NCBI GenBank assembly: GCA_013538675.1
Contig: JACAFJ010000001.1
Location: 1 to 64,000, forward strand
Direction: 5' to 3'
DNA length: 64,000 nucleotides
DNA from: Candidatus Nitrosocaldus tengchongensis
GTDB lineage: Archaea > Thermoproteota > Nitrososphaeria > Nitrososphaerales > Nitrosocaldaceae
Part shown: in pieces, positions 1 through 64,000 of the stretch
How positions within the stretch are numbered: the stretch's first letter is position 1
How the letters are laid out: the number at the start of each line of letters is the position of its first letter
Translations under genes and position numbers: made by a program
The notes under the pieces: model-generated
Database searches by the model: none
What the model was told of the DNA's origin: nothing
What the model saw: only the letters and a program-made list of their open reading frames with translations

Positions 1-1
1 C

Positions 2-1093
2 ATGCTAACATACAAGAATCATGGTGTATCCTCTACACTAGATAGGCTCTTAGCAATCAACAGGAGTGTAGTTAGGGTATTTGCAGATGTTAGCATAGTT
101 GCTGGAGCGATAATGATGGTATTTGCAGTATGGTTCTTGCTCAACAACCTTGTACATTTCTTTGCAGATAGTGGACAGTTCTCAGAGGTAACACTGCTCA
201 TCCCTGGTGTAACTATAAGGAGTGTGCCAAATCTAGTGTACTTCCTTCTAGCAGCGCCAATAGTGCTTGTTGTGCATGAGGTAGCCCATGGTATAGTTGC
301 TAGGCTTGAGAGGATAAGGGTAAAGTCTGGAGGGTTTGCTATAATAATCGCCCTTATAGCAGGGTTTGTAGAGCCAGATGAGGATGAGTTCAATAGGGCA
401 AGGAGGGTATCTAGGGTAAGGGTGATAGCAGCAGGATCAACATCAAACATACTACTCTCATTCCTTGTTGCTTCCTTGCTCATGTTCAACCCAGCATTCG
501 GGAACATACTTGAGTTGCTCTCTCCCCAGGTTAGGAGCATATTCTACAATGATCCCATAGGTGTGCCAGTTGTACAGGTTATAGAGGGTAGTGGAGCAGC
601 ACAAGCAGGGATGCGTGCAGGGGATATAATAACTGCAATAAACGATACACAAGTAAAGACACCAGCAGACCTAGCAAAGGTTAGACTTGTGCCAGGGGAG
701 CAGGTAAGTGTTAGCATACTAAGGGATGGAGAGCCTATGAGGCTTACAGTTACTATCATGAGCGCTGAGGATGATCCCAATAGAGGTATGATAGGGATAG
801 TAAGGGATGTATTCCCTCACATGCCACCAAAGGTTCCATTCTGGATACCATGGCCACATGAAGTCTTCATGTTCCTGCTCTGGCTCTGGATGCTCTCATT
901 CTTCATAGGTATATTCAACATGTTACCAATGATCCCTCTTGATGGGGAGAAGTATGTAAGTTCCATGCTAGAGAACAGGGTCTCAGCACGCTCGCTGAAG
1001 GCAACAAGGATAGGGATAAATGCTCTAGGCTTTGGGCTTCTAGGGGCAAACATAATAGCTACTGTGATAAAGTCTGGGTTCATAACCATATGA
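2..1093 (+). CDS. Site-2 protease family membrane metallopeptidase (M50) with PDZ domain
   Basis: Intramembrane zinc metalloprotease of the M50/RseP-SpoIVFB class, expected to cut transmembrane proteins such as regulators. Seen: hydrophobic segments near residues 30-52 and 78-95, the zinc motif HEVAH at 92-96, a PDZ domain at about 180-255 (GAAQAGMRAGDIITAIND) and a C-terminal membrane segment with NMLPMIPLDGEKY near 306-318, which supplies the third ligand aspartate of the family. The ATG is at the second base of the window, so the true N terminus probably lies upstream and the gene may be truncated by the window edge. Substrate unknown. Confidence 0.88.
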   Translation: MLTYKNHGVSSTLDRLLAINRSVVRVFADVSIVAGAIMMVFAVWFLLNNLVHFFADSGQFSEVTLLIPGVTIRSVPNLVYFLLAAPIVLVVHEVAHGIVARLERIRVKSGGFAIIIALIAGFVEPDEDEFNRARRVSRVRVIAAGSTSNILLSFLVASLLMFNPAFGNILELLSPQVRSIFYNDPIGVPVVQVIEGSGAAQAGMRAGDIITAINDTQVKTPADLAKVRLVPGEQVSVSILRDGEPMRLTVTIMSAEDDPNRGMIGIVRDVFPHMPPKVPFWIPWPHEVFMFLLWLWMLSFFIGIFNMLPMIPLDGEKYVSSMLENRVSARSLKATRIGINALGFGLLGANIIATVIKSGFITI

Positions 1094-1296
1094 GTTTTTA
1101 GATGGTAACCCCATTGATATATAGGCAGTGATACATTATTGATGGATATAAGAGGATGACAAAGATGAGGGATAGATGTAATATATACATGGTAAGTATG
1201 ATATCAGTGAGATGCTAAAGGTAGCAGCTCAATAGTTATATAAATAGTAACTACGATAACGAGCATATTGATTGTAGTAATTCATACCAAAGCAAA

Positions 1297-1306
1297 GCTT
1301 ATTTAG
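1297..1306 (+). promoter_or_regulatory. TATA box of proteasome beta gene
   Basis: The sequence gcttatttag is centred about 25 bases before the ATG at 1326, so transcription would begin at or next to the start codon (leaderless mRNA). This supports the chosen start of the proteasome gene. Confidence 0.5.
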
Positions 1307-1325
1307 GGCTTATACATAATCTAGC

Positions 1326-1985
1326 ATGCTTGGAGGGTTGTTCTTGCATAACAATAGGTATGTTGAGTCAAACAGGCTGCACGGGACAACAACAGTAGGG
1401 TTACAATGCAAGGATGGTGTGGTCCTTGCAACTGATACAAGGGCTACAGCTGGATATCTCTTCATTGCTCACAGGCGTGTAAGGAAGATAGCAAAGATAG
1501 ATGAGCATGTAGCATTGACCATAGCAGGGAGTGTTGCTGATGCACAGAACATGATAGATATACTTAGGTACCATGCAAGCATCTACAAGTTGGAGAATAG
1601 AGTACCTATACCAACAAGATCTGTTGCTAGACTAGCAGCAAATGTATTCTTTGCACAGAGGTTCTATCCATTGATAGCAGAGATACTCGTTGGAGGTTAT
1701 GATAGTGAGGGTCCAGCAGTATACATGGTCGATCTCTTCGGCTCAGTGAACAGGGAGGTGTTTGTATCAACTGGCTCAGGCTCACCAGTTGCATACGGCA
1801 TATTAGAGAGCGAGTTCAGGCCAGATATGAGCGTTGATGAGGCAGCAAGGGTTGCAACAAGGGCAATAGCAGCAGCGATAATGCGCAACGCCGGCACTGG
1901 TGATGGAATAGATGTTGTAGCAATAGATAAGAATGGCTATAGAGAGTTGAGCAGAAGGTTCGTAGGTTTAAGGCTAAATGAGTAA
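1326..1985 (+). CDS. psmB: Proteasome subunit beta (N-terminal nucleophile protease)
   Basis: Catalytic subunit of the archaeal 20S proteasome. The propeptide is residues 1-20 and ends in HG; Thr21 of GTTTVG becomes the nucleophile after self-cleavage. Asp37 (Asp17 in mature numbering) and STGSGSP further on match the active beta family. The family Lys33 appears to be Lys34 here because of a one-residue insertion in GYLFIAHRR. Length 219 aa is normal. The last 8 bases overlap the aCPSF1 gene, so protein turnover and transcription termination are probably co-transcribed. The alpha subunit is not in the window. Confidence 0.95.
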   Translation: MLGGLFLHNNRYVESNRLHGTTTVGLQCKDGVVLATDTRATAGYLFIAHRRVRKIAKIDEHVALTIAGSVADAQNMIDILRYHASIYKLENRVPIPTRSVARLAANVFFAQRFYPLIAEILVGGYDSEGPAVYMVDLFGSVNREVFVSTGSGSPVAYGILESEFRPDMSVDEAARVATRAIAAAIMRNAGTGDGIDVVAIDKNGYRELSRRFVGLRLNE

Positions 1986-4026
1986 GGTTAGAACAAATAG
2001 TGTGCAGAGCATAATAGGGGTTATACTGCAGAATATGCCTAGCGATGCTGCTATAACCAAGATAGAGTATGAAGGCCCAATGATAGCAATATACACCAAG
2101 AACCCTAGATACCTACTTGAGAACAATGCTATAATCTCTGGCATAGTGAAGAGCATAAAGAAGAGGATAGTGGTTAGGACCGATGAGTCGATAAGGAAGA
2201 GCGAGGAGGATGCAAGGAAGATAATAATGCGTATGATGCCCAAGGAGGTTGGCATAGTTGGAACGTTCTTCGATACAGCACTAGGAGAGGTTACTGTAGA
2301 AGTGAAGAAGCCTTGGATACTAACACAGATAGAGGAAGGGGAGGAGGATGAAGAGGTAGATGATAGGGAGAGGGATGAGGCATCATCTGAGGTGGGCATA
2401 CCTGATACTGGGGTTGGTGCTCATGCCCAGACCCAGGCACATATGCAGAAGCAGAAGCAGATACAAGCACTCATAATAGATCTGATAGACTCAACTGGGT
2501 GGAAGGTTAGGATAAGGAAGGCATCACATATCACATCTGAGAGTATGAAGCAGGTGAACTATGCAAAGAAGTTGTTTGCAAATGAACGCTATAGACTGCT
2601 AAGGAGTGTAGGGGAGAGCATATTCAGACCCAGGCTATTTGAGAGCACTGAAGCAACCCTGATGACCTTAGGAGGATTCTCAGAGGTAGGTAGATCATGC
2701 ATGCTGCTAATGACCAGAGAGAGCAAGATACTCCTCGACTGTGGTATAAACCCTGGAGCAAGCGATCCTATAAACGCATTCCCAAGGCTAGATATACTTG
2801 GTTTTGATCTTGAGGAGTTAGATGCAATAGTGATAAGCCATGCACATCTAGACCATACTGGCTTCCTTCCATTGCTCTTCAAGCATGGGTATAGAGGTCC
2901 TGTATACTGCACAGATCCTACACTGCCATTGATGACACTCATCCAGATGGATATGATCAAGGTTGCTGCAGGGGAAGGGGAATTGCCACTCTACACTGAG
3001 AGGGATGTTAGAGAGGTTATAAAGCATACAATAACCCTTCCATACAAGACAGTTACCGATATTGCTCCAGATATAAAGCTGGTATTCTCAAATGCTGGGC
3101 ATATACTTGGCTCTGCTACAGTACATCTTCATATAGGGAATGGAGATCACAACATAGTCTATACAGGGGATCTGAAGTATGGGAGGAGCCAACTCTTCGA
3201 TAGTGCATCATGGAACTATCCTAGGGTTGAGACTCTCATAATAGAGAGTACGTATGGTGCAAAGGAGGATGTCATGCCATCTAGAGAAGAGGTTGAGAGC
3301 AACTTTGTGAGTTCAATAAACAAGGTCCTCATGGAAGGGGGTAAGGTGCTGATCCCTGTACCTGCTGTTGGTAGGGCACAGGAGATACTCATGGTCATAG
3401 ATCATCATATGAAGGCGGGGAACATGGTTGAGGCCCCAGTATTCATAGAAGGGATGATATCTGAGGCAAGTGCAATACACGTTGCACACCCTGAGTATCT
3501 AACAAGGGAGTTAAGACAGAGGATACTTGAGGTTGATGACAATCCATTCACATCTGAGTACTTCACAACTGTAGAGCACTCAAGCCAGAGGGAAGAGGCA
3601 TTGAGGGAAGGACCAACCATAATAATGGCAACATCTGGCATGCTTGAAGGAGGACCTGTTATAGAGTACTTCAAGGGCATAGCAAAGGATCCTAGGAACA
3701 AGATACTCTTCGTCTCCTATCAGGTTAATGGTACTCTAGGCAGGAGAGTTCTAGATGGTTCAAGGCAGGTATCCCTTATGAGTAGGGATGGTAAGATAGA
3801 AGTTATAGATATAATGGCACAGGTTGAGAAGATAGAAGGTTTCAGTGGGCATAGCGATTACAACCAACTTATGGCATATGTAAACAAGCTTAAACCAAAG
3901 CTGAGGAGGGTCATAGTAAACCATGGAGAGAGGAGGAAGGTTGAGAACCTTGCAAGTTCCATCTACAGGATATTCAAGGTACCTGCAGCAGCACCAATGG
4001 TAAGGGAAGCGATCAGACTGTATTAA
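1978..4026 (+). CDS. aCPSF1-type KH/metallo-beta-lactamase/beta-CASP ribonuclease
   Basis: Archaeal CPSF73 homologue that cleaves RNA 3' ends and acts as general transcription terminator in archaea (family knowledge). Domains: two N-terminal KH-like regions (about 1-70 and 70-190), metallo-beta-lactamase with HAHLDH at 288-293, beta-CASP, and the C-terminal FSGHSDYNQL and NHGE motifs. At 682 aa it is longer than the usual 630-650. The extra length is an acidic then Gln-rich insert at about 118-162 that sits where the second KH domain normally carries its GxxG RNA-binding loop. It overlaps psmB by 8 bases and ends in a TA-rich convergent gap. Confidence 0.93.
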   Translation: MSKVRTNSVQSIIGVILQNMPSDAAITKIEYEGPMIAIYTKNPRYLLENNAIISGIVKSIKKRIVVRTDESIRKSEEDARKIIMRMMPKEVGIVGTFFDTALGEVTVEVKKPWILTQIEEGEEDEEVDDRERDEASSEVGIPDTGVGAHAQTQAHMQKQKQIQALIIDLIDSTGWKVRIRKASHITSESMKQVNYAKKLFANERYRLLRSVGESIFRPRLFESTEATLMTLGGFSEVGRSCMLLMTRESKILLDCGINPGASDPINAFPRLDILGFDLEELDAIVISHAHLDHTGFLPLLFKHGYRGPVYCTDPTLPLMTLIQMDMIKVAAGEGELPLYTERDVREVIKHTITLPYKTVTDIAPDIKLVFSNAGHILGSATVHLHIGNGDHNIVYTGDLKYGRSQLFDSASWNYPRVETLIIESTYGAKEDVMPSREEVESNFVSSINKVLMEGGKVLIPVPAVGRAQEILMVIDHHMKAGNMVEAPVFIEGMISEASAIHVAHPEYLTRELRQRILEVDDNPFTSEYFTTVEHSSQREEALREGPTIIMATSGMLEGGPVIEYFKGIAKDPRNKILFVSYQVNGTLGRRVLDGSRQVSLMSRDGKIEVIDIMAQVEKIEGFSGHSDYNQLMAYVNKLKPKLRRVIVNHGERRKVENLASSIYRIFKVPAAAPMVREAIRLY

Positions 4027-4086
4027 TTAATTAATTTAATTAATCTAATGATGGTTGTAGTATATTGATTAGTTAGCCTTTATTCA

Positions 4087-4380
4087 TCATCTATTATCCT
4101 TCAGATTATCATATATATTCTTCCATATCTTTACCCCAGGAGGGGTTATCACAAGCCTCTCCTCTCCGAGCCTTGCTATATCACCATTGATGGATCTTAC
4201 GAACTTGTAGATCTCTTCTACAACCATCTTGAGATCCTCAACGCTCTCCTGTGCTAGAGGTGTTACCCTTATGATGAGTATGTTGTTATTCCTTATATCA
4301 TCAAGTATAACATCAAGGTCATCAGTATCCCTAAGGGTAACTGTCTTTAGGTACAGGGATATCCCATGCTCCTTTTGCAT
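4087..4380 (-). CDS. sepF: Archaeal SepF-like cell division protein
   Basis: Member of the SepF/DUF552 family, the membrane anchor of FtsZ in archaea that carry FtsZ. Seen: 97 aa with an N-terminal amphipathic stretch (GISLYLKTVTLRD) and the SepF core with ILIIRVTPLA and the conserved glycine-rich turn SINGDIARLG before a final strand RLVITP. It is convergent with aCPSF1. The role of SepF in Nitrososphaerota, which divide with Cdv proteins, is not settled, so the function beyond the family is inference. Confidence 0.85.
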   Translation of the reverse strand: MQKEHGISLYLKTVTLRDTDDLDVILDDIRNNNILIIRVTPLAQESVEDLKMVVEEIYKFVRSINGDIARLGEERLVITPPGVKIWKNIYDNLKDNR

Positions 4381-4499
4381 ATAGAGAGATGCCTTGCATT
4401 TTCATATATCCTTATTTATTAATAATGATTTACTTAGAGGTAAATTGAGAGTATTTATAAACTCCATTATGATAACATTTTATTAATTACTATACCATG

Positions 4500-5522
4500 T
4501 TATATTCTGTAACTTTCTAGCATATCACTAGCAAGAGGTTCACTTTTAATCTCTTTTATGGTAACATCATCGCTTACAATAACTATACATGAACCATCTG
4601 CATCTGAGTACCTGCATACTATGGATGCTGCAAGTGATACAATGCTCCCATCAACCTTATCCTTGTTACTACACCTAAGCAGCGCCTTTGGTCCCTTCAC
4701 ATCCTTTGCCTCAAGCATGATATCGCCATCCTGAATTAAACTCTGTATGATCTCATTCTCATCCTTGTTCCTCCCAACTACCAGCTTTGCATCCCTGCTT
4801 AACCTGAAGTGCCTCCCAACCTTGAGCAGTTCAACATCGTTGAGTGTTGGGTTAGGAAGATGCTCCAGCAGATCCTTAACCCTTCTAGCAAACTGCCTAT
4901 CAGTTAATAGGCACCCACCAGCAGCATTTGGTGCATCTAGCCCCAGTTGCCTTGCCAACCCCATCTGAACCTTCCTTGATCTACCCTTTATGTCTAGCAG
5001 CATATCCCTCTTGATAAGCCCTTTCAATTCAGCCTCTGTAGGCTTCAGTTGCTTTGCTGATAACGGTCTGAGTACTTTACCCTCAAGGTTACTCTCCCTC
5101 TCTATTATCCTTAACGCTCTCATATTCTGGCTCATGGGTCTCTGGTTCAACACCTCCCCAGTAACTATAAAGTCAGCATTGCACTCCTCCATGTACTCTT
5201 TTGCTATTCTATACATCATTGCTCTACAGTCTATGCATGGGTTCATACCAGAGCCGTAGCCATGCTTTGGGTTCTTGAGCATCTCTATATACTCTTCGCC
5301 AAGGTATACAGTCTTCAACTCAACCCCTAGAGCATCTGCAACCTCTTTAACCCTGAATCCACATCCCTTGCCACAGTCGAAGTCGCAGAACGGTGTCTTT
5401 ATCGCCAATGCCTTGACATCAACACCCATATCCTTCATCAGTTTAACTGCTAGAGTACTATCTAACCCTCCTGAGAGCAGGGCTACACACCTTACCCTCT
5501 TGCTAGCCCCTTCACCATCCAT
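4500..5522 (-). CDS. PP-loop tRNA-thiolation-like enzyme with C-terminal NFACT-R-like domain
   Basis: An ATP-pyrophosphatase resembling the MnmA/ThiI group that adenylates a tRNA base before sulfur transfer. Seen: intact PP-loop SGGLDS at about 16-21, a cysteine cluster CDFDCGKGCGF near 46-56, NPCIDCR near 95-101 as probable catalytic or metal cysteines, and a C-terminal part (from about 230) with GDIMLEAKDVKGPKALLR, which resembles the NFACT-R/DUF814 domain. No THUMP domain is present. It stands alone on the minus strand. The exact modified base is unknown; annotation pipelines often call this family TrmU- or ThiI-like. Confidence 0.75.
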   Translation of the reverse strand: MDGEGASKRVRCVALLSGGLDSTLAVKLMKDMGVDVKALAIKTPFCDFDCGKGCGFRVKEVADALGVELKTVYLGEEYIEMLKNPKHGYGSGMNPCIDCRAMMYRIAKEYMEECNADFIVTGEVLNQRPMSQNMRALRIIERESNLEGKVLRPLSAKQLKPTEAELKGLIKRDMLLDIKGRSRKVQMGLARQLGLDAPNAAGGCLLTDRQFARRVKDLLEHLPNPTLNDVELLKVGRHFRLSRDAKLVVGRNKDENEIIQSLIQDGDIMLEAKDVKGPKALLRCSNKDKVDGSIVSLAASIVCRYSDADGSCIVIVSDDVTIKEIKSEPLASDMLESYRI

Positions 5523-5591
5523 TGTCCATCTTACCCCTCCCTAGCATTAATGCAGGCAGTAGAATAAATATTAAAGTTATGTTATAGATAT

Positions 5592-6695
5592 ATGGCAGAT
5601 TCGGTATTGAGTATAGAGGGTAGGAACAAGAAATTGCTGGATGAGGCATATAGGATAGGCTGTAGTACAATCGTAGCATTTGAGCCAGAGGATGTATTCT
5701 ATATCACTGGCTTCTGGGGCGAGGGTATAGCAGTAGTGCTCAACCAATCTGATACAAGGCTAATAGTACCATCGCTAGAGGCTGAGAGAGCAAGGAGCGT
5801 AGCAAGATGCGAGGTTGTTGAGGCAGAGAGGGGCTCTAGTATGCTTGATAAGGCTCTATCCCTTGTAGCAGAAGATGCAACAAGTGTATGCACTGACTGC
5901 ACTGACTACTCCCTATTCGAGAGGATGAAGGTAAAGTTAATAGAGAGTAGCAGGTTGAAGTACAGCAAGGATGTATTCTACAACGCAAGGAAGGTTAAGG
6001 ATGAGTATGAGATCAAGATAATAGAGGAGGCATCAAGCATATTGGATGAGCTCTTTAAAGCATGCGAGTATGTTATAAGGGCAGGGATTAGTGAGAGGCA
6101 GATACAAGCACTGTTAATGTATGAGGCTATGCTAAGAGGAGCGTATCCTCCATCATACAGGCATACACTCTCTCCATTGATAATAGCATCTGGCATGAAC
6201 TCATCGCTTCCTCACGCTGAGCCTAGCGATAGACTCATCTCAGTAGGCGATCTCATCACTGTTGATCTAACTCTAAGGTATAAAGGCTACATAGCAGATG
6301 CAACAAGAACTTTTGCTTTAGGCAGCATAGATAGGGAGAAGGAGTATGTCTACTATACTGTAAGGGAGGCACAGCAGAGGGCATTGGAGGCTGTACGTGA
6401 GGGTATACAATGCAGGGAGGTAGATGGTATAGCAAGATCATACATAGAGAGCAATGGTTATGGTGAGAGGTTCATACACTCCACTGGTCATGGTATAGGG
6501 CTTGATGTACATGAGCCACCATGGATAAACCGTAACTCTCAGGATAGACTTGCTAGAGGGCTGTGTATAACCATTGAACCAGGGATATACATCGCTGGCA
6601 GGTATGGAGTGAGGATAGAGGACTCTGTAGCAATTCATGGCGATGGTAGAGTAGTTGTAATGAATAGATACACAAAGGATCTGGTTAAGTTATAA
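5592..6695 (+). CDS. M24 family Xaa-Pro peptidase
   Basis: Cytosolic metallopeptidase of the pita-bread fold that removes N-terminal residues before proline or splits Xaa-Pro dipeptides. Seen: a creatinase-like N-terminal domain (about 1-130), then the M24 catalytic domain with metal ligands in VDLTLRYKGYIADATRTF (two Asp), HSTGHGIGLDVHE (His), ITIEPGIYI (Glu) and a final GVRIEDSV (Glu). Length 367 aa is typical. The 5' end has a TATA-like tract in the short gap after the divergent PP-loop gene. Aminopeptidase and prolidase cannot be told apart from sequence alone. Confidence 0.9.
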   Translation: MADSVLSIEGRNKKLLDEAYRIGCSTIVAFEPEDVFYITGFWGEGIAVVLNQSDTRLIVPSLEAERARSVARCEVVEAERGSSMLDKALSLVAEDATSVCTDCTDYSLFERMKVKLIESSRLKYSKDVFYNARKVKDEYEIKIIEEASSILDELFKACEYVIRAGISERQIQALLMYEAMLRGAYPPSYRHTLSPLIIASGMNSSLPHAEPSDRLISVGDLITVDLTLRYKGYIADATRTFALGSIDREKEYVYYTVREAQQRALEAVREGIQCREVDGIARSYIESNGYGERFIHSTGHGIGLDVHEPPWINRNSQDRLARGLCITIEPGIYIAGRYGVRIEDSVAIHGDGRVVVMNRYTKDLVKL

Positions 6696-6830
6696 GAAAT
6701 AATTAATAACTACTCTATGTCTGGAGGAAGAATATTATAATGATAGCCATGAAATACATACAATAGCATTAAATCTTTACACTTTTCGTAATAAATAAGG
6801 TATTTATAGGCTAAAATAGTAAATATATCT

Positions 6831-7307
6831 ATGCTGAAGAGAGGTAGGAAGCCCAAACTACTGGATGAGATAGATAAGAGTATACTATCTACACTCCAGG
6901 AGGATTGTTTGATACCATTCGTAAAGATAGCAGATATACTAAATGTCAATGAGGGTACGATAAGGCATAGGGTTAAGAGGCTTGTGAGGAGTGGGATAAT
7001 AAAGAAGTTCACGATCAAGGTCGATCCAGTCATGCTTGGATTGGGTACACTTGTACTGGTTATAGTGGTTGTAAACCCTGGTAGTGTAAAGCATGTTGCA
7101 CAGGAGTTAGCCAGGGTTCCCAACGTGCTTGAGGTTCTGGAGGTTCACACTTACGGTGATCTACTACTCAAGATAAGGGGTAGTAGCATGCAGGAGATAG
7201 CAAACATACTAGCAAACCAGATCAAGACCATAGAGGGGGTGATAAGTACTCAAGTGGTCTCAGTGCTTAATGTATGGAAGGATGAGCATTCATTACTGCT
7301 AAGATAG
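6831..7307 (+). CDS. Lrp/AsnC family transcriptional regulator
   Basis: Feast/famine-type DNA-binding protein of 158 aa. Seen: N-terminal helix-turn-helix at about 10-60 (IDKSILSTLQED, then NEGTIRHRVKRLVRSGIIKKF) followed by an RAM/ligand-binding beta-alpha domain. A TATA-like gtatttatagg lies about 26 bases before the ATG, consistent with a leaderless transcript. It faces the CoA-biosynthesis cluster convergently, so there is no direct evidence that it regulates those genes. Effector unknown. Confidence 0.9.
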   Translation: MLKRGRKPKLLDEIDKSILSTLQEDCLIPFVKIADILNVNEGTIRHRVKRLVRSGIIKKFTIKVDPVMLGLGTLVLVIVVVNPGSVKHVAQELARVPNVLEVLEVHTYGDLLLKIRGSSMQEIANILANQIKTIEGVISTQVVSVLNVWKDEHSLLLR

Positions 7308-7343
7308 TTACTATTACTATTATCATCATCACCATCGCTTATG

Positions 7344-8588
7344 TTATTTTTTATTAGATGTAATCATCCTACCTGCTACTACATCTGCAAGTATCCTCCT
7401 AGCAACATCATCCTTTCTACCATGTATATCCATTGTAGAACCATCCTTGCCTACCATTACAACATCACAGGTATCATTACCCATGCTCCTACTTGCATAG
7501 TTTGCAACTGCCATATCTCCATTACACTCCTGCAGCTTTGCTCTAGCCTTTGCTATCAACTCCTCCCTACTACAGTCATCTGCCTTGAATGCTATTAGGA
7601 ATGTATCTGGGCTTAGTCTCTTCACAACATCTACTATCTTCTCAGTTGGTTCAAGTCTAAGCATGAATCCATCATTACCCCTCCTACTCTCAATCTTGCT
7701 ACTGCTCATCTTAGAAGGTCTAAAATCTGCAACTGCAGCATTCATTATAACCAGATCATAGTGCTTGCTCCTCAACTCACTTGTTACAGCATCGAGCATA
7801 TCCCTGCTAGTATTAACCCTAATGAGCCTTACACTAGCAGGTGGCTCACTACTCCCATGACCATAGATCAGCGTTACATCAGCACCCATGAGCATAGCTT
7901 CCCTAGCAAATGCTGTACCAAACCTGCCAGAGGATAGGTTTGTGATAACCCTTACGTTGTCTATATGCTCTACAGTTGCACCAGCGGTTATAAGAACGCT
8001 CTTGCCCTTAAGAAGTGCTCTATGCTTGAGTACTTCTATGGCCTTTGTAAGCACATGCTCAGGCTCTGCAACCTTAGCCTTGCCCTCCTCTATGACTGGA
8101 TCAACGAACTCAACCAAGCCTTGTAGTGCACTTATATTCCTTATAACCATGGGGTTATGGTACATCACCTCATGCATTGCTAGTGCTACTATGGTTGGTA
8201 TCCTAGAACCTAGGGCAACTGATGCTACAGTTGTAACACTTGTATCATCTATTCCATTTGCTATCTTGCCCAATGTGTTTGCCGTGCAAGGGTATATTAT
8301 GATGAGATCTGCCCTGCCTTTATCTGCAAGCTGTATATGCTCCAACTCCCATGTTAGATCAACAACTGCCCTATTCCCAGTTGCCCATGAGAGCAGTTCA
8401 CTGCTAACTAGCCTGGTAGCCTTTCTAGTAAGTACTGGGTAAACATCAGCACCATGCCTCATGAGGAGCCTAGCAAGGTCAACTGCCTTGTATGCAGCAA
8501 CGCTAGCAGTTACACATAGCACTACCCTCTTACCTCTCAACTCATCTCCATGTGAGCCAGTTATATCCTTGGATGGATGCATGCACAC
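7344..8588 (-). CDS. coaBC: Bifunctional phosphopantothenoylcysteine decarboxylase/phosphopantothenate-cysteine ligase
   Basis: Joins cysteine to 4'-phosphopantothenate and decarboxylates the product to 4'-phosphopantetheine in CoA synthesis. Seen: N-terminal flavin-dependent CoaC domain (about 15-185) with VTASVAAYKAVDLARLL, a His-containing substrate loop and PCTANTLGKIANGI, then the CoaB domain (about 190-405) with ITAGATVEHIDNVRVITN and the dimer-region motif TEKIVD. It is the last gene of a minus-strand run with PanB 6 bases upstream. A second ATG lies two codons downstream of the chosen start. Confidence 0.95.
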   Translation of the reverse strand: MCMHPSKDITGSHGDELRGKRVVLCVTASVAAYKAVDLARLLMRHGADVYPVLTRKATRLVSSELLSWATGNRAVVDLTWELEHIQLADKGRADLIIIYPCTANTLGKIANGIDDTSVTTVASVALGSRIPTIVALAMHEVMYHNPMVIRNISALQGLVEFVDPVIEEGKAKVAEPEHVLTKAIEVLKHRALLKGKSVLITAGATVEHIDNVRVITNLSSGRFGTAFAREAMLMGADVTLIYGHGSSEPPASVRLIRVNTSRDMLDAVTSELRSKHYDLVIMNAAVADFRPSKMSSSKIESRRGNDGFMLRLEPTEKIVDVVKRLSPDTFLIAFKADDCSREELIAKARAKLQECNGDMAVANYASRSMGNDTCDVVMVGKDGSTMDIHGRKDDVARRILADVVAGRMITSNKK

Positions 8589-8594
8589 ATCACC

Positions 8595-9503
8595 TTACCT
8601 TATCTCTGAGCCTCCCCTCTCATCATACCTAATACCCTTGTTCATCATCATCTTAACCTCTTCCTTGAACCTCTCATACTCTTGAACATCCATGTGGAAT
8701 GTATGCTCATCTCCTGGGAATCTAGAGTTCAGTACATCATCCCTATACCTTGTTAGTGCATCAAGCATCATGCTAGATAGATCAGCATACCTCTTGACGA
8801 ACTTGGGGCTATGCTCATACAGACCAAGGATATCATGGAGTACAAGTACTTGGCCATCGCATGCAGAGCCTGAGCCTATACCTATCGTAGGTATCTTGAG
8901 GGTATCGCTTATGGTCTTTGCAACCTCATAGGTTACCTGCTCAAGAACTATTGAGAAGACACCAGCCTCCTCAAGTGCAATAGCATCCCTCATAAGCCTA
9001 CATGCCCCATCGCTGTCTCTACCCTGTACCTTGTATCCCTGCCAGAGCGGTGAGGTTTGAGGCTTCAAGCCTACATGCCCCATCACCGGTATACCAGTAC
9101 CAACCATAGCCTCAACAACATGCTTGAACTCCCTCCCTCCTTCAACCTTCACAGCATCCGCATTACCCTCCTTTATTAACCTGCATGCGTTGTATAGGGC
9201 ATCATCAACACTAACATGATAAGACATGAATGGCATATCAGCAACTATCATCGCATGTTCCCTTGCCCTAGATACTGCCTTGCAGAATACAAGCATCTCA
9301 TCCATGCTGATCGGTATAGTACTCTTGTACCCTAGCATGACCATTGCAGCACTATCCCCAACCAATATGATGTCTACACCAGCCTTGTCGCATATCCTTG
9401 CTGTTGTGTAATCGTATGCTGTAATAACAGCTATCTTCCTCTTACCCTTCATACCCATTATGCTATCAACAGTTACCTTGCTACCCATCATCATCCATAA
9501 CAC
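8595..9503 (-). CDS. panB: 3-methyl-2-oxobutanoate hydroxymethyltransferase
   Basis: Makes ketopantoate from 2-oxoisovalerate and methylene-tetrahydrofolate or its archaeal counterpart, the first committed step to pantoate. Seen: the TIM-barrel PanB family with AYDYTTARICDKAGVD, VGDSAAMVMLGY, VKVEGG and GHVGLKPQ. The start overlaps the end of the PPS gene by up to about 20 bases; ATG codons at 9503, 9494, 9491 and 9488 are all possible, and the shorter forms (MGSKVTVDSI) fit the family best. Ketopantoate reductase is not in the window. Confidence 0.95.
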   Translation of the reverse strand: MLWMMMGSKVTVDSIMGMKGKRKIAVITAYDYTTARICDKAGVDIILVGDSAAMVMLGYKSTIPISMDEMLVFCKAVSRAREHAMIVADMPFMSYHVSVDDALYNACRLIKEGNADAVKVEGGREFKHVVEAMVGTGIPVMGHVGLKPQTSPLWQGYKVQGRDSDGACRLMRDAIALEEAGVFSIVLEQVTYEVAKTISDTLKIPTIGIGSGSACDGQVLVLHDILGLYEHSPKFVKRYADLSSMMLDALTRYRDDVLNSRFPGDEHTFHMDVQEYERFKEEVKMMMNKGIRYDERGGSEIR

Positions 9504-10314
9504 CTACTACTTGCTTACCTCTTGAATCCAGTGTTATGTCATCCCCTCCTCTCCCTCTATCTGCAACACCAGATCTTATCATTGCTAGTGATCCCTCAAG
9601 GTTCCTTGCATTGGAGAATGATTTAACTATCCCATTGAGCCTATCCCTTGCTGCGTTCTTCAATTCTCTAGCAGTCTCAACCATCAAAGGCATTGCTCTA
9701 GTTATGTTATCAACTATAGTTATGGTAGCGCTCCTTGCTGTTCTTGATAATGGGTTCAGATCAACTGCTATGACCTTCTTACCCATCCTTACAAGGGCTT
9801 CAGTCCTATCCCCATCCTCCAGTGGTACTAGCACAACATCAGCACTGTATATCCCATCCCTATCAACCCTTCTCCTCTCGCTCATGAGTTCTGGTATGCT
9901 CATGCTTGCCCTATCTCCTACCCCATACACTGTATGCGCACCATGCTCCTTGAGTAGCATCTCTATTGCCTTCTCACGCTCATAAGATCTGTAGAATAGG
10001 TTAACCTCTATCCTTGCGTTCAGGAGCGATGCTAACCTTACCACATCCCCTGCACATAGGCATGCAACGTTCCCGTTAACGGATACAACTGGATGCTCAG
10101 CAAGGAGCATAATTGCTACTGAAGCCCTTATAGCCTCCCTAGCATATACCGTTGTACGCTCTCCAAGCAGGTAATCGAATGCTTCTCCCCTCCCATGTGC
10201 TATAAGCCCTTGCTCAACTACTATCCCCTTCCTTAGGCACTCTACAAGCCTCTCCCTTACCCTCAACGACTCTGCTCTAGGATGGTTCTCTGGTATAATC
10301 AAGGACTCTTGCAC
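9481..10314 (-). CDS. 4-phosphopantoate-beta-alanine ligase (archaeal PPS)
   Basis: Condenses 4-phosphopantoate with beta-alanine using ATP; archaea use this enzyme with pantoate kinase instead of bacterial PanC/CoaA. Seen: the family opening IPENHPRAESLRVRERL, GLIAHGRGEAFDYLLGE, NVACLCAGDVVRLA and AVDLNPLSRTA. The start codon is GTG at 10314 and the reading frame overlaps the end of pantoate kinase by 38 bases; the family N terminus begins only a few residues in, which supports this start or a TTG just downstream. The 3' end overlaps panB. Confidence 0.93.
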   Translation of the reverse strand: MQESLIIPENHPRAESLRVRERLVECLRKGIVVEQGLIAHGRGEAFDYLLGERTTVYAREAIRASVAIMLLAEHPVVSVNGNVACLCAGDVVRLASLLNARIEVNLFYRSYEREKAIEMLLKEHGAHTVYGVGDRASMSIPELMSERRRVDRDGIYSADVVLVPLEDGDRTEALVRMGKKVIAVDLNPLSRTARSATITIVDNITRAMPLMVETARELKNAARDRLNGIVKSFSNARNLEGSLAMIRSGVADRGRGGDDITLDSRGKQVVGVMDDDG

Positions 10315-11305
10315 CCCTTGTATCTATGCTGCATGAGAGTAGATGGCACTGAGAGGTTGGAGAGGAGTATAGATCCCTGTAGTATGCTAGTAGACTCTTA
10401 ACATCTTCAACCTTATCATCCCTGACTATGGTGAATACGGTCTCTCCAAAGAGTGCTACCGATGCCTTGCAGCCTATACCATGCAAAGCATCTATAACCC
10501 TTGCTACTCTTTCCGTGATGAAACCTATCGACTTGGCAAACCTGAATGATAGATCAAGGAAGGTATCTACAGATCTGCTATCCTTGAGTACATTGAGCAT
10601 CTTCCCTCCCAACCCGTTTATCATGCCTATCCTGTTTGTAAGGAACTCCTTGGTTGAGTAAGGACTAATGCAGAGTACAAGCACGCTATAATCATCCAAC
10701 CTATACTTTATGTTCTCAACAACCCCTATGCCAGGTGCACCAGCCTTGAACCTCATCTCTAATCCTCCATGGTACTCTGCTATAACTGTACCAGCACCAC
10801 ATCTGCATGCTAGATCTGCCTTGTGTGCTATCCTTGCAGCCTCCTCATCACTAAGGTTCAGCATAAGAGCCCTATTAAGAGCATATGAGAGGCTCAGTGC
10901 TGCTGCTCCACTCGAGCCTAGGCCATAACCTATCGGGATATCTGTCTTGTGCATAACATCTATCTTTAACCTATGCCAATCTACCAACCTAAGGTACTCA
11001 TTTACCACGTAGAGCGATACATCTGCATCGTTGCAGGGTTTACCGTTTATAGATATGCTTACTTCTGCTGCTGATGTATTAACATAATTAGCATCCGCAT
11101 CATCGCATGGATATGGATGGATATGGACCTCAGTGGTTACACCCTTGCTTATGCATACACCAGCACCCCTGGAACCCTTGAGCAAGGGATCATCTAGCAT
11201 GAGTGTAGGGAACTCAACGAACCCAGTTATATGGCCTGGTGCAAATGCCCTTGCCCTAGCATACCAATCATGCATAACTACAGTTAGGTTGCTAGATGAG
11301 AGCAT
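10277..11305 (-). CDS. Pantoate kinase (GHMP family)
   Basis: Phosphorylates pantoate to 4-phosphopantoate, the archaeal entry to CoA synthesis. Seen: GHMP ATP-binding motif IPIGYGLGSSGAAALSLSYA at about 125-145, an N-terminal APGHITGFVE motif typical of PoK, and a C-terminal domain with GCKASVALFGETVF. First gene of the PoK-PPS-PanB-CoaBC run. Two ATGs (11305 and 11275) are possible; two TATA-like tracts in the divergent 36-base gap each fit one of them. The family usually begins near AFAPGHITG. Confidence 0.9.
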   Translation of the reverse strand: MLSSSNLTVVMHDWYARARAFAPGHITGFVEFPTLMLDDPLLKGSRGAGVCISKGVTTEVHIHPYPCDDADANYVNTSAAEVSISINGKPCNDADVSLYVVNEYLRLVDWHRLKIDVMHKTDIPIGYGLGSSGAAALSLSYALNRALMLNLSDEEAARIAHKADLACRCGAGTVIAEYHGGLEMRFKAGAPGIGVVENIKYRLDDYSVLVLCISPYSTKEFLTNRIGMINGLGGKMLNVLKDSRSVDTFLDLSFRFAKSIGFITERVARVIDALHGIGCKASVALFGETVFTIVRDDKVEDVKSLLAYYRDLYSSPTSQCHLLSCSIDTRGARVLDYTREPS

Positions 11306-11341
11306 ATATAAATAACGTTTAAAGAATATAAGCTGATTTAA
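11306..11341. promoter_or_regulatory. Divergent promoter region, pantoate kinase / AbrB-PhoU regulator
   Basis: Only 36 bases separate the start codons of the two divergent genes. The stretch holds TATA-like cttatattctttaaac on the minus strand and gtttaaagaatataag on the plus strand, so the two TATA elements overlap. Both messages are probably leaderless, and binding by one TBP/TFB complex would exclude the other. Confidence 0.45.
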
Positions 11342-12307
11342 ATGAAGTACACCAGAAAGGTGCAGAGGATAGGGAGCAGCCTACTCATCTCCCTCCCAAA
11401 GGAGTGGGTTGAGAGCAATGGCATAGATAGGGGTAGCATAATCCTGATAGAGAGTGCCAATGATAACTCTTTGAGGATATACCCAGCACTTGATGAGGTT
11501 AAAGAGAGCAAGGAGGTTGTGATCAACTATCCTTCACCATACTATGAGCCTATAGCAAACAAGATAACTGGAGCATACCTTCTAGGCTATGATCTTATAA
11601 AGGTTAAATCAAACACACCAATATCTTATGAGGAGAGGGAGAGTATAAAGGAGGCTATAGAGAGGCTTGTTAGCTTAGAGATAGTGGATGAGGATGCAAC
11701 CCATATAGTTGCACAGTTCCTGCTAGATGCAACAACGCTAGATGCTGAGAAGATACTCTATAGGATAAGTACTATAGTCTCTGGCATGTATAGGGATGTT
11801 ATAACTGCACTGCAGAGCAGGGATAAGGGCATACTAAAGAGCATAGTAAGGAGGGATGATGAGGTTGATAGGCAGTACTTCCTCCTTGTGAGGCTCTTGA
11901 GGAGTCTGCTGAAGGATCAGAGGTTAGCAGGCAGGATGAACCTAACGAGCATAGAGGTTCTGGATTACAGGCTAGCAGCACACCTGCTCGAGAGTGCTGG
12001 AGATGGTGCAGTTGAACTTGCAAGGGCTGTAGAGTCACTTCTAGAGTATGGAATATATGATCACAGCAACCTTGTAGAGATAGCAGAGGTGGTTAAGAGG
12101 ATACAGGACACCTCTGTCAAGGCATTCATAAGCCATGATAGGAAGGGCTCTATAGAGGTTATGAAGCAGTACTCTCAACTCAGTGAGTATATGTCAAGTA
12201 TAAAGCAGGATAAAGAAGATACTAAGGTTCTAGACTTTATGCATTTGCTAGACAAGTTTGCAAGGATATGGGTGGATATAGCTGACCTAGTCATGCCTAT
12301 ACCGTAG
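11342..12307 (+). CDS. AbrB-domain PhoU-like phosphate signalling regulator
   Basis: Archaeal protein combining a SpoVT-AbrB DNA-binding domain (about 1-48, KVQRIGSSLLISLPKEWVE) with a PhoU-type helical domain (about 110-310). In related archaea such proteins sit with phosphate transport genes. Here the nearest transporter is phnDCE 3 kb downstream, with the M1 peptidase between, so a link to phosphate or phosphonate control is inference. The start codon follows a TATA-like tract by about 26 bases. Confidence 0.85.
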   Translation: MKYTRKVQRIGSSLLISLPKEWVESNGIDRGSIILIESANDNSLRIYPALDEVKESKEVVINYPSPYYEPIANKITGAYLLGYDLIKVKSNTPISYEERESIKEAIERLVSLEIVDEDATHIVAQFLLDATTLDAEKILYRISTIVSGMYRDVITALQSRDKGILKSIVRRDDEVDRQYFLLVRLLRSLLKDQRLAGRMNLTSIEVLDYRLAAHLLESAGDGAVELARAVESLLEYGIYDHSNLVEIAEVVKRIQDTSVKAFISHDRKGSIEVMKQYSQLSEYMSSIKQDKEDTKVLDFMHLLDKFARIWVDIADLVMPIP

Positions 12308-12330
12308 ATAATAGGGAATAAGCTAATAAT

Positions 12331-12351
12331 AATAATAATAATAATAATAAT
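12331..12351. repeat. AAT trinucleotide microsatellite
   Basis: A run of about seven AAT/ATA units in the convergent gap between the AbrB-PhoU gene and the M1 peptidase gene. No gene or clear hairpin is seen here. Similar short trinucleotide tracts recur in the window, several inside coding regions. Confidence 0.75.
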
Positions 12352-12413
12352 AGCAACAAAAGCAGTAGAGTTAGTACCTCTACTTTTTATTCTAATCTAA
12401 CTCACTTACCTAG

Positions 12414-14930
12414 CTAGTCTGACTTGATCTCCCTCTCTAACATATCCAGCCTGCTCATCACATCCCTGCTCATACCCTTTAGCCTCTCTAGTTCATCCCT
12501 CATCTGTGCTATCTCCTTTGGCACCTGTGTAGCCTCCCTTATTGCAATCATCGCTTCCTCTGCAGCCCTTCTTACTCTAGCATCGAGATCGTTGTTCGCA
12601 ACCCATTCAAGGTCCCTAAACGCCTTCTGCTCCTGAGCCTCTGCAAGTGCCTTTATCGCATTAATCCTTACCCTGAACCAGTGATCCCTAAGCAGTTGTA
12701 TGAGATGATCTATAACCTTCTCATTACCCTTTGCATATTTGCTTAGTGCTAGGGTTGCTGCCTCCCTAACCCTGTTATGCTCCCCAAGCCTTGTATGGTC
12801 TATGAGCACTGGTATACTGAAATCATCCCTAACCTCACCAAAGGCAGCCATTGCTGCTGCTCTAACAACCTCATTATGGGACCTTATCTGGAGGGAGCCC
12901 ATGAGGTATGGTAATGCCTTCTTGCTCTTACTCTTCCCTATTGCAAGTACAGCCTCTGCCTGCACATAGTAACTCTCATCACTCTGCACTATCCTATTAA
13001 GCAATGGTATGCTATCCTCCCTTGCAAACTCTCCTATGGCTCTTACAACTGCTCTTCTAGCCTTTGGATGCCTGATATTCTCTACTATGCTTGTAAGTGC
13101 ATTGTATGCTTTTTCACCCTTTATGCTTGCCAATGCCTTTGCTGCCTCTGCAGCAACGCCCCAGAATGCATCACCAACTATTGCATCCCTCAACGCATTT
13201 ATAACATCATCAGAGTCCATGGCAGTGCTTGCTAGAGCCCTTGCAGCGGTTATCCTCTCAACAGTATTGCCATGCTTCAGCATCGCTATGAGCATATGCT
13301 TATCTATCCTCAACTCTGTTATCTTCTTCAATGGAATTTTGTTGAGTGGATCTATGCTTACGTAGAGAGGTTCTTGCTTGATAGGCACATATATGCTATG
13401 CTCCTTAGCCTCTACATTTACTGTGATCTGCTCCCTCTTCCCATCGCTGCTCACTACATGCACATCGAGCGGGAACCTGAATGGTTTACCCTCATCCATG
13501 CTCTGCACCTGTACCATGTTAATGCCGAGCATCTTACCATCATGGTTGTAATCAACCCTGATCTTAAGCTCTGGATGCCCTGCCCTATACAGCCACTGCT
13601 CAAAGAACTCTTGCAGACTATAGCCAGTTGCATCCTCACAACATCTTCTGAACTCCTCGCTCTCAACACTGCTCAACCTGAACCTCTCTAGGTAGTTCTT
13701 GATGGCTCTCTTGAACTGCTTATCCCCGATCATGCATCTTAGCATGTGAAGGATACAGGCACCCTTCTCATACGCATGTCTGTCGAATAGATCATCTGGA
13801 TGTTTGTAAACGTTTGTAACTATGGCTCTTGCATAGCGTTTACTGCATTCCTCAAAGTACTCATTCGCATACTGCATGATGTAGTAGTTGAACTCATCCT
13901 CCCCCCTGCTATGTAGCCAGTAGAGTGCCTCAAAGTAAGTTGCAAACGACTCGTTCAGCCATATATGCTGCCAATCCCTACACGTTACCAGATCACCAAA
14001 CCACTGGTGTGCGAGTTCATGTGCAACAAGATGATCACTTGTAAAGTCTATATGGGCTCTTTTATCATGCAGTGTCTCTACTGTAAGCGTAGTAGTGTTT
14101 ATGTTCTCCATCCCTCCATATATAAAGTCATCAACCGTAACCTGAGCGTACTTGCTGTATGGGTACTTCACACCGGTATACTCCTCAAAGAACCTCACCA
14201 TATCCTTTGTATTTGCAAATGAGAGTTCAGCATAGTCAGCAATATCCTCTGGCACGTAGTAGAGTAGTTCTACACCATTGTACTCATCCCTCAACTCCTT
14301 GAACCTTCCTATTGCTAGCGAGGTTAGGTATGCTGGATGTGCACACTCCTCAAGCCAATGGTACCTCTTGTATGAGCCATTGTCTTCAACACCAACAAGC
14401 CTACCATTACTTACTGCTATGAACCCATCTGGCACATCAACTATGATCTCGCTTGTAAACCTCATATCTGGGTGATCAACACATACAAACCAGTACTTTG
14501 AATATACACTCTCTCCTTGAGTCCATGCTTGCAATCTTCTCCTTGGGTAATGCTCATCAGGCTTTATGAAGTGTAACCCTTTCCTTGACCTAGCACTGTA
14601 CTCTATTGCTAACTTTATGCTCTCCCCCTCTCTGAGTTCTGTAGGGAGTTCAATCCTCAACCTCTCATCTACATGCTTGAAGGTTAACTCCTGCTCCCCA
14701 AGCGTAACCCTTGCTATGTTCAGTTCAGCAGCATCAAGCACTATACTCCCAAGTCCTTCACTGTTAGCAGTGATCTCAATCTCTTCCCTAGCATTTATGC
14801 TACCTTCATTAAGATCTGGCTTAAGTTCAAGCTTTATGTGCTTGATCAGGAATGGCTTTGATGGCGCATAATGTGCTCTACTGCCTGGAAGCTCAAACCT
14901 CTTGCTATTGCTTGCTCCTGCTCTATTCAT
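12414..14930 (-). CDS. M1 family zinc aminopeptidase with C-terminal HEAT repeats
   Basis: Removes N-terminal residues from peptides. Seen: substrate motif GGMEN at 272-276, zinc motif HELAH at 304-308 with the third ligand Glu327 in NESFATYF at the expected distance, and an N-terminal beta-saddle. From about residue 525 the protein is alpha-helical HEAT/PBS-lyase-like repeats (units such as ITAARALAS, AVVRAIGEFA, VVRAAAMAAFGEV, RVREAATLALSKYA), ending in a short coiled-coil (about 800-838). At 838 aa this replaces the ordinary ERAP-type C-terminal domain. Transcribed alone; a minus-strand TATA-like tract lies at about 14951-14965. Confidence 0.93.
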   Translation of the reverse strand: MNRAGASNSKRFELPGSRAHYAPSKPFLIKHIKLELKPDLNEGSINAREEIEITANSEGLGSIVLDAAELNIARVTLGEQELTFKHVDERLRIELPTELREGESIKLAIEYSARSRKGLHFIKPDEHYPRRRLQAWTQGESVYSKYWFVCVDHPDMRFTSEIIVDVPDGFIAVSNGRLVGVEDNGSYKRYHWLEECAHPAYLTSLAIGRFKELRDEYNGVELLYYVPEDIADYAELSFANTKDMVRFFEEYTGVKYPYSKYAQVTVDDFIYGGMENINTTTLTVETLHDKRAHIDFTSDHLVAHELAHQWFGDLVTCRDWQHIWLNESFATYFEALYWLHSRGEDEFNYYIMQYANEYFEECSKRYARAIVTNVYKHPDDLFDRHAYEKGACILHMLRCMIGDKQFKRAIKNYLERFRLSSVESEEFRRCCEDATGYSLQEFFEQWLYRAGHPELKIRVDYNHDGKMLGINMVQVQSMDEGKPFRFPLDVHVVSSDGKREQITVNVEAKEHSIYVPIKQEPLYVSIDPLNKIPLKKITELRIDKHMLIAMLKHGNTVERITAARALASTAMDSDDVINALRDAIVGDAFWGVAAEAAKALASIKGEKAYNALTSIVENIRHPKARRAVVRAIGEFAREDSIPLLNRIVQSDESYYVQAEAVLAIGKSKSKKALPYLMGSLQIRSHNEVVRAAAMAAFGEVRDDFSIPVLIDHTRLGEHNRVREAATLALSKYAKGNEKVIDHLIQLLRDHWFRVRINAIKALAEAQEQKAFRDLEWVANNDLDARVRRAAEEAMIAIREATQVPKEIAQMRDELERLKGMSRDVMSRLDMLEREIKSD

Positions 14931-14953
14931 GATTCAGCATCATCCTCTGCCAT

Positions 14954-14960
14954 AAAAAAA
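14954..14960 (-). terminator. T7 run after candidate sRNA
   Basis: Seven A on the plus strand read as T7 on the minus strand, 11 bases after the possible D box of the candidate C/D RNA. Oligo-T runs end transcription in archaea. The same tract is close to the TATA-like region of the M1 peptidase gene, so it could serve both or only the latter. Confidence 0.3.
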
Positions 14961-14968
14961 TATTATCA

Positions 14969-15034
14969 TATCAGGGGAGGGGTGTATCTCCTCATCTCCC
15001 ATACGGGATCGGTGTAGGTCAATCTCATCAGCAG
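14969..15034 (-). ncRNA. Candidate C/D box sRNA
   Basis: A GC-rich island in an otherwise AT-rich 200-base gap. On the minus strand it carries TGATGA (15030-15025, box C), CCGA (15012-15009, weak D'), GAGATGA (14998-14992, C' with one mismatch) and CTGA (14974-14971, box D). An ATAAAT tract at 15060-15055 is placed about 26 bases before box C, and a T7 run follows box D. The 12-base C-to-D' guide is normal, but the D'-C' spacer (10) and second guide (17) are longer than usual. The rRNA or tRNA target was not identified. A competing view is a 7-bp hairpin (14973-14979 with 15043-15049). Confidence 0.4.
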
Positions 15035-15098
15035 GGTATCTTCTCCCCTCGGAGATTTATTCTTGCTTGCTAATATTGTATAACGGGGTTATAACAAT

Positions 15099-15131
15099 GT
15101 TTAAATAGGTTAGCCTAATTAGCCTAGCCTA
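15099..15131 (+). promoter_or_regulatory. phnD promoter with three TAGCCTA copies
   Basis: TATA-like gtttaaatag at 15099-15108 lies about 28 bases before the ATG at 15132. Between them are three copies of TAGCCTA (15111-15117, 15120-15126, 15125-15131). They occupy the transcription start and so could be an operator. The same aattagcctagc word occurs upstream of the TRASH-Lrp gene near 56060-56071. Confidence 0.5.
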
Positions 15132-16088
15132 ATGAGATACGTGCAGATAGCTGCTGTTGTGGCAGCAGCACTCGTAGTAACTGGATTGGCTGCATCTAGC
15201 ATAATACATGCGGAAGCACAGGCACAGCAGAGGCTCAACAAACTTGTTATAGTTGTGCAACCAATACCAAGGGATAGGGTGGTTGCTGAAGCAGCAGAGC
15301 TTGAGAAGTACTTCGAGGATAGGCTTGGCATGGATGTTGAGATACTCTTCCCACAGAACAACGCTGCAATAGTTGAGAGTATGAGGTTCGGGCATGCACA
15401 TGTTGCTCTAGGCGTTGGCTCACTTGTAGGAGCTATGATAACAAAGCATGCTGATGTTGTTGCACCAATGCTTGTAGAGAGGAGATCTGTGTTCATAGGC
15501 GAGGAGCAGCATGTACTCAACTACTACTACTCATACTGGATAGTGCTCAAGGATGCTCCCTATAACTCGTTAGAGGAGTTGAGGGGCAAGAAGGTCTGCT
15601 TCCCAAGCGAGACATCAACATCTGGCTTTGTTATGCCAATGAAGACGCTGGTTGAGCAGGGTTATGTTAAGCCAATAGATGCAAGTAAGAGGCCTGTAGA
15701 CCTTCCAAACCAGTTCTTTGGCGAGGTTGTGTTTGGTGGAGGATATGCCCAATGCTGGGAGGCATTGAAGCAGAGGCAAGTAGATGTTACTGTTACTGCA
15801 GGGGATGTGCCAGCTAAGCTGTATCAGGAGGCTATTGGGAATAGCAAGGTACTTGAGCAGAATGGACCAGTACCAGCACATGTAACACTCATCTCAAAGA
15901 ACCTTCCAAAGGATGTTAAGATGAAGCTATGGAGTGCACTAAGAGACCTTAACAAGGAGCCAGAGAAGGTGCAGAAGTTTGTATCAGCAATCTTTGTGAA
16001 GTTTGGGATAAGGTATGAATCACAGCATCTAGGATCATTGATGGATGCCCTAAGGGTTACAGGGCTTGATAATGTGATAAGGATATGA
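15132..16088 (+). CDS. phnD: Phosphate/phosphite/phosphonate ABC transporter substrate-binding protein
   Basis: Extracellular binding protein of the PhnD family. Seen: signal peptide or membrane anchor at about 5-32 (VAAALVVTGLAASSIIHAEA) without a lipobox cysteine, the PhnD core with ERRSVFIGEEQHVLNYYYSY, the phosphate-binding loop ETSTSGFVMP at about 158-167 and FGGGYAQCWEAL. It overlaps phnC by 4 bases (ATGA). No phosphonate lyase or phosphite dehydrogenase gene is present, so the ligand could be phosphate, phosphite or a phosphonate. Confidence 0.92.
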   Translation: MRYVQIAAVVAAALVVTGLAASSIIHAEAQAQQRLNKLVIVVQPIPRDRVVAEAAELEKYFEDRLGMDVEILFPQNNAAIVESMRFGHAHVALGVGSLVGAMITKHADVVAPMLVERRSVFIGEEQHVLNYYYSYWIVLKDAPYNSLEELRGKKVCFPSETSTSGFVMPMKTLVEQGYVKPIDASKRPVDLPNQFFGEVVFGGGYAQCWEALKQRQVDVTVTAGDVPAKLYQEAIGNSKVLEQNGPVPAHVTLISKNLPKDVKMKLWSALRDLNKEPEKVQKFVSAIFVKFGIRYESQHLGSLMDALRVTGLDNVIRI

Positions 16089-16813
16089 TCGTACAAGGCA
16101 GAGAGGATGCAATAGAAGAGACTGTAGGAAGCATGTACGCAGTTGAGGCTATAGACCTAGCATATGGCTACAATAACAACAGCATCTTATTTGATAATGT
16201 TAACCTTGCTGTAGAGCATGGGAAGAGTATAGCAATAATGGGGAGGAGTGGTTCTGGCAAGAGTACACTTCTCAGGATAATCAATGGTGCTATAAGACCT
16301 TCAAGGGGTAGTGTAAGGATCCTTGGCATAAGGGTAGATGGCAGATACAACAATGGGCTAAGGAAGAGGGTAGCATACATACCCCAGAGCCTTGGGCTTG
16401 TTGAGAACGCAACAGTGCTTGAGAATGTACTGCTAGCCAAGGCATCAGAGTCACAGGTTAGGGCACTCCTTGGGTTATGGAAGAAGGAGTATATAGATGA
16501 GGCTATGGGCATACTGAAGAGTATAGGCTTACATGAGAAGGCAAGGAGCAAGGTTAACAGGTTGAGTGGAGGGGAGAGGCAGAGGGTTGCTATTGCTAGA
16601 GCACTAATGCAGGGGGCAGAGGTTGTGCTTGCTGATGAGCCAGTATCAAATCTAGATCGGGATAATGCACACTCTATACTAGATATATTCAGGCGTATGA
16701 GCAAGAACAACTCTAGATCATCCCTTATAGTGATGCATGATAAGGCACTTGCTGAGGAGTATGCTGATGAGGCGTATCTACTTGCTGATGGGAGGCTAGC
16801 AAGGTTATGGTGA
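16085..16813 (+). CDS. phnC: Phosphonate-type ABC transporter ATP-binding protein
   Basis: ATPase of the PhnCDE importer. Seen: Walker A GRSGSGKST at about 56-64, Q-loop IPQSLGL, signature LSGGERQR, Walker B VVLADEPVSNLD and the switch His in VMHD. Starts in ATGA overlap with phnD. The N-terminal first about 15 residues precede the usual start region; an internal ATG (MYAVEAIDL) at 16133 is an alternative start. Confidence 0.93.
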   Translation: MIVQGREDAIEETVGSMYAVEAIDLAYGYNNNSILFDNVNLAVEHGKSIAIMGRSGSGKSTLLRIINGAIRPSRGSVRILGIRVDGRYNNGLRKRVAYIPQSLGLVENATVLENVLLAKASESQVRALLGLWKKEYIDEAMGILKSIGLHEKARSKVNRLSGGERQRVAIARALMQGAEVVLADEPVSNLDRDNAHSILDIFRRMSKNNSRSSLIVMHDKALAEEYADEAYLLADGRLARLW

Positions 16814-16819
16814 TATCTG

Positions 16820-17545
16820 ATGATGGTATGGGCTCTACTACTCATAGCTGTAATCTTGGCATACTTTCTAGGCCTAATAGACCTTGATTCATGGCTCAAG
16901 GCATCAAGGAACCTCTCAACATTTGCTTCTGATCTCTACATCAGGGTTGATCTGCTTCCAGACGCTCTTCATGCTGTTGGTGAGACCTTCATCATAGCAC
17001 TCTTTGGTACAGTAGTTGGTGCACTCATCTCCTATCCGTTATCTGCAATGTCTGCTCAGGGTGTAACTGCTAGATGGTTATCCTTAGCGATAAGGACTGT
17101 CTCTAACGTGCTTAGAACAGTGCCAGCGATATTCTGGGGTATACTATTCGTTGTGATGTTTGGACCAGGGAACGTTGCTGGTGCAGTTGCTCTAGCCCTT
17201 TACACAGCAGGCTACCTCTCAAAGTTCTTCTATGAGACATTTGAGAACGTTAATAAGGAGCATTACGAGGCATTGGGCTCTCTAGCATTGCCATGGATGG
17301 TCATGGCAAAGGCACTCTTCAAGCATACAGAGAAGCAGATGGTAAGCCATACGATGTTCATGTTCGAGTACAACCTCAGGACTGCAAGCATACTAGGCAT
17401 AGTTGGTGCTGGAGGGATAGGCTACTACATAACACAGTATGTTAGCATACTGAACTATGCTGCAGCATTCACATTCTTCATGGTCATACTGCTCTTTGTA
17501 TTCCTTGTTGACGGTGTAAGTTATATAATAAGAAAGAAGATGTAA
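16820..17545 (+). CDS. phnE: Phosphonate-type ABC transporter permease
   Basis: Membrane channel of the PhnCDE importer, with about six hydrophobic segments. The EAA loop that contacts the ATPase is visible as EHYEALGSLALPWMVMAKAL near 150-170, and GAGGIGYYI follows. It lies 6 bases after phnC, in the same operon. Length 241 aa is normal for one PhnE copy. Confidence 0.92.
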   Translation: MMVWALLLIAVILAYFLGLIDLDSWLKASRNLSTFASDLYIRVDLLPDALHAVGETFIIALFGTVVGALISYPLSAMSAQGVTARWLSLAIRTVSNVLRTVPAIFWGILFVVMFGPGNVAGAVALALYTAGYLSKFFYETFENVNKEHYEALGSLALPWMVMAKALFKHTEKQMVSHTMFMFEYNLRTASILGIVGAGGIGYYITQYVSILNYAAAFTFFMVILLFVFLVDGVSYIIRKKM

Positions 17546-17658
17546 TATATTATTTCCTTCTTCTATTCACAGATCTGCTTACTTGCTCCATTTTTGATTT
17601 TAATTCTATCTTGGAGATCATTTATAACATTTAATTATCACCTTTGAGATAATAATGT

Positions 17659-17958
17659 ATGCGAGAAGAAGAGGAATGGTGGTACTCAAAGTGGCTCTTC
17701 CCCTTGTTCATAGGTGCAGTATTTGCTATTGCGTTATTTGCTATGATACCAAACCTTCCCTGGGTCAAGAATGAGGTTAGTGAGAGTTCCACAGTCGTAT
17801 CTGTTAACGGTTCCTCATGCACTGTAGAGACCGATTCACATAGGTTGATAAATATATCAAACTGCATGGATCATGAGGTAGGGGATAAGGTTAGTGTGAA
17901 GTATAGAGAGTCCACATCTGCAGGAGAGTTAACTAACGTATCTTCCGTTGCTCCTTAG
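17659..17958 (+). CDS. Small single-pass membrane protein, unknown function
   Basis: 99 aa. Seen: a charged N terminus (MREEEEWWYSKW), one transmembrane helix at about 13-31 and an extracytoplasmic tail with two cysteines (Cys48, Cys58) that could form a disulfide. No family recognised. Its 3' end overlaps the convergent Nudix gene by 30 bases. A TATA-like element is not clear; the preceding gap of 113 bases after phnE holds no other gene. Confidence 0.6.
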   Translation: MREEEEWWYSKWLFPLFIGAVFAIALFAMIPNLPWVKNEVSESSTVVSVNGSSCTVETDSHRLINISNCMDHEVGDKVSVKYRESTSAGELTNVSSVAP

Positions 17959-18498
17959 CATCATATACCTCAGCAGGGCGTAGAGTGTCTTAGCATCCTC
18001 TATCTCATTTGCTAGTACCTTCTCTACTGCTTCATCCATGCTTATTACCAGCAGTTCTATCTCCTCATCCTCATCCATGCTACTAGTGCCAGTGGCCTTC
18101 TCCAGATCACTTGCGATGAAGAAGTGTATCAACTCATTGCAGTAGCCTGGGGTCATGTAGCATCTCCCAATGTACTCTAGTCTTCCTGCCCTATACCCAG
18201 TCTCCTCCATGAGCTCCCTCTGTGCAGCAGCCTCAACACTCTCCCCTTCCTCCACCATCCCAGCAGGTACCTCTATCAACTCCCGCCCTATGACATGCCT
18301 GTACTGCCTCTCCAGTACAACTCTACCATCATCAAGCAAAGGCAGTATGGCGACTGAGCCTCTATGCTCTACAACCTCTCTAACCTTCCCATTCCCTAGT
18401 TCATCTATCCTAACTGTTATAACCTTGCCCCTGTACACGTATCTACTACTCTTCACCCCATCCATGGTCATGCCTATTGAACGCTTAAAGGGTACCAT
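17929..18498 (-). CDS. Nudix hydrolase, ADP-ribose pyrophosphatase-like
   Basis: Hydrolyses nucleoside diphosphate derivatives, probably ADP-ribose. Seen: full Nudix box with REL and EETGY (GMVEEGESVEAAAQREL then MEETGY) at about 80-102, preceded by the RQYR and ELIEVPAG strand typical of ADP-ribose enzymes, and MTPGYCNELIHFF after it. Length 189 aa is typical. Start ATG at 18498 lies 15 bases from the divergent YjbQ start, so their promoters overlap; an internal ATG (MTMDGVKSS) is an alternative start. Confidence 0.9.
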   Translation of the reverse strand: MVPFKRSIGMTMDGVKSSRYVYRGKVITVRIDELGNGKVREVVEHRGSVAILPLLDDGRVVLERQYRHVIGRELIEVPAGMVEEGESVEAAAQRELMEETGYRAGRLEYIGRCYMTPGYCNELIHFFIASDLEKATGTSSMDEDEEIELLVISMDEAVEKVLANEIEDAKTLYALLRYMMLRSNGRYVS

Positions 18499-18513
18499 AT
18501 AATTACGTTAACC

Positions 18514-18933
18514 ATGTCTATAGTAACAAAGACCATGAACATAAGAACTAGGGGAGAGGGCGATATGGTTGATATAAGCAAGTATGTTAGCAATGCAGTA
18601 GTAGAGAGTAGGCTTCGCAATGGGATAGTAGTATTATTCGTAAAGGGTTCAACTGCAGCAATAACAACCATAGAGTATGAGCCAGGACTGCTGAAGGACT
18701 TTCCCAACATGCTTGAACGTGTAGCACCAAAGGGTATAGAGTATGAGCATGAGAAGAGATGGCATGATGGTAATGGACACTCACATGTTAGAGCATCGCT
18801 CATAGGACCATCGTTAACAGTGCCATTCATAGATGGCAGGTTAACACTTGGTACATGGCAGCAGATAGTGCTGATAGAACTGGATGTAAGGAGTAGGGAG
18901 AGGAGCATCATAATGCAGATAATAGGAGAGTGA
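18514..18933 (+). CDS. YjbQ/UPF0047 family protein
   Basis: Small conserved protein (139 aa), reported for some homologues to have weak thiamine phosphate synthase activity; the real role is uncertain. Seen: VKGSTAAITTIEYEPGLLKD, a His-rich metal site (KRWHDGNGHSHVRASLIGPS) and GTWQQIVLIELD, all family signatures. Divergent from the Nudix gene. Confidence 0.88.
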   Translation: MSIVTKTMNIRTRGEGDMVDISKYVSNAVVESRLRNGIVVLFVKGSTAAITTIEYEPGLLKDFPNMLERVAPKGIEYEHEKRWHDGNGHSHVRASLIGPSLTVPFIDGRLTLGTWQQIVLIELDVRSRERSIIMQIIGE

Positions 18934-19050
18934 TCATCATACAATATTATATTATATAAATTTATCAATAATCTGATTATATAATGTACATGCCAGTCAA
19001 TTGGTTGGTTGGTTAGTTAAGAAGATCTTACATCTAGCCTCTAACAGTAA

Positions 19051-19065
19051 GTGTTAAGATAACAC
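19051..19065. promoter_or_regulatory. Inverted repeat gtgtta-aga-taacac upstream of a promoter
   Basis: Perfect 6-bp arms with a 3-base spacer, about 20-35 bases before the TATA-like attatattatttaag (about 19085-19100) of the gene at 19114. Position and symmetry suit a transcription-factor operator. The surrounding 180-base gap is otherwise AT-rich and has no gene. Confidence 0.35.
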
Positions 19066-19113
19066 AACAATCGTCGCTTAAGGATTATATTATTTAAGTA
19101 AGGATACTAATCT

Positions 19114-19500
19114 GTGAGTAGGGAGGTAGAGGTACCGAAGGATGCAAGACCGATAATGCTTGATGGTGCAGAGGAGACACTACTTGGAGATCCTATGGGC
19201 GCTAAGAAGCAGTACAGATATGGTAATCTACACATAAGGGAGTATGAGGATAGATACGTAGTGCATGTGGATAGGGTAGATCCAAGGAGGGATCCTCTTA
19301 TGCATGTACTACTTGATGCTCCAGAGTTGATGATTGCTAGTGCACTTGGCATCTATTCTGGTGTAAGGTTAGGGAGTAGAATGTACAAGGTAACTAGCAA
19401 GAAGAGCAGTGCTATAATGGCTGGCATATTAACATCTATAGCATCTGGTTACATGTTATACCTGTTAGGTAGATTCATCAAGGATAGGTTGATGAGATGA
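19114..19500 (+). CDS. Conserved-looking protein of unknown function upstream of UbiB
   Basis: 128 aa with a GTG start that follows a TATA-like tract. Seen: a soluble charged N-terminal part, then weakly hydrophobic segments at about 66-82 and 95-116 (SSAIMAGILTSIASGYMLYLLG), the second a likely membrane anchor. It is 30 bases before the UbiB-like kinase gene on the same strand and probably in its operon. Family not recognised. Confidence 0.65.
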   Translation: MSREVEVPKDARPIMLDGAEETLLGDPMGAKKQYRYGNLHIREYEDRYVVHVDRVDPRRDPLMHVLLDAPELMIASALGIYSGVRLGSRMYKVTSKKSSAIMAGILTSIASGYMLYLLGRFIKDRLMR

Positions 19501-19530
19501 CAGATAGATGCCTGGGATTATGCAGAAGAG

Positions 19531-21171
19531 ATGGTTATGAGTAGAGTAGCAAGGAGAGCAAGTAGGAGGAAGAAGAAGGATTACAGACTAAGGAGGCGTT
19601 GCATATACATAGCCATGAGGCTTGCTCCCATAATCATAAGGTTCAGACGTGATAGAAGGGAATGGGTTAGGAAGGAGGGTGAGGGATGTGACGAGGCAAG
19701 GATGAGGAGGAATGCAAGGAGAGCTGTGAAGGCATTCATAGATCTAGGACCAGTATTCATAAAGTTTGGTCAATGGCTCTCTAGCAGACCAGATCTGCTC
19801 CCACAGCCTTACCTTGAGGAGTTCGCCAAACTGCAGGATGATGTACCTCCAGCACCAATAGAGGAGGTTAGGAGGATAATAGAGGAGGAGTTTGGTTCAC
19901 TAGAACAAGTATTCGATTCATTCGATGAGCATTGTATATCAGGCGCAAGTTTAGGGCAGGTGTATAGGGCTAAGTATAAAGACAGGGATGTGATTGTGAA
20001 GGTGATAAGGCCAAACATACACTACACAGTTGAGAGAGATCTTGAGGCGATGAGGCTACTCCTCCCTTATGCTGTAAGGTTCCTTGATCCAAACATAGCG
20101 TTCTCCTTAGAATCGATATACTACCAGTTTGTTGAGACGATTAGGGAGGAGATGGACTACAGGATGGAGGCTGAGAACCTGAAGAGGATAAAGAGGAATC
20201 TGAGAAGTGAGAGGTATGTGATGATACCAGATGTTGTAGAGGAGAGGAGTAGCAGCAGGGTTCTCACACTAGAGTATATACCTGGCATAAAGGTTACTGA
20301 TGTGGAGAAACTTGATGCTCTAGGCATAGACAAGGCAAGGCTTGTGATAAGACTGCATAGGCTATTCTTCAAGATGCTCCTCAAGCATGATATATTCCAT
20401 GCAGATCCTCATCCAGGCAATATATCGGTAAAGGAGGATGGAACTATAGTGCTCTATGACTTTGGTATGGTAGGTAGATTGGATGCAAGTACAAGGCTCA
20501 AGTTGATAAGATTATACCTTGCTCTTATAGAGAGAGACCCTGCTAGAGCAGTTAACATACTCTTCAGCCTAGGCGCACTCGCTCCAGATGCAAATAGATA
20601 TGTGATAGAGAAGGGCATAGCACTTGCCATAGAAGGGATGCATGGAAGGAAGGTTGATGAGATGGAGGTCAAGGCTCTTATGGAGCTTGCAAACAGAACG
20701 ATGACAAGGTTCCCATTCAGGCTCCCAAAGCAACTTGCACTCTACATGAGGATGGCATCTCTACTTGAGGGGATATATTTAGCATTGAAGGTTGACTTTC
20801 AGTTTATGAAGGTACTCTCATCCCTACTGCAGGAGGAAGGTCTTATAAGAGATGCATACATAGAGGAGATAAGGAGTTCGATAGAGAGTATAGTTAAGGG
20901 CTTGAGCGATTACATAGCAGTTGCACCAATGCTAAGAGATTACCTTGAGAGGAACCTTATGGAGGATAGCAGTAATAGTAGTGGTAGTGGTAGACTAGGT
21001 TCTAGGTCAAAGCTGAGCAGTAGCAGTGCACTGATAGCAGGGAGTATAATAACATCATCTCTGCTTATAAGCTCAGCGATAATAATGGAGTCCAATCCAA
21101 CACTTGGCCAGATAGGCTTTGCTGCTGCAGCAGTGGTAATAGGAGCGATAATGATAGCAAGGAAGGTATGA
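19531..21171 (+). CDS. ABC1/UbiB family atypical kinase
   Basis: Membrane-associated ATPase/kinase-like protein of the UbiB/ADCK family, connected in other organisms with quinone or isoprenoid lipid metabolism. Seen: the KxGQ motif in KFGQWLSSRPDLLP, the Ala-rich loop GASLGQVYRAKY, HADPHPGNI (catalytic loop) and LYDFGMVGRL (metal-binding DFG). C terminus: Ser/Gly linker at about 475-500 followed by two hydrophobic helices (about 500-545). Length 546 aa is normal. Start may be ATG 19531 or 19537. Confidence 0.92.
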   Translation: MVMSRVARRASRRKKKDYRLRRRCIYIAMRLAPIIIRFRRDRREWVRKEGEGCDEARMRRNARRAVKAFIDLGPVFIKFGQWLSSRPDLLPQPYLEEFAKLQDDVPPAPIEEVRRIIEEEFGSLEQVFDSFDEHCISGASLGQVYRAKYKDRDVIVKVIRPNIHYTVERDLEAMRLLLPYAVRFLDPNIAFSLESIYYQFVETIREEMDYRMEAENLKRIKRNLRSERYVMIPDVVEERSSSRVLTLEYIPGIKVTDVEKLDALGIDKARLVIRLHRLFFKMLLKHDIFHADPHPGNISVKEDGTIVLYDFGMVGRLDASTRLKLIRLYLALIERDPARAVNILFSLGALAPDANRYVIEKGIALAIEGMHGRKVDEMEVKALMELANRTMTRFPFRLPKQLALYMRMASLLEGIYLALKVDFQFMKVLSSLLQEEGLIRDAYIEEIRSSIESIVKGLSDYIAVAPMLRDYLERNLMEDSSNSSGSGRLGSRSKLSSSSALIAGSIITSSLLISSAIIMESNPTLGQIGFAAAAVVIGAIMIARKV

Positions 21172-21308
21172 TGATGATAATAATGGTTATAACAATAATC
21201 TAAATCACATCTACTATAGGTTAACCTACCTATGCATAGATTACAGACATCCTCTTCCTCTATAGCATCGCTACTCTAGCTACTCTACCCTAATCTAATC
21301 TATCTATC

Positions 21309-21680
21309 CTACTCTATCTTTACTGCCCCCTTCAATGGCACTCTAATCTCTAGCATCCCTTCCTTGTAAGTAGCCTTCACATCCTCCTCTGCTACGCTGA
21401 ATGGAAGGGGTATCTTCTTATCTATCTTCAATGGTCTCTGATGCCAGTACACAATGCCAGTTGGTTCTGGCCTCTCTCTAGTTGCTCTAACTGAGAGTAT
21501 GTTTCCACTAACCCTTATCACTATATCCTCCTTCTTGAACCCAGGCATATCAGCAACTATAACCAGATCAGAGCCATCCTCATAGATATCGACTGGGGGC
21601 ATTACAAACTCATAGAACTCCCTAGTCTTGCTTGTAAACTCCCTCATCAACTCACGTACTACATACTCTGCTATGCCCAT
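21309..21680 (-). CDS. Small heat shock protein, Hsp20/alpha-crystallin family
   Basis: ATP-independent holdase chaperone. Seen: alpha-crystallin domain at about 28-115 with MPPVDIYEDGSDLVIVADMPGF, GNILSVRA and KEGMLEIRVPLKG; the final IRV triplet resembles the IxI dimer-anchoring motif. Length 123 aa is at the short end of the family, with a short N-terminal arm. Stands alone, with the 137-base convergent gap after UbiB showing nothing else. Confidence 0.93.
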   Translation of the reverse strand: MGIAEYVVRELMREFTSKTREFYEFVMPPVDIYEDGSDLVIVADMPGFKKEDIVIRVSGNILSVRATRERPEPTGIVYWHQRPLKIDKKIPLPFSVAEEDVKATYKEGMLEIRVPLKGAVKIE

Positions 21681-21748
21681 AGTAAAATTTGCTCCTGAAT
21701 CGAATATAAACCTTTAAGGGGATTTTCTAGCTATCATCTATCAAGAAT

Positions 21749-21757
21749 ATTTAAATA
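21749..21757 (+). promoter_or_regulatory. TATA box of cupredoxin gene
   Basis: atttaaata centred 26 bases before the ATG at 21779, so the message is likely leaderless. The promoter looks intact even though the reading frame is interrupted downstream. Confidence 0.5.
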
Positions 21758-21778
21758 TAATGGTAACGATATCTATTG

Positions 21779-22419
21779 ATGGCGGCCAATAAGTTCAAAG
21801 TATTGTTGATAGGCTTAGTAGCTGCTGGATTACTTGTTACAACCCTAGTTGTGGAACAGTTGGTTACAGCAAGCGTTAGTACATCAGGAGAAGGAGATAC
21901 ACACAAAGTTCGTGCTGGAGGTGGGGGGCCTAAGGCACCATTGACTTTCCTCGTTCACTTGAGATAAGTGTAGGTGATAGTGTTACATGGTATAATCCTA
22001 CAAAGGTAGCAGAACCCCATACAGTTACCTTTGTATTTGATAATAGTTACAGAACTAACCTAGAAACACCATTCTTGGTATCAGAAGACTCTAGCATAAC
22101 TTCTATACCAAATACAAATAGTGAGCCTATAATGTTAGAGGAGAATGGTCAGAAAGTACTTATAGGTCTAAACGCTAGAGCATTCAACCCAGTGGTTATA
22201 GGCTCTGATGGTAATGTATCATATCTCCCATTAAACTCTTCATACATCGTGAAAGGTGATGAGAAGTATATAAACTCAGGTTTCCTATGGCCAGAGGATA
22301 TCGTGCTAGAAGGACTGCCTCCAAATACATCATTCACGTTAACATTTGAGAAGAGCGGAGTGTATTCATATTATTGCATCATACATCCCTGGCAGGTTGG
22401 TAGCATAACTGTGAAGTAA
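21779..22419 (+). pseudogene. Secreted cupredoxin (blue copper protein) with a frameshift
   Basis: Signal peptide plus plastocyanin-like domain split between two frames. Frame one runs from ATG 21779 with a signal peptide and HKVRAGGGGPKAPLTF, then stops at 21967. The next part reads PRSLEISVGDSVTWYNPTK in the -1 frame through a stop at 22419. Adding one base near 21947-21951 (the ttt of gactttcctc) restores a continuous frame. Copper ligands: His in AEPHTVTF, and Cys and His in YYCIIHPWQ; Gln is present where relatives often have Met. This may be a true pseudogene, a sequencing or assembly indel, or a recoding event. Ammonia-oxidising archaea carry many such cupredoxins. Confidence 0.8.
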
Positions 22420-22519
22420 ACCTGAAGTAAGAGGATACATAGATAACAACCTTATTATTATTTAATTTCATTCAGAAGATAGCTATGAGTATATTTATAA
22501 CTTCATCTATACTCTACCC

Positions 22520-23437
22520 ATGCATGGAGTAGATTTAAGGAAGTCCTCATCCCCAAGCAGGGATGAGTTCCTATCACTACTTGATAATGTTATGACAACT
22601 ATTAAGAAGGAGAGGGCCAATGCTAGAGTAGGTTATAACAGTATAATGGGTGGATTGGTTAGAATATCTTCGTTCGAGGAACTTATTATGATAGGCGATG
22701 TACATGGTGATCTTAACACATTACTCTCAATACTTGAGATGGTGAAGTTCATGGATGGACATAACATACTCATATTCCTAGGCGATTATGGCGATAGAGG
22801 TATGATGTCTGTAGAGGTTTACTATACACTGCTATACCTCAAGAGTAGATATCCAGATAGGCTTATAATGCTGAGAGGCAATCATGAAGGCCCTATAGAC
22901 CTCCCATTCTACCCACATGATCTGCCAATGATGCTTGAGGATAAGTTTGGTACATATGCAACCCAAATGTATCTTAGGCTAAGAGAACTCTTTGATCTCA
23001 TGTATACAGGAGTGTTTGTGGATGGTTTAATGTTGGTAGTACATGGTGGAGTGCCAGTTAATATGGACTCTCTTGATGATGTAGCATATGCAGAGAGGAT
23101 GCATCCTAAGAGTAGTAACCTACAAGAGATACTCTGGAATGATCCTAGAGAGATTCAAGGCTATAGACCATCTGCAAGGGGCTATGGGTACTACTTCGGC
23201 AAGGATATAACTGAGCATGCACTAAATGTTGTAGATGCAAGGCTTATTGTAAGGGCACACGAGCCATGCAATGGATACAAGGTTAACCATGATGGTTTAG
23301 TGCTAACGCTATTCTCATGCAAGGAGCCATATGGCAATGATAGAGCATCGTTCATGAGCATAAGCAAGGATGAGTATAAAGCGTTAATGAGTGATTACAG
23401 CATGGAGAGACTCTTGCAGTATGTTCACGTATTCTAG
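22520..23437 (+). CDS. PPP-family serine/threonine protein phosphatase
   Basis: Metal-dependent phosphoprotein phosphatase of the PP1/PP2A/bis(5'-nucleosyl)-tetraphosphatase superfamily. Seen in order: GDVHGD (about 59-64), GDYGDRG (about 89-95), LRGNHEGP (about 118-125), VVHGG and a late RAHEP, all metal or phosphate ligands. Length 305 aa matches archaeal PP1-arch. It is followed 14 bases later by thymidylate kinase. Target proteins are unknown. Confidence 0.9.
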   Translation: MHGVDLRKSSSPSRDEFLSLLDNVMTTIKKERANARVGYNSIMGGLVRISSFEELIMIGDVHGDLNTLLSILEMVKFMDGHNILIFLGDYGDRGMMSVEVYYTLLYLKSRYPDRLIMLRGNHEGPIDLPFYPHDLPMMLEDKFGTYATQMYLRLRELFDLMYTGVFVDGLMLVVHGGVPVNMDSLDDVAYAERMHPKSSNLQEILWNDPREIQGYRPSARGYGYYFGKDITEHALNVVDARLIVRAHEPCNGYKVNHDGLVLTLFSCKEPYGNDRASFMSISKDEYKALMSDYSMERLLQYVHVF

Positions 23438-23451
23438 GAGAGGAGTCCAAC

Positions 23452-24054
23452 TTGCTTCTAGTCATAGAAGGCCCAGACAAGGCTGGCAAATCAACACAGG
23501 CAAGGATGCTCAAGGATGCTCTAACCAGAATGGGTTACAGATGCGCAATAATGAGTTTTCCAGACTACTCAACCCCTCTGGGAAGGGAGATAGAGAGATT
23601 CCTTCAGGGCAAGAGGGAGTACCCATTGCAGGTCAAGCACATGCTCCTATCTGCAAACAGGTGGGAGAAGAAGGATGAGATAGCGAGGTTACTAGCAGAG
23701 AATGATGTGGTTATACTTAACAGATACTACCAATCAAACCTTGTGTATGGTCTTGCTAATGGTCTAGACATGCAGTGGTTGGAGATGCTTGATAGATGCT
23801 TGCCAGAAGAGGATCTTGTTATAGTGCTACATGTTAGTGCTGAGATTGCTCTAGAGAGGGCAAGACTTAATACAATGCAGAAGGATGAGTTTGAGAGTAT
23901 GGATATGCTCAGAAGGGTATCTTTGCTCTACTTGGAGTTGGCAGAGAGATATGGCTGGGTTGTGGTAGATGGTAGTAGAGGCATGGAGGATGTTCACAGA
24001 GATATTCTAAGCATAGTCCTCAAGCATCTACAACAAGAGCATAATAATTTTTAA
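23452..24054 (+). CDS. tmk: Thymidylate kinase
   Basis: Phosphorylates dTMP to dTDP. Seen: P-loop EGPDKAGKST at about 6-15, FPDYSTPLGREI with the DR-type substrate region, NRYYQSNLVYGLANGL and a LID-like segment. The start is TTG at 23452, preceded by the ribosome-binding-like aggagaggag. Length 200 aa is normal. Part of a run of nucleotide-handling genes with the HD hydrolase and UMP kinase downstream. Confidence 0.93.
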   Translation: MLLVIEGPDKAGKSTQARMLKDALTRMGYRCAIMSFPDYSTPLGREIERFLQGKREYPLQVKHMLLSANRWEKKDEIARLLAENDVVILNRYYQSNLVYGLANGLDMQWLEMLDRCLPEEDLVIVLHVSAEIALERARLNTMQKDEFESMDMLRRVSLLYLELAERYGWVVVDGSRGMEDVHRDILSIVLKHLQQEHNNF

Positions 24055-24075
24055 CCACTGCAGTTAATCTACTGT

Positions 24076-25362
24076 ATGAGAGCAGTAGCAGAGATAAGCG
24101 ATCCCATACATGGATACTTCTACCTCAGCAGTGTTGATAAGGATATAGTTGATAGTTCACTGTTCCAGAGGCTTAGGAGGATAAGGCAATTGGCAAGTGC
24201 TTACCTAACCTATCCAAGCGCACAGCATACAAGATTCGAGCACTCTCTAGGAGCAATGCACCTAGCAGGTAATGCAGGTAACGTACTTAAGGATAAGGGT
24301 TATGTAAGCGATGATGCTATACAGATACTTAGGCTTGCAGCATTGCTCCATGATATAGGGCATGGTCCACTCTCCCATCTGTTTGAGGAGGTGCTAGAGG
24401 TTAAGAGCAACATAACACATGAGGATATTGGCAGGATGATGATAAGGAAGAGTATGATAAGCGATATACTTGCAAAGCATGGTTATAGGGCAGATGAGGT
24501 GAGCGATCTTGCATTTGGGCAGTCTAGTAAGAGGTTCCTTAACGAGGTAATCTCTGGAGGTTTAAGCGTTGATCTAATGGACTATCTGCAGAGGGATGCG
24601 TACTTCACTGGTGCCCATTATGGTAGAATAGATGCTGAGAGGATAATAAGTTCTCTAGAGGTTTATGATGGTAGGCTAGCGTTAGATAGAGCAGCACTAA
24701 ACTCGTTTGAGTCACTGCTTATAGCAAGGTATCAGATGTTCAAGGCTGTGTACTTCCACAAGACTGTTAGGGCAGCAGAGGTTATGCTCTTGAAGGCCAT
24801 GATGCTTGCAGATGAGCACTTGCACTTATCTGAAGCATACAAGAGCGTAGAGGATTATATGAGGCTAACAGATGATATGATACTTGCTAGCCTACTCTCT
24901 TTAAGGGATGAAGGTAGAAAGGAACTTGTACTGGCAAAGAGACTGGCAGAGGATTACAGGGATAGGAGGCTCTTCAAATCAGTCTATGAGAGCATACTCC
25001 AAGCAAGTAGCAGGTTGATAAACAGGCTAACAGATGCAAGGTATCTGAGGGATAGATGCAGTGAGATAGCAGGTATAGCAGGTGTGGATCCAGATATGGT
25101 CTATATAGATAGCGCAAAGGCACCATCCATACCTAGGGCACCAAGCAAGGAGGAGCCTAGAGATCTAGTACTGGTTGGTAAAGAACCATTCGGGATAAAG
25201 AGGATAGAGATGAAGGATATCCCACTGATAAGTTCTATCATGGGCTATATGAACATGATAAGGGTTTATACTACAGAAGAGCATAGGGAGAAGGTTGCAA
25301 GGGCAGCGTTAAGCGTATTTGGTAGCGAGGCTGAGTCTTGGTATGAGAGGATAGCAGTGTAA
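24076..25362 (+). CDS. HD-domain phosphohydrolase, SAMHD1/dGTPase-like
   Basis: Likely dNTP triphosphohydrolase. Seen: HTRFEHSLGAMHLAG (His of the metal site) at about 55-69, HDIGHGPLSHLFEE (HD motif) at about 96-109 and VDLMDYLQRDAYFTG with the remaining Asp. Length 428 aa fits the COG1078 family. It lies 21 bases after tmk on the same strand and before UMP kinase, consistent with dNTP pool control. Substrate range is inferred from the family. Confidence 0.88.
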   Translation: MRAVAEISDPIHGYFYLSSVDKDIVDSSLFQRLRRIRQLASAYLTYPSAQHTRFEHSLGAMHLAGNAGNVLKDKGYVSDDAIQILRLAALLHDIGHGPLSHLFEEVLEVKSNITHEDIGRMMIRKSMISDILAKHGYRADEVSDLAFGQSSKRFLNEVISGGLSVDLMDYLQRDAYFTGAHYGRIDAERIISSLEVYDGRLALDRAALNSFESLLIARYQMFKAVYFHKTVRAAEVMLLKAMMLADEHLHLSEAYKSVEDYMRLTDDMILASLLSLRDEGRKELVLAKRLAEDYRDRRLFKSVYESILQASSRLINRLTDARYLRDRCSEIAGIAGVDPDMVYIDSAKAPSIPRAPSKEEPRDLVLVGKEPFGIKRIEMKDIPLISSIMGYMNMIRVYTTEEHREKVARAALSVFGSEAESWYERIAV

Positions 25363-25451
25363 GAGACAAATTCTTATTGGTGAGGTTTAGGATGGTGATC
25401 ATCATCATCTTATTAATATGGTTATATTACCACTATCTAGGAGAGTAGGTC

Positions 25452-26150
25452 ATGAGCAGTGCTAGAGACAGAGTTGTTATAAAGCTGAGTGGGAGCATAT
25501 TCGATCTAGATGGCATAGTTGATACCATTGCTCCATACGCATCCATGATAAGGGAGATGAGTAGCACTGTGCAACCTATAATCATAGCTGGAGGGGGTGA
25601 TGAGGCTAGGAGGTATATAGACGCTGCCAGAGCATTAGGTGCAGATGAATCTAGCCTAGATGAGATTGGTATAGAGATATCAAGACTAAATGCAAGGCTT
25701 CTAGCATATGCTATAGGACTTGATGCTGTCTATCCTAGCATACCAAGGAACCTTGAAGAGGTGAGCATAGCAGTAGCAACTGGTAGAATAGTTGTTGCTG
25801 GAGGCTTGCACCCTGGACAGAGCACAAACGCAACATCAGCACTCATTGCTGAGAGGGTATATGCTAAACTCTTCATAAATGCTACGGATGTTGAGGGTAT
25901 ATACACTGCAGATCCTAGAATGCATAGAGCTGCAAGGCTACTCAAGAGGGTTAGTGTTAAGGAACTACTATCCATGCTTGGAAGGGAGAGGTTCAACGCT
26001 GGCACCTATGAGTTGATGGATATAGTAGCATTGAAGATAATACAGAGATCAAGGATACCAACCAGGGTTGTAAAGGCAGATCCCAACGCCATAAAGGAGG
26101 CCATTCATGGATATGATGTTGGTACAGAGATAGTTGTTGTAGAAGAGTAG
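25452..26150 (+). CDS. pyrH: UMP kinase, archaeal type
   Basis: Converts UMP to UDP; amino acid kinase fold. Seen: VVIKLSGSIFDLDG at the N terminus, GGGDEARRYIDAAR, GGLHPGQSTNATSALIAE and NATDVEGIYTADPR. Length 232 aa matches the short archaeal form. Start preceded by aggagag about 10 bases upstream. Separated by 89 bases from the HD gene, so it may have its own promoter. Confidence 0.93.
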   Translation: MSSARDRVVIKLSGSIFDLDGIVDTIAPYASMIREMSSTVQPIIIAGGGDEARRYIDAARALGADESSLDEIGIEISRLNARLLAYAIGLDAVYPSIPRNLEEVSIAVATGRIVVAGGLHPGQSTNATSALIAERVYAKLFINATDVEGIYTADPRMHRAARLLKRVSVKELLSMLGRERFNAGTYELMDIVALKIIQRSRIPTRVVKADPNAIKEAIHGYDVGTEIVVVEE

Positions 26151-26254
26151 TAGTAAGCAGTTAGTTATTAGTGAGGAAGGTTCACCTCATCTAGTAACTT
26201 ATAGCATGATAATATTATTATACCATCATTATTCCTCTTGTTATATTTAGCAAT

Positions 26255-26593
26255 TTACCCTGACTTACTTGCATTAAAGCCATCTGCTATCATCCTCTCA
26301 TATATCCTCATGGCTTCTTCATACCTCAATGGTCTACTCTGAGCCTTGACATAACCCTCTGCATCGCATAATGCTATTATATAGCCTTGGTCACCAACCC
26401 TCTCAATCTTAACTAGATCCTCATCTCCCACTGGTTCAAATGCAGAACCTTTATGCTTAACAGTCTTGAGTAGGTAAGCAAAGCCAGTATACTCAAAGAG
26501 CTTGTACTGTGCCCTCCTTGCCCTCTCCTGCCCTATCTGCACTGCCTCATGGTACTGCATGTACCTACTTCTCCCTGCATGAATATTAACCAT
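26255..26593 (-). CDS. Protein of unknown function, 112 aa
   Basis: Soluble alpha/beta protein beginning MVNIHAGRSRYMQYHEAVQ. No family recognised. Basic N-terminal part, then a segment (about 50-95) with alternating strands (EDLVKIERVG, GYIIALCDAEGYVKAQ) and a C-terminal helix. Divergent from the LEA-like gene with 41 bases between starts, sharing one short AT-rich promoter gap. Codon use matches the neighbours, so it is probably real. Confidence 0.6.
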   Translation of the reverse strand: MVNIHAGRSRYMQYHEAVQIGQERARRAQYKLFEYTGFAYLLKTVKHKGSAFEPVGDEDLVKIERVGDQGYIIALCDAEGYVKAQSRPLRYEEAMRIYERMIADGFNASKSG

Positions 26594-26634
26594 TTCTAAG
26601 GTATAAGCATTTAAGTTAGATTCCAGCAGTACTA

Positions 26635-27150
26635 TTGGTTGATTTGAATCTCATGATGATTGCTATAGGTGCTGGTATAACCGCTCTGATAGTTGGTATC
26701 ATAGCGTTGTTACCATACCTGCAGGGGCAGCAGCAACAGCAACAGGATGAACCAATGGTACTGGTTCAGGAACTAGCCATAGGCTTGGATAGAGTGCATG
26801 TAAACAGTAAGGATGATACAACAGTAACGATAGAGGTCACATTCAGCGTACTCAATCCAACTAGGACAACAATAATCCTTGAGCATATAAAGTATACACT
26901 GTATGCAGATGGTACAAGACTTGCTGACTCGATGATAGGGGAGAGTCTAGAGGGTATAGTAACAGGTAGCGGGAAGACGAATTACGTTCTACCGAATACA
27001 CCGTTACTGCTCAAGGATACCATGAAGATCACAAAGACTAGAGGACTAGAGGGTATATGGGATACACTTGAAGGTGATGTTAGATGGAAGGTTAATGGCA
27101 CATACTCAGTCACTGGATGGCCCGAGAAGCAGTTTGATGCTGTGATATAG
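26635..27150 (+). CDS. Membrane-anchored LEA14/WHy-like domain protein
   Basis: 171 aa with an N-terminal transmembrane helix (about 7-29), a Gln-rich linker (QGQQQQQQDE) and an extracytoplasmic beta domain (about 42-165) with LNPTRTTIILEHIKYTLYAD, reminiscent of water-stress/LEA2 domains. The start is TTG at 26635 in the longest frame; an ATG at 26653 is an alternative. A TATA-like gcatttaag at about 26608-26616 puts transcription start near the TTG. Role unknown. Confidence 0.65.
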   Translation: MVDLNLMMIAIGAGITALIVGIIALLPYLQGQQQQQQDEPMVLVQELAIGLDRVHVNSKDDTTVTIEVTFSVLNPTRTTIILEHIKYTLYADGTRLADSMIGESLEGIVTGSGKTNYVLPNTPLLLKDTMKITKTRGLEGIWDTLEGDVRWKVNGTYSVTGWPEKQFDAVI

Positions 27151-27279
27151 CAGCATAATATCTCGATGATTATAACTATTATAACCAACTATCTATGATC
27201 ATCGATGAATTGTAAGAAGAGGTATAAATGCTAAAATAGTTAATGATATGATATAAGGATGGATGGAAGGCGATGATCG

Positions 27280-27942
27280 GTGATAAGGATAGCAGTATTC
27301 GATACACTCAGGGGCAAGGGCAGCAAGAAGAAGGGTATGCTAAGCAATGAAGCAAAGAGGCAGAGGGAGATAATAGCGTATCTGGCAGTCGAGCAGGACC
27401 CTGAGTTCAGGACAAGGATAGCTATAGCACATGCTCTAGCAGCGAAGTTCAACACACGTTGGCAGAATATATACTCGAGTATATTCAGAGACCTTGATGA
27501 GATACTCATACCAGCAAATATAATCAGGGAGAAGGGTAGGCTACCTCCAAAGCGTGGGCCTAGAGCATTACAGCATGAAGGTGTACCATACTATGAATTA
27601 ACGCAGGCAGGGATGCTCATAGCCTCATGCTTAGATGAGTTGGGGGAAGCGAAGATGAGTATACTCAAACAATGCATGGATACCATAGAGCAGGATATGT
27701 TAAGAGAAGGGATGCTCCTCCTGCTAGATGTTGCACCATCACTAACGTTGAGGCTTATCGGGGAGTATGTTATGCACTATAGCCTAGATATAGATGCCAT
27801 GACCCCTATTACCGCAGATAAGGTAAGGGATGTCCTTGCAGATAGCATAAGGTCAGAACTGGAGTTCATAGAGACCTTTATGAGCCTAAGCAAGGATAAG
27901 AGGAGCGAGTTGATAAACTTCATGCATATGCTATCTCAGTAA
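27280..27942 (+). CDS. Protein of unknown function upstream of ATP synthase genes
   Basis: 220 aa with GTG start preceded by ggatggaagg. Seen: basic N-terminal stretch (RGKGSKKKG), then a helical region with a possible winged-helix (about 26-115, ending YYELTQAGMLIASCLDELG) and a helical C-terminal half. No enzyme motif. It ends 41 bases before atpE on the same strand and a TATA-like ggtataaatg lies at about 27221-27230, so it may be the first gene of the ATP synthase operon. A regulatory role is speculation. Confidence 0.6.
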   Translation: MIRIAVFDTLRGKGSKKKGMLSNEAKRQREIIAYLAVEQDPEFRTRIAIAHALAAKFNTRWQNIYSSIFRDLDEILIPANIIREKGRLPPKRGPRALQHEGVPYYELTQAGMLIASCLDELGEAKMSILKQCMDTIEQDMLREGMLLLLDVAPSLTLRLIGEYVMHYSLDIDAMTPITADKVRDVLADSIRSELEFIETFMSLSKDKRSELINFMHMLSQ

Positions 27943-27983
27943 GATTAAAATTCCCTTGTAAGAGAGAGCATAGCGTACAAGGT

Positions 27984-28592
27984 ATGACTCATGTTAATGA
28001 TAACGTGCTTGAGAGTATAGTTAACAAGGTTGTCTCTCAGGTTGAGAGTGATCTTATTGCACAGATCGAGTCATCTTATGCTCAATCACTCGAGAGGCTA
28101 AGGGCATCTAAAGTAAGTTTAGAGGCTGAGTATAGCAAGATAGTTGAGAATGCAAGCAAACAGGCTGAGAACCTGAAAAGACAGATGATTGAGAGTAGCA
28201 GGCTTGCTGTTAGGAATAAGCAACTCCTCCTCATAGAGGATGCTGTCAACGATGTGTTCAAACATGCTATATCAAGGATAGATAGTGTGAGGGCAGGTGA
28301 GAGGTATGAGGCTATGATGAGGAGGCTAATAGAGGGTGCTCTAGATGCAATAGGCACCGATGCAGTACTAGAATGCAACGATAAGGATAGAGATATAGTT
28401 GATAGGATAGTGCTAGAGATACAGCACAAGTACAACTTCAGCATAGAGGTTGGTAACAGCATAGATTGCCTAGGAGGTATAAGGGCTAGATCCAAGGATG
28501 GTTCAATAATACTTGATAACACACTTGATAGCAGGATAGAGAGGTTAAGACCAATACTAAAGAAAGATATAGCCAGACTCTTTATGGTGTAA
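27984..28592 (+). CDS. atpE: A/V-type ATP synthase subunit E (peripheral stalk)
   Basis: Stator stalk subunit linking the A1 head to the membrane part. Seen: long N-terminal coiled coil (about 1-100, with [20 protein letters not shown]) and a C-terminal globular domain with [20 protein letters not shown], the family signature. 202 aa is normal. It is directly followed (4 bases) by atpA. Confidence 0.92.
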
Positions 28593-28596
28593 GCAT

Positions 28597-30384
28597 ATGG
28601 TAGCGAGGGGAAGGATAGTCTGGATAAGCGGGCCAGCGGTGAAGGCGGATGGGATGTCTGAAGCAAAGATGTACGAGACTGTATATGTTGGAGAGTCAAG
28701 GCTGATAGGCGAGGTGATAAGGCTTACAGGGGATACAGCATTCATCCAGGTGTACGAGTCAACCTCTGGACTAAGACCAGGGGAACCAGTTATAGGTACT
28801 GGCAATCCTCTCAGCGTGCTTCTAGGACCAGGGCTGATAGGGAGGATATACGATGGGATTCAGAGGCCTCTAGATGATATAGCGAGGCAGTCTGGCGCAT
28901 TCATAAGTAGAGGTATAGCAGTTGATCCAGTTGATAAGAGGAAGAGGTATAGGTTCATCCCAACTGTAAAGGTTGGGGATGAGCTTGAGCCAGGGAGTAG
29001 GCTAGGTACAGTAGATGAGACACCATTGATTAAGCATCATATAATGCTCCCTCCAGATAACCCTGGAGGCAAGGTTATTGCAGTAGAGAAGGAGGGTGAT
29101 TACGATCTCGAGCATCCAATAGCAACGCTTGAGAAGGATGGGAAGAGGCATGAGGCAAAGATGTACCATTACTGGCCTGTGAGAAGGCCTAGACCATTGA
29201 GGGAGAAGTTGGACCCAGAGATTCCTTTGATAACTGGGCAGAGGGTGATAGATACACTCTTCCCAGTTGCAAAGGGAGGTACAGCAGCAATACCTGGAGG
29301 CTTTGGTACTGGCAAGACAGTTACAATGCATCAGATAGCAAAGTGGGCAGATGCACAGGTTGTGATCTACATAGGATGCGGGGAGAGAGGTAATGAGATG
29401 ACAGAAGTGCTTGTAGAGTTCCCCCATCTGACAGATCCAAGATCTGGTAGGCCATTGATGGAGCGTACAGTACTTGTAGCAAATACAAGCAACATGCCAG
29501 TTGCTGCTAGAGAGGCGAGTATATACACAGGTGTAACCATGGGCGAGTACTATAGGGATATGGGCTATGATGTTGTTCTAGTTGCTGACTCTACAAGTAG
29601 ATGGGCTGAAGCGCTTAGAGAGATGAGTGGGAGGCTTGAGGAGATGCCTGCTGAGGAAGGCTACCCATCGTATCTAGCATCAAGGCTTGCTGAGTTCTAT
29701 GAGCGTGCTGGTAGAGGAATAGCATTGGGCACGCCAGAGCGCATAGGCTCTGTAACACTCATAGGTGCTGTATCACCATCTGGCGCAGACTTTACAGAGC
29801 CTGTAACTACACACACGATCAGATTCATAAAGACATTCTGGGGCTTAGATACTAGATTGGCATACTCTAGGCATTATCCAGCAATAAACTGGATGATAAG
29901 TTATTCAGGCTACGTTGATAGCATAGCAAAGTGGTGGATGAAGAGTGTAAGCGAGGAGTGGTTCAGGTTGAGGGAAGAAGGATACTATATCCTCCAGAGG
30001 GAGGATACGCTCAAGGAGATAGTAAGGCTGTTAGGCCCTGAAGCACTTCCAGATGAGGAGAAGTTGGTGCTAGAGGTTGCAAGGATGATAAAGATAGGCA
30101 TACTGCAGCAGGCAGCATTCGATAAGATAGATACATACTGCAGCCCAGCAAAGCAGTTCAAACTGCTAAGGCTCATGGTTGGGTTCTATAGAGAGGCACA
30201 GAAGGCATTGAAAGCAGGTATCCCATTGGCAGATATAAGATCCATGCAGATAATAACAAGGATGCTCAAGGCAAAGTTTGAGATAAGCGAGGAGGAGATA
30301 GGCAAGATAGATGCTCTATACGATGAGATGATGGAAGAGTTCAAGGCTCTAACTGCTAGGGAGGTGAAGCAGGTAGTTGGTTGA
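28597..30384 (+). CDS. atpA: A/V-type ATP synthase catalytic subunit A
   Basis: Catalytic ATPase subunit of the A1 head. Seen: Walker A GGFGTGKT at about 234-241, the extra bulge domain (about 120-190) found in A/V-type A subunits, [12 protein letters not shown], and [20 protein letters not shown]. 595 aa is normal. Coding overlaps atpB by 8 bases. Confidence 0.97.
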
Positions 30385-31762
30385 GGTTGGTGTTGAGTAC
30401 ACAAAGGTTAGTGAGATAAGGGGACCATTGCTCATAGTTGAGGGTGTTAGCAGGGTATCATTCGATGAGCTTGTAGAGATAGAGACTATGGATGGGATAA
30501 AGAGGTTAGGCAAGGTACTGGAGGTAGGGCAAGGCAAGGCAGTCATCCAGGTCTTTGAGGGTACAACTGGGTTGAGTGTTAAGGGTACTAGGGCAAGGTT
30601 CCTAGGCAAGACGATGGAGGTTCCAGTATCACAGGAGTTGCTTGGGAGGATATTTGATGGTCTTGGGAGACCAATAGATGGGCTTCCAGAGCCTATAGCA
30701 GAGGAGTTCAGGGATGTGAATGGTGCACCAATCAACCCTGAGAGAAGAGAATATCCAAGGGACTTCATACAGACTGGTGTGTCTGTTATAGATGGTATGC
30801 TAACACTAGTTAGAGGGCAGAAGCTACCAATATTCTCAGGCTCTGGTATGCCCCACAACATCCTTGCTGCACAGATTGCAAGGCAGGCAACAGTTGTAGG
30901 GAGCGGGGAGGAGTTTGCAGTGGTCTTTGCTGCAATAGGTGTGCAGTATAGTGAGGCTCAGTACTTCAAGCGTAGCCTTGAGGAGAGTGGAGCGCTTAGG
31001 AGAAGCACGCTCTTCCTTAACCTTGCAGATGACCCAGCAATAGAGAGGATAATAACACCTAGGGTAGCATTAACAGTTGCTGAGTACCTAGCATTCGACC
31101 TCAACATGCATGTACTTGTCATACTTACAGATATGACCAACTATGCTGAAGCATTAAGAGAGATAAGCGCTGCTAGAGAGGAGGTTCCAGGTAGGAAGGG
31201 TTACCCAGGTTATCTATACACAGATCTTGCAACGATATACGAGAGGGCAGGTAGGATAAAGAATGTGAAGGGTAGCATAACGCAGATGCCAATACTCTCA
31301 ATGCCAGCAGATGATATAACCCATCCAATACCAGACCTAACAGGCTATATAACTGAAGGTCAGATAGTGCTTAGCAGGGATCTATTCAGGAGGGATATAT
31401 ATCCTCCAGTTGGAGTACTTATGAGTCTAAGTAGGCTCATGAAGGACGGTGTAGGAGAGGGTAAGACTAGAGCAGATCACATGGAGGTTAGCAACCAGTT
31501 GTACGATGCATATGCTAGGGCCCAAGAGGTTAGAGCATTATCAGAGATAGTTGGTAAGGCAGGGCTAACAGGTGTTGATCTTAAGTACCTTGACTTTGGT
31601 GATGCCTTTGAGCAGCAGTTCCTCAAGCAGGCTGTTGATGAGAATAGAACGTTGGAGGAGACATTGAGAAGGGCATGGGATGTGCTCTCAACCCTTCCAG
31701 AGGGTGAGTTGACGAAGATAAAGGAGGTACACATAAAGAAGTACTACAAGGCTAGGGGTTAG
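30377..31762 (+). CDS. atpB: A/V-type ATP synthase regulatory subunit B
   Basis: Non-catalytic head subunit. Seen: GSGMPHN in place of a Walker A motif, [28 protein letters not shown] and [20 protein letters not shown]. 461 aa is normal. The longest frame starts with TTG ([16 protein letters not shown]) inside the end of atpA, a common translational coupling arrangement; the family start lies near this point. Confidence 0.97.
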
Positions 31763-31830
31763 ATGGTGCAGTAGGAGATGATGATAATAATAATGGTATC
31801 TATGCATGGAAGATGCAGTAGTGATAGAAT

Positions 31831-31840
31831 GGGAGGAGGT
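31831..31840 (+). promoter_or_regulatory. Strong ribosome binding site before atpD
   Basis: gggaggaggt lies 9 bases before the ATG at 31850. This is one of the few strong Shine-Dalgarno sequences in the window, where many genes are leaderless; it marks atpD as an internal operon gene after an 87-base gap. Confidence 0.6.
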
Positions 31841-31849
31841 TTATAGCAT

Positions 31850-32569
31850 ATGTCATTCTCTAGTAGGAGCATAGTACCAACGAAGATAGAACTCATAAGG
31901 TTCAAGCGCTCGCTCAAGGTTGCAAGGATGGTGCACAAGATACTGGATGATAAGCGTGAAGTGCTCTTGAAGAGGATAGATGAGATGATAGAGGAGGCAA
32001 GCAAGGCGAGAGAAGAGATATGGGCACCACTGCAGGATGTGTACGATGCTGTTAGAGATGCGTATCTAACACTTGGCACAAACACTGTAGAAGCAATAGC
32101 ATCTCTAACCCCTCCATCTATGGAGGTTGATGTGAACGTTAGGCGCATAGTGGATGTTAAGGTACCAACACTGCAGGTAGCATACAAGGATAGCAAGGCA
32201 GTGCTCTCATACAGCTTTGCTGATACCAACGCATCTGTTGACAAGGCTGCTAGGCTGATAAAGAACCTGCTCCCAGGTATATACAAGGCTGCGGAGTATG
32301 AGAATGCTATATTCAGCCTAGCAAAGGAGTTAGAGAGGACCCAGAGGCTAATAAATGCGCTAGAGTATGTAATAGTGCCATACTATGAGCATGCGATAAG
32401 GTTCATAGGCCATGTGCTTGAGGAGAGGGAGAGGGAGGAGTTTGTAAGGCTCAAGAAGGTCAAGAGCACACTTGAGAGGAAGAAGAGTGCTATGACCATG
32501 GAAGACTTGAGCAAGGAGAAGAGAGATAAAGAGAGAGAGAAGGAAGAGGAGGTAGCGCTAGCAAGATGA
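31850..32569 (+). CDS. atpD: A/V-type ATP synthase central stalk subunit D
   Basis: Central rotor shaft. Seen: N-terminal IVPTKIELIRFKRSLKVARM and C-terminal helix RRTQRLINALEYVIVP-like segment (TQRLINALEYVIVPYYEHAI), which pair into the long antiparallel coiled coil of the family. 239 aa is normal, with a highly charged Lys/Glu tail. The stop codon overlaps the ATG of a 41-aa ORF. Confidence 0.95.
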   Translation: MSFSSRSIVPTKIELIRFKRSLKVARMVHKILDDKREVLLKRIDEMIEEASKAREEIWAPLQDVYDAVRDAYLTLGTNTVEAIASLTPPSMEVDVNVRRIVDVKVPTLQVAYKDSKAVLSYSFADTNASVDKAARLIKNLLPGIYKAAEYENAIFSLAKELERTQRLINALEYVIVPYYEHAIRFIGHVLEEREREEFVRLKKVKSTLERKKSAMTMEDLSKEKRDKEREKEEEVALAR

Positions 32570-32691
32570 GCGATGCTATAGACACCCTATACAGGGAAGC
32601 AGAGGAGAGGCTAAGGCAGGAGAAGGATAGGATGATAGCAAGGATAAGGGATGAACTTAGGATAGCGAAGCAGAAGGTATTTAAAAGTTAG
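32566..32691 (+). CDS. 41-aa charged helical ORF, possible stalk subunit (H/G-like)
   Basis: Begins in ATGA overlap with atpD. Translation starts MSDAIDTLYREAEERLRQEK and continues helical and highly charged to KVFKS. A single amphipathic coiled-coil helix of this kind resembles the N-terminal portion of A-ATPase subunit H (peripheral stalk partner of E), but it is less than half the normal length. It is followed by a T-run at 32702-32707. It could be a true mini-subunit or a decayed gene. No other subunit H candidate is seen in the cluster. Confidence 0.45.
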   Translation: MSDAIDTLYREAEERLRQEKDRMIARIRDELRIAKQKVFKS

Positions 32692-32701
32692 TTAAGTTAT
32701 A

Positions 32702-32707
32702 TTTTTT
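32702..32707 (+). terminator. Oligo-T terminator candidate after the E-A-B-D unit
   Basis: attttttatatat follows the 41-aa ORF by about 10 bases. The next gene (atpK) has its own TATA box, so the transcript of the first ATP synthase segment probably ends here. Archaeal termination commonly uses such T-rich tracts. Confidence 0.4.
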
Positions 32708-32814
32708 ATATATCTTGCCCTCATTATATCTATATTTGCTCCCATTATTCTCTTGGGTATTAATACATGCAAGATCCTATCCTTGTTATGAAATTCACTA
32801 TTCTATGAGTTATA

Positions 32815-32824
32815 GTTAAATATA
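32815..32824 (+). promoter_or_regulatory. TATA box of atpK
   Basis: gttaaatata is centred about 27 bases before the ATG at 32847. The K subunit is needed in many copies per complex, and a private promoter would allow its higher output. Confidence 0.5.
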
Positions 32825-32846
32825 GGTAATCTTAACCCATAGCCAA

Positions 32847-33161
32847 ATGAGTTATCGGTCTCTTGCTTTAGTGATGGGCGCAGTAACAGCAATGATGGTG
32901 TTAACAGCAGGAGGTGGTGCCTTTGCACAGGAGGAGCAAGCAGCAAAGACAGTTGTAGGAGAGCAGATGCTTGGGGCAGCGATAGCATTTGGGCTTGCAG
33001 CACTTGGAGCAGGATTGGGCTTGGGTTACGTTGGTGCAGCAGCACTCGCAGCAATAAGCGAGAATCCGAAGATCCAGTCTAGGGTATTCATATTCATAGG
33101 TATGGTGGAGTCTATAGCAATATACGGTCTAGTGGTAGTCTTCATAATACTAGGGCAGTAG
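32847..33161 (+). CDS. atpK: A/V-type ATP synthase proteolipid subunit K (c subunit)
   Basis: Membrane rotor ring subunit. Seen: an N-terminal signal-like hydrophobic segment ending AGGGAFAQ (probably cleaved), two transmembrane helices (about 43-68 and 78-103), the glycine-rich helix GLAALGAGLGLGYVGAA and the ion-binding Glu in FIGMVESIAIYG of the second helix. 104 aa. No extra Na+-ligand pattern is obvious, so proton coupling is likely but not proven. Confidence 0.94.
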   Translation: MSYRSLALVMGAVTAMMVLTAGGGAFAQEEQAAKTVVGEQMLGAAIAFGLAALGAGLGLGYVGAAALAAISENPKIQSRVFIFIGMVESIAIYGLVVVFIILGQ

Positions 33162-33237
33162 GAGAGGTAAGAGAAGTATAGTAATGAATTTTTAGACTTT
33201 AATGTAGAGGAAGAGGAGAGGGGGTGTATAGATAGAC

Positions 33238-35427
33238 ATGCCATTGGTCAAATTACTCAAGGTCAGTCTTATCCTACCTAGGAGGGAGGCTGCAGATGCC
33301 ATAAACAGGTTAGCAGAGTTGGAATGGTTCCATCCTATAAACAAAGAGTCCCATTACACAAATCCAGATATAGATGATCTCCTGCTAGAGGCTAGCAGGT
33401 TGCTCCAATCGATAGAGGATGTTGTGAAATCACTAAACATCCAGTTGGAGACTGGAGTTCTAGATACCATGTTCAAAGGTGCACCAAATGTTAGAACCCA
33501 ATTAGTAATATCTGATCTTGAAGATCTCATAAAGGATCTAGAGGCTAGGAGCAAACCCATAATAGAGGAGGCTAGATCGCTACTCAATGAGTACAATAGG
33601 ATAAGTAAGGTGTTGGAGGAGTACAAGGGTATAAGGGAGGTTCTAAGGACAGCATCAAACATACAGATGAATATTGGTATTATGAGCATGTTAAAGAGGT
33701 TCTACTCATCTATATTCATAGTAAACAAGAACGATGTTGCAGAGATTGAGAGAAGCCTTGAAGGCGCATACATCAGGGTTATAGGTTCAACTGAGTTGAA
33801 CTCTGCACTTCTGGTTATAACTACGAGGGAAGATGCTGATAGAGTTGTGAAGGTCTTCAGAACATTTGATGTACATCCATTTGCTATACCAAAGGGGTTA
33901 TCACAGAACCCAAGCGAAGCATATGCGCAGGTTGAGAAGGGTATAGCAGAGTATGAGAAGAAGAAGGAGGAGATGGAGCAGGCAACAGAGAAGTTCAAGA
34001 TGAATGTTATACCAACTATGCTCTCACTCCATGAAGGCACAAGGGCAGCCAAGGAGATACTTGAGACCATGCGTAAGCCAGCAGGTACGAAGAACTTTGC
34101 CCTAATAGAGGGTTACATCCCTACAAGCATGGAGAATAGGTTCAGAGAATTGAGCAAGGATTGGGTGTGCATGGTTGAGGAGGTGGATGAGGATAACCCA
34201 GAGTCTCCAGTTCTAATGCAGAACCCAACATACATGAAGACATTTGAGGTGATAACATCTCAACAGGGTATACCCGTAAGGAAGGAGAATGATCCTACAC
34301 CAATAGTAGCGTTTGTATGGCCTGTATTCTATGGTCTAATGTTTGCTGACTTTGGTCAAGGATTCCTGCTCTTCCTGCTAGGAATGCTCTTGAGGGTTAG
34401 AGGTGTTGGTAGCATAAGGAGTTGGGGTACCCTCCTTGCTGCTAGTGGGCTTGGTGCTACAATAGCAGGTCTCATAACAGGGGAGATGTTTGGATGGCAC
34501 ATAGACAAGTTTGCTATCTTTGAACCATTGCTGCATACGCAACTAGGCTACATAATAGGCGTGCTTGATGTATCAGAATTGAGCATAGAGCAAGTACTGA
34601 AGGTTCTAGAGATATCTGTTGCTATAGGTGTAGCACATCTTGTAAGTGCATTCATCCTTAGGATAATAAAGGGCTTCAGGGAAGGTAAAAGGTTTGAGTC
34701 TATAACAGTACATATACCCTCTCTTATAGGCTATCTATCGGTAGTTGCACTAATACTCTCTGCTATAGGAGCAGGGTATGATGTGATAGGGATGTTCAGC
34801 CTTACAGGTATAAAGCATGAGGAGCCAGTACCATGGATAACCCCCATACTTGGTGATTGGGCAAGGGTTGAGATAGTTGCTGATGCAGCAGTGACAGCAC
34901 TAATAGCAAGCATGGTTATACAGTTGATAGGGCACATGGTTGAGGCTAGAAGGCATGCTCATCATCATCATGGTGGAGGCGAGGATAGTGGTATGATAGG
35001 GGCTGTGATGGAGGCATTCTTCATAAGGCCATTGGAATGGCTCTCCCACACAATAAGTTACAGCAGGTTGGGGATAATGCTCATAGTCCATGTCGCCTTG
35101 ATGGTTACAATAAACAGTGCATACATACAGTTTGAGAGCCAAGGGAACATAGGCGGGGGGATAGCAGTGCTAGCAGGGGGTAACCTTGGTGTAATGATGC
35201 TTGAAGGACTCATAGTCTACATACAGGCAATAAGGTTACATCTATACGAGTGGTTCCCCAAGTGGTACTCTGGAGAGGGTACAGAGTTCAGGAAGATAGT
35301 TCCAAGGATGCTCTACACAATATTCATCTGGGAGGGCAGGGATAAAGTTATGCAGAGAGATGGGCAGAAACAGAGGAAGGGAGTTACTACTACTACCAGC
35401 AGTACCAGTACTACTACTGCTAGTTGA
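33238..35427 (+). CDS. atpI: A/V-type ATP synthase membrane subunit I (a)
   Basis: Stator ion-channel subunit. Seen: large soluble N-terminal half (about 1-340) with coiled coils and about seven to eight membrane helices in the C-terminal half, with the conserved YSRLGIMLIVHVAL helix carrying the functional Arg. An internal His-rich loop (HAHHHHGGGED) lies near 580. The final about 20 residues are a Thr/Ser tract encoded by ACT/AGT repeats, likely a recent expansion. 729 aa. Convergent with atpC. Confidence 0.95.
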   Translation: MPLVKLLKVSLILPRREAADAINRLAELEWFHPINKESHYTNPDIDDLLLEASRLLQSIEDVVKSLNIQLETGVLDTMFKGAPNVRTQLVISDLEDLIKDLEARSKPIIEEARSLLNEYNRISKVLEEYKGIREVLRTASNIQMNIGIMSMLKRFYSSIFIVNKNDVAEIERSLEGAYIRVIGSTELNSALLVITTREDADRVVKVFRTFDVHPFAIPKGLSQNPSEAYAQVEKGIAEYEKKKEEMEQATEKFKMNVIPTMLSLHEGTRAAKEILETMRKPAGTKNFALIEGYIPTSMENRFRELSKDWVCMVEEVDEDNPESPVLMQNPTYMKTFEVITSQQGIPVRKENDPTPIVAFVWPVFYGLMFADFGQGFLLFLLGMLLRVRGVGSIRSWGTLLAASGLGATIAGLITGEMFGWHIDKFAIFEPLLHTQLGYIIGVLDVSELSIEQVLKVLEISVAIGVAHLVSAFILRIIKGFREGKRFESITVHIPSLIGYLSVVALILSAIGAGYDVIGMFSLTGIKHEEPVPWITPILGDWARVEIVADAAVTALIASMVIQLIGHMVEARRHAHHHHGGGEDSGMIGAVMEAFFIRPLEWLSHTISYSRLGIMLIVHVALMVTINSAYIQFESQGNIGGGIAVLAGGNLGVMMLEGLIVYIQAIRLHLYEWFPKWYSGEGTEFRKIVPRMLYTIFIWEGRDKVMQRDGQKQRKGVTTTTSSTSTTTAS

Positions 35428-35433
35428 AGCATC

Positions 35434-35447
35434 TTCTTCTAGAAGAA
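35434..35447. repeat. Perfect 14-bp palindrome in convergent gap
   Basis: ttcttctagaagaa is its own reverse complement and lies between the 3' ends of atpI and atpC, next to ATA/ACA trinucleotide runs. Without a loop it is not a good hairpin; a termination or protein-binding role cannot be judged. Confidence 0.5.
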
Positions 35448-35504
35448 AGCAGATGATAATGACTACGATGATGATAATAATAATAACAACAACAGTTAAT
35501 GTTA

Positions 35505-36629
35505 TTATTGAAGGTAAGGCAGATACAACTTCCTCATTATCATCTCAGGTGTAATCTTCTGCTCTATCCCTGTAGCTATTGCTGAGATGTTCCTAACCTC
35601 TAGTGCCCTTAACTTAAGTGCTGCTATTATGGTTGAGTGTTTAAACATACCACGATACGTTGCTATGTACCTCTTGTAAAGCATATCCTCAAGGTTCTTC
35701 TCTAGTACTGCTATAGCATCTATATCGCTTGTGTACTGCTGTGCCTGTGGTACAAGGTTCCTGTACGCTGTATTTGTCAACTCAGCAATGGCACTGCTAA
35801 CACTCTCTGCAGAGATCATCTTCTGCATGCTCTCAACAGTCAGGGTTGGGAGTCTTACAGGGTTAAGTGGCATTATAGAGCCCCCAGGCTTGTAGAGGTC
35901 TATGGCTGGTGCCTTGCTAACTACCAACCTCTTCATCTGCTCTTCCTCAAGGTTCCAGTACTTTGCCCTTAGTATGGCAAGTATGTTATACGCATCTATC
36001 TCAGGCACTACTATACCCTTTACATCTGAATCACGCCAGTGTGCTGCAAGTGCCTTAGCAAGCATCATGTAGAATGTATGATCTAGGAATGTATCGAATA
36101 CTTGAAGATCCCTCTTCTCCTTATATACATTAACAGCACTCTGCACATCATCCCCAAACTCATTCCCTGTTAGACTTGCAACTGCCTCATCCAGATCCTT
36201 TGCTACAAGTGCCTTGACAACAACATCCCTTCTACCTAGGAGTTCTTCAGCACGCATATTCACATAAGGAAGTATCTCCTCATAGGATCTGTTTAGTGCC
36301 TTTGCCTTAAGCACTACTTTCAAGTTGTATATTATGTACCTTATGAAGTATGTATTGAGCAGTTCAGACTCCCTAGCAACATTTGCAAGGCTTGAGTGGA
36401 AGTTCACAAGATCCTCCCTTAGAGCACCCTCTACAGCAACGGCAGTGTATGGCCTCTGTAGCCTAGATACAGCATCAACATACCTTGTATTCTTGAGCCT
36501 GACTATGAACTCATCCATATCCCTTGACTCCGCAAGCATCTCCAACACTTCCCTAGAGAGTAGAGAGCCCTTGGTTGCAAAGGACTTTACTGTACCAAAT
36601 ATCCTGTTTGGTAGGCTTAGTGGTGCCAA
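35505..36629 (-). CDS. atpC: A/V-type ATP synthase subunit C
   Basis: Connects the central stalk to the K ring. Seen: all-helical protein with repeating units, FIRYIIYNLKVVLKAKAL, GIVVPEIDAYNILAILRAKYW and a C-terminal FKHSTIIAALKLRALEVRNI that matches the family end motif. 374 aa is normal. It is encoded on the strand opposite to the other ATP synthase genes and convergent with atpI. Confidence 0.92.
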   Translation of the reverse strand: MAPLSLPNRIFGTVKSFATKGSLLSREVLEMLAESRDMDEFIVRLKNTRYVDAVSRLQRPYTAVAVEGALREDLVNFHSSLANVARESELLNTYFIRYIIYNLKVVLKAKALNRSYEEILPYVNMRAEELLGRRDVVVKALVAKDLDEAVASLTGNEFGDDVQSAVNVYKEKRDLQVFDTFLDHTFYMMLAKALAAHWRDSDVKGIVVPEIDAYNILAILRAKYWNLEEEQMKRLVVSKAPAIDLYKPGGSIMPLNPVRLPTLTVESMQKMISAESVSSAIAELTNTAYRNLVPQAQQYTSDIDAIAVLEKNLEDMLYKRYIATYRGMFKHSTIIAALKLRALEVRNISAIATGIEQKITPEMIMRKLYLPYLQ

Positions 36630-36747
36630 CTGCTAATCACATTGCATATGGGAGAGGGGATTTTTAACTTTATGCCCCATAAGATAAGGAGAGGTATGGA
36701 ATAGAAGAAGTGGGTTAAAGAAGAACTGATAGTTATTGATTACTCAT

Positions 36748-37011
36748 TCACTCAACCACAGCAGTTAGAATATCACTTATCCTCCCAATGAACGCTAATG
36801 TTACAGCATGGAGAGCAAATCCTGCAACTGCTGCCAATATTATATTACCAGTGAGGCTGTTCACAGCAAGTATAACCCCTGCCAAAGGTAGCACTATTAT
36901 GAGGGCAAGTATGGTACTTACCCATGCACCCTTCACAAATATGCTAGGATCTACATTGTTCTGCCTCGCCCTTCTCATCATCCTTCCAGCGCTTATCTGC
37001 TGTATACTCAT
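36748..37011 (-). CDS. Small two-helix membrane protein upstream of atpC
   Basis: 87 aa with a basic N terminus (MSIQQISAGRMMRRARQNN), then two hydrophobic helices (about 30-50 and 55-76). No family recognised. It lies 118 bases upstream of atpC on the same strand, so co-transcription is possible. Codon use is like the neighbours. Confidence 0.6.
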   Translation of the reverse strand: MSIQQISAGRMMRRARQNNVDPSIFVKGAWVSTILALIIVLPLAGVILAVNSLTGNIILAAVAGFALHAVTLAFIGRISDILTAVVE

Positions 37012-37316
37012 CCTATCTCATAATTAGATGTACTCATATTTTAAAAATTGCAATTAAATAATCATAATTACAGATAAATTATATTAATAGAGATAGATTA
37101 TAGCCTCGTTAGATTGTAATCTTTTGATTATCATCATTATCTATGTGTAAATCTGGACAGTTTTGTGAGAATAATAACCTTATATATATAATTCATATAT
37201 CATAAATGAAATATCAATAAAATTATGATAGAGTAATCTTGTAACCCCTTCTCGATCCCTACTTTCTAGTTCTAATACAGTAAATTTTTTAATCAAGTTC
37301 TACGAATAGATGTTAG
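37012..37316. other. 305-base AT-rich intergenic region without a gene
   Basis: Divergent gap between the small membrane protein (minus) and the gene at 37317 (plus). It is very AT-rich, with TATA-like tracts on both strands (for example ttatatatataattcatatatcataaatg near 37170-37190, and aaattttttaatc near 37285). No ORF above about 20 codons, tRNA or clear hairpin was seen. It most likely holds the two promoters; an origin or protein-binding role is not supported by any repeat set. Confidence 0.5.
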
Positions 37317-37781
37317 ATGTCCCTACTGGTTGAGAGTAAGAGCAGGTACAGGATGGAACCAAGGCTAGAGGAGTTACTCTCCAAGTTTGAGCATGATGCT
37401 GAGCCCTATGATAGGCTTGCTGCATACTCTTTACTGCTCATACCCATAGGTGCTGTATTGATAGCATTGATGCTACTCCTAACAGGACCAATAACTATAG
37501 GCTGGAAGGTGTATCTGGCAATGGCATCAATAATGGCTCTACCCTTTGCAACCTATGCTATATCCCTTTACGCTGATAGGAAGAAGCACGAGATCTCTAA
37601 CAGCAAGTACAAACCTGTCACTGGCATGTGTATGTGCGATCTAAGTCAGTTAAGATACCATATGATAAGGTTCGAAAAGTCAGATAACTATGCAGAGAAG
37701 GCAAGGCATGCAAGGATGATGGAGTACTATGCAGAGAGGATAGGGTTAGGGCTCAATAGATGCTTGATATCAACTCGTTAA
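37317..37781 (+). CDS. Membrane protein of unknown function, 154 aa
   Basis: Seen: charged N-terminal part (RYRMEPRLEELLSKFEHDAEP), two transmembrane helices at about 38-60 and 66-88, then a cytoplasmic tail with three cysteines (GMCMCDLSQL, LNRC). No family recognised. Its 3' end overlaps the end of pyrI by 29 bases on the opposite strand. Confidence 0.6.
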   Translation: MSLLVESKSRYRMEPRLEELLSKFEHDAEPYDRLAAYSLLLIPIGAVLIALMLLLTGPITIGWKVYLAMASIMALPFATYAISLYADRKKHEISNSKYKPVTGMCMCDLSQLRYHMIRFEKSDNYAEKARHARMMEYYAERIGLGLNRCLISTR

Positions 37782-38223
37782 CCTCTAACATCCTACCGCA
37801 GTACCAACACCTCAATTTTTGTTTCTCCTTATCAAGCACCTCTATCCTACTTGCTATGCTCTTCTCTGCATTACTTATGCATGATGGGTTTGGGCAGTTG
37901 AAGACACCAACGAACCTATCTGGAAGATCGACCCTCCTCTTCTCCTTTACTTTGTACTCACTGATTATGTTTATAGTTGCCCTAGGTGCTATAAGCGCTA
38001 TCTTGTTGGTCTCATCTGCAGCAAGCAACCTGCCTTCTATCTTGATGATATCCTTCTTCCTTAGTTTTATACTTGGTACATTCATTGCTACAGTAACAAC
38101 ATTCCCCTCCTTGCCAGTTATGCCTAGAGCCTTGAGTACTAGCAGAGCCTTACCAGCATCTATATGGTCTATCACTGTGCCCTCCCTTATCCTCCTAACT
38201 AGGAGTTGCTCTTCTGTTGACAT
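37753..38223 (-). CDS. pyrI: Aspartate carbamoyltransferase regulatory subunit
   Basis: Allosteric subunit that binds nucleotides and couples to PyrB. Seen: N-terminal allosteric domain with IREGTVIDHIDAGKALLVL and a C-terminal zinc domain with Cys pairs in CPNPSC and CWYC. 156 aa is normal. It is divergent from pyrB with 40 bases between starts; this differs from the usual tandem pyrBI arrangement. Confidence 0.95.
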   Translation of the reverse strand: MSTEEQLLVRRIREGTVIDHIDAGKALLVLKALGITGKEGNVVTVAMNVPSIKLRKKDIIKIEGRLLAADETNKIALIAPRATINIISEYKVKEKRRVDLPDRFVGVFNCPNPSCISNAEKSIASRIEVLDKEKQKLRCWYCGRMLEVNELISSIY

Positions 38224-38263
38224 ACACTAATTGCATATATAGTGGTTTATAATCTTCTTGCTC
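38224..38263. promoter_or_regulatory. Divergent pyrI/pyrB promoter
   Basis: catatatag (38234-38242) is about 26 bases before the pyrB ATG at 38264, and gattataaac on the minus strand (38255-38246) is about 27 bases before the pyrI ATG. The two TATA boxes face each other within 40 bases, giving balanced leaderless transcripts. The placement also argues that pyrB begins at ATG 38264 and not at the TTG at 38258. Confidence 0.5.
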
Positions 38264-39196
38264 ATGGAGAACCCATTCCATAACAGGGATGTGATCTCAA
38301 TGAGGGATATAGCAAGGGATGAACTGGATATGCTCTTCACTACTACTGATAGGATAATGAAGATGAGCATGCAGGATAGACTTGATATATGCAAGGGTAA
38401 AGTGTTATGCTACCTCTTCTTTGAGCCAAGTACAAGAACAAGGTTGAGCTTTGAGGCAGCGATGGCATCTATAGGAGGCATAAGCATAGGTATAGCAAGT
38501 AGCAAGGAGTCATCCATGGAGAAGGGAGAGAGCCTAGTAGATACTGTAAGGGCGGTTGACTCTTATAGTGATCTTATAGTTATAAGGCATAGGTTGGATG
38601 GTGCAGCAAGGCTAGCAGCGGAGGTTGCTGAGAACCCTGTGATAAATGCTGGGAGTGGGGCAGAGGAGCATCCAACACAGGCAATGCTAGATCTATACAC
38701 AATACTGAAGGAGAAGGGCAGTATAGATGGGCTTAGGATAGGTATAGTTGGTGATCTGAAGTACAGCAGAACAGTATACTCTCTACTCTATGCCTTAAGC
38801 AAGTACAGTGTGGATGTGCATCTGATAGCACCACCATTGTTGAGGATAAGGAAGGAATCACTCTATGCGATAGACTCTTTGAGCATAAGGGAGCATGACT
38901 CGATAGATGAGGTTATAGATATGCTGGATGTGATATACGTTACAAGGATACAGAGGGAGAGGTTCCCGGATGTGCAGGAGTATGAGAAGGTGAGGCATAG
39001 TTACATCATAGATGCTAGAGTGCTAGCAAGGGCAAAGAGTGATGCCATAGTGCTCCATCCATTGCCTAGGGTAGATGAGGTGACATACGATGTTGATTCA
39101 GATGCAAGGGCAAGGTACTTCAAGCAAGTATCCTATGGCAAGGATGTTAGGGCAGCACTACTAGCATTGATCATTAATGCTACTCCCCCTGTATGA
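38264..39196 (+). CDS. pyrB: Aspartate carbamoyltransferase catalytic subunit
   Basis: Makes carbamoyl-aspartate, the committed pyrimidine step. Seen: carbamoyl-phosphate motif FEPSTRTRLSFE at about 50-61, the SSKESSMEKGES loop, HPTQAMLDLYTI and HPLPRVDE. About 310 aa, normal. Start chosen at ATG 38264 (MENPFHNRDV) because the family starts close to this and a TATA box is placed for it. Confidence 0.96.
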   Translation: MENPFHNRDVISMRDIARDELDMLFTTTDRIMKMSMQDRLDICKGKVLCYLFFEPSTRTRLSFEAAMASIGGISIGIASSKESSMEKGESLVDTVRAVDSYSDLIVIRHRLDGAARLAAEVAENPVINAGSGAEEHPTQAMLDLYTILKEKGSIDGLRIGIVGDLKYSRTVYSLLYALSKYSVDVHLIAPPLLRIRKESLYAIDSLSIREHDSIDEVIDMLDVIYVTRIQRERFPDVQEYEKVRHSYIIDARVLARAKSDAIVLHPLPRVDEVTYDVDSDARARYFKQVSYGKDVRAALLALIINATPPV

Positions 39197-39221
39197 TCTA
39201 ATAGGCATTAACAATGATCGA

Positions 39222-39494
39222 TCAGTGCAGGTTGAATTCATAATCAGATAGCATCTGCTTTATCTTGCTGTAGAGCATGAGATACCTCTTCCCTTCATTG
39301 GTTATGATGAATGCTCTAGGGATATCTGGGGAGTATGTTATAAGCCCTGCATCTAGAAGCATATCCATGTACCTGTTCAGCATCCTTGTGTCTAGATTGC
39401 ACTTGCTGGCTATCTGCGTCTTGTGGAGTGCTCCTTCCCTCTCTAACGCTGTAAGTATATCTGCAACTATCTCGAACCTGTTCCTCTTATCCAT
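39222..39494 (-). CDS. Winged-helix DNA-binding protein
   Basis: 90 aa single-domain wHTH. Seen: NRFEIVADILTALER, then HKTQIASKCNLDTRMLNRYM (recognition helix region), a wing GLITYSPDIPRAFIITNEG and a C-terminal helix that may dimerise. This pattern is common in archaeal PF14947-type regulators. A perfect inverted repeat adjoins its start codon, suggesting autoregulation. Convergent with pyrB. Confidence 0.85.
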   Translation of the reverse strand: MDKRNRFEIVADILTALEREGALHKTQIASKCNLDTRMLNRYMDMLLDAGLITYSPDIPRAFIITNEGKRYLMLYSKIKQMLSDYEFNLH

Positions 39495-39515
39495 AGCCTA
39501 TGATATTATAGGCTA
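39494..39515. promoter_or_regulatory. Inverted repeat tagcctat-gatatt-ataggcta at wHTH start
   Basis: Perfect 8-bp arms, 6-base spacer, touching the start codon of the wHTH gene. A minus-strand TATA-like ctaaaaga at about 39526-39533 would put transcription start within a few bases of the ATG, so a protein bound here would block initiation. Confidence 0.45.
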
Positions 39516-39618
39516 CTCTTTCAGTTCTTTTAGAGGTTGGGTCGATACATACAACTAACGACCATCTATCCAATATTCTTAGTTTATGATGAATAAGATA
39601 GATAAAATAAAATAAAGA

Positions 39619-39643
39619 GATGGCAAGGGCCTAATGGCAAGGG
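39619..39643. repeat. Direct repeat atggcaagggc, two copies
   Basis: An 11-base unit is repeated with a 3-base spacer in the gap between the wHTH gene and the 3' end of nrdJ. No gene is seen in the 174-base gap. Function unknown. Confidence 0.5.
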
Positions 39644-39668
39644 CGTATGTTATATACTATATTATTGA

Positions 39669-42329
39669 TCAACTGACTATACAACTGCTCCATCCACAGT
39701 TCATGCATGTATTGCAACCCTCAGCAAAGACCAACTTTGACTTGCAGAGCGGGCATAGAGCCTCGCCCTCACCAACTGTTGTAAGTGCATACCCTCTGCT
39801 GCTCTTCATCCTGTTACTCTTTAGTATAGCACCCTCTATCTCTCTAAGCAATGGACCATCCTTGACGTATCTCCTTATGTACTCTACCACATAGCTGCTT
39901 GGAACCACATCAAACCTCTTCACTCTACTCTCACCAGTTATGTGAAGAACCTGTTGCTGTCTTGAACCATCCCTGAATACAGTTATGCCCTTCAACCCTA
40001 GCTCATGAGCAAGAAGGTATGAGCACTTCACATCCTCAGCAGTAACATCATTTGGCATGTTTATGGTCTTTGCTATTGCATTGCTTATCCACCTCTGCCA
40101 TACAGTCTGAGCCATGACATGGTCTGCCCAATGTATATCCATTGCAGTTACGAATACCTTCTGCATCTCCTCTGGCACCCCATCAAGCCCTCTAACAGAG
40201 CCATAGTTCTCTGCTATCTTCTCAAGCAACTCATCGCTGTACATACCTGCCTTCTTCAACTCCTCCTCAAATATCCTGTTCGTGTAGTAGAACTTGCCAA
40301 CTGTTACATGCTTCTCATACACAAGTGCGAATGTAGGTTCTATACCTCCAGAGCAATCTGCTATCATGCTGAGTGTGCCAGTTGGTGCAACTGTAGTTGT
40401 CTGACTGTTCCTTATCCCATAGCGCTTAACCTTCTCTATAAGAGCATCCCAATCATGTGTATGCTCCTCCTTTGCAAGTTCATAGCAACCTGCAACTGGC
40501 AACTTACCTTGGATGTACCCACTCTCGTTGTAGAGTGGGAATGCCCCCCTAGACTTTGCTATCTCAACACTCTCATCCATGCTGTAGTATGTTAATGCCT
40601 CAGCAATCCTGTTCATAAGCTCATACCCTTCCTTGCTGTTGTATGGTATCCTTAGCATGTAGAGCAGATCAGCAAGACCCATTATCCCTAGCCCTATCCT
40701 CCTACTTGCCTTTGTAGCCTTATCTATCTCATCTATAGGGTACTTGCTAACATCTATTACATTATCAAGGAACCTAGTTGCAAGCCTTATAACCTGCTCA
40801 TACCTCTGCCAGTCGAACTCGTAACTTCCATCTGCCCTACGCTTAACCAATTTGGCAAGGTTTATCGAACCTAGATTGCAGGACTCATATGGGTAGAGGC
40901 TCTGCTCACCGCATGGGTTAGTTGCCCTTATGAGCCCTTGAACATCCTTCATCACATTGTATCTGTTCATGTTATCAAGGAATATCATGCCAGGTTCAGC
41001 AGATTGCCATGCACTTATCGCTATAAGTTCCATCATCTGCTGAGCATCTATATAACCTACTACCTTCCCATTTCTAGGATTTCTCAACGCATACTTCTCA
41101 CTGCTCTTCACAGCATCTATAAAGTCTGACCATACACCAACACTTACATTGAAGTTCTCTAACACCCCTGGCTTGGTCTTTGCTGTTATGAACTTCTCTA
41201 CATCTGGATGCCATACCTCAAGTATACCCATGTTTGCACCTCTCCTCTTGCCTCCCTGCTTAACCACCTCAGTGGTTGTATCTACTATGCGCATGAACGA
41301 TACTGGGCCAGATGCAACACCGCTTGTAGATGCAACTATATCGCCCTCTGGCCTAAGATTAGAGTAGTTTATCCCTACACCTCCACCAGACTTGAAGATC
41401 AGTGCAGCATCGGTAGCAGTCTTCATTATGCTTGCTAGATCATCGTGTATTGGGAGAACAAAGCATGCACTCAACTGACCAAGCCTTGCCCCTGCGTTCA
41501 TGAGTGTTGGGGAGTTTGGTAGGAAGTACATATCAACCATGAGCCTATAGTACTCCTCAACCCTCTTCTCATAAGCAGAGAACTCACCCTTCTCTAACAT
41601 GCCTAGCAGTTCATCTATGCCTACCTTCATCATTCCTTGTAGTGTTAGATCTTTGTAGAGTCTAAGCAGTGCTTCAATATGCCACTTGTTAAGCCCGTAC
41701 CTTCCTATGCTATACTTGCCATCTAACCCATCTAGGTTCTCAATGTACTCCTCAACCCTCTTCAGATCACCCCTCTTTAGCCTACCATCCAGCATGAAGA
41801 CTCTACCATCCCTAAGCATATCTGGTATTGCAATGAGTATAGCAACTCTCTCAAACATCTGCTTTGGACTCTCTACTATCTTACCATTCTCATCCCTGAG
41901 CAGGTACCTACTTGCTAGAACTCGTAAGGAGTTTGTGCTTAATGCCTTATCAACCTCATCCAGCCTGTTCCTTTCAAGTATCTTCATCTTCTCCTCCCTT
42001 ATCCTCCTCCTCTCATGCCTGTAGAGTATGTATGCCTTGGCAGTATCTGCCAGACCCTCATCTATCAGCACAGTCTCAACTATATCCTGAACATCCTCAA
42101 CCCCTGGTATGTTGCTTACATCGAACCCCTGCTTGATCAGCCTCTGCACAACCTTCTCTGCAAGCCTCTCAGCGAGGGAATAGTCTGGCCTCTTAGTAGC
42201 AAGAAGGGCCTTGTATATAGCATTGGTTATCTTTGATGTCTGGAACTCAACAATGCTACCATCCCTCTTCCTTATCTTGCCTATAGCACTGGCTAGATCT
42301 TGAGGCTTCACATCTGTACTATCCTTCAT
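39669..42329 (-). CDS. nrdJ: Adenosylcobalamin-dependent (class II) ribonucleotide reductase
   Basis: Reduces ribonucleotides to deoxyribonucleotides with a B12 radical, independent of oxygen. Seen: N-terminal ATP-cone (about 15-110, IRKRDGSIVEFQTSKITNAI) for allosteric activity control, the catalytic barrel with LSACFVLPI, NPCGEQSLYPYESCNLGSIN (radical-site Cys), PTGTLSMIADCSGGIEP, and a C-terminal zinc-type tail CPLCKSK...CNTCMNCGWSSC. 886 aa is normal. A wHTH/ATP-cone/NrdD-like gene ends 67 bases upstream on the same strand, and its own promoter lies in that gap. Confidence 0.95.
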   Translation of the reverse strand: MKDSTDVKPQDLASAIGKIRKRDGSIVEFQTSKITNAIYKALLATKRPDYSLAERLAEKVVQRLIKQGFDVSNIPGVEDVQDIVETVLIDEGLADTAKAYILYRHERRRIREEKMKILERNRLDEVDKALSTNSLRVLASRYLLRDENGKIVESPKQMFERVAILIAIPDMLRDGRVFMLDGRLKRGDLKRVEEYIENLDGLDGKYSIGRYGLNKWHIEALLRLYKDLTLQGMMKVGIDELLGMLEKGEFSAYEKRVEEYYRLMVDMYFLPNSPTLMNAGARLGQLSACFVLPIHDDLASIMKTATDAALIFKSGGGVGINYSNLRPEGDIVASTSGVASGPVSFMRIVDTTTEVVKQGGKRRGANMGILEVWHPDVEKFITAKTKPGVLENFNVSVGVWSDFIDAVKSSEKYALRNPRNGKVVGYIDAQQMMELIAISAWQSAEPGMIFLDNMNRYNVMKDVQGLIRATNPCGEQSLYPYESCNLGSINLAKLVKRRADGSYEFDWQRYEQVIRLATRFLDNVIDVSKYPIDEIDKATKASRRIGLGIMGLADLLYMLRIPYNSKEGYELMNRIAEALTYYSMDESVEIAKSRGAFPLYNESGYIQGKLPVAGCYELAKEEHTHDWDALIEKVKRYGIRNSQTTTVAPTGTLSMIADCSGGIEPTFALVYEKHVTVGKFYYTNRIFEEELKKAGMYSDELLEKIAENYGSVRGLDGVPEEMQKVFVTAMDIHWADHVMAQTVWQRWISNAIAKTINMPNDVTAEDVKCSYLLAHELGLKGITVFRDGSRQQQVLHITGESRVKRFDVVPSSYVVEYIRRYVKDGPLLREIEGAILKSNRMKSSRGYALTTVGEGEALCPLCKSKLVFAEGCNTCMNCGWSSCIVS

Positions 42330-42350
42330 TATTATACATTTGTCAGCATC

Positions 42351-42393
42351 CTTATTTGAATTCTACTGCATATCTGGAGTAGAGCAATATTGC
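42351..42393 (-). promoter_or_regulatory. nrdJ promoter with upstream inverted repeats
   Basis: On the minus strand, TATA-like tcaaataag (42359-42351) is about 26 bases before the nrdJ ATG. Just upstream are tctact...agtaga (arms 42362-42367 and 42378-42383) and the 10-bp palindrome gcaatattgc (42384-42393). Placement at about -33 to -64 suits activator or repressor binding. Confidence 0.45.
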
Positions 42394-42396
42394 ATT

Positions 42397-44520
42397 TTAT
42401 TTGATACTTATAAGATGTGCCTTGCAGTTAGGACATCTATTTGCATTAATACTACTATTATCCATAACAGTGCTAGTTGCAGTATTGAACTTTGAGCCAC
42501 ACCTGCTGCAGATCCTTGCACCCTTGCTTACTATCCTGAAGAAACCAAACCTATTCATAGCATCGCTTACAGCATTCCTTGCCATGGCAGGGGTTACATT
42601 ACTTATATCTAAGGTTATAGTCATGCCTCCATCAAATATATTGCTCAACTCTATAATCTCATCGTAGTAATTAGCATCTAGATTAGGTATATCCTCTGCA
42701 TGCACCTCCATCCCCTGCATGTAATCACTCCCACCAGTAGGTAACTTGCCATACCTCTCGCCATCTAGTCTAGCAAGCCTAGATGCACCCCCATCATCTA
42801 TCATAGCTATGCTTATAGCATAACCCATCTCTCTACTCTTATCTACAAGGGTTCTTCTAACCTTCCTTGCCACATCTACTATATCATCCTGCTTAAGAAC
42901 ATTCGAGATGGATGATGGCAGATCTACCATGTTTATAACCATGTTAGTAGTAGTGGTAGTATCCATCCCATTACTATCATCAGAGATGAGGGGGAGTATG
43001 TACTTCAGAGACTCCATGATCATAACCCTCCTTGCTGTTAGTGCTGTTACTATGGGCTTGAGGAGTAATGCAAGTCTTGCCCTAAAGTATACCTCATCGT
43101 TATTAGACTCATATGCAAGTCTGGGCAGGTTCATTGAGAGTGAGTGTAGCACAAGGCTTCCATACTCATCCTTGCAGATGAGACCCTTTGATCCTGCAAG
43201 CGTATTGCTTAATGCTATCGATCCACCTATGGATGAGATATCTACTATCTTATCTACATACTCAGCAAGAAGATCATCATTATTACCATCACCGTGATGA
43301 TGATTATTATTGCTAGGAAGCACCATAGAGATTCTAGGTAGTTGAGTATGCTTCACATAGTAAGCATAGCCATCTAGCAGTTCACCAATCATACTCTTAT
43401 TAAATCCATTAAAGACAAACGATATTCTCGAGTCTGTCATAGAGGCTATGAGCATAAGCATTCTAGCAAACCCATCGCTTGTAATCCTTATCCTGCCTGT
43501 ATTAGACTCGTAATCCAGCATATCTGTTATGCCATGTACCACTACCTCCTCTGCTGCGTATCTACCAAGGATGCTGCATAACATGCTAACCTTGATTAAC
43601 GGATCATCCATCCCATCTATACCATATAACCTTAGCCTATTATTGCTGCTACTACTGCTACTGTTACTACTACCACTATTGTTGTTGTCAAGTAACTCTT
43701 TAATGTTAGCGAATATGGTATCTGGCATCACGCCCCAACGGCTTATGTTTGCTATATTTATATCCCCTGAGAGGTGCAGGTCTGCCACATCCTTTGGTAT
43801 TGTATGGAAGAGATAATACTCCTTCAGCAGTACATCAACCATACTGCTTACCATCAAGCCTATATCGTTACCATTCTTATCAGCCAGCATGCTAGTCATC
43901 TCTGCCAATGGTATCCCTATGGTAGAGAACCTACTCCTGTAATCCTCATAACCATGCTCCAAAAGTATAGAGCATACTATGTCCCTTACTAGTGGTGTTG
44001 TAAGGTATACACCTTGCATCCTATGAACCTTATTCTCAACCTCCTCACTTATCTTCTGTGCAAGTTCTGGTGGCATGTTGGTCTCTCTAACTAGGGATTG
44101 GGTTATCTTGTGGGCATTGAACTCCTCCATCCTGTCCTTCGTCCTTACATATATATTCCCGCTCTCCATGATCGACCTCTCCTCTATCTGCCTTGTTAGG
44201 TTAAGTATGAGTTTACCCTTGTTGGTTATAACATACTTCCTCTCAGCCCTGTTGAGCGCTACAAGTGAGTGCTTCAAGAGCTTCCTTAGATGGTAGGCGA
44301 ACTTGCCACTCTCCTTCTTCGATCTGAAACCTACCTGTGCCTTAAGATCTGAGTATGTTAGTGAGCCTTTAGAGTTGAGTATCCTTAGTATATCTATCCT
44401 GTTAGGATTTGCCATAACAGAGAATATCATCTTTACACGCCTAGAGACTGGCTCAATGCTATTACCACTACTACTGCTGCTGTTATCATCTCTCTCAGCA
44501 TAATCACTTGTTAAGCCCAT
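42397..44520 (-). CDS. wHTH + ATP-cone + inactive NrdD-like fusion protein, putative RNR regulator
   Basis: Domains: ArsR-type winged helix (about 25-105, MANPNRIDILRILNSKG), ATP-cone (about 120-205), then a divergent class III ribonucleotide reductase body (about 215-707). NrdD signature DVADLHLSGDINIANIS at 244-260 is present. The segment that carries the thiyl Cys in real enzymes (PNC) reads MPDT at 265-268. The C terminus keeps a four-Cys zinc site (671, 674, 696, 699) and stops 8 residues later, without the glycyl-radical RVxGYL loop. It is therefore probably catalytically dead. A Ser/Asn low-complexity tract lies at 278-295. Inferred role: sense (d)NTP through the ATP-cone and control nrdJ. 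Confidence 0.8.
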   Translation of the reverse strand: MGLTSDYAERDDNSSSSSGNSIEPVSRRVKMIFSVMANPNRIDILRILNSKGSLTYSDLKAQVGFRSKKESGKFAYHLRKLLKHSLVALNRAERKYVITNKGKLILNLTRQIEERSIMESGNIYVRTKDRMEEFNAHKITQSLVRETNMPPELAQKISEEVENKVHRMQGVYLTTPLVRDIVCSILLEHGYEDYRSRFSTIGIPLAEMTSMLADKNGNDIGLMVSSMVDVLLKEYYLFHTIPKDVADLHLSGDINIANISRWGVMPDTIFANIKELLDNNNSGSSNSSSSSSNNRLRLYGIDGMDDPLIKVSMLCSILGRYAAEEVVVHGITDMLDYESNTGRIRITSDGFARMLMLIASMTDSRISFVFNGFNKSMIGELLDGYAYYVKHTQLPRISMVLPSNNNHHHGDGNNDDLLAEYVDKIVDISSIGGSIALSNTLAGSKGLICKDEYGSLVLHSLSMNLPRLAYESNNDEVYFRARLALLLKPIVTALTARRVMIMESLKYILPLISDDSNGMDTTTTTNMVINMVDLPSSISNVLKQDDIVDVARKVRRTLVDKSREMGYAISIAMIDDGGASRLARLDGERYGKLPTGGSDYMQGMEVHAEDIPNLDANYYDEIIELSNIFDGGMTITLDISNVTPAMARNAVSDAMNRFGFFRIVSKGARICSRCGSKFNTATSTVMDNSSINANRCPNCKAHLISIK

Positions 44521-44542
44521 TACTCAAGGGTAGCACTCATGA

Positions 44543-44572
44543 TATTAAAATACCTATGTAAAATAGTTTTAC
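44543..44572 (-). promoter_or_regulatory. Promoter and inverted repeat of the NrdD-like regulator gene
   Basis: Minus-strand TATA-like ggtattttaata (about 44554-44543) is about 26 bases before the ATG at 44520. Directly upstream is a perfect inverted repeat gtaaaa-tag-ttttac (44558-44572), at about -38 to -52, the same relative place as the repeats before nrdJ. Confidence 0.45.
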
Positions 44573-44663
44573 CTACAAGTGTAATGGAAGTTAACTGAGT
44601 TGAGGTTATTTTATGTTGATCCTCTACGATAAAGTTTAAATCATTTCTATAGTTATCTATGGT

Positions 44664-45275
44664 ATGAGCAAGAGTAGCGATCCTGCTAAGACCATGCAGG
44701 TGAAGGAGGAGGATGTTGTTGCAGTACAGGTTATAAAGCAGGCAGGGGTTGATGTTAAGAAACTACTAGATCTCCTCATAGCAGGAGTAGGTGCAGAGTT
44801 CACAACCTACTACTACTACACCATCCTAAGGATGCACTGTGTAGGCCTTGATGGTGAGGGCATAAAGGAGATTGTGGAGGATGCAAGGATAGAGGATAGG
44901 AACCACTTTGAGGCAATGGTACCAAGGATATACGAGTTGGGAGGTTCACTTCCAGAGGATATAAGGGACTTTGCAAACAAGGCAGCATGTCCAGATGCCA
45001 AACTTCCAGAGAACTGGAGGGATATAAATGAGATAATAAAGGTTCTCCTTGCTGCTGAACAGTGTGCAATCAAGTCATGGGCAGCTGTATGTGAGATGAC
45101 CTTTGGCAAGGATCCAAGGACCTATGATATTGCACAGAGGATAATGCAGGAGGAGATAGAGCATGAGGCATGGTTCCTCGAACTGCTATATGGCAGACCA
45201 TCAGCACACTTTAGGAGGAGGTTCATAGGCGAGTCTCCTCATGCTGGGCAGCATCTCAGAACCATACATGGTTAA
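44664..45275 (+). CDS. Dps-like ferritin family protein (DPSL type)
   Basis: Iron-storing or peroxide-detoxifying four-helix protein. Seen: likely ferroxidase ligands Glu45 ([10 protein letters not shown]), the [12 protein letters not shown] helix (about 72-83), Glu132 in AAEQC and EEIEHE (163-168). Cys109 (AACPDAKLP) and Cys134 resemble the cysteine pair near the di-iron site of archaeal Dps-like proteins. 203 aa. It precedes the SQR-like flavoprotein by 96 bases. Function from the family; the thioferritin label is an inference. Confidence 0.85.
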
Positions 45276-45371
45276 ACCCTCTTTCTTTCTTTTGTAACGA
45301 CTACTTGTTTGATTATTATTATACATGATAATAGGGGTAAGTGATATTAGCCTGTTTATTCTATCTTCTTT

Positions 45372-46547
45372 ATGAAGAGGATACTGATCCTTGGTGGTGG
45401 TGCTGGCGGTGTTGTTGTAGCCTCAAGGTTGAGTAAGATGCTAAAGGATAATGCTGGCATCACACTTATAGATAAGAATAGGTACCATGAGTTCAGACCA
45501 TCCTACCTCTGGGTTGCCATGGGTACAAAGAAGCCAGATGATGTTAGGAGGGAACTTACCTTACTGGAGAGGAAGGGTATAAACTTCCTCAACGGTTCAG
45601 TCAAGTCCATAGATGTAGCAGATAGAAAGGTTGGTGTAGAGGTTGGTGGAGGTGGAGGCATAAAGATGCTTGATTACGACTACCTTGTTGTTGCACTTGG
45701 TGCAGAGTTGAGGCCTGAGATGCTCAAGGGTATGGAGCATGCGTATCATACATGGGAGTTGGATGACGCTCTAAGGTTCAAGGATGCTCTAGCAGGGTTC
45801 AAGGGAGGTAGGGTAGTAGTAGGGGTAGCATCTATGCCATACAGATGCCCTCCAGCACCATTTGAACTTGCACTTATGCTTCGCTACCTATCAGAGCAGA
45901 GGGGTGTTGATGATAGGACAGAGATAAGCATATTCCACCCTGCATGGAGTGCTCCAATGGAACCCTTTGGTCCATTCATGCAGAAGGCATTCAGCAACTT
46001 CCTAGAGCAGTACAGGATAAGGTTCCATGGTAACTGGAAGGTAGATCATATAGATGGGGAGAGGAAGAGGATAGTTGCAGAGGATGGGGATGCTCTAGAG
46101 TATGATCTCGCAGTGGTTATACCACCACACGTGCCATCTAGAGCAGTTGCTGAGAGCGATCTTGCTGATAAGACTGGATACATGAGCGTATCAAGGAAGA
46201 GCCTGAGGAATGCTAGATACGATGATGTGTTTGGATTAGGGGATATAATAGCACCTACTCTAGGCATAGGTATGGCTGGTGTATTTGCACACTTTGAGGG
46301 AGATTACATTGCTACACAGATTGCAGATGAGTTATCTGGTGCATACATGGCAATGAACTACAACAGGAGCGGGATATGTGTTATGGATATTGGGTATGCT
46401 GGCGCCGCTGTATTCTGTGACTTCTCAAAGGTGCTTGCTGGAGAGGCAAGGTATCCAGAGTGCTGGATGCTTGGAGGAATGAAGGCATTTAGAGGAATAA
46501 AGATGGCATTCGAGAGGATGTGGTTTGCAGAACTCTTTGGTAAATAG
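45372..46547 (+). CDS. Sulfide:quinone oxidoreductase-like FAD flavoprotein
   Basis: Two-dinucleotide-fold oxidoreductase. Seen: FAD motif LGGGAGGVVVASRLS at about 6-20, YHEFRPSYLW, second nucleotide/FAD region with Cys in PYRCPPAPFELALML (about 157-171), and VFGLGDIIAP for the FAD C-terminal motif. One late Cys in AAVFCDFS could pair with the first as in SQR, but the third SQR cysteine is not clear. 391 aa. It is followed at once by DUF1641, a common pair. Substrate may be sulfide or NADH. Confidence 0.82.
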   Translation: MKRILILGGGAGGVVVASRLSKMLKDNAGITLIDKNRYHEFRPSYLWVAMGTKKPDDVRRELTLLERKGINFLNGSVKSIDVADRKVGVEVGGGGGIKMLDYDYLVVALGAELRPEMLKGMEHAYHTWELDDALRFKDALAGFKGGRVVVGVASMPYRCPPAPFELALMLRYLSEQRGVDDRTEISIFHPAWSAPMEPFGPFMQKAFSNFLEQYRIRFHGNWKVDHIDGERKRIVAEDGDALEYDLAVVIPPHVPSRAVAESDLADKTGYMSVSRKSLRNARYDDVFGLGDIIAPTLGIGMAGVFAHFEGDYIATQIADELSGAYMAMNYNRSGICVMDIGYAGAAVFCDFSKVLAGEARYPECWMLGGMKAFRGIKMAFERMWFAELFGK

Positions 46548-46575
46548 TGAAGATGGGGATGAGAGGGGTGAGCAT

Positions 46576-47016
46576 ATGGCACAAACACTAAACATACCAG
46601 AGGAGAAGGCTGAGAAGGTGATCAGGTTACTGGATATGCTTGCTGATAATTCTGATGCAATTGAGAGCCTGCTTAGGACATTATCAAGGCTTAAGGAGAG
46701 TGGTATACTTGCAGCGCTAGAAGGGCTTGCCGAGGGCTTCGATGAGGGTTTCAACTACATGGCTAGAGCAGAGTTGATGGCTGCCATAGGTAACCTCATG
46801 ATGCTCCTCTACATGCTCAGCAGGATTAACCAACCAATGCTATTTGAGCTTGCAGAGAGGCTTCCTAAAGGCTTGAATGCTATGTATGAGGAGATCAAGG
46901 CGCCAAGGAAAGGGAAGGCTAGCATACTTGAGTTACTTACACTTATGAGGAGCCCAGAGATGTATGCACTGATGAGTGCTGTAAGGAGCATGATGAGAGA
47001 GGTCTCTAAGGATTAG
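46576..47016 (+). CDS. DUF1641 family protein
   Basis: Small alpha-helical protein commonly beside SQR-type flavoproteins in archaea and bacteria; role unknown. Seen: LLRTLSRLKESGILAALEGLAEGFDEGFNYM-type core, split across about 40-80. The ORF is open from a TTG at 46525, but the ATG at 46576 is preceded by gaggggtgag, so that start is chosen. This leaves a 28-base gap after the flavoprotein stop, fitting one operon. Confidence 0.82.
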   Translation: MAQTLNIPEEKAEKVIRLLDMLADNSDAIESLLRTLSRLKESGILAALEGLAEGFDEGFNYMARAELMAAIGNLMMLLYMLSRINQPMLFELAERLPKGLNAMYEEIKAPRKGKASILELLTLMRSPEMYALMSAVRSMMREVSKD

Positions 47017-47072
47017 ATTAGAGGGAAGAGGAGGAAGGAGAAAGAAAAAGCAACAATCTTATTATTTATTAT

Positions 47073-48017
47073 TCATTTCAGGAGCGTCTTCCAGTCAGAC
47101 ATTATAACTGGCTTGCCCTTAAGCCTCTGCACATAGTTGTATGCTACAAGTCCAGCCTTTGCACCTTCCCCAGCAGATATTACAAGCTGCTTGAATTGAG
47201 TATCTGTAACATCGCCAGCAGCGAATATCCCTGCCCTAGAAGTCTCCTGATTCTTATTCACTACTATCTCACCCCTATCATTCAACTCAACCAATCCCTT
47301 GAGCCACTCTGTCCTTGCTACATAGCCTAGTTCTACAAAGACACCATCAACCTCTACCTCCCTGACACCTTGAGCATCCTTGATCCTTATGCCCTTAACC
47401 TTGCTATCGCCAAGTATCTCTAACACGTTTGCACGTAAGAATACTTCAACATTACTAGTATTTGAACACATGTTCAGTAAATCCTCATGCCCTACAAATG
47501 ATGAGCCCTTGTTTATCAGATATACCTTCTCTGCTATGCTGCATAGCATGAGTGTAGCGTCAAGCGCAGGATCGCCTATACCAACTACAGCAATCCTCTT
47601 GCCTTTGAAGAGAGGAGCATCGCATACTGCACAGTAGGATACACCTTTGCCTACAAGCCTTGCCTCTCCAGGAACATTAAGATCCCTAGGCGTCTTCCCA
47701 AATGCAAGTATTATTGCTATACTCTCATAATCATTCAGATTGCTCTTTACTACATAGTAGCCATCTGCAACCTCTATGCCCTTAACCTCCTCGTACCTAA
47801 ACTCAGCATTGAACCTCTCTGCCTGCTCCTTTACACGCTCTGCAAACTCTAGCCCGCTTATGCTCTCGAATCCAGGATAGTTCTCTATGCTTGGTGTAAG
47901 TATTGCCTGCCCTCCTATGTCCTTGGTAAGTACTAATGTCTTCATACCCTGTCTTGCAGTGTACAATGCTGCAGTAAGGCCTGCAGCACCTCCTCCAACA
48001 ACTATAACATCATACAT
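47073..48017 (-). CDS. trxB: Thioredoxin reductase family FAD/NAD(P) oxidoreductase
   Basis: Reduces thioredoxin-type proteins with NAD(P)H. Seen: GGGAAGLTAALYTARQG (FAD), redox pair CAVC at 129-132 in the canonical place, NAD(P) motif VGIGDPALDA (altered from GxGxxG/A, with Asp in place of the second usual residue), and FAAGDVTDTQFKQL. 314 aa is normal. Stands alone on the minus strand, convergent with DUF1641. Confidence 0.92.
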   Translation of the reverse strand: MYDVIVVGGGAAGLTAALYTARQGMKTLVLTKDIGGQAILTPSIENYPGFESISGLEFAERVKEQAERFNAEFRYEEVKGIEVADGYYVVKSNLNDYESIAIILAFGKTPRDLNVPGEARLVGKGVSYCAVCDAPLFKGKRIAVVGIGDPALDATLMLCSIAEKVYLINKGSSFVGHEDLLNMCSNTSNVEVFLRANVLEILGDSKVKGIRIKDAQGVREVEVDGVFVELGYVARTEWLKGLVELNDRGEIVVNKNQETSRAGIFAAGDVTDTQFKQLVISAGEGAKAGLVAYNYVQRLKGKPVIMSDWKTLLK

Positions 48018-48071
48018 ACCTCACATACACAGTCATCAACATTTAAAAATTCCTTACAATCTCTCTCTACC

Positions 48072-48428
48072 GTGCTTGTAAGAGCATGCAGGCTTGATGA
48101 GGTTAGAGATGGGTCCATGAGGCTGGTTAGGGTTGATGATGGAAGGGAGTATGTTGTAGGGAAGCATAATGGTAGGGTATTTGCATGCGATGCACACTGC
48201 CCCCATCGCTATGCGTATCTGCATAGAGGGCATTTCAATGGCAACAATATAGTATGCCCTCTGCATGGGTTTGAGTTCGATATCGATACTGGAAGGCTTG
48301 TGAAGATAAAGCCATGGCACAATGGAAACAACTGGCCTGATCAAGACCCAGAGTGGTATAGATCTGGTGATCTAAGGATGTACAGGGTAGAGGTCAAGGA
48401 TGATGGATATATCTATCTGCATATCTAA
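48072..48428 (+). CDS. Small Rieske [2Fe-2S] protein
   Basis: Ferredoxin-type Rieske protein, probably an electron carrier or the small part of an oxygenase/reductase. Seen: cluster ligands CPH at 43-45 and CPLH at 62-65. No transmembrane anchor, so it is cytosolic. Start GTG at 48072. The next gene of 65 aa starts 9 bases later. Confidence 0.9.
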   Translation: MLVRACRLDEVRDGSMRLVRVDDGREYVVGKHNGRVFACDAHCPHRYAYLHRGHFNGNNIVCPLHGFEFDIDTGRLVKIKPWHNGNNWPDQDPEWYRSGDLRMYRVEVKDDGYIYLHI

Positions 48429-48437
48429 TCATACTCA

Positions 48438-48635
48438 ATGGTAGAGTTCAGGTTGGCAGTGGAGTATGGTAGCAAGGATGAGTACATGGTAGAGGTATGG
48501 GATGGTGGAAGGATAGTTGCAGTGATACACTCAGCACCATACGGGTTGAGGATAACTAGTAGGATGAGTATGGATGTTGATATAACTGATGAGGGAAGAG
48601 AGGTCCATGTAATGCTTGCAAGGGTAGTTAGTTGA
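48438..48635 (+). CDS. Small protein of unknown function after Rieske gene
   Basis: 65 aa, all-beta pattern (VEFRLAVEYGSKDEYMVEVW, GRIVAVIHSAPYGLRI). It begins 9 bases after the Rieske stop, so is likely translated from the same message. No family recognised. Confidence 0.6.
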   Translation: MVEFRLAVEYGSKDEYMVEVWDGGRIVAVIHSAPYGLRITSRMSMDVDITDEGREVHVMLARVVS

Positions 48636-48699
48636 ATGAGTGAGTTAATGGGTTTGTAATTGATAAATACAGTAACAACCACAGTTGTTTTATCCTTAA

Positions 48700-48870
48700 T
48701 TAAAATCTGGTAATCTCTATAACGAAGTCTGTTAAGAGAGGTATACCACATGCTGGGCATCTATTACTATTCTTCACCACATCCTTCACTGGCTTCAATA
48801 TGGCTATGGTAGATATCAATGCACCACACTTACTACATATAATCTCTATAGGCATACTGTAACTTATCAT
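48700..48870 (-). CDS. 56-aa zinc-ribbon protein
   Basis: ATG at 48870, stop at 48700. Translation has CSKCG at 12-16 and CPACG at 38-42, a clear pair of CxxC motifs spaced like a zinc ribbon. On the minus strand, TATA-like tracts (ctatatatc and ttataaagta) lie 15-40 bases upstream. A second ATG occurs at residue 6. It was too short to be found by a 60-aa cutoff; a longer open frame over the same bases reads in a different frame and shows no motif. Confidence 0.6.
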   Translation of the reverse strand: MISYSMPIEIICSKCGALISTIAILKPVKDVVKNSNRCPACGIPLLTDFVIEITRF

Positions 48871-48942
48871 ACAATGCAATAAGATATATAGGCAATCATA
48901 CTTTATAACCTTATCAAGATCATTTCACATAACAGACTGGGT

Positions 48943-49350
48943 TTAGTTAGTTACTTCTGTCAGCACAGAACTACTGCTACTACTGCTATTCTCAGCCTTC
49001 AGCAGTATACCCCTCCCATCATAGCCTACTATCCTAACCCTAGAGTCTAGCGGAAGGTCTCTGGCAGACTTGACATCTATAAAGCCTGATATGTTGATAC
49101 CAGAGTCAAGTCTAACTACAGCCCAGCCATACGGTGTGTACCTCTCATAGCCCTCAGGGGGAACATAGAGTATGGTGAATGTAACCACTCTCCCTTTACC
49201 CTCCTCCTCTACAACCTCAAACTCATCTGAGTTGCACATCCTGCAGAATACTATGGTTGCCAACTGAAGGTTACTGCACCTCTTACATCTATAGAGGAGT
49301 ACCTTACCCTCCTTCAACTTATTTATAAACTCCTCCCTGCTAACACTCAC
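48943..49350 (-). CDS. DUF35/Zn-ribbon OB-fold protein, thiolase partner
   Basis: Scaffold that forms a channel between thiolase and partner enzymes in archaea. Seen: rubredoxin-like zinc ribbon with CKRC and CRMC (about 22-40) and an OB-fold (about 48-115, GRVVTFTILYVPPEGYERY). The C terminus has a seven-Ser tract (ENSSSSSSSVL) encoded by AGT/AGC repeats. Start is GTG at 49350, 28 bases after the thiolase gene. Confidence 0.9.
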   Translation of the reverse strand: MSVSREEFINKLKEGKVLLYRCKRCSNLQLATIVFCRMCNSDEFEVVEEEGKGRVVTFTILYVPPEGYERYTPYGWAVVRLDSGINISGFIDVKSARDLPLDSRVRIVGYDGRGILLKAENSSSSSSSVLTEVTN

Positions 49351-49378
49351 CCTCTATGCACCTACCTAGAGACCATTC

Positions 49379-50533
49379 CTACACTCTCCTGAAGATATGT
49401 ACAGCACAGCTTGCCCCAGTTGCACCAAAGTTGTGCGTCAATGCTATCTCTGCGCCCTTTACCTGCCTCTCCCCTGCCCTTCCCAGTAGTTGCTCATACA
49501 CCTCAACGACTTGCCCAACTCCAGTAGCACCTATTGGATGACCTTTGGACTTCAAGCCTCCAGATGGGTTTATTGGAAGATCCCCTCCAAGCCTAGTTAT
49601 CCCTTGCTTTACAGCCTCTGCACCCTTGCCTTTAGGGAAGAACCCAAGATCCTCTATATCTACTATCTCTGCTATAGTGAAGCAGTCATGGACCTCAGCA
49701 AAGTCAACATCCTTTGGCTCTATCCTTGCCTGCTTGAATGCCTGTTGAGCAGCAGCCCTTGTGCTTGGTATAGTTGTTATATCCTCCCTATCCTGGAGGG
49801 TTGCTGGTGATGCCCCCCTCCCAGAGCCTATAACCTCTACATACTCTAGGCCATGGCTCTTTGCATACTCCTCATTTGCAAGTATCACTGCACTAGCACC
49901 ATCTGAGAATGGACAGCAGTCAAGCAACTTCAATGGGCTTGCTACTGGGGGAGACTCTAGAACATCCCCAACAGTTATCCTCTTCCTTAGATGTGCCTTA
50001 GGATTAAGAAGCCCATGCTCATGGTTCTTCACAGCAACAACTGCTAGATCCTCCTCACTAGCATTGTACTTGTGCATGTATGCTCTAGCCATAGATGCAA
50101 ATAGCCCTGGGAACGATACCCCACTTCCTCCTTCATAGAAGAAGTCCGAGCAGTATGAGAAGAGCGTCGTTGATCTTGCAGTGCCTGTATGCGTAACCTT
50201 CTCAACCCCAACCACTAGAACAACATCATAGAAGCCAGCAGCAACGTTAGCGTATGCTTCTCTGAACGCTATGGAACCACTCCCACATGCTGACTCTACA
50301 GTTAAACCTGGAACATTCATAAGCCCAAGATCGCTCATTATAACAGGGGCAAGATGCACTTGCCTATCTGCAACGCCAAATACATTGGATATGAATGCAT
50401 ACTGCACATCCCTAGCCTCTATACCTGCACTCTTTATCGCTTCTTTAGATGCATTTACTGCCAACTCAACTATACCCTCGTTGAGTTTACCATACTTTGT
50501 GCTACCAGCACCTATAACACAGACCTTGTTCAC
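49379..50533 (-). CDS. Thiolase family acetyl-CoA C-acyltransferase
   Basis: Condenses or cleaves acyl-CoA, likely acetoacetyl-CoA. Seen: nucleophile Cys in VESACGSGS at about 89-91, HDCF at about 283-286, and GGLKSKGHPIGATG near 335-350. The archaeal SCP-x-like thiolase family has this layout and the DUF35 partner. It serves mevalonate synthesis or, in Nitrososphaerota, the 3HP/4HB cycle end step. HMG-CoA synthase is not in the window. GTG start; TATA-like tatataaaaatg lies upstream. Confidence 0.9.
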   Translation of the reverse strand: MNKVCVIGAGSTKYGKLNEGIVELAVNASKEAIKSAGIEARDVQYAFISNVFGVADRQVHLAPVIMSDLGLMNVPGLTVESACGSGSIAFREAYANVAAGFYDVVLVVGVEKVTHTGTARSTTLFSYCSDFFYEGGSGVSFPGLFASMARAYMHKYNASEEDLAVVAVKNHEHGLLNPKAHLRKRITVGDVLESPPVASPLKLLDCCPFSDGASAVILANEEYAKSHGLEYVEVIGSGRGASPATLQDREDITTIPSTRAAAQQAFKQARIEPKDVDFAEVHDCFTIAEIVDIEDLGFFPKGKGAEAVKQGITRLGGDLPINPSGGLKSKGHPIGATGVGQVVEVYEQLLGRAGERQVKGAEIALTHNFGATGASCAVHIFRRV

Positions 50534-50617
50534 GTTAACCTATCTCAACACCGTATATAAAAATGTAAGTAGACTAACCTGCTTATCTATAGCAACATTT
50601 TAGTATTGCTCACAATC

Positions 50618-51511
50618 TTAACCAGCCTTATCATCATACACATACCTCTGCATCGTATCTGCATATCTAGCATACACATCCACCCTTCTGTTGTTTAGCA
50701 ATGGTAGCCTGCTCCTAACCTCATACACATGCCTTACATCAACCTCAACCATGCCTAGTCCTTCATCCCCCTCGCCCATATCCAGCAGTACGCTTCCAAA
50801 GGGATCAACAGCCATGCTGTGCCCTATGTATATGTTGCCTACCTGATCTGGGGCAATAACATAGCATCCATTCTCTATTGCCCTTGCTCTAAGCATGGTC
50901 TGCCAATGCTCATACTTCATCCTTCCTTGAACCCAGGCTGAAGGTATCACAAGCACCTCCGTCCCAAGCAATGCAAGTATCCTAGACATCTCTGGGAACC
51001 TAACATCGTAGCATATCATCATGCCTAACCTACCTAGTTGTGCATCTACTGGCACTGCTACCTCATTCCCAGGGAGCAGCTTTGCTGACTCCTTGAAGCC
51101 TAGGGCATCGTAGAGGTGTATCTTCCTGTAAACTGATCTTATGTTACCATTGCTATCTATGAGCAGTGCTGTATCGTAGACCCTGTTGCTCCCTTCACCC
51201 CTCTCATACATTGTTACTACGGTATCCACCATACATGCTCTGACCTTCTCCCTTATCGCTGATACAAAGTTACCATCTATTCTCTCTGCTATATGGTAGA
51301 GGGCATCAGCATCCTGCTCTTCAGGCGAGTATGCCATGGTGAACTCTGGGAATGCTACAAGTGATGCACCTAGCCTACTTGCTTCATCTATGTAGTGTAG
51401 AGCCTTCTCTAGGTTCTCCTCCTTGCTTATGGAGGATCTGAACTGTACGATCGCTGCCTTCTTCTTCTGCTGCTTATCATCATTACTAGTACTTCTAATA
51501 TTAACATCCAT
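50618..51511 (-). CDS. Nitrilase-superfamily carbon-nitrogen hydrolase
   Basis: Amide hydrolase. Seen: catalytic triad Glu in AFPEFTM, Lys in YRKIHLYDA and Cys in MMICYDVRFPEMSR. N-terminal tail MDVNIRSTSNDDKQQKKK is extra. The sequence resembles omega-amidase/NIT2 and amidase types. Start ATG at 51511 was chosen over the TTG at 51514. Substrate unknown. Confidence 0.88.
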   Translation of the reverse strand: MDVNIRSTSNDDKQQKKKAAIVQFRSSISKEENLEKALHYIDEASRLGASLVAFPEFTMAYSPEEQDADALYHIAERIDGNFVSAIREKVRACMVDTVVTMYERGEGSNRVYDTALLIDSNGNIRSVYRKIHLYDALGFKESAKLLPGNEVAVPVDAQLGRLGMMICYDVRFPEMSRILALLGTEVLVIPSAWVQGRMKYEHWQTMLRARAIENGCYVIAPDQVGNIYIGHSMAVDPFGSVLLDMGEGDEGLGMVEVDVRHVYEVRSRLPLLNNRRVDVYARYADTMQRYVYDDKAG

Positions 51512-51557
51512 CAACCTGATAAAAATAAGGGTATAGATAATATATTTTGATGTCTGT

Positions 51558-51737
51558 TTATGTCAATGGATCCCCTGCAACGTACCAGTTCTCCTTGGGC
51601 GTATCTTGGAAGACTATTATAACATGCTCCTTCTTGCTACCTAGAACCTTGGTTATTGAATCTGTTATAGCCTTGGCAAGTTCCTCCTTCTGCTGCTGTG
51701 TCCTTCCAGGCCATAGTGATATGGTTACTAGAGGCAT
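51558..51737 (-). CDS. 4-oxalocrotonate tautomerase family protein
   Basis: 60-aa enzyme with the catalytic Pro immediately after the initiator Met (MPLVTISLWPGRTQQQK). The ORF is open upstream to 51800, but only the start at 51737 yields Pro as residue 1 of the mature protein. C-terminal part has IVFQDTPKENWYVAG, typical of the family. Substrate unknown. Confidence 0.85.
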   Translation of the reverse strand: MPLVTISLWPGRTQQQKEELAKAITDSITKVLGSKKEHVIIVFQDTPKENWYVAGDPLT

Positions 51738-51809
51738 GCATGCTTGAACACTAACCTTCAATAATAACCATACCATGCTATAAATAGTGTTGTATAGCAA
51801 CTATACTGG

Positions 51810-52826
51810 ATGTTCCCACTCTACGATGAGAACCCTAGAACCACTAGACCGTATGTTAACTATGCTCTTATAGCAATAAACTTCATCATCTTCATATGGG
51901 AGATCATCGTAACTAGGCTCTTCATGGATCAGAGGGCAACGATAACCCTCTTCCTGAACTATGGGTTTGTACCAGCAAGGTTCCTAGAGGATGTTAGCAG
52001 TGCACAGTACATGGATGCTGGCATATCCATACTAACATCGATGTTCATGCATGGGAGCATAATGCACATACTTGGCAACATGCTCTTCCTCTGGATATTT
52101 GGTGATAACATAGAGGATAGGTTTGGGCATGCAAAGTATCTAGCCTGCTACCTCTTCTGGGGTTTTGTTGCTGCAATGGCCCATCTAGCATGGGCAATGA
52201 ACGTTGGAGGGGAGCAGATGCTAATCCCTGCAGTTGGTGCATCTGGCGCAATATCTGGAGTGCTAGGAGCATACATGCTCATGTTTCCGCATGCTAGGGT
52301 TGTAACACTGATATTCTTCTTCCTTATAACAACAACAAGGATACCTGCATTCGCATACCTCTTCCTCTGGTTCATATACCAGTTGATAGCAGCAGCGTTT
52401 GGTGCTGGTGGAGGGGTAGCATATCTAGCGCATATAGGAGGTTTTGTAGCAGGTCTAGCATTTGGTTTTGCATACAGGTATATAATAAGGATAAGTGCAA
52501 GTATAAGGGCAAGGGTCCCAAGCGTAGGCCATCAAGGCTCTGGATATGAGAGGTACCATGCTAGAGAGCAGATACTAAAGCCATTGAGGATAGAGGGTAT
52601 AGTTACAAACATGTACGTTGAGTTGCTTGCTGAGATGCCAGGAGTAGATGAGCGTACGATCTCGATAAGCGTTATGGATAACAGCATAGTAAGCATAGAT
52701 GCCCTAACAGAGGATGGGTACAGGAGGTATTCGGGCAAGGCAATGCTTAGGACTAGTGTCAATGAGCAGCCAGAAGAGGTTCAGTACATCAATGGGATAT
52801 TGCGTGTAAGGTTCGCTAGGATCTGA
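51810..52826 (+). CDS. Rhomboid family intramembrane serine protease
   Basis: Membrane serine protease. Seen: N-terminal TM, FMHGSIMHILGNMLFLWIFG, catalytic Ser in GASGAISGVLGAY (about 149-161), and His in LAHIGGFVAGLAFG. About six helices, then an extra cytosolic domain of about 110 residues (from about 230) of unknown fold. The catalytic Asn/His region around loop HILGN fits the active family. 338 aa. Confidence 0.92.
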   Translation: MFPLYDENPRTTRPYVNYALIAINFIIFIWEIIVTRLFMDQRATITLFLNYGFVPARFLEDVSSAQYMDAGISILTSMFMHGSIMHILGNMLFLWIFGDNIEDRFGHAKYLACYLFWGFVAAMAHLAWAMNVGGEQMLIPAVGASGAISGVLGAYMLMFPHARVVTLIFFFLITTTRIPAFAYLFLWFIYQLIAAAFGAGGGVAYLAHIGGFVAGLAFGFAYRYIIRISASIRARVPSVGHQGSGYERYHAREQILKPLRIEGIVTNMYVELLAEMPGVDERTISISVMDNSIVSIDALTEDGYRRYSGKAMLRTSVNEQPEEVQYINGILRVRFARI

Positions 52827-52841
52827 GTTTGCTAGGAGTAC

Positions 52842-55322
52842 CTACCTTCTACTCCTTGGTACCCATCTCCTCATGAGTAGTGAACTCATAGTTACAGATA
52901 CGGAACTTGCAGCCATGGCAAGCCCAGCAAGTGCTGGGTATAACATACCTAGTGAGGCAACTGGTATTAGTGCTACATTGTACATGAACGCATATACAAG
53001 ATTCTGCCTTATCTTGCCCATCGTCTTCCTGCTCAACTCTAATGCTATAGCAACTGCAACTGGATCATCCCTCAAGAGTATGACATCCCCAGCATCAACT
53101 GCAACATCTGTGCCATTACCCATAGCAATACCTACATCTGCCTGCATCAGGGCAGGTGCATCGTTTATACCATCCCCAACCATGGCTACCCTCCTCCCAC
53201 TCCCATCAGCCTGTATCATCCTTATTGCATCTACCTTGCCAGATGGCATCACCTCTGCAACCACATGCTCTATCCCTAGCACTCTTGCAATGGCATCTGC
53301 ACTCCTCCTATTGTCGCCAGTAAGCATCATAACATCCACACCCATACCCTTGAGCATCCTCACAGCATCCTTGCTGCTCTGCTTTGGCTCATCCATGAGC
53401 GCTATTATGCCAACAGGTGTGCCATCAACAGATACAAGCACTACTGTCTTGCCCTCATTCTGAAGTTTTGCTACCTGCTCCTCACAGGCATCTAGTGCTA
53501 CACCCATGCCTTTGAGCATCCTTGGGCTCCCTACCATCACATCTCTACCTCTATACCTTGCTACTACACCCCTTCCAGGGATTGCCTTGAATTCCTCAAC
53601 CCCTTCAAACATTATGCCCATGCTTCTAGCCTTCTCCACTATTGCCTTGGCCAGTGGATGCTCTGAGTTTCTCTCTACAGATGAAGCAACCCTTAGCAGG
53701 TCCTTTAAAGTATTGCTATCACTACCAACTCTACCAGCATCTACTATAGCACTGAATGGTATAACATCTGTAACCACTGGCCTCCCATGCGTTAATGTTC
53801 CAGTCTTATCAAATACTACAACATCTACCCTGCTTAGCATCTCGAGAGCCTTACCGTTCTTGAATACTATGCCATACTGTGCACCCTTGCCCATACCAAC
53901 CATTATCGCTGTTGGGGTTGCTAGCCCTAGGGCACATGGGCATGCAACTACTAGCACGGCAACAGCTGGTATCAGTGCCTGCTCAACCATACCTGCTGTT
54001 ACTGCATACCATGCAAGGAACGTTGCAAGTGCTATGCCCATAACAATGAATGCAAAGTAACCAGAGACCTTATCAACTAGCATCTGCACTGGTGGTTTGC
54101 TGCCCATCGCATCCTCTACAAGCCTAATCACCTGTGCAATGAATGTATCACTCCCTACCCTTGTAGCCTTTACCATGAGCGAGCCTTCCTTGTTTATTGT
54201 TCCACCTATAACCTCATCCCCTGGACCCTTGCTCACAGGCATAGCTTCCCCAGTTGCCATGGACTCATCTATTGCAGAGTAGCCATTTACGATGATACCA
54301 TCAACAGGTACCCTCTCTCCAGGATGGATAAGCACAACATCACCCTCCTTTATAGACTCAACAGACACATCTTCCTCTACCCCATCCCTCACAACCCTTG
54401 CCTTCTTTGGTTGCAGTTCAAGCATCTTCATTATAAGCGATGATGCCTTGCTCTTGCTCTTACTCTCCAGATACTTGCCCAGCATTATGAATGTTACAAC
54501 TACTGATGGGACATCGTAGTAGATTGAGTGCCATATTGGCTCTGGTACTGTGTTAACTACACTGAATATGTAGGCTGAAGTAGTGCCAACTACAACTAGG
54601 GTATCCATGTTGGCAGAGCCTATCCTTGCTATCCTGTACGCTCCAGTATAGAACCTCTTGCCAACGAAGAACTGCACTATGCCTGCAAGTACAAGCATGG
54701 TGTATGCTGCAATGTTAGAGCCAGAGAATGGTATGGCATTGATGTACTCTGGGTAGCTGTAGAGCACTACTGGAAGGGTTAGTGCTACACCTATGATGAA
54801 GAGCCTCCTGAGCCTCCTTGCCTCCTCATCCTCAGCAGAGTACACATCCTCACTTACAACCTTGTATCCATGCCCATCGAGCACTGCCTTCACATCTGCT
54901 ATGGAGAGTAGTGATGGATTGTACTCTACAGTAACCCTTGAACTGACATGGTTTACGGATGCATCCCTTACCCCTTCAATACCTTTGAGTATACCCTCAA
55001 GCCCAACAGCATCGCTAACATCTGTAAGCATGCTAAGATGGAGGCTAACCTTCTCATACACAACCTTATAGCCAACCTCCTCTATTGCCTGCTCTATCCT
55101 GCTCAGGTTTATTACTGCTGGATCATACTCTATAACAGCCTTCTCAGTTGCTAGATTCACATCACAGCCCTTGATACCATCCATATCCATTAGGTAGCCC
55201 TGTATTGCTCTTGTGCAACCTGCACAGTGCATGCCCCCTATCCTTAGCACTACCCTCCTCCTCTTGCTTGTACCAGTACCAACTCCTGTACTTATGCCTC
55301 TACCAGTACCCTCCTTACTCAT
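52842..55322 (-). CDS. copA: Copper-transporting P-type ATPase
   Basis: P1B ATPase that exports Cu+. Numbered from ATG 55322: heavy-metal domain with CAGC at 33-36; a second HMA-like domain at about 92-156 with no CxxC, so probably cannot bind Cu; TGE at 357-359; CPC at 461-463; DKTGT from Asp505; GDGINDAPALMQADVGIAMG. 826 aa. The longer open frame to 55385 was rejected: TATA-like tract at 55353-55344 is about 26 bases before 55322. It lies beside the TRASH-Lrp regulator. Confidence 0.95.
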   Translation of the reverse strand: MSKEGTGRGISTGVGTGTSKRRRVVLRIGGMHCAGCTRAIQGYLMDMDGIKGCDVNLATEKAVIEYDPAVINLSRIEQAIEEVGYKVVYEKVSLHLSMLTDVSDAVGLEGILKGIEGVRDASVNHVSSRVTVEYNPSLLSIADVKAVLDGHGYKVVSEDVYSAEDEEARRLRRLFIIGVALTLPVVLYSYPEYINAIPFSGSNIAAYTMLVLAGIVQFFVGKRFYTGAYRIARIGSANMDTLVVVGTTSAYIFSVVNTVPEPIWHSIYYDVPSVVVTFIMLGKYLESKSKSKASSLIMKMLELQPKKARVVRDGVEEDVSVESIKEGDVVLIHPGERVPVDGIIVNGYSAIDESMATGEAMPVSKGPGDEVIGGTINKEGSLMVKATRVGSDTFIAQVIRLVEDAMGSKPPVQMLVDKVSGYFAFIVMGIALATFLAWYAVTAGMVEQALIPAVAVLVVACPCALGLATPTAIMVGMGKGAQYGIVFKNGKALEMLSRVDVVVFDKTGTLTHGRPVVTDVIPFSAIVDAGRVGSDSNTLKDLLRVASSVERNSEHPLAKAIVEKARSMGIMFEGVEEFKAIPGRGVVARYRGRDVMVGSPRMLKGMGVALDACEEQVAKLQNEGKTVVLVSVDGTPVGIIALMDEPKQSSKDAVRMLKGMGVDVMMLTGDNRRSADAIARVLGIEHVVAEVMPSGKVDAIRMIQADGSGRRVAMVGDGINDAPALMQADVGIAMGNGTDVAVDAGDVILLRDDPVAVAIALELSRKTMGKIRQNLVYAFMYNVALIPVASLGMLYPALAGLAMAASSVSVTMSSLLMRRWVPRSRR

Positions 55323-55343
55323 GATATAATATCTACAGCATTG

Positions 55344-55353
55344 ATAATTAAAT
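55344..55353 (-). promoter_or_regulatory. copA TATA box
   Basis: Minus-strand atttaattat is centred about 26 bases before the ATG at 55322. It supports a leaderless copA transcript and the shorter start. Confidence 0.45.
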
Positions 55354-55432
55354 GCATCCGTTATCATACAGCAGGTTTTATGCAATCTAGGTTACAGTTG
55401 TAAATATAGTATATTGGTAGTATGCATCAAGA

Positions 55433-56026
55433 TTAAAGAGCATTGCCATGCCTCTCCCTGAATAACCTAAGGCATGATGTGCAGCAGAAGTAGTATCTAC
55501 CCTCAAGTACCATGGGCTCTCCTGTGATCCTGCCCTTGCAGTAATGGCACTCCAACTTTACATTTGTCAAACTAGATGGTGCAATCTGCTCATCCTTGAT
55601 GATCTTAGTTACTATCTGGCTTGAGATTACTTGCAGAACAGGGATGCTTGATAACTCTGCCATCAGTCCTTCTAGAGATGCTACATCACCCAGCGTTGCT
55701 CTAATCACCATATTTGTATCCCCAGATGTTAGAAATATGGAGTTGACCTCCTCCATATCCTTTATCCTTGATACAGCAGTATTTACATCACTTGCCTTGA
55801 TGTATAGAAGAGCATTAACATTGTTGAGCATAGAGGCATCTATGATAGCAGATATTCTCTTTATCAGCCCAAGACTCACAAGCCTATCGTACCTAGCCTT
55901 TACTGTTGGAGTACTAACATCCAAACTCCTCGCTAACCTTCTGAACGATTGCCTACCATCCTGCATGAGTAGGAGGATCAACCTTCTATCAAGATCATCC
56001 AGATTAACTGGCATGCTATCTACCAT
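55433..56026 (-). CDS. Lrp-type regulator with C-terminal TRASH metal-sensing domain
   Basis: Seen: N-terminal HTH (about 8-55, LDDLDRRLILLLMQDGRQSF, DVSTPTVKARYDRLVSLG), a central RAM-like domain, and TRASH domain (about 158-195) with CHYCKGRI and YYFCCTSCLRLFRERH. TRASH domains bind copper or other soft metals; archaeal CopR/CopT regulators have this architecture. Tandem with copA (110 bases between), so control of copper export is likely. Confidence 0.9.
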   Translation of the reverse strand: MVDSMPVNLDDLDRRLILLLMQDGRQSFRRLARSLDVSTPTVKARYDRLVSLGLIKRISAIIDASMLNNVNALLYIKASDVNTAVSRIKDMEEVNSIFLTSGDTNMVIRATLGDVASLEGLMAELSSIPVLQVISSQIVTKIIKDEQIAPSSLTNVKLECHYCKGRITGEPMVLEGRYYFCCTSCLRLFRERHGNAL

Positions 56027-56047
56027 TCCAACTATACTGCTTTCATA

Positions 56048-56071
56048 CTTATATAAGATGCTAGGCTAATT
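56048..56071 (-). promoter_or_regulatory. TRASH-Lrp gene promoter with TAGCCTAGC element
   Basis: Palindromic TATA-like cttatataag (56048-56057) is centred 26 bases before the ATG at 56026. Immediately upstream on the minus strand is aattagcctagc (56071-56060), in the BRE position, identical to a word in the phnD promoter. Confidence 0.5.
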
Positions 56072-56097
56072 AATGGTTGTGAATGAAAGTATATGTT

Positions 56098-56136
56098 CTC
56101 TTCATCCCCTCTCGGGTCAGATCGCCCATCTGATAC
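56098..56136. other. GC-rich hairpin in intergenic gap
   Basis: tcagat-cgccc-atctga (6-bp perfect arms) sits in a GC-rich tract within the 161-base gap between the phosphomevalonate dehydratase small-subunit stop and the TRASH-Lrp start. GC-rich islands in AT-rich archaeal gaps often mark structured RNA; no C/D pattern was found here. It could be a terminator or a small RNA. Confidence 0.3.
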
Positions 56137-56187
56137 TTATATTATGGAGGTTATATTCAAATCTTACCCTCCTCCTTCTTTCTCAAT

Positions 56188-56610
56188 CTAATCTTGACTG
56201 ACCCTTAGCGTTATAGAAGCGTTTGTAGCATTAACTGTAGCAATCACATCCCTGTTGCTGCATAACCTCATCAGCCTATCATATCCATGGCACTCAACTA
56301 GGGGTATGTTAGAGATTGCACATGCTGATGCTGTTATTATATCAGCCTTTGAGCATACAACTGCACTGGGAGCCCTGCCATTCATCATTGCAGCATATAA
56401 CCTGTATGCACCAACACTGCTACCTATAGCATTTGGGAATATCAGCACTCTGCCAGCAATGCTTTTGCCATTAAGCATATGCATAGAGTCACTCACTATG
56501 CCATTTGTATCTATGCTTAGCAGGTTTATAGGTTGAGCAGTTGCTATAGCATAACCTTCTCCATAACCCTTTACTATGCTCCTACATTGCATGCTGTATA
56601 TCATAAGCAC
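56188..56610 (-). CDS. Phosphomevalonate dehydratase small subunit (DUF126/aconitase X swivel)
   Basis: Swivel domain of the aconitase X enzyme that dehydrates mevalonate 5-phosphate in the archaeal mevalonate pathway. Seen: RSIVKGYGEGYAIATAQPI, LNGKSIAGRVLIFPNAIGSSVGAY and ADIITASACAISNIPLVE. 140 aa. Its start overlaps the stop of the large subunit by up to 10 bases; an internal ATG at 56592 (MQCRSIVKG) is also possible. Confidence 0.88.
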   Translation of the reverse strand: MLMIYSMQCRSIVKGYGEGYAIATAQPINLLSIDTNGIVSDSMHMLNGKSIAGRVLIFPNAIGSSVGAYRLYAAMMNGRAPSAVVCSKADIITASACAISNIPLVECHGYDRLMRLCSNRDVIATVNATNASITLRVSQD

Positions 56611-57812
56611 TCATCCCTAACTATCTCCTTCATGCTCTTCAGACATACACTAACCCTGTTCCAGTTCTTGAGGTAGTATGCTGCCTTTACGCTATTTGTG
56701 ATAACAGAATCAACCTCATCCCTGCTTATCAATGGTGTTAGGCATGAGCAGCAGTCAGCATACACCTCTGCACCAGCATGCTCTATTACAGAGATGTAGC
56801 CTATACGCCTTGCCTCCTCATACACATGCCTTGCACAGAATAGCAGGCAGCGTTTTCTGAACCTCTTGCCCTCAAGCATATTAGCAAGCATCCAAAGTTC
56901 GTTAAGCCCAAGTTGTGGGCTCCCATATACTATTGCATCTCCTTCATCCTCATCACTCAGTTCATCCTTTACCATACTAGCATCCCTTGCTGTGTACTCT
57001 ATCCTATGCTTTGCATCATCATCAGAAGCAGCAGAATCAGTTACAAGGAACATACCAGCTGAGCCAGATGTGCCTAATGCAGAGCATAGTGCCTTTGCGT
57101 TGATCCTTGCCCTTCCATCCGTTCCAATGGGCGTTGATCCTTCTAGCCCTGAACTGAACCTGAACGATATGCACTGCTCATTCACTCTGCCAGCAAAGTA
57201 GCCTAGAAGCGCAGCATCCAACTCATCATTAACCTCATGCTTCACATCTATCACTGTATGAGCACTTCTAGCCTCCTCAGCCCTTAGGCCAGAGTAAGGT
57301 GCCTTCCCAGTCAAGGCACTTGCTAGGGCACTCAGGGCACTCTCCTTGTTTGTAACAAGCCCAAGCATGGAGTTTGCATATATTGCTGCATTACTCTCAG
57401 CAAATGATACATGCTCCCCTCTAGAAGGGATGGGGAATACCTCGTATGGTATGCATGTGTATGAACCTATGATGCCCATAGCCTCGTATGCCTTCCTTAT
57501 CCTCTCCTGCCTCTCAACGAACCTATCATCATGATAGCCTTTAACTGGATCGTAGCCCATGGGGTTGAGCGTGCTAGTAACCCTAGCCTTAACATTGCTT
57601 GCTAGTGCATCCCTGCTCATCTCCTCGAGGAATGCTAGACCAGCATCCCCTATAGTATTGTAGTTAACGCCAGAGATGTGCGCCCATTTCACAGGTACAA
57701 GCCTATCAGCGTCCATCGCATTCCCTATGGCAAGGAGTATCCTGTATGCTGTTGCTAGTGCTTCACCATACTTGCCATCAAGGGCATCCTCCTCCTCCCT
57801 GCTGAGTTGCAT
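56601..57812 (-). CDS. Phosphomevalonate dehydratase large subunit (aconitase X, DUF521)
   Basis: Catalytic [Fe-S] subunit. Seen: MQLSREEEDALDGKYGEALA opening, VKWAHISGVNYNTIGDAGL, CIPYEVFPIPSRGEHVSFAESNA, and a Cys-rich C-terminal part (DCCSCLTPLI). About 403 aa. Start ATG 57812 was chosen; the longer open frame to 57857 would add 15 residues beyond the family start, and a TATA-like tract precedes 57812 by about 28 bases. Serves isoprenoid synthesis with the decarboxylase elsewhere. Confidence 0.9.
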   Translation of the reverse strand: MQLSREEEDALDGKYGEALATAYRILLAIGNAMDADRLVPVKWAHISGVNYNTIGDAGLAFLEEMSRDALASNVKARVTSTLNPMGYDPVKGYHDDRFVERQERIRKAYEAMGIIGSYTCIPYEVFPIPSRGEHVSFAESNAAIYANSMLGLVTNKESALSALASALTGKAPYSGLRAEEARSAHTVIDVKHEVNDELDAALLGYFAGRVNEQCISFRFSSGLEGSTPIGTDGRARINAKALCSALGTSGSAGMFLVTDSAASDDDAKHRIEYTARDASMVKDELSDEDEGDAIVYGSPQLGLNELWMLANMLEGKRFRKRCLLFCARHVYEEARRIGYISVIEHAGAEVYADCCSCLTPLISRDEVDSVITNSVKAAYYLKNWNRVSVCLKSMKEIVRDECL

Positions 57813-57834
57813 ATGTATGATCTTACTACCATAT

Positions 57835-57845
57835 CTATTAAAAGC
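57835..57845. promoter_or_regulatory. Shared TATA-like element for phosphomevalonate dehydratase and nth
   Basis: tattaaaagc reads as cttttaata on the minus strand. It is about 28 bases from the large-subunit ATG (57812, minus) and about 30 bases from the nth ATG (57870, plus). A single bidirectional core element could serve both, within a 57-base gap. Confidence 0.4.
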
Positions 57846-57869
57846 CTTTATGCACATACGCTAATAGCA

Positions 57870-58556
57870 ATGGATATAGTAATGGTACTGGAACTCATGC
57901 ATGAGACCATGAAGAGGCTTGAGGCTATGGGCTCTGGAGGCTCAGCAAAGATCAGATCAAGGCTAACAGCGTTGAGGGAGTTGCAGGAGGAAGAGGGTAG
58001 AGATCCTCTCAGGATACTCATAGGGACCATACTCTCATCAAGGACTAGGGATGAGAATACAAGGACAGCTGTAAGGAACCTATTCTCAAGGTTCAATGAT
58101 GCAAAGGAACTTGCAGATGCAGATGCTAGGGAGATAGAGCAACTCATAAGGCCAGCAGGGTTCTACAGGGTGAAGGCTAGAAGGATAAAGGAAGTAGCAA
58201 GGATAATTGCGTATGAGTACAATGGTAATATTCCAGATACCCTTGAGGATCTGCTCAGGTTACCAGGGGTTGGTAGGAAGACTGCAAACTGTGTTCTTGT
58301 ATATGCGTTTGATAAACCTGCTATACCAGTTGATACTCATGTGCATAGAATAGCCAATAGGCTTGGTTTAGTATCGAGTAGGAGTGTAGAGGAGACCGAG
58401 CATATGCTTATGCAGAAGGTGGATATGGCATACTGGAAGAGGATAAACGATACATTCGTTACGTTTGGACAGAATGTATGCAGACCAATAGCACCATTGT
58501 GTAGTATATGCATGCTTAAAGATATCTGCAGGTATTACAGGGAAAGAGAGGAATAG
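57870..58556 (+). CDS. nth: Endonuclease III, DNA glycosylase/AP lyase
   Basis: Removes oxidised pyrimidines. Seen: helix-hairpin-helix LPGVGRKTANCVLVYAF, catalytic Lys in that motif and Asp in PVDTHVHRI, and the [4Fe-4S] motif C-x6-C-x2-C-x5-C in CRPIAPLCSICMLKDIC. The frame is open to 57807, but ATG 57870 (or 57882) gives the normal length. Confidence 0.95.
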   Translation: MDIVMVLELMHETMKRLEAMGSGGSAKIRSRLTALRELQEEEGRDPLRILIGTILSSRTRDENTRTAVRNLFSRFNDAKELADADAREIEQLIRPAGFYRVKARRIKEVARIIAYEYNGNIPDTLEDLLRLPGVGRKTANCVLVYAFDKPAIPVDTHVHRIANRLGLVSSRSVEETEHMLMQKVDMAYWKRINDTFVTFGQNVCRPIAPLCSICMLKDICRYYREREE

Positions 58557-58619
58557 CCAACAGTGGTAATAGCAATAGCTAACTAGTCAGTAGCAGCAGC
58601 AAGCAAAACATCTCTGCCA

Positions 58620-59324
58620 TCAGTTTGATCGTTCAGCAGTATCCTTATCCCTTCTCTTGAACCTTAGCAGGATGAGCACTATACCAGCAACAGCTCCAGT
58701 AACTATGAATGGTACACTCATTATAGGATTATCCAATGGATTGCCTGACATAACCTCTACCGTTATAACCCCTGCAAGTGCACTATAGGGTGCATCCAGC
58801 CCATCCCTTCCATATACCTCTACCCCATCTATTGCGAACTGCTCTATGTTGAGCCTATCAATAACTATCCTCTGACCATTGTTAACACTTAGCCTCTCAC
58901 CCTGAGCATAGGTCATCATTACTGCTCGTTCAGGGAACCATGCATTGCTATTCCTATACATGGTCATGTATCCAACGCTCTCCTTGGCTACAGCAAACCA
59001 TAGCACCCTATCCTGCCCTGTCATCCCCAACTCAAGGAACTCATTGGTATTGAATGCATTCCTGAACCTCAAGACTACCTTGGCGTCACTGCTCTCTGGG
59101 TTGTAGATCAGGTTGTTGTTTATTGTTATTATCCAGTTTGCTATATGCCTACCCTCTAACCTGTAGAGAGAAGGATCATCGATGGTACTGTTAGCTGCAT
59201 CGAATGGTATGACAAGTCTATCAACCCTCCTGCCTTCTTCTTGAGCATGTATAGTAGTAGGATGCACAATTATGAGTAGTGCTATTATGGTTAGTGGTGT
59301 AAGAATCTTACTCCTGCTCCTCAT
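58620..59324 (-). CDS. Exported membrane-anchored protein of unknown function
   Basis: 234 aa. Seen: signal peptide (about 1-27, ending HAQ), an extracytoplasmic beta-rich domain (about 30-190), and one C-terminal transmembrane helix (about 200-220) followed by basic RFKRRDKD. This is the layout of archaeal cell-surface proteins retained by a C-terminal anchor. No family recognised. Convergent with nth. Confidence 0.65.
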   Translation of the reverse strand: MRSRSKILTPLTIIALLIIVHPTTIHAQEEGRRVDRLVIPFDAANSTIDDPSLYRLEGRHIANWIITINNNLIYNPESSDAKVVLRFRNAFNTNEFLELGMTGQDRVLWFAVAKESVGYMTMYRNSNAWFPERAVMMTYAQGERLSVNNGQRIVIDRLNIEQFAIDGVEVYGRDGLDAPYSALAGVITVEVMSGNPLDNPIMSVPFIVTGAVAGIVLILLRFKRRDKDTAERSN

Positions 59325-59372
59325 ACTACGAATAAGAATAGAATGGTCGAGTAATTAAAATGCTATGCTATG

Positions 59373-60545
59373 CTAGGGCACAAATGGATCATTATGCTGC
59401 ATTATAACATCTACAACCTCTGGCCTCATGAGGAGTTCTGATGGTCTCTCGCCCTCATTTATCATCTTTCTAAGCCTTGTACCACTCAACTCAAGCCTGT
59501 AATCGATGGGATGTGGGCACATCCTCTCACTAACTATTCCCATGCACCTCTTGCAGTAGAAGAATACAGGGAAGAATACAGGCTCTATACCTAGATCTGG
59601 ATAATCCTTGAATATCTCTTGCGCAGCAAATGGATGGTAGAATGAGCCAACGCCAGCATGGTCCCTACCAACTATGAAGTGTGTACATCCAAGGTTCTTG
59701 CGCATTATAGCATGGTGTATAGCCTCCTTTGGTCCAGCGTATCTCATCTCAGTATGCAGTGTAGCAAAGAGCACTCTATCCTTTGGATAGTAGTTATCTA
59801 CCAACACCTCATAAGCCTTTATTATAACCTCATCCTTGAAGTCACCAGACTTCTTCCTGCCTATCAGAGGGTTTATGAAGAGCGCATCGAAGAAGTTGAG
59901 TACGGACTTTTGGAGCATCTCATGCGCCAGATGTGGTATATTCCTTGTCTGGAAGCCTACAACGCTCTTCCAACCCCTCTCTACCATGATCTTCCTGGAC
60001 TCCTCTGGAGTAAGCCTATACCTCATCAGTCCTTCTTTACCTACTATCCTACTAACTAGGTCTATCTTACCATGAACAAACATATCCTTCATAGCTAGAG
60101 TCTTTGCTACTCCAGGATGGGATGTATCACCTGTTTGGTATACACTCCTTGCTATATCCATCTTATCATATCTGAAGTGATCCTCAACATGCATAAGCGC
60201 TATAACGTTATTGCTTACAAGCAGTACTTCTCTAGCATCCTTCATCCTTACTGCTGTACTATAATCAGCATCCAATAGGATTGGTATGGTCCATGCAAGC
60301 CCATTCGCTAACCTTCCTTCTCTAAGCACGTGTATGAGATCATCATAGTTCATGAATCCTTCAAGCGGGCTAAATATACCATCTGCAATATTTCCAACAT
60401 CACTTGCCAGATCATCACTGATATGAATCCTTAGAATATCGTCATCATTTAGTATCCTCTCTCTTGAACTGCTGTCCAGAACCCTGTTTATGAGATTACC
60501 GCCATGTGGTTCAGGTATACCTTTTGATACCATACAGATCAGCAT
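59373..60545 (-). CDS. sat: Sulfate adenylyltransferase
   Basis: Activates sulfate to APS. Seen: QTRNIPHLAHE (about 205-215), VGRDHAGVGSFY and RKSGDFKDE, all nucleotide-binding motifs of archaeal/dissimilatory-type Sat. About 390 aa; a second ATG (60533, MVSKGIPEPHGG) fits the family better. Followed upstream by cysH in the same strand, 21 bases apart, for assimilatory sulfate reduction. Confidence 0.94.
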   Translation of the reverse strand: MLICMVSKGIPEPHGGNLINRVLDSSSRERILNDDDILRIHISDDLASDVGNIADGIFSPLEGFMNYDDLIHVLREGRLANGLAWTIPILLDADYSTAVRMKDAREVLLVSNNVIALMHVEDHFRYDKMDIARSVYQTGDTSHPGVAKTLAMKDMFVHGKIDLVSRIVGKEGLMRYRLTPEESRKIMVERGWKSVVGFQTRNIPHLAHEMLQKSVLNFFDALFINPLIGRKKSGDFKDEVIIKAYEVLVDNYYPKDRVLFATLHTEMRYAGPKEAIHHAIMRKNLGCTHFIVGRDHAGVGSFYHPFAAQEIFKDYPDLGIEPVFFPVFFYCKRCMGIVSERMCPHPIDYRLELSGTRLRKMINEGERPSELLMRPEVVDVIMQHNDPFVP

Positions 60546-60566
60546 CGCTCACTCCTATCACTGCTA

Positions 60567-61289
60567 CTACTGCTGCTTACCCTTTAAGGGATTCAGGTGT
60601 AGTCCACACTCCTTGTATGCATCCTGCTCCCACCACCATCTCCCTGCCCTGAATGGCTCTCCAGGTTGAACTGCTCTAGTGCATGGCTCACATCCTATGC
60701 TTGGATAACCCTTATCATGCAATCTGTTGTATGGTACGTTATTCCCCCTTATGTACTCCCAGACCATATCCCATGTCCAGTCTGCTAGCGGGTTTATCTT
60801 TATCATCCCATTATGTTGCACATCGACCTCAACCTTGGCTATACTTGCTCTTGTATCTGCCTGCTCCCTCCTAAGCCCAGTTATCCATGCATCTAGACTG
60901 CTTAAGGCTCTATTCAATGGCTTAACCTTCCTTATCTCACAGCATAACTTTCTTAACTCAACACTATGGTAGAATAGGTTGAGCCCATGCTTCCTAACCA
61001 TCTCCTCAACCTCTCTAGCATCTGGGAAGTAGACCTCTATGCTTACACCATACCTATCCCTTATGGCATCCATAACATCATAGGTCTCCTGGTTTAGCCT
61101 TCCAGTATCTAGGGTGAATATCCTAGCATCTTTCCTTATCCTTGCTAACATGTCTATGAGTACTACATCCTCAGCCCCAAAGCTTGATGCTAGAGCGATC
61201 CTTGGATGGAACCTATCGATTGCCCATCTTAGTACTTCCTCAGCACTCTTGCTCTCGAACTCTCTTGCTATAGCCTCAACGCTCTGCAT
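60567..61289 (-). CDS. cysH: APS (adenylylsulfate) reductase, assimilatory
   Basis: Reduces APS to sulfite with thioredoxin. Seen: PP-loop-like ALASSFGAEDVVLIDML, LDTGRLNQETYD, the CC and CxxC cluster ligands in RKLCCEIRK and SIGCEPCTRAV, so [4Fe-4S] type (APS, not PAPS), and the C-terminal catalytic Cys in KECGLH. 240 aa. First gene of the cysH-sat pair. Sulfite reductase is not in the window. Confidence 0.93.
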   Translation of the reverse strand: MQSVEAIAREFESKSAEEVLRWAIDRFHPRIALASSFGAEDVVLIDMLARIRKDARIFTLDTGRLNQETYDVMDAIRDRYGVSIEVYFPDAREVEEMVRKHGLNLFYHSVELRKLCCEIRKVKPLNRALSSLDAWITGLRREQADTRASIAKVEVDVQHNGMIKINPLADWTWDMVWEYIRGNNVPYNRLHDKGYPSIGCEPCTRAVQPGEPFRAGRWWWEQDAYKECGLHLNPLKGKQQ

Positions 61290-61438
61290 CTTGATAGGAT
61301 GAGGATCAATTATTTATAAATCTAAGCCTTTCTGTATAATTGTTAGAGATTAGCATATAGGATTGATATTATACGATACGATGACTTGGAATGGTAGCGT
61401 TGTTAATTCTATTGTTGTATATCTCTACCATAATCAAT

Positions 61439-61879
61439 CTAAATCTTGAGTCTCATCCACCAGAGCCCATGTAAGAATAGCAATGCTGTACTAACTGGCA
61501 CTATAGCCAAATAGTATATATCAACAAGATAGTTAAGATCTATGATCACGAGTATATTAGAGATTACTGCAAACCATGATACTGATGCAAATGCTAGCAG
61601 GAGTATGCTGTAGATCCTTCTACCATCAGCCCTGTTCAAGTTAAGGTTCCTATAGAAGATGTATATAACAAGAGCACCAATAGCAATCTTGCCTAGTAGG
61701 AAGGCATCGAGTCCATAAAGGTTGTATATGATGCTGGTCTCAAGGTATGCTGGAACCCATTCAAGTGAGATGCCATAGTATGTTATCAACGTATCTATTA
61801 TAACGAATGCTAGAGTGAATGATAAGAGCTTGAGTATTATATTTCGCTTCGACACCTCTATGCGTTTACCCTTGAACAT
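61439..61879 (-). CDS. Four-helix membrane protein of unknown function
   Basis: 146 aa with about four hydrophobic segments (near 12-34, 55-75, 88-112, 118-140). Basic N terminus (MFKGKRIEVSKRN). Resembles small archaeal DUF5658-like membrane proteins, but this assignment is weak. Flanked by 149- and 81-base gaps, which hold only AT-rich promoter-like DNA. Confidence 0.6.
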   Translation of the reverse strand: MFKGKRIEVSKRNIILKLLSFTLAFVIIDTLITYYGISLEWVPAYLETSIIYNLYGLDAFLLGKIAIGALVIYIFYRNLNLNRADGRRIYSILLLAFASVSWFAVISNILVIIDLNYLVDIYYLAIVPVSTALLFLHGLWWMRLKI

Positions 61880-61960
61880 GTTTAATTTAATCCCATCTCA
61901 TGTATATAAATAAGTTTATTTCATAGTATGAAATTACCTTTACTTTGTTGTGCTACACTA

Positions 61961-63271
61961 TCAGGGGTACACTCTAGTTATGGTTCTAGGGAAGAGTGAT
62001 GTAGCCCTTATATGCTTGAGGTTGCATAACCATCTAAGCACTCTCTCAACTCCTATACCAAAACCAGCGTGGGGTGGCATCCCATACCTCCTTAGATCCA
62101 GATACCATCTGAAAGACTCTAGAGGAAGGTTGCTACTCCTTATCCTCTCAAGGAGAGTGCTGTAGTCATGTATTCTTTGCCCTCCAGTAGCTATCTCACC
62201 AAATCCCTCTGGAGCAATGAGATCAGCAGATAAGGTTATCCTTGGATCAGCCTCCCTGCACATATGGTAGAAGCTCCTAGCACTCAATGGATAGTCTGTT
62301 ATGAAGAATGGTTGTGCAAACATCCTTGAGATTAGCCTCTCAGCCTCTGTTGGTACATCCTCGCCCCACTCAAAGTTTATGCCATGCTTAATGACTGTAT
62401 CTCTAACCTCATCATACTTTATCCTCTGGAATGGTCTCTCAACGGTATTCAGCCTCCTCCCTAGTATATCGAACTCCCTCTTCCTCCTCTCTGCTACCCT
62501 ATTGCATATGTATGTCAGTAACTCCTCCTGAAGCCTCATGTTATCCTCTTGCGTGTTGAATGCAACCTCAGCCTCTATCATTATGAACTCTGTAAGATGC
62601 TTTGGTGTCTTGCTCTTCTCTGCTCTAAACGCTGGCTGCATGGTGAATACCTTGCCGAACGAGCATATAGCTGCTTCCTCATAGAACTGTGCACTCTGAG
62701 TCAGGTAAACCTTCTTCCCAAAGTAGTCCAATTCGAAGAGCGTTGCTCCCCCTTCCACTGCAGTACCTACTATGGATGGTGCTGTTATGAATGTAAACCC
62801 ATGATCGTAGAAGAAGTCAAACGCAGCCTTGATCAGTTCACTCCTTATCTTCATTATTGAACTGCTCTTCATACCTCTTATCGATAGATGCCTGTTATCG
62901 TAGATGAAGGATGCAGACCTTACAGTACTCTTGTTTATCGGCCATGGCTCCTCTGCCCTTGCAACAACCTCTATCTCCTTTACAAGAACCTCCTTGCCAT
63001 TCAATGCCCTAGCATCTGAGCGAAGTGTACCCCTAACAACTACAGCAGACTCTATGCTCACATCCTTCATAACCTTCATTGCATCATCGCTGCTTGTTCC
63101 CTTCTTACCAACTAACTGTATGTAGTTTGAGCCATCCCTAAGGAGTATGAATGCTAAAGAGCCTATATCACTCTTGTTTGCAACCCAGCCTCTCAACTCA
63201 ACCATGCTACCATCCTGCATGGATATACATTCATCTACAGTAACCCTTGCAGCAGTGGTACTACCCTGCAT
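61961..63271 (-). CDS. asnS: Asparaginyl-tRNA synthetase (class IIb)
   Basis: Charges tRNA with asparagine. Seen: OB-fold anticodon domain (about 1-105), class II motif 2 as FRAEKSKTPKHLTEFIMIEAE, motif 3 as GIGVERVLRWL, and the EGGATLFELDYFGKK loop that matches AsnRS over AspRS. About 436 aa from ATG 63271. The frame extends to 63355, but a TATA-like gatttaaaac at 63302-63293 lies about 27 bases before 63271. A non-discriminating AspRS cannot be fully excluded. Confidence 0.85.
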   Translation of the reverse strand: MQGSTTAARVTVDECISMQDGSMVELRGWVANKSDIGSLAFILLRDGSNYIQLVGKKGTSSDDAMKVMKDVSIESAVVVRGTLRSDARALNGKEVLVKEIEVVARAEEPWPINKSTVRSASFIYDNRHLSIRGMKSSSIMKIRSELIKAAFDFFYDHGFTFITAPSIVGTAVEGGATLFELDYFGKKVYLTQSAQFYEEAAICSFGKVFTMQPAFRAEKSKTPKHLTEFIMIEAEVAFNTQEDNMRLQEELLTYICNRVAERRKREFDILGRRLNTVERPFQRIKYDEVRDTVIKHGINFEWGEDVPTEAERLISRMFAQPFFITDYPLSARSFYHMCREADPRITLSADLIAPEGFGEIATGGQRIHDYSTLLERIRSSNLPLESFRWYLDLRRYGMPPHAGFGIGVERVLRWLCNLKHIRATSLFPRTITRVYP

Positions 63272-63292
63272 ATGAATAACTCTGCTGAACCT

Positions 63293-63302
63293 AGTTTTAA
63301 AT
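63293..63302 (-). promoter_or_regulatory. asnS TATA box
   Basis: Minus-strand gatttaaaac is about 27 bases before ATG 63271, giving a leaderless transcript and supporting the shorter start. The 90-base gap to the divergent THUMP gene then holds both promoters. Confidence 0.45.
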
Positions 63303-63361
63303 CTATAATAGTAGTAGTGCTGCTGGTAAGGCATATTACCTCTCACATGCTTCATACTATC

Positions 63362-64000
63362 ATGGCAGTTGTAGTTGTAGAGCCTACATTATCTGCATCA
63401 TCTAGGCTAGATACCCTTAGGGCTAACATAATGGGAACTTTAGATATCCATGGGATCAAGTGTAGTATTGAGCAGGATGGGCATCTTCTAATCTTGGATG
63501 CTAAAGAGCCTGTAGATGCTATGTATGCACTAGAGCATGTATTTGGTGTAGAGAGTATATGCATAGCAGATAGGGCAGAGAAGGGACTAAACCCTCTAGT
63601 TGATGCTATAGTTAGGATAGGCAAGGATATAATGCATAGGAATGAGAGGTTCCATGTAGAGGCGGAGGTTCTTGGTAGCACCAAAGGTATAGTTGCTAGG
63701 GATGTAGAGTTTGCTGCAACTGCAGCGTTACTCTCTGAACTATCCTCGCTCGATGTGAAGCCATCAAGCAAGGATGATGGTTATGATAGACTGATAAGGG
63801 TTTACATATCTGGTGAGAACTCATATGTATGCAGATTATGCATGGATGGGAGTGGAGGGCTCCCTGTAGGCTCCAATGGTTATGCTTTATGCAGTGTGTA
63901 TGATTGCATATCAGCAGTAGCAGCATATGTACTAGCAGAGCATGGATTCTACCCATCTATCATCGTAGTATATACAGATGATGAGATGCTTAGGAGGGTT
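63362..64000 (+). CDS. ThiI-like THUMP protein with degenerate PP-loop (3' end outside window)
   Basis: Open from ATG 63362 to the last base of the window (213 codons, no stop). N-terminal about 1-160 resembles the NFLD-THUMP module of ThiI (VGARDVEFAAT-type end, RLIRVYISGENSYVCRL). It leads to GLPVGSNGYALCSVYDCISA VAAYVL, which aligns to the ThiI PP-loop region GLPVG...SGGIDSPVAA. The ATP-binding GGxDS is replaced by YDCIS, so activity as a tRNA sulfurtransferase is doubtful. It may bind tRNA only. Partial gene. Confidence 0.7.
   Translation, partial: MAVVVVEPTLSASSRLDTLRANIMGTLDIHGIKCSIEQDGHLLILDAKEPVDAMYALEHVFGVESICIADRAEKGLNPLVDAIVRIGKDIMHRNERFHVEAEVLGSTKGIVARDVEFAATAALLSELSSLDVKPSSKDDGYDRLIRVYISGENSYVCRLCMDGSGGLPVGSNGYALCSVYDCISAVAAYVLAEHGFYPSIIVVYTDDEMLRRV

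Follow-up and report, generated by a model that had tools for sequence, protein, structure and literature searches.

We propose that the 707-amino-acid protein encoded at positions 42397..44520 on the minus strand of the window (the whole stretch of DNA that was analyzed, 64,000 nucleotides in length) is a nucleotide-sensing transcription regulator dedicated to ribonucleotide reductase (RNR), that is, an analogue of NrdR descended from a reductase. We consider this reading likely, with a probability of about 0.72; it is inferred, in the absence of DNA-binding, nucleotide-binding or expression data. The open reading frame is intact, and in its product a winged helix (wHTH) is followed by an ATP-cone and then by the body of a class III ribonucleotide reductase (NrdD). 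The gene lies directly upstream of nrdJ on the same strand, separated from it by a gap of 67 nt; this position had been reported in the preliminary description and held. The proposed target, nrdJ (39669..42329, minus strand), encodes an adenosylcobalamin-dependent class II RNR with an ATP-cone (42006–42278, minus strand). No second NrdD was found in the window genome, and NrdJ is thus the sole RNR found there. Archaeal amoA is present in the same genome; therefore, the organism is an ammonia-oxidizing archaeon.

The domain content claimed by the preliminary description (an ArsR-like wHTH, an ATP-cone, and a NrdD-like body) was shown to be correct by Pfam and fold searches, with all of the Pfam matches that follow above their curated cut-offs. 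The ArsR-like winged helix was assigned to residues 27–118 (44167..44442, minus strand) from matches to PF24038 (2e-11) and PF12840 (7e-7) at residues 32–106, together with column identity and dN/dS; the recognition helix region lies at about residues 62–84. The ATP-cone occupies residues 122–205 (43906..44157, minus strand) and matched PF03477 at residues 128–197 (4e-9; 37.3 bits against a cut-off of 25.8), as did 20/20 and 18/18 relatives (E ≤ 0.01). The NrdD-like barrel body, which lacks catalytic residues, spans residues 206–664 (42529..43905, minus strand). It was defined by PF13597 (7e-9, residues 452–701), by profile matches that include solved NrdDs, and by fold search. An AlphaFold model of the protein (pLDDT 81.6) had the class III RNR fold, and 32/32 of its best PDB matches were NrdDs (E down to 1e-16), followed by NrdR (9a6n_B, 2.5e-3) and then by the winged-helix regulators MntR, AntR (6uvu) and MarR. 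The four-Cys zinc site of the former glycyl-radical domain (C671-x2-C674...C696-x2-C699; 42424..42510, minus strand), with the chain ending eight residues later, was also as originally described. The body contains homopolymer-like insertions of Ser, Asn, His and Thr at about 43630–43680, 43275–43310 and 42970–43000 of the window, and these differ in length among congeners.

Loss of the catalytic residues was shown by alignment with intact archaeal NrdDs. In the intact NrdDs of related genomes, the second active-site Cys lies in RPFCQEHDLR, the thiyl Cys in SQCCRL or YQCCAY, and the glycyl motif reads SRVTGYY. In the window protein these two Cys positions are occupied by Thr268 (43717..43719, minus strand) and Leu447 (SKG-L-IC; 43180..43182, minus strand), which we take to be the positions of Cys79 and Cys290, respectively, in T4 NrdD. 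The chain stops before the glycyl loop. The assignment of the thiyl site to 'MPDT' in the preliminary description therefore failed, because MPDT (T268) is the Cys79 position and the thiyl site is Leu447. Its view of the reductase as dead held, since all three radical residues are absent. A downstream frameshift restoring RVxGYL, which would have refuted that view, was not found, and no RVxGY motif was seen in any frame of the 67-nt gap before nrdJ when it was read by eye. A Cys at the thiyl site, the other such refuter, did not occur in the window's order. C449, two residues beyond Leu447, was considered as the thiyl Cys and rejected, because a congener (L035) has Ser there and the Cys is not conserved.

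In motif-anchored counts over 117 wHTH forms, no Cys occurred at the Cys79 position (0/117), and R[VI]xGY was absent from the last 80 residues of all 117; canonical radical reduction is thus excluded in the forms examined. The thiyl position was Cys in 24/117, all outside the window's order, and elsewhere was mostly I, L, V, F or T. The forms that keep this Cys (L065, L123, L133, L175 and others) mostly read GC[RK] there and lack Cys79 and the glycyl motif. N464, P466 and R467 of the NLPR motif were invariant in both the intact NrdDs and the wHTH forms. We infer, from sequence alone, that the window protein is very likely catalytically dead.

Selection on the wHTH was shown by two measures. 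Among 20 orthologues from the order, mean pairwise column identity fell from 0.86 in the wHTH (0.91 in residues 62–84) through 0.69 in the ATP-cone to 0.39 in the body. In close pairs, dN/dS (Nei-Gojobori) was 0–0.035 for the wHTH, 0–0.21 for the ATP-cone and 0.04–0.31 for the body. It is likely that selection keeps DNA binding first and the ATP-cone next, although this too is an inference from sequence.

A full-length orthologue or its fragments were present in 74/74 sampled genomes of the order (the window genome included), and in 72 of them it directly preceded an RNR gene of the same strand; the two exceptions have broken contigs. A lack of conserved linkage to nrd genes in relatives, which would have counted against the preliminary description, was thus not observed. 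One orthologue (L049, in the single-contig genome G311) is split into ORFs of 492 and 184 amino acids by a frameshift or a sequencing error. Across the phylum, a search of 398 genomes gave a match in 281, although some of the weaker matches may represent different proteins with an ATP-cone or a wHTH. A contig search kept 80 loci, nearly all labelled as Bathyarchaeia; phyla other than the window's were outside that search. The gene was not found to be carried by viruses in IMG/VR.

Outside the order, proteins with the wHTH architecture mostly scored 170–320 bits against PF13597, and in many genomes they occurred alongside an intact NrdD scoring 330–680 bits. Position before RNRs of two classes was shown directly. 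The wHTH form lay directly upstream of an intact nrdD in 5/5 genomes examined of family f27 (G059, G154, G276, G073, G271), in 5/5 of f37 (G106, G305, G243, G118, G368), and in one genome each of f41 (G142) and f57 (G313), and it was upstream of an nrdJ of an unrelated subfamily in G019 (f18). The same gene pair was found in Bathyarchaeia loci L159, L163, L167, L168 and L172, 213–898 nt apart. The RNR behind the regulator in L046 (G338) and L058 (G019) is a different NrdJ subtype with a TSCPD domain and no ATP-cone. The regulator keeps its ATP-cone in these two genomes although the linked NrdJ has none; most of the tested NrdJs of the order carry their own. No RNR gene adjoins the wHTH gene in sampled members of family f5 (Bathyarchaeia) or of many other families. 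This counts against an RNR-dedicated reading, and it is possible that the target differs in those families or that regulation there acts in trans. When 68 proteins were placed in a tree, a branch with SH-aLRT support of 99 set the wHTH forms apart on one side. A single origin of the wHTH form fits this tree; the branches are long, and placements within the wHTH clade are unsure.

The gene pyrB was the most conserved neighbor of the wHTH gene outside the order, being nearby in 73/96 loci and convergent within 300 nt in 62. It is also downstream of nrdJ in the window, separated from it by a 90-amino-acid winged-helix-like ORF (39222–39494, minus strand) that, among 20 order loci checked, occurred only in the four congeners. 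In the window (37753–39196) and in L053–L182, most loci have pyrB facing either the regulator or the RNR gene that follows it, in convergent orientation and often with pyrI beyond; this pyrimidine and dNTP neighborhood is conserved across Bathyarchaeia and ammonia oxidizers. In f27 and f37 loci (L065, L060), what separates the regulator from the convergent pyrB is nrdD. The regulator-pyrB locus is likely one and the same throughout, with an RNR slot that holds nrdD, holds nrdJ, or is empty.

NrdR has been described as an ATP-cone regulator that is rare in archaea. Its absence from the window's order was shown by a search with TIGR00244, which found no match above cut-off in any genome of the order, the window genome included; the window protein itself had no TIGR00244 match. 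True NrdR (above cut-off) was present in 35/398 genomes, of which f5 accounts for 34. In f5 the RNR slot of the wHTH gene is empty and nrdD is elsewhere, with NrdR directly upstream of it wherever both were mapped (G281, G190, G328, G130, G172 and G285). In the sole NrdR genome outside f5, G305 (f37), one nrdD follows NrdR and a second follows the wHTH form. Residues V48, K50, R51, E56 and K62 of NrdR contact nucleotides or are needed for their binding (PMC9110341). When the sequences were matched by hand, K50, E56, F58 and K62 corresponded to R126, E132, F134 and K138 of the window protein, and R51 corresponded to T127. Intact NrdDs L083 and L084 share this VRT variant, which is therefore not a sign of decay. 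The outer-site aromatic (Tyr83 of PcNrdD) is not conserved; with Thr at the R51 position, this means that nucleotide binding is possibly altered, a point against the proposed reading.

A candidate operator or promoter element, TTTTACATAGGTATTTTAAT, with a TATA-like TTTTAAT, was identified by conservation at 44544..44563 (minus strand), −24 to −43 from the regulator start codon. It matched at 19–20/20 positions in the four congeners and at 17–18/20, with the same spacing, in three genomes of f3, which we take from their relationships to be Nitrososphaeraceae-like; these three lack the window's divergent ferritin-like neighbor. The window genome and three of the congeners each contain no other perfect match, and the remaining matches, with three mismatches, were at control level. 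In genomes of f2, taken on the same grounds to be Nitrosopumilaceae-like, a different element, TARYGGTGTNAAN5TTGA, lies upstream of nrdJ inside a longer conserved stretch, and all but one of its mismatch-free matches in 16 genomes were upstream of nrdJ. That stretch (L009–L032) reads TATGAAnTTCATAGTARCGGTGTYAAnAAnnTTGA, is nearly unique per genome, and appears DNA-like rather than RNA-like. An RNA element before nrdJ in f2 was considered and rejected, as there was no consensus RNA fold and no Rfam match beyond tRNAs. One operator common to all lineages was also rejected, because the f1/f3 element scored at chance level in f2 genomes; the lack of a shared operator counts against the proposed reading. 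Each consensus was drawn from its own sites, and without binding data the two elements can be regarded only as possible sites for the regulator.

On the proposed reading, an NrdD with an ATP-cone would have acquired an N-terminal ArsR-like winged helix in an ancestor within this archaeal group, and would have lost Cys79 together with the glycyl-radical loop; the lineage of the window would also have lost the thiyl Cys. The body may now serve as a scaffold, probably dimeric, that presents two winged helices; this oligomeric state is inferred. Nucleotide status would be read by the ATP-cone and perhaps also by the dNTP specificity site of the body. When dNTPs are plentiful, the protein would probably bind its own promoter and that of the linked nrdJ or nrdD, lowering RNR expression, in parallel with dATP/ATP-loaded NrdR of bacteria. 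The parts of this scheme are not equally secure. That the protein is a DNA-binding regulator is likely, as is its action on the linked RNR, but the binding and the identity of the target are inferred without DNA-binding or expression data. ATP/dATP as the signal is favored by only a modest margin, given that there are no nucleotide-binding data. Repression is slightly preferred over activation, again without expression data, and the cost of a nearly full-length NrdD body argues against a plain repressor. The analogy to NrdR drawn in the preliminary description is thus supported, with DNA binding, ATP/dATP sensing and repression remaining inferred. It is reinforced by the pairing of the gene with RNRs of two classes, among them no fewer than two NrdJ types, the absence of NrdR from the order, the constraint on the wHTH, and the genome-unique promoter element.

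One rival explanation is that the protein is an allosteric partner that tunes the activity or specificity of NrdJ or NrdD, its winged helix being an ancillary module for DNA tethering or dimerization. The one-to-one linkage with RNR genes favors it, as does the lack of an ATP-cone in the linked NrdJ of G338 and G019, where control of activity could come from a separate cone; in addition, ATP-cones in RNRs act through oligomers (PMC11226230). However, the wHTH with its recognition-helix region is by far the most constrained part while the body drifts, whereas an interface with NrdJ would predict the opposite; the RNRs that the wHTH form precedes belong to two classes that differ in their surfaces; and most tested NrdJs of the order already possess a cone. 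We regard this explanation as unlikely. Equally unlikely, in our view, is a regulator of wider nucleotide metabolism, such as pyrimidine synthesis, for which adjacency to nrdJ reflects only a shared neighborhood. The conservation of pyrB nearby, in the window and outside the order, supports it, but pyrB is convergent, so that it and the regulator have no promoter in common, and the same-strand downstream slot holds RNR genes, not pyrB, and does so with two RNR classes.

A divergent but active reductase that uses other radical chemistry is all but excluded. The complete fold, the thiyl Cys in 24/117 forms and the invariant NLPR can be cited for it. Against it are the loss of Cys79 in every form, the lack of a glycyl motif, the Leu at the thiyl site of the window protein with no Cys there in the order, the fast evolution of the body, and the presence of an intact NrdJ or NrdD alongside.

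The reading of the protein as an RNR-dedicated regulator points to a specific candidate for the control of dNTPs in ammonia-oxidizing archaea, a group in which slow growth and the replication of DNA bear on the nitrogen cycle. The family further looks like a clear example of an essential enzyme that has turned into the regulator of the pathway to which it belonged; some genomes carry an intact and a dead paralogue next to each other. In a bolder form, toward which we remain more doubtful than convinced, these proteins would be phylum-wide archaeal factors that arose once from an RNR, kept the whole allosteric enzyme (ATP-cone and dNTP specificity site) as a sensor, and take the place of NrdR in lineages that lack it; such a sensor could respond to the total dNTP supply as well as to single dNTPs. 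No description of a wHTH-pseudo-NrdD protein was found in the open-access literature searched; subscription papers and preprints were outside the search.

Among known systems, the window protein resembles class III NrdD (TIGR02487, PF13597) in its fold, zinc site and NLPR motif, and it shares an ATP-cone type (VRTS..) with intact archaeal NrdDs. Unlike NrdD, it has an N-terminal winged helix and lacks Cys79, the glycyl-radical loop and, in the window lineage, the thiyl Cys; its score against the class III model was 37.9 bits, below the cut-off of 326. With ArsR/SmtB-type regulators it shares the N-terminal wHTH, and its structural neighbors after the RNRs include AntR (6uvu), MarR and MntR; it differs from them in its proposed RNR-derived sensor body and scored 26.9 bits against HTH_metalloreg (NF033788), for which the cut-off is 55. 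The likeness to NrdR, a repressor of RNR operons built of a Zn ribbon and an ATP-cone, lies in the combination of a DNA-binding head with an ATP-cone, in the location of the gene directly upstream of nrdD or nrdJ, and, less securely, in the inner-site and K62 nucleotide-contact residues, which were largely matched by hand. In contrast to NrdR, an ArsR-like winged helix replaces the Zn ribbon, a pseudo-NrdD body of about 500 residues follows the winged helix, and the phylogenetic distribution is complementary. The window protein thus resembles NrdR in its proposed function, yet it stands outside both NrdR, having no Zn ribbon or model match, and NrdD, having no catalytic residues.
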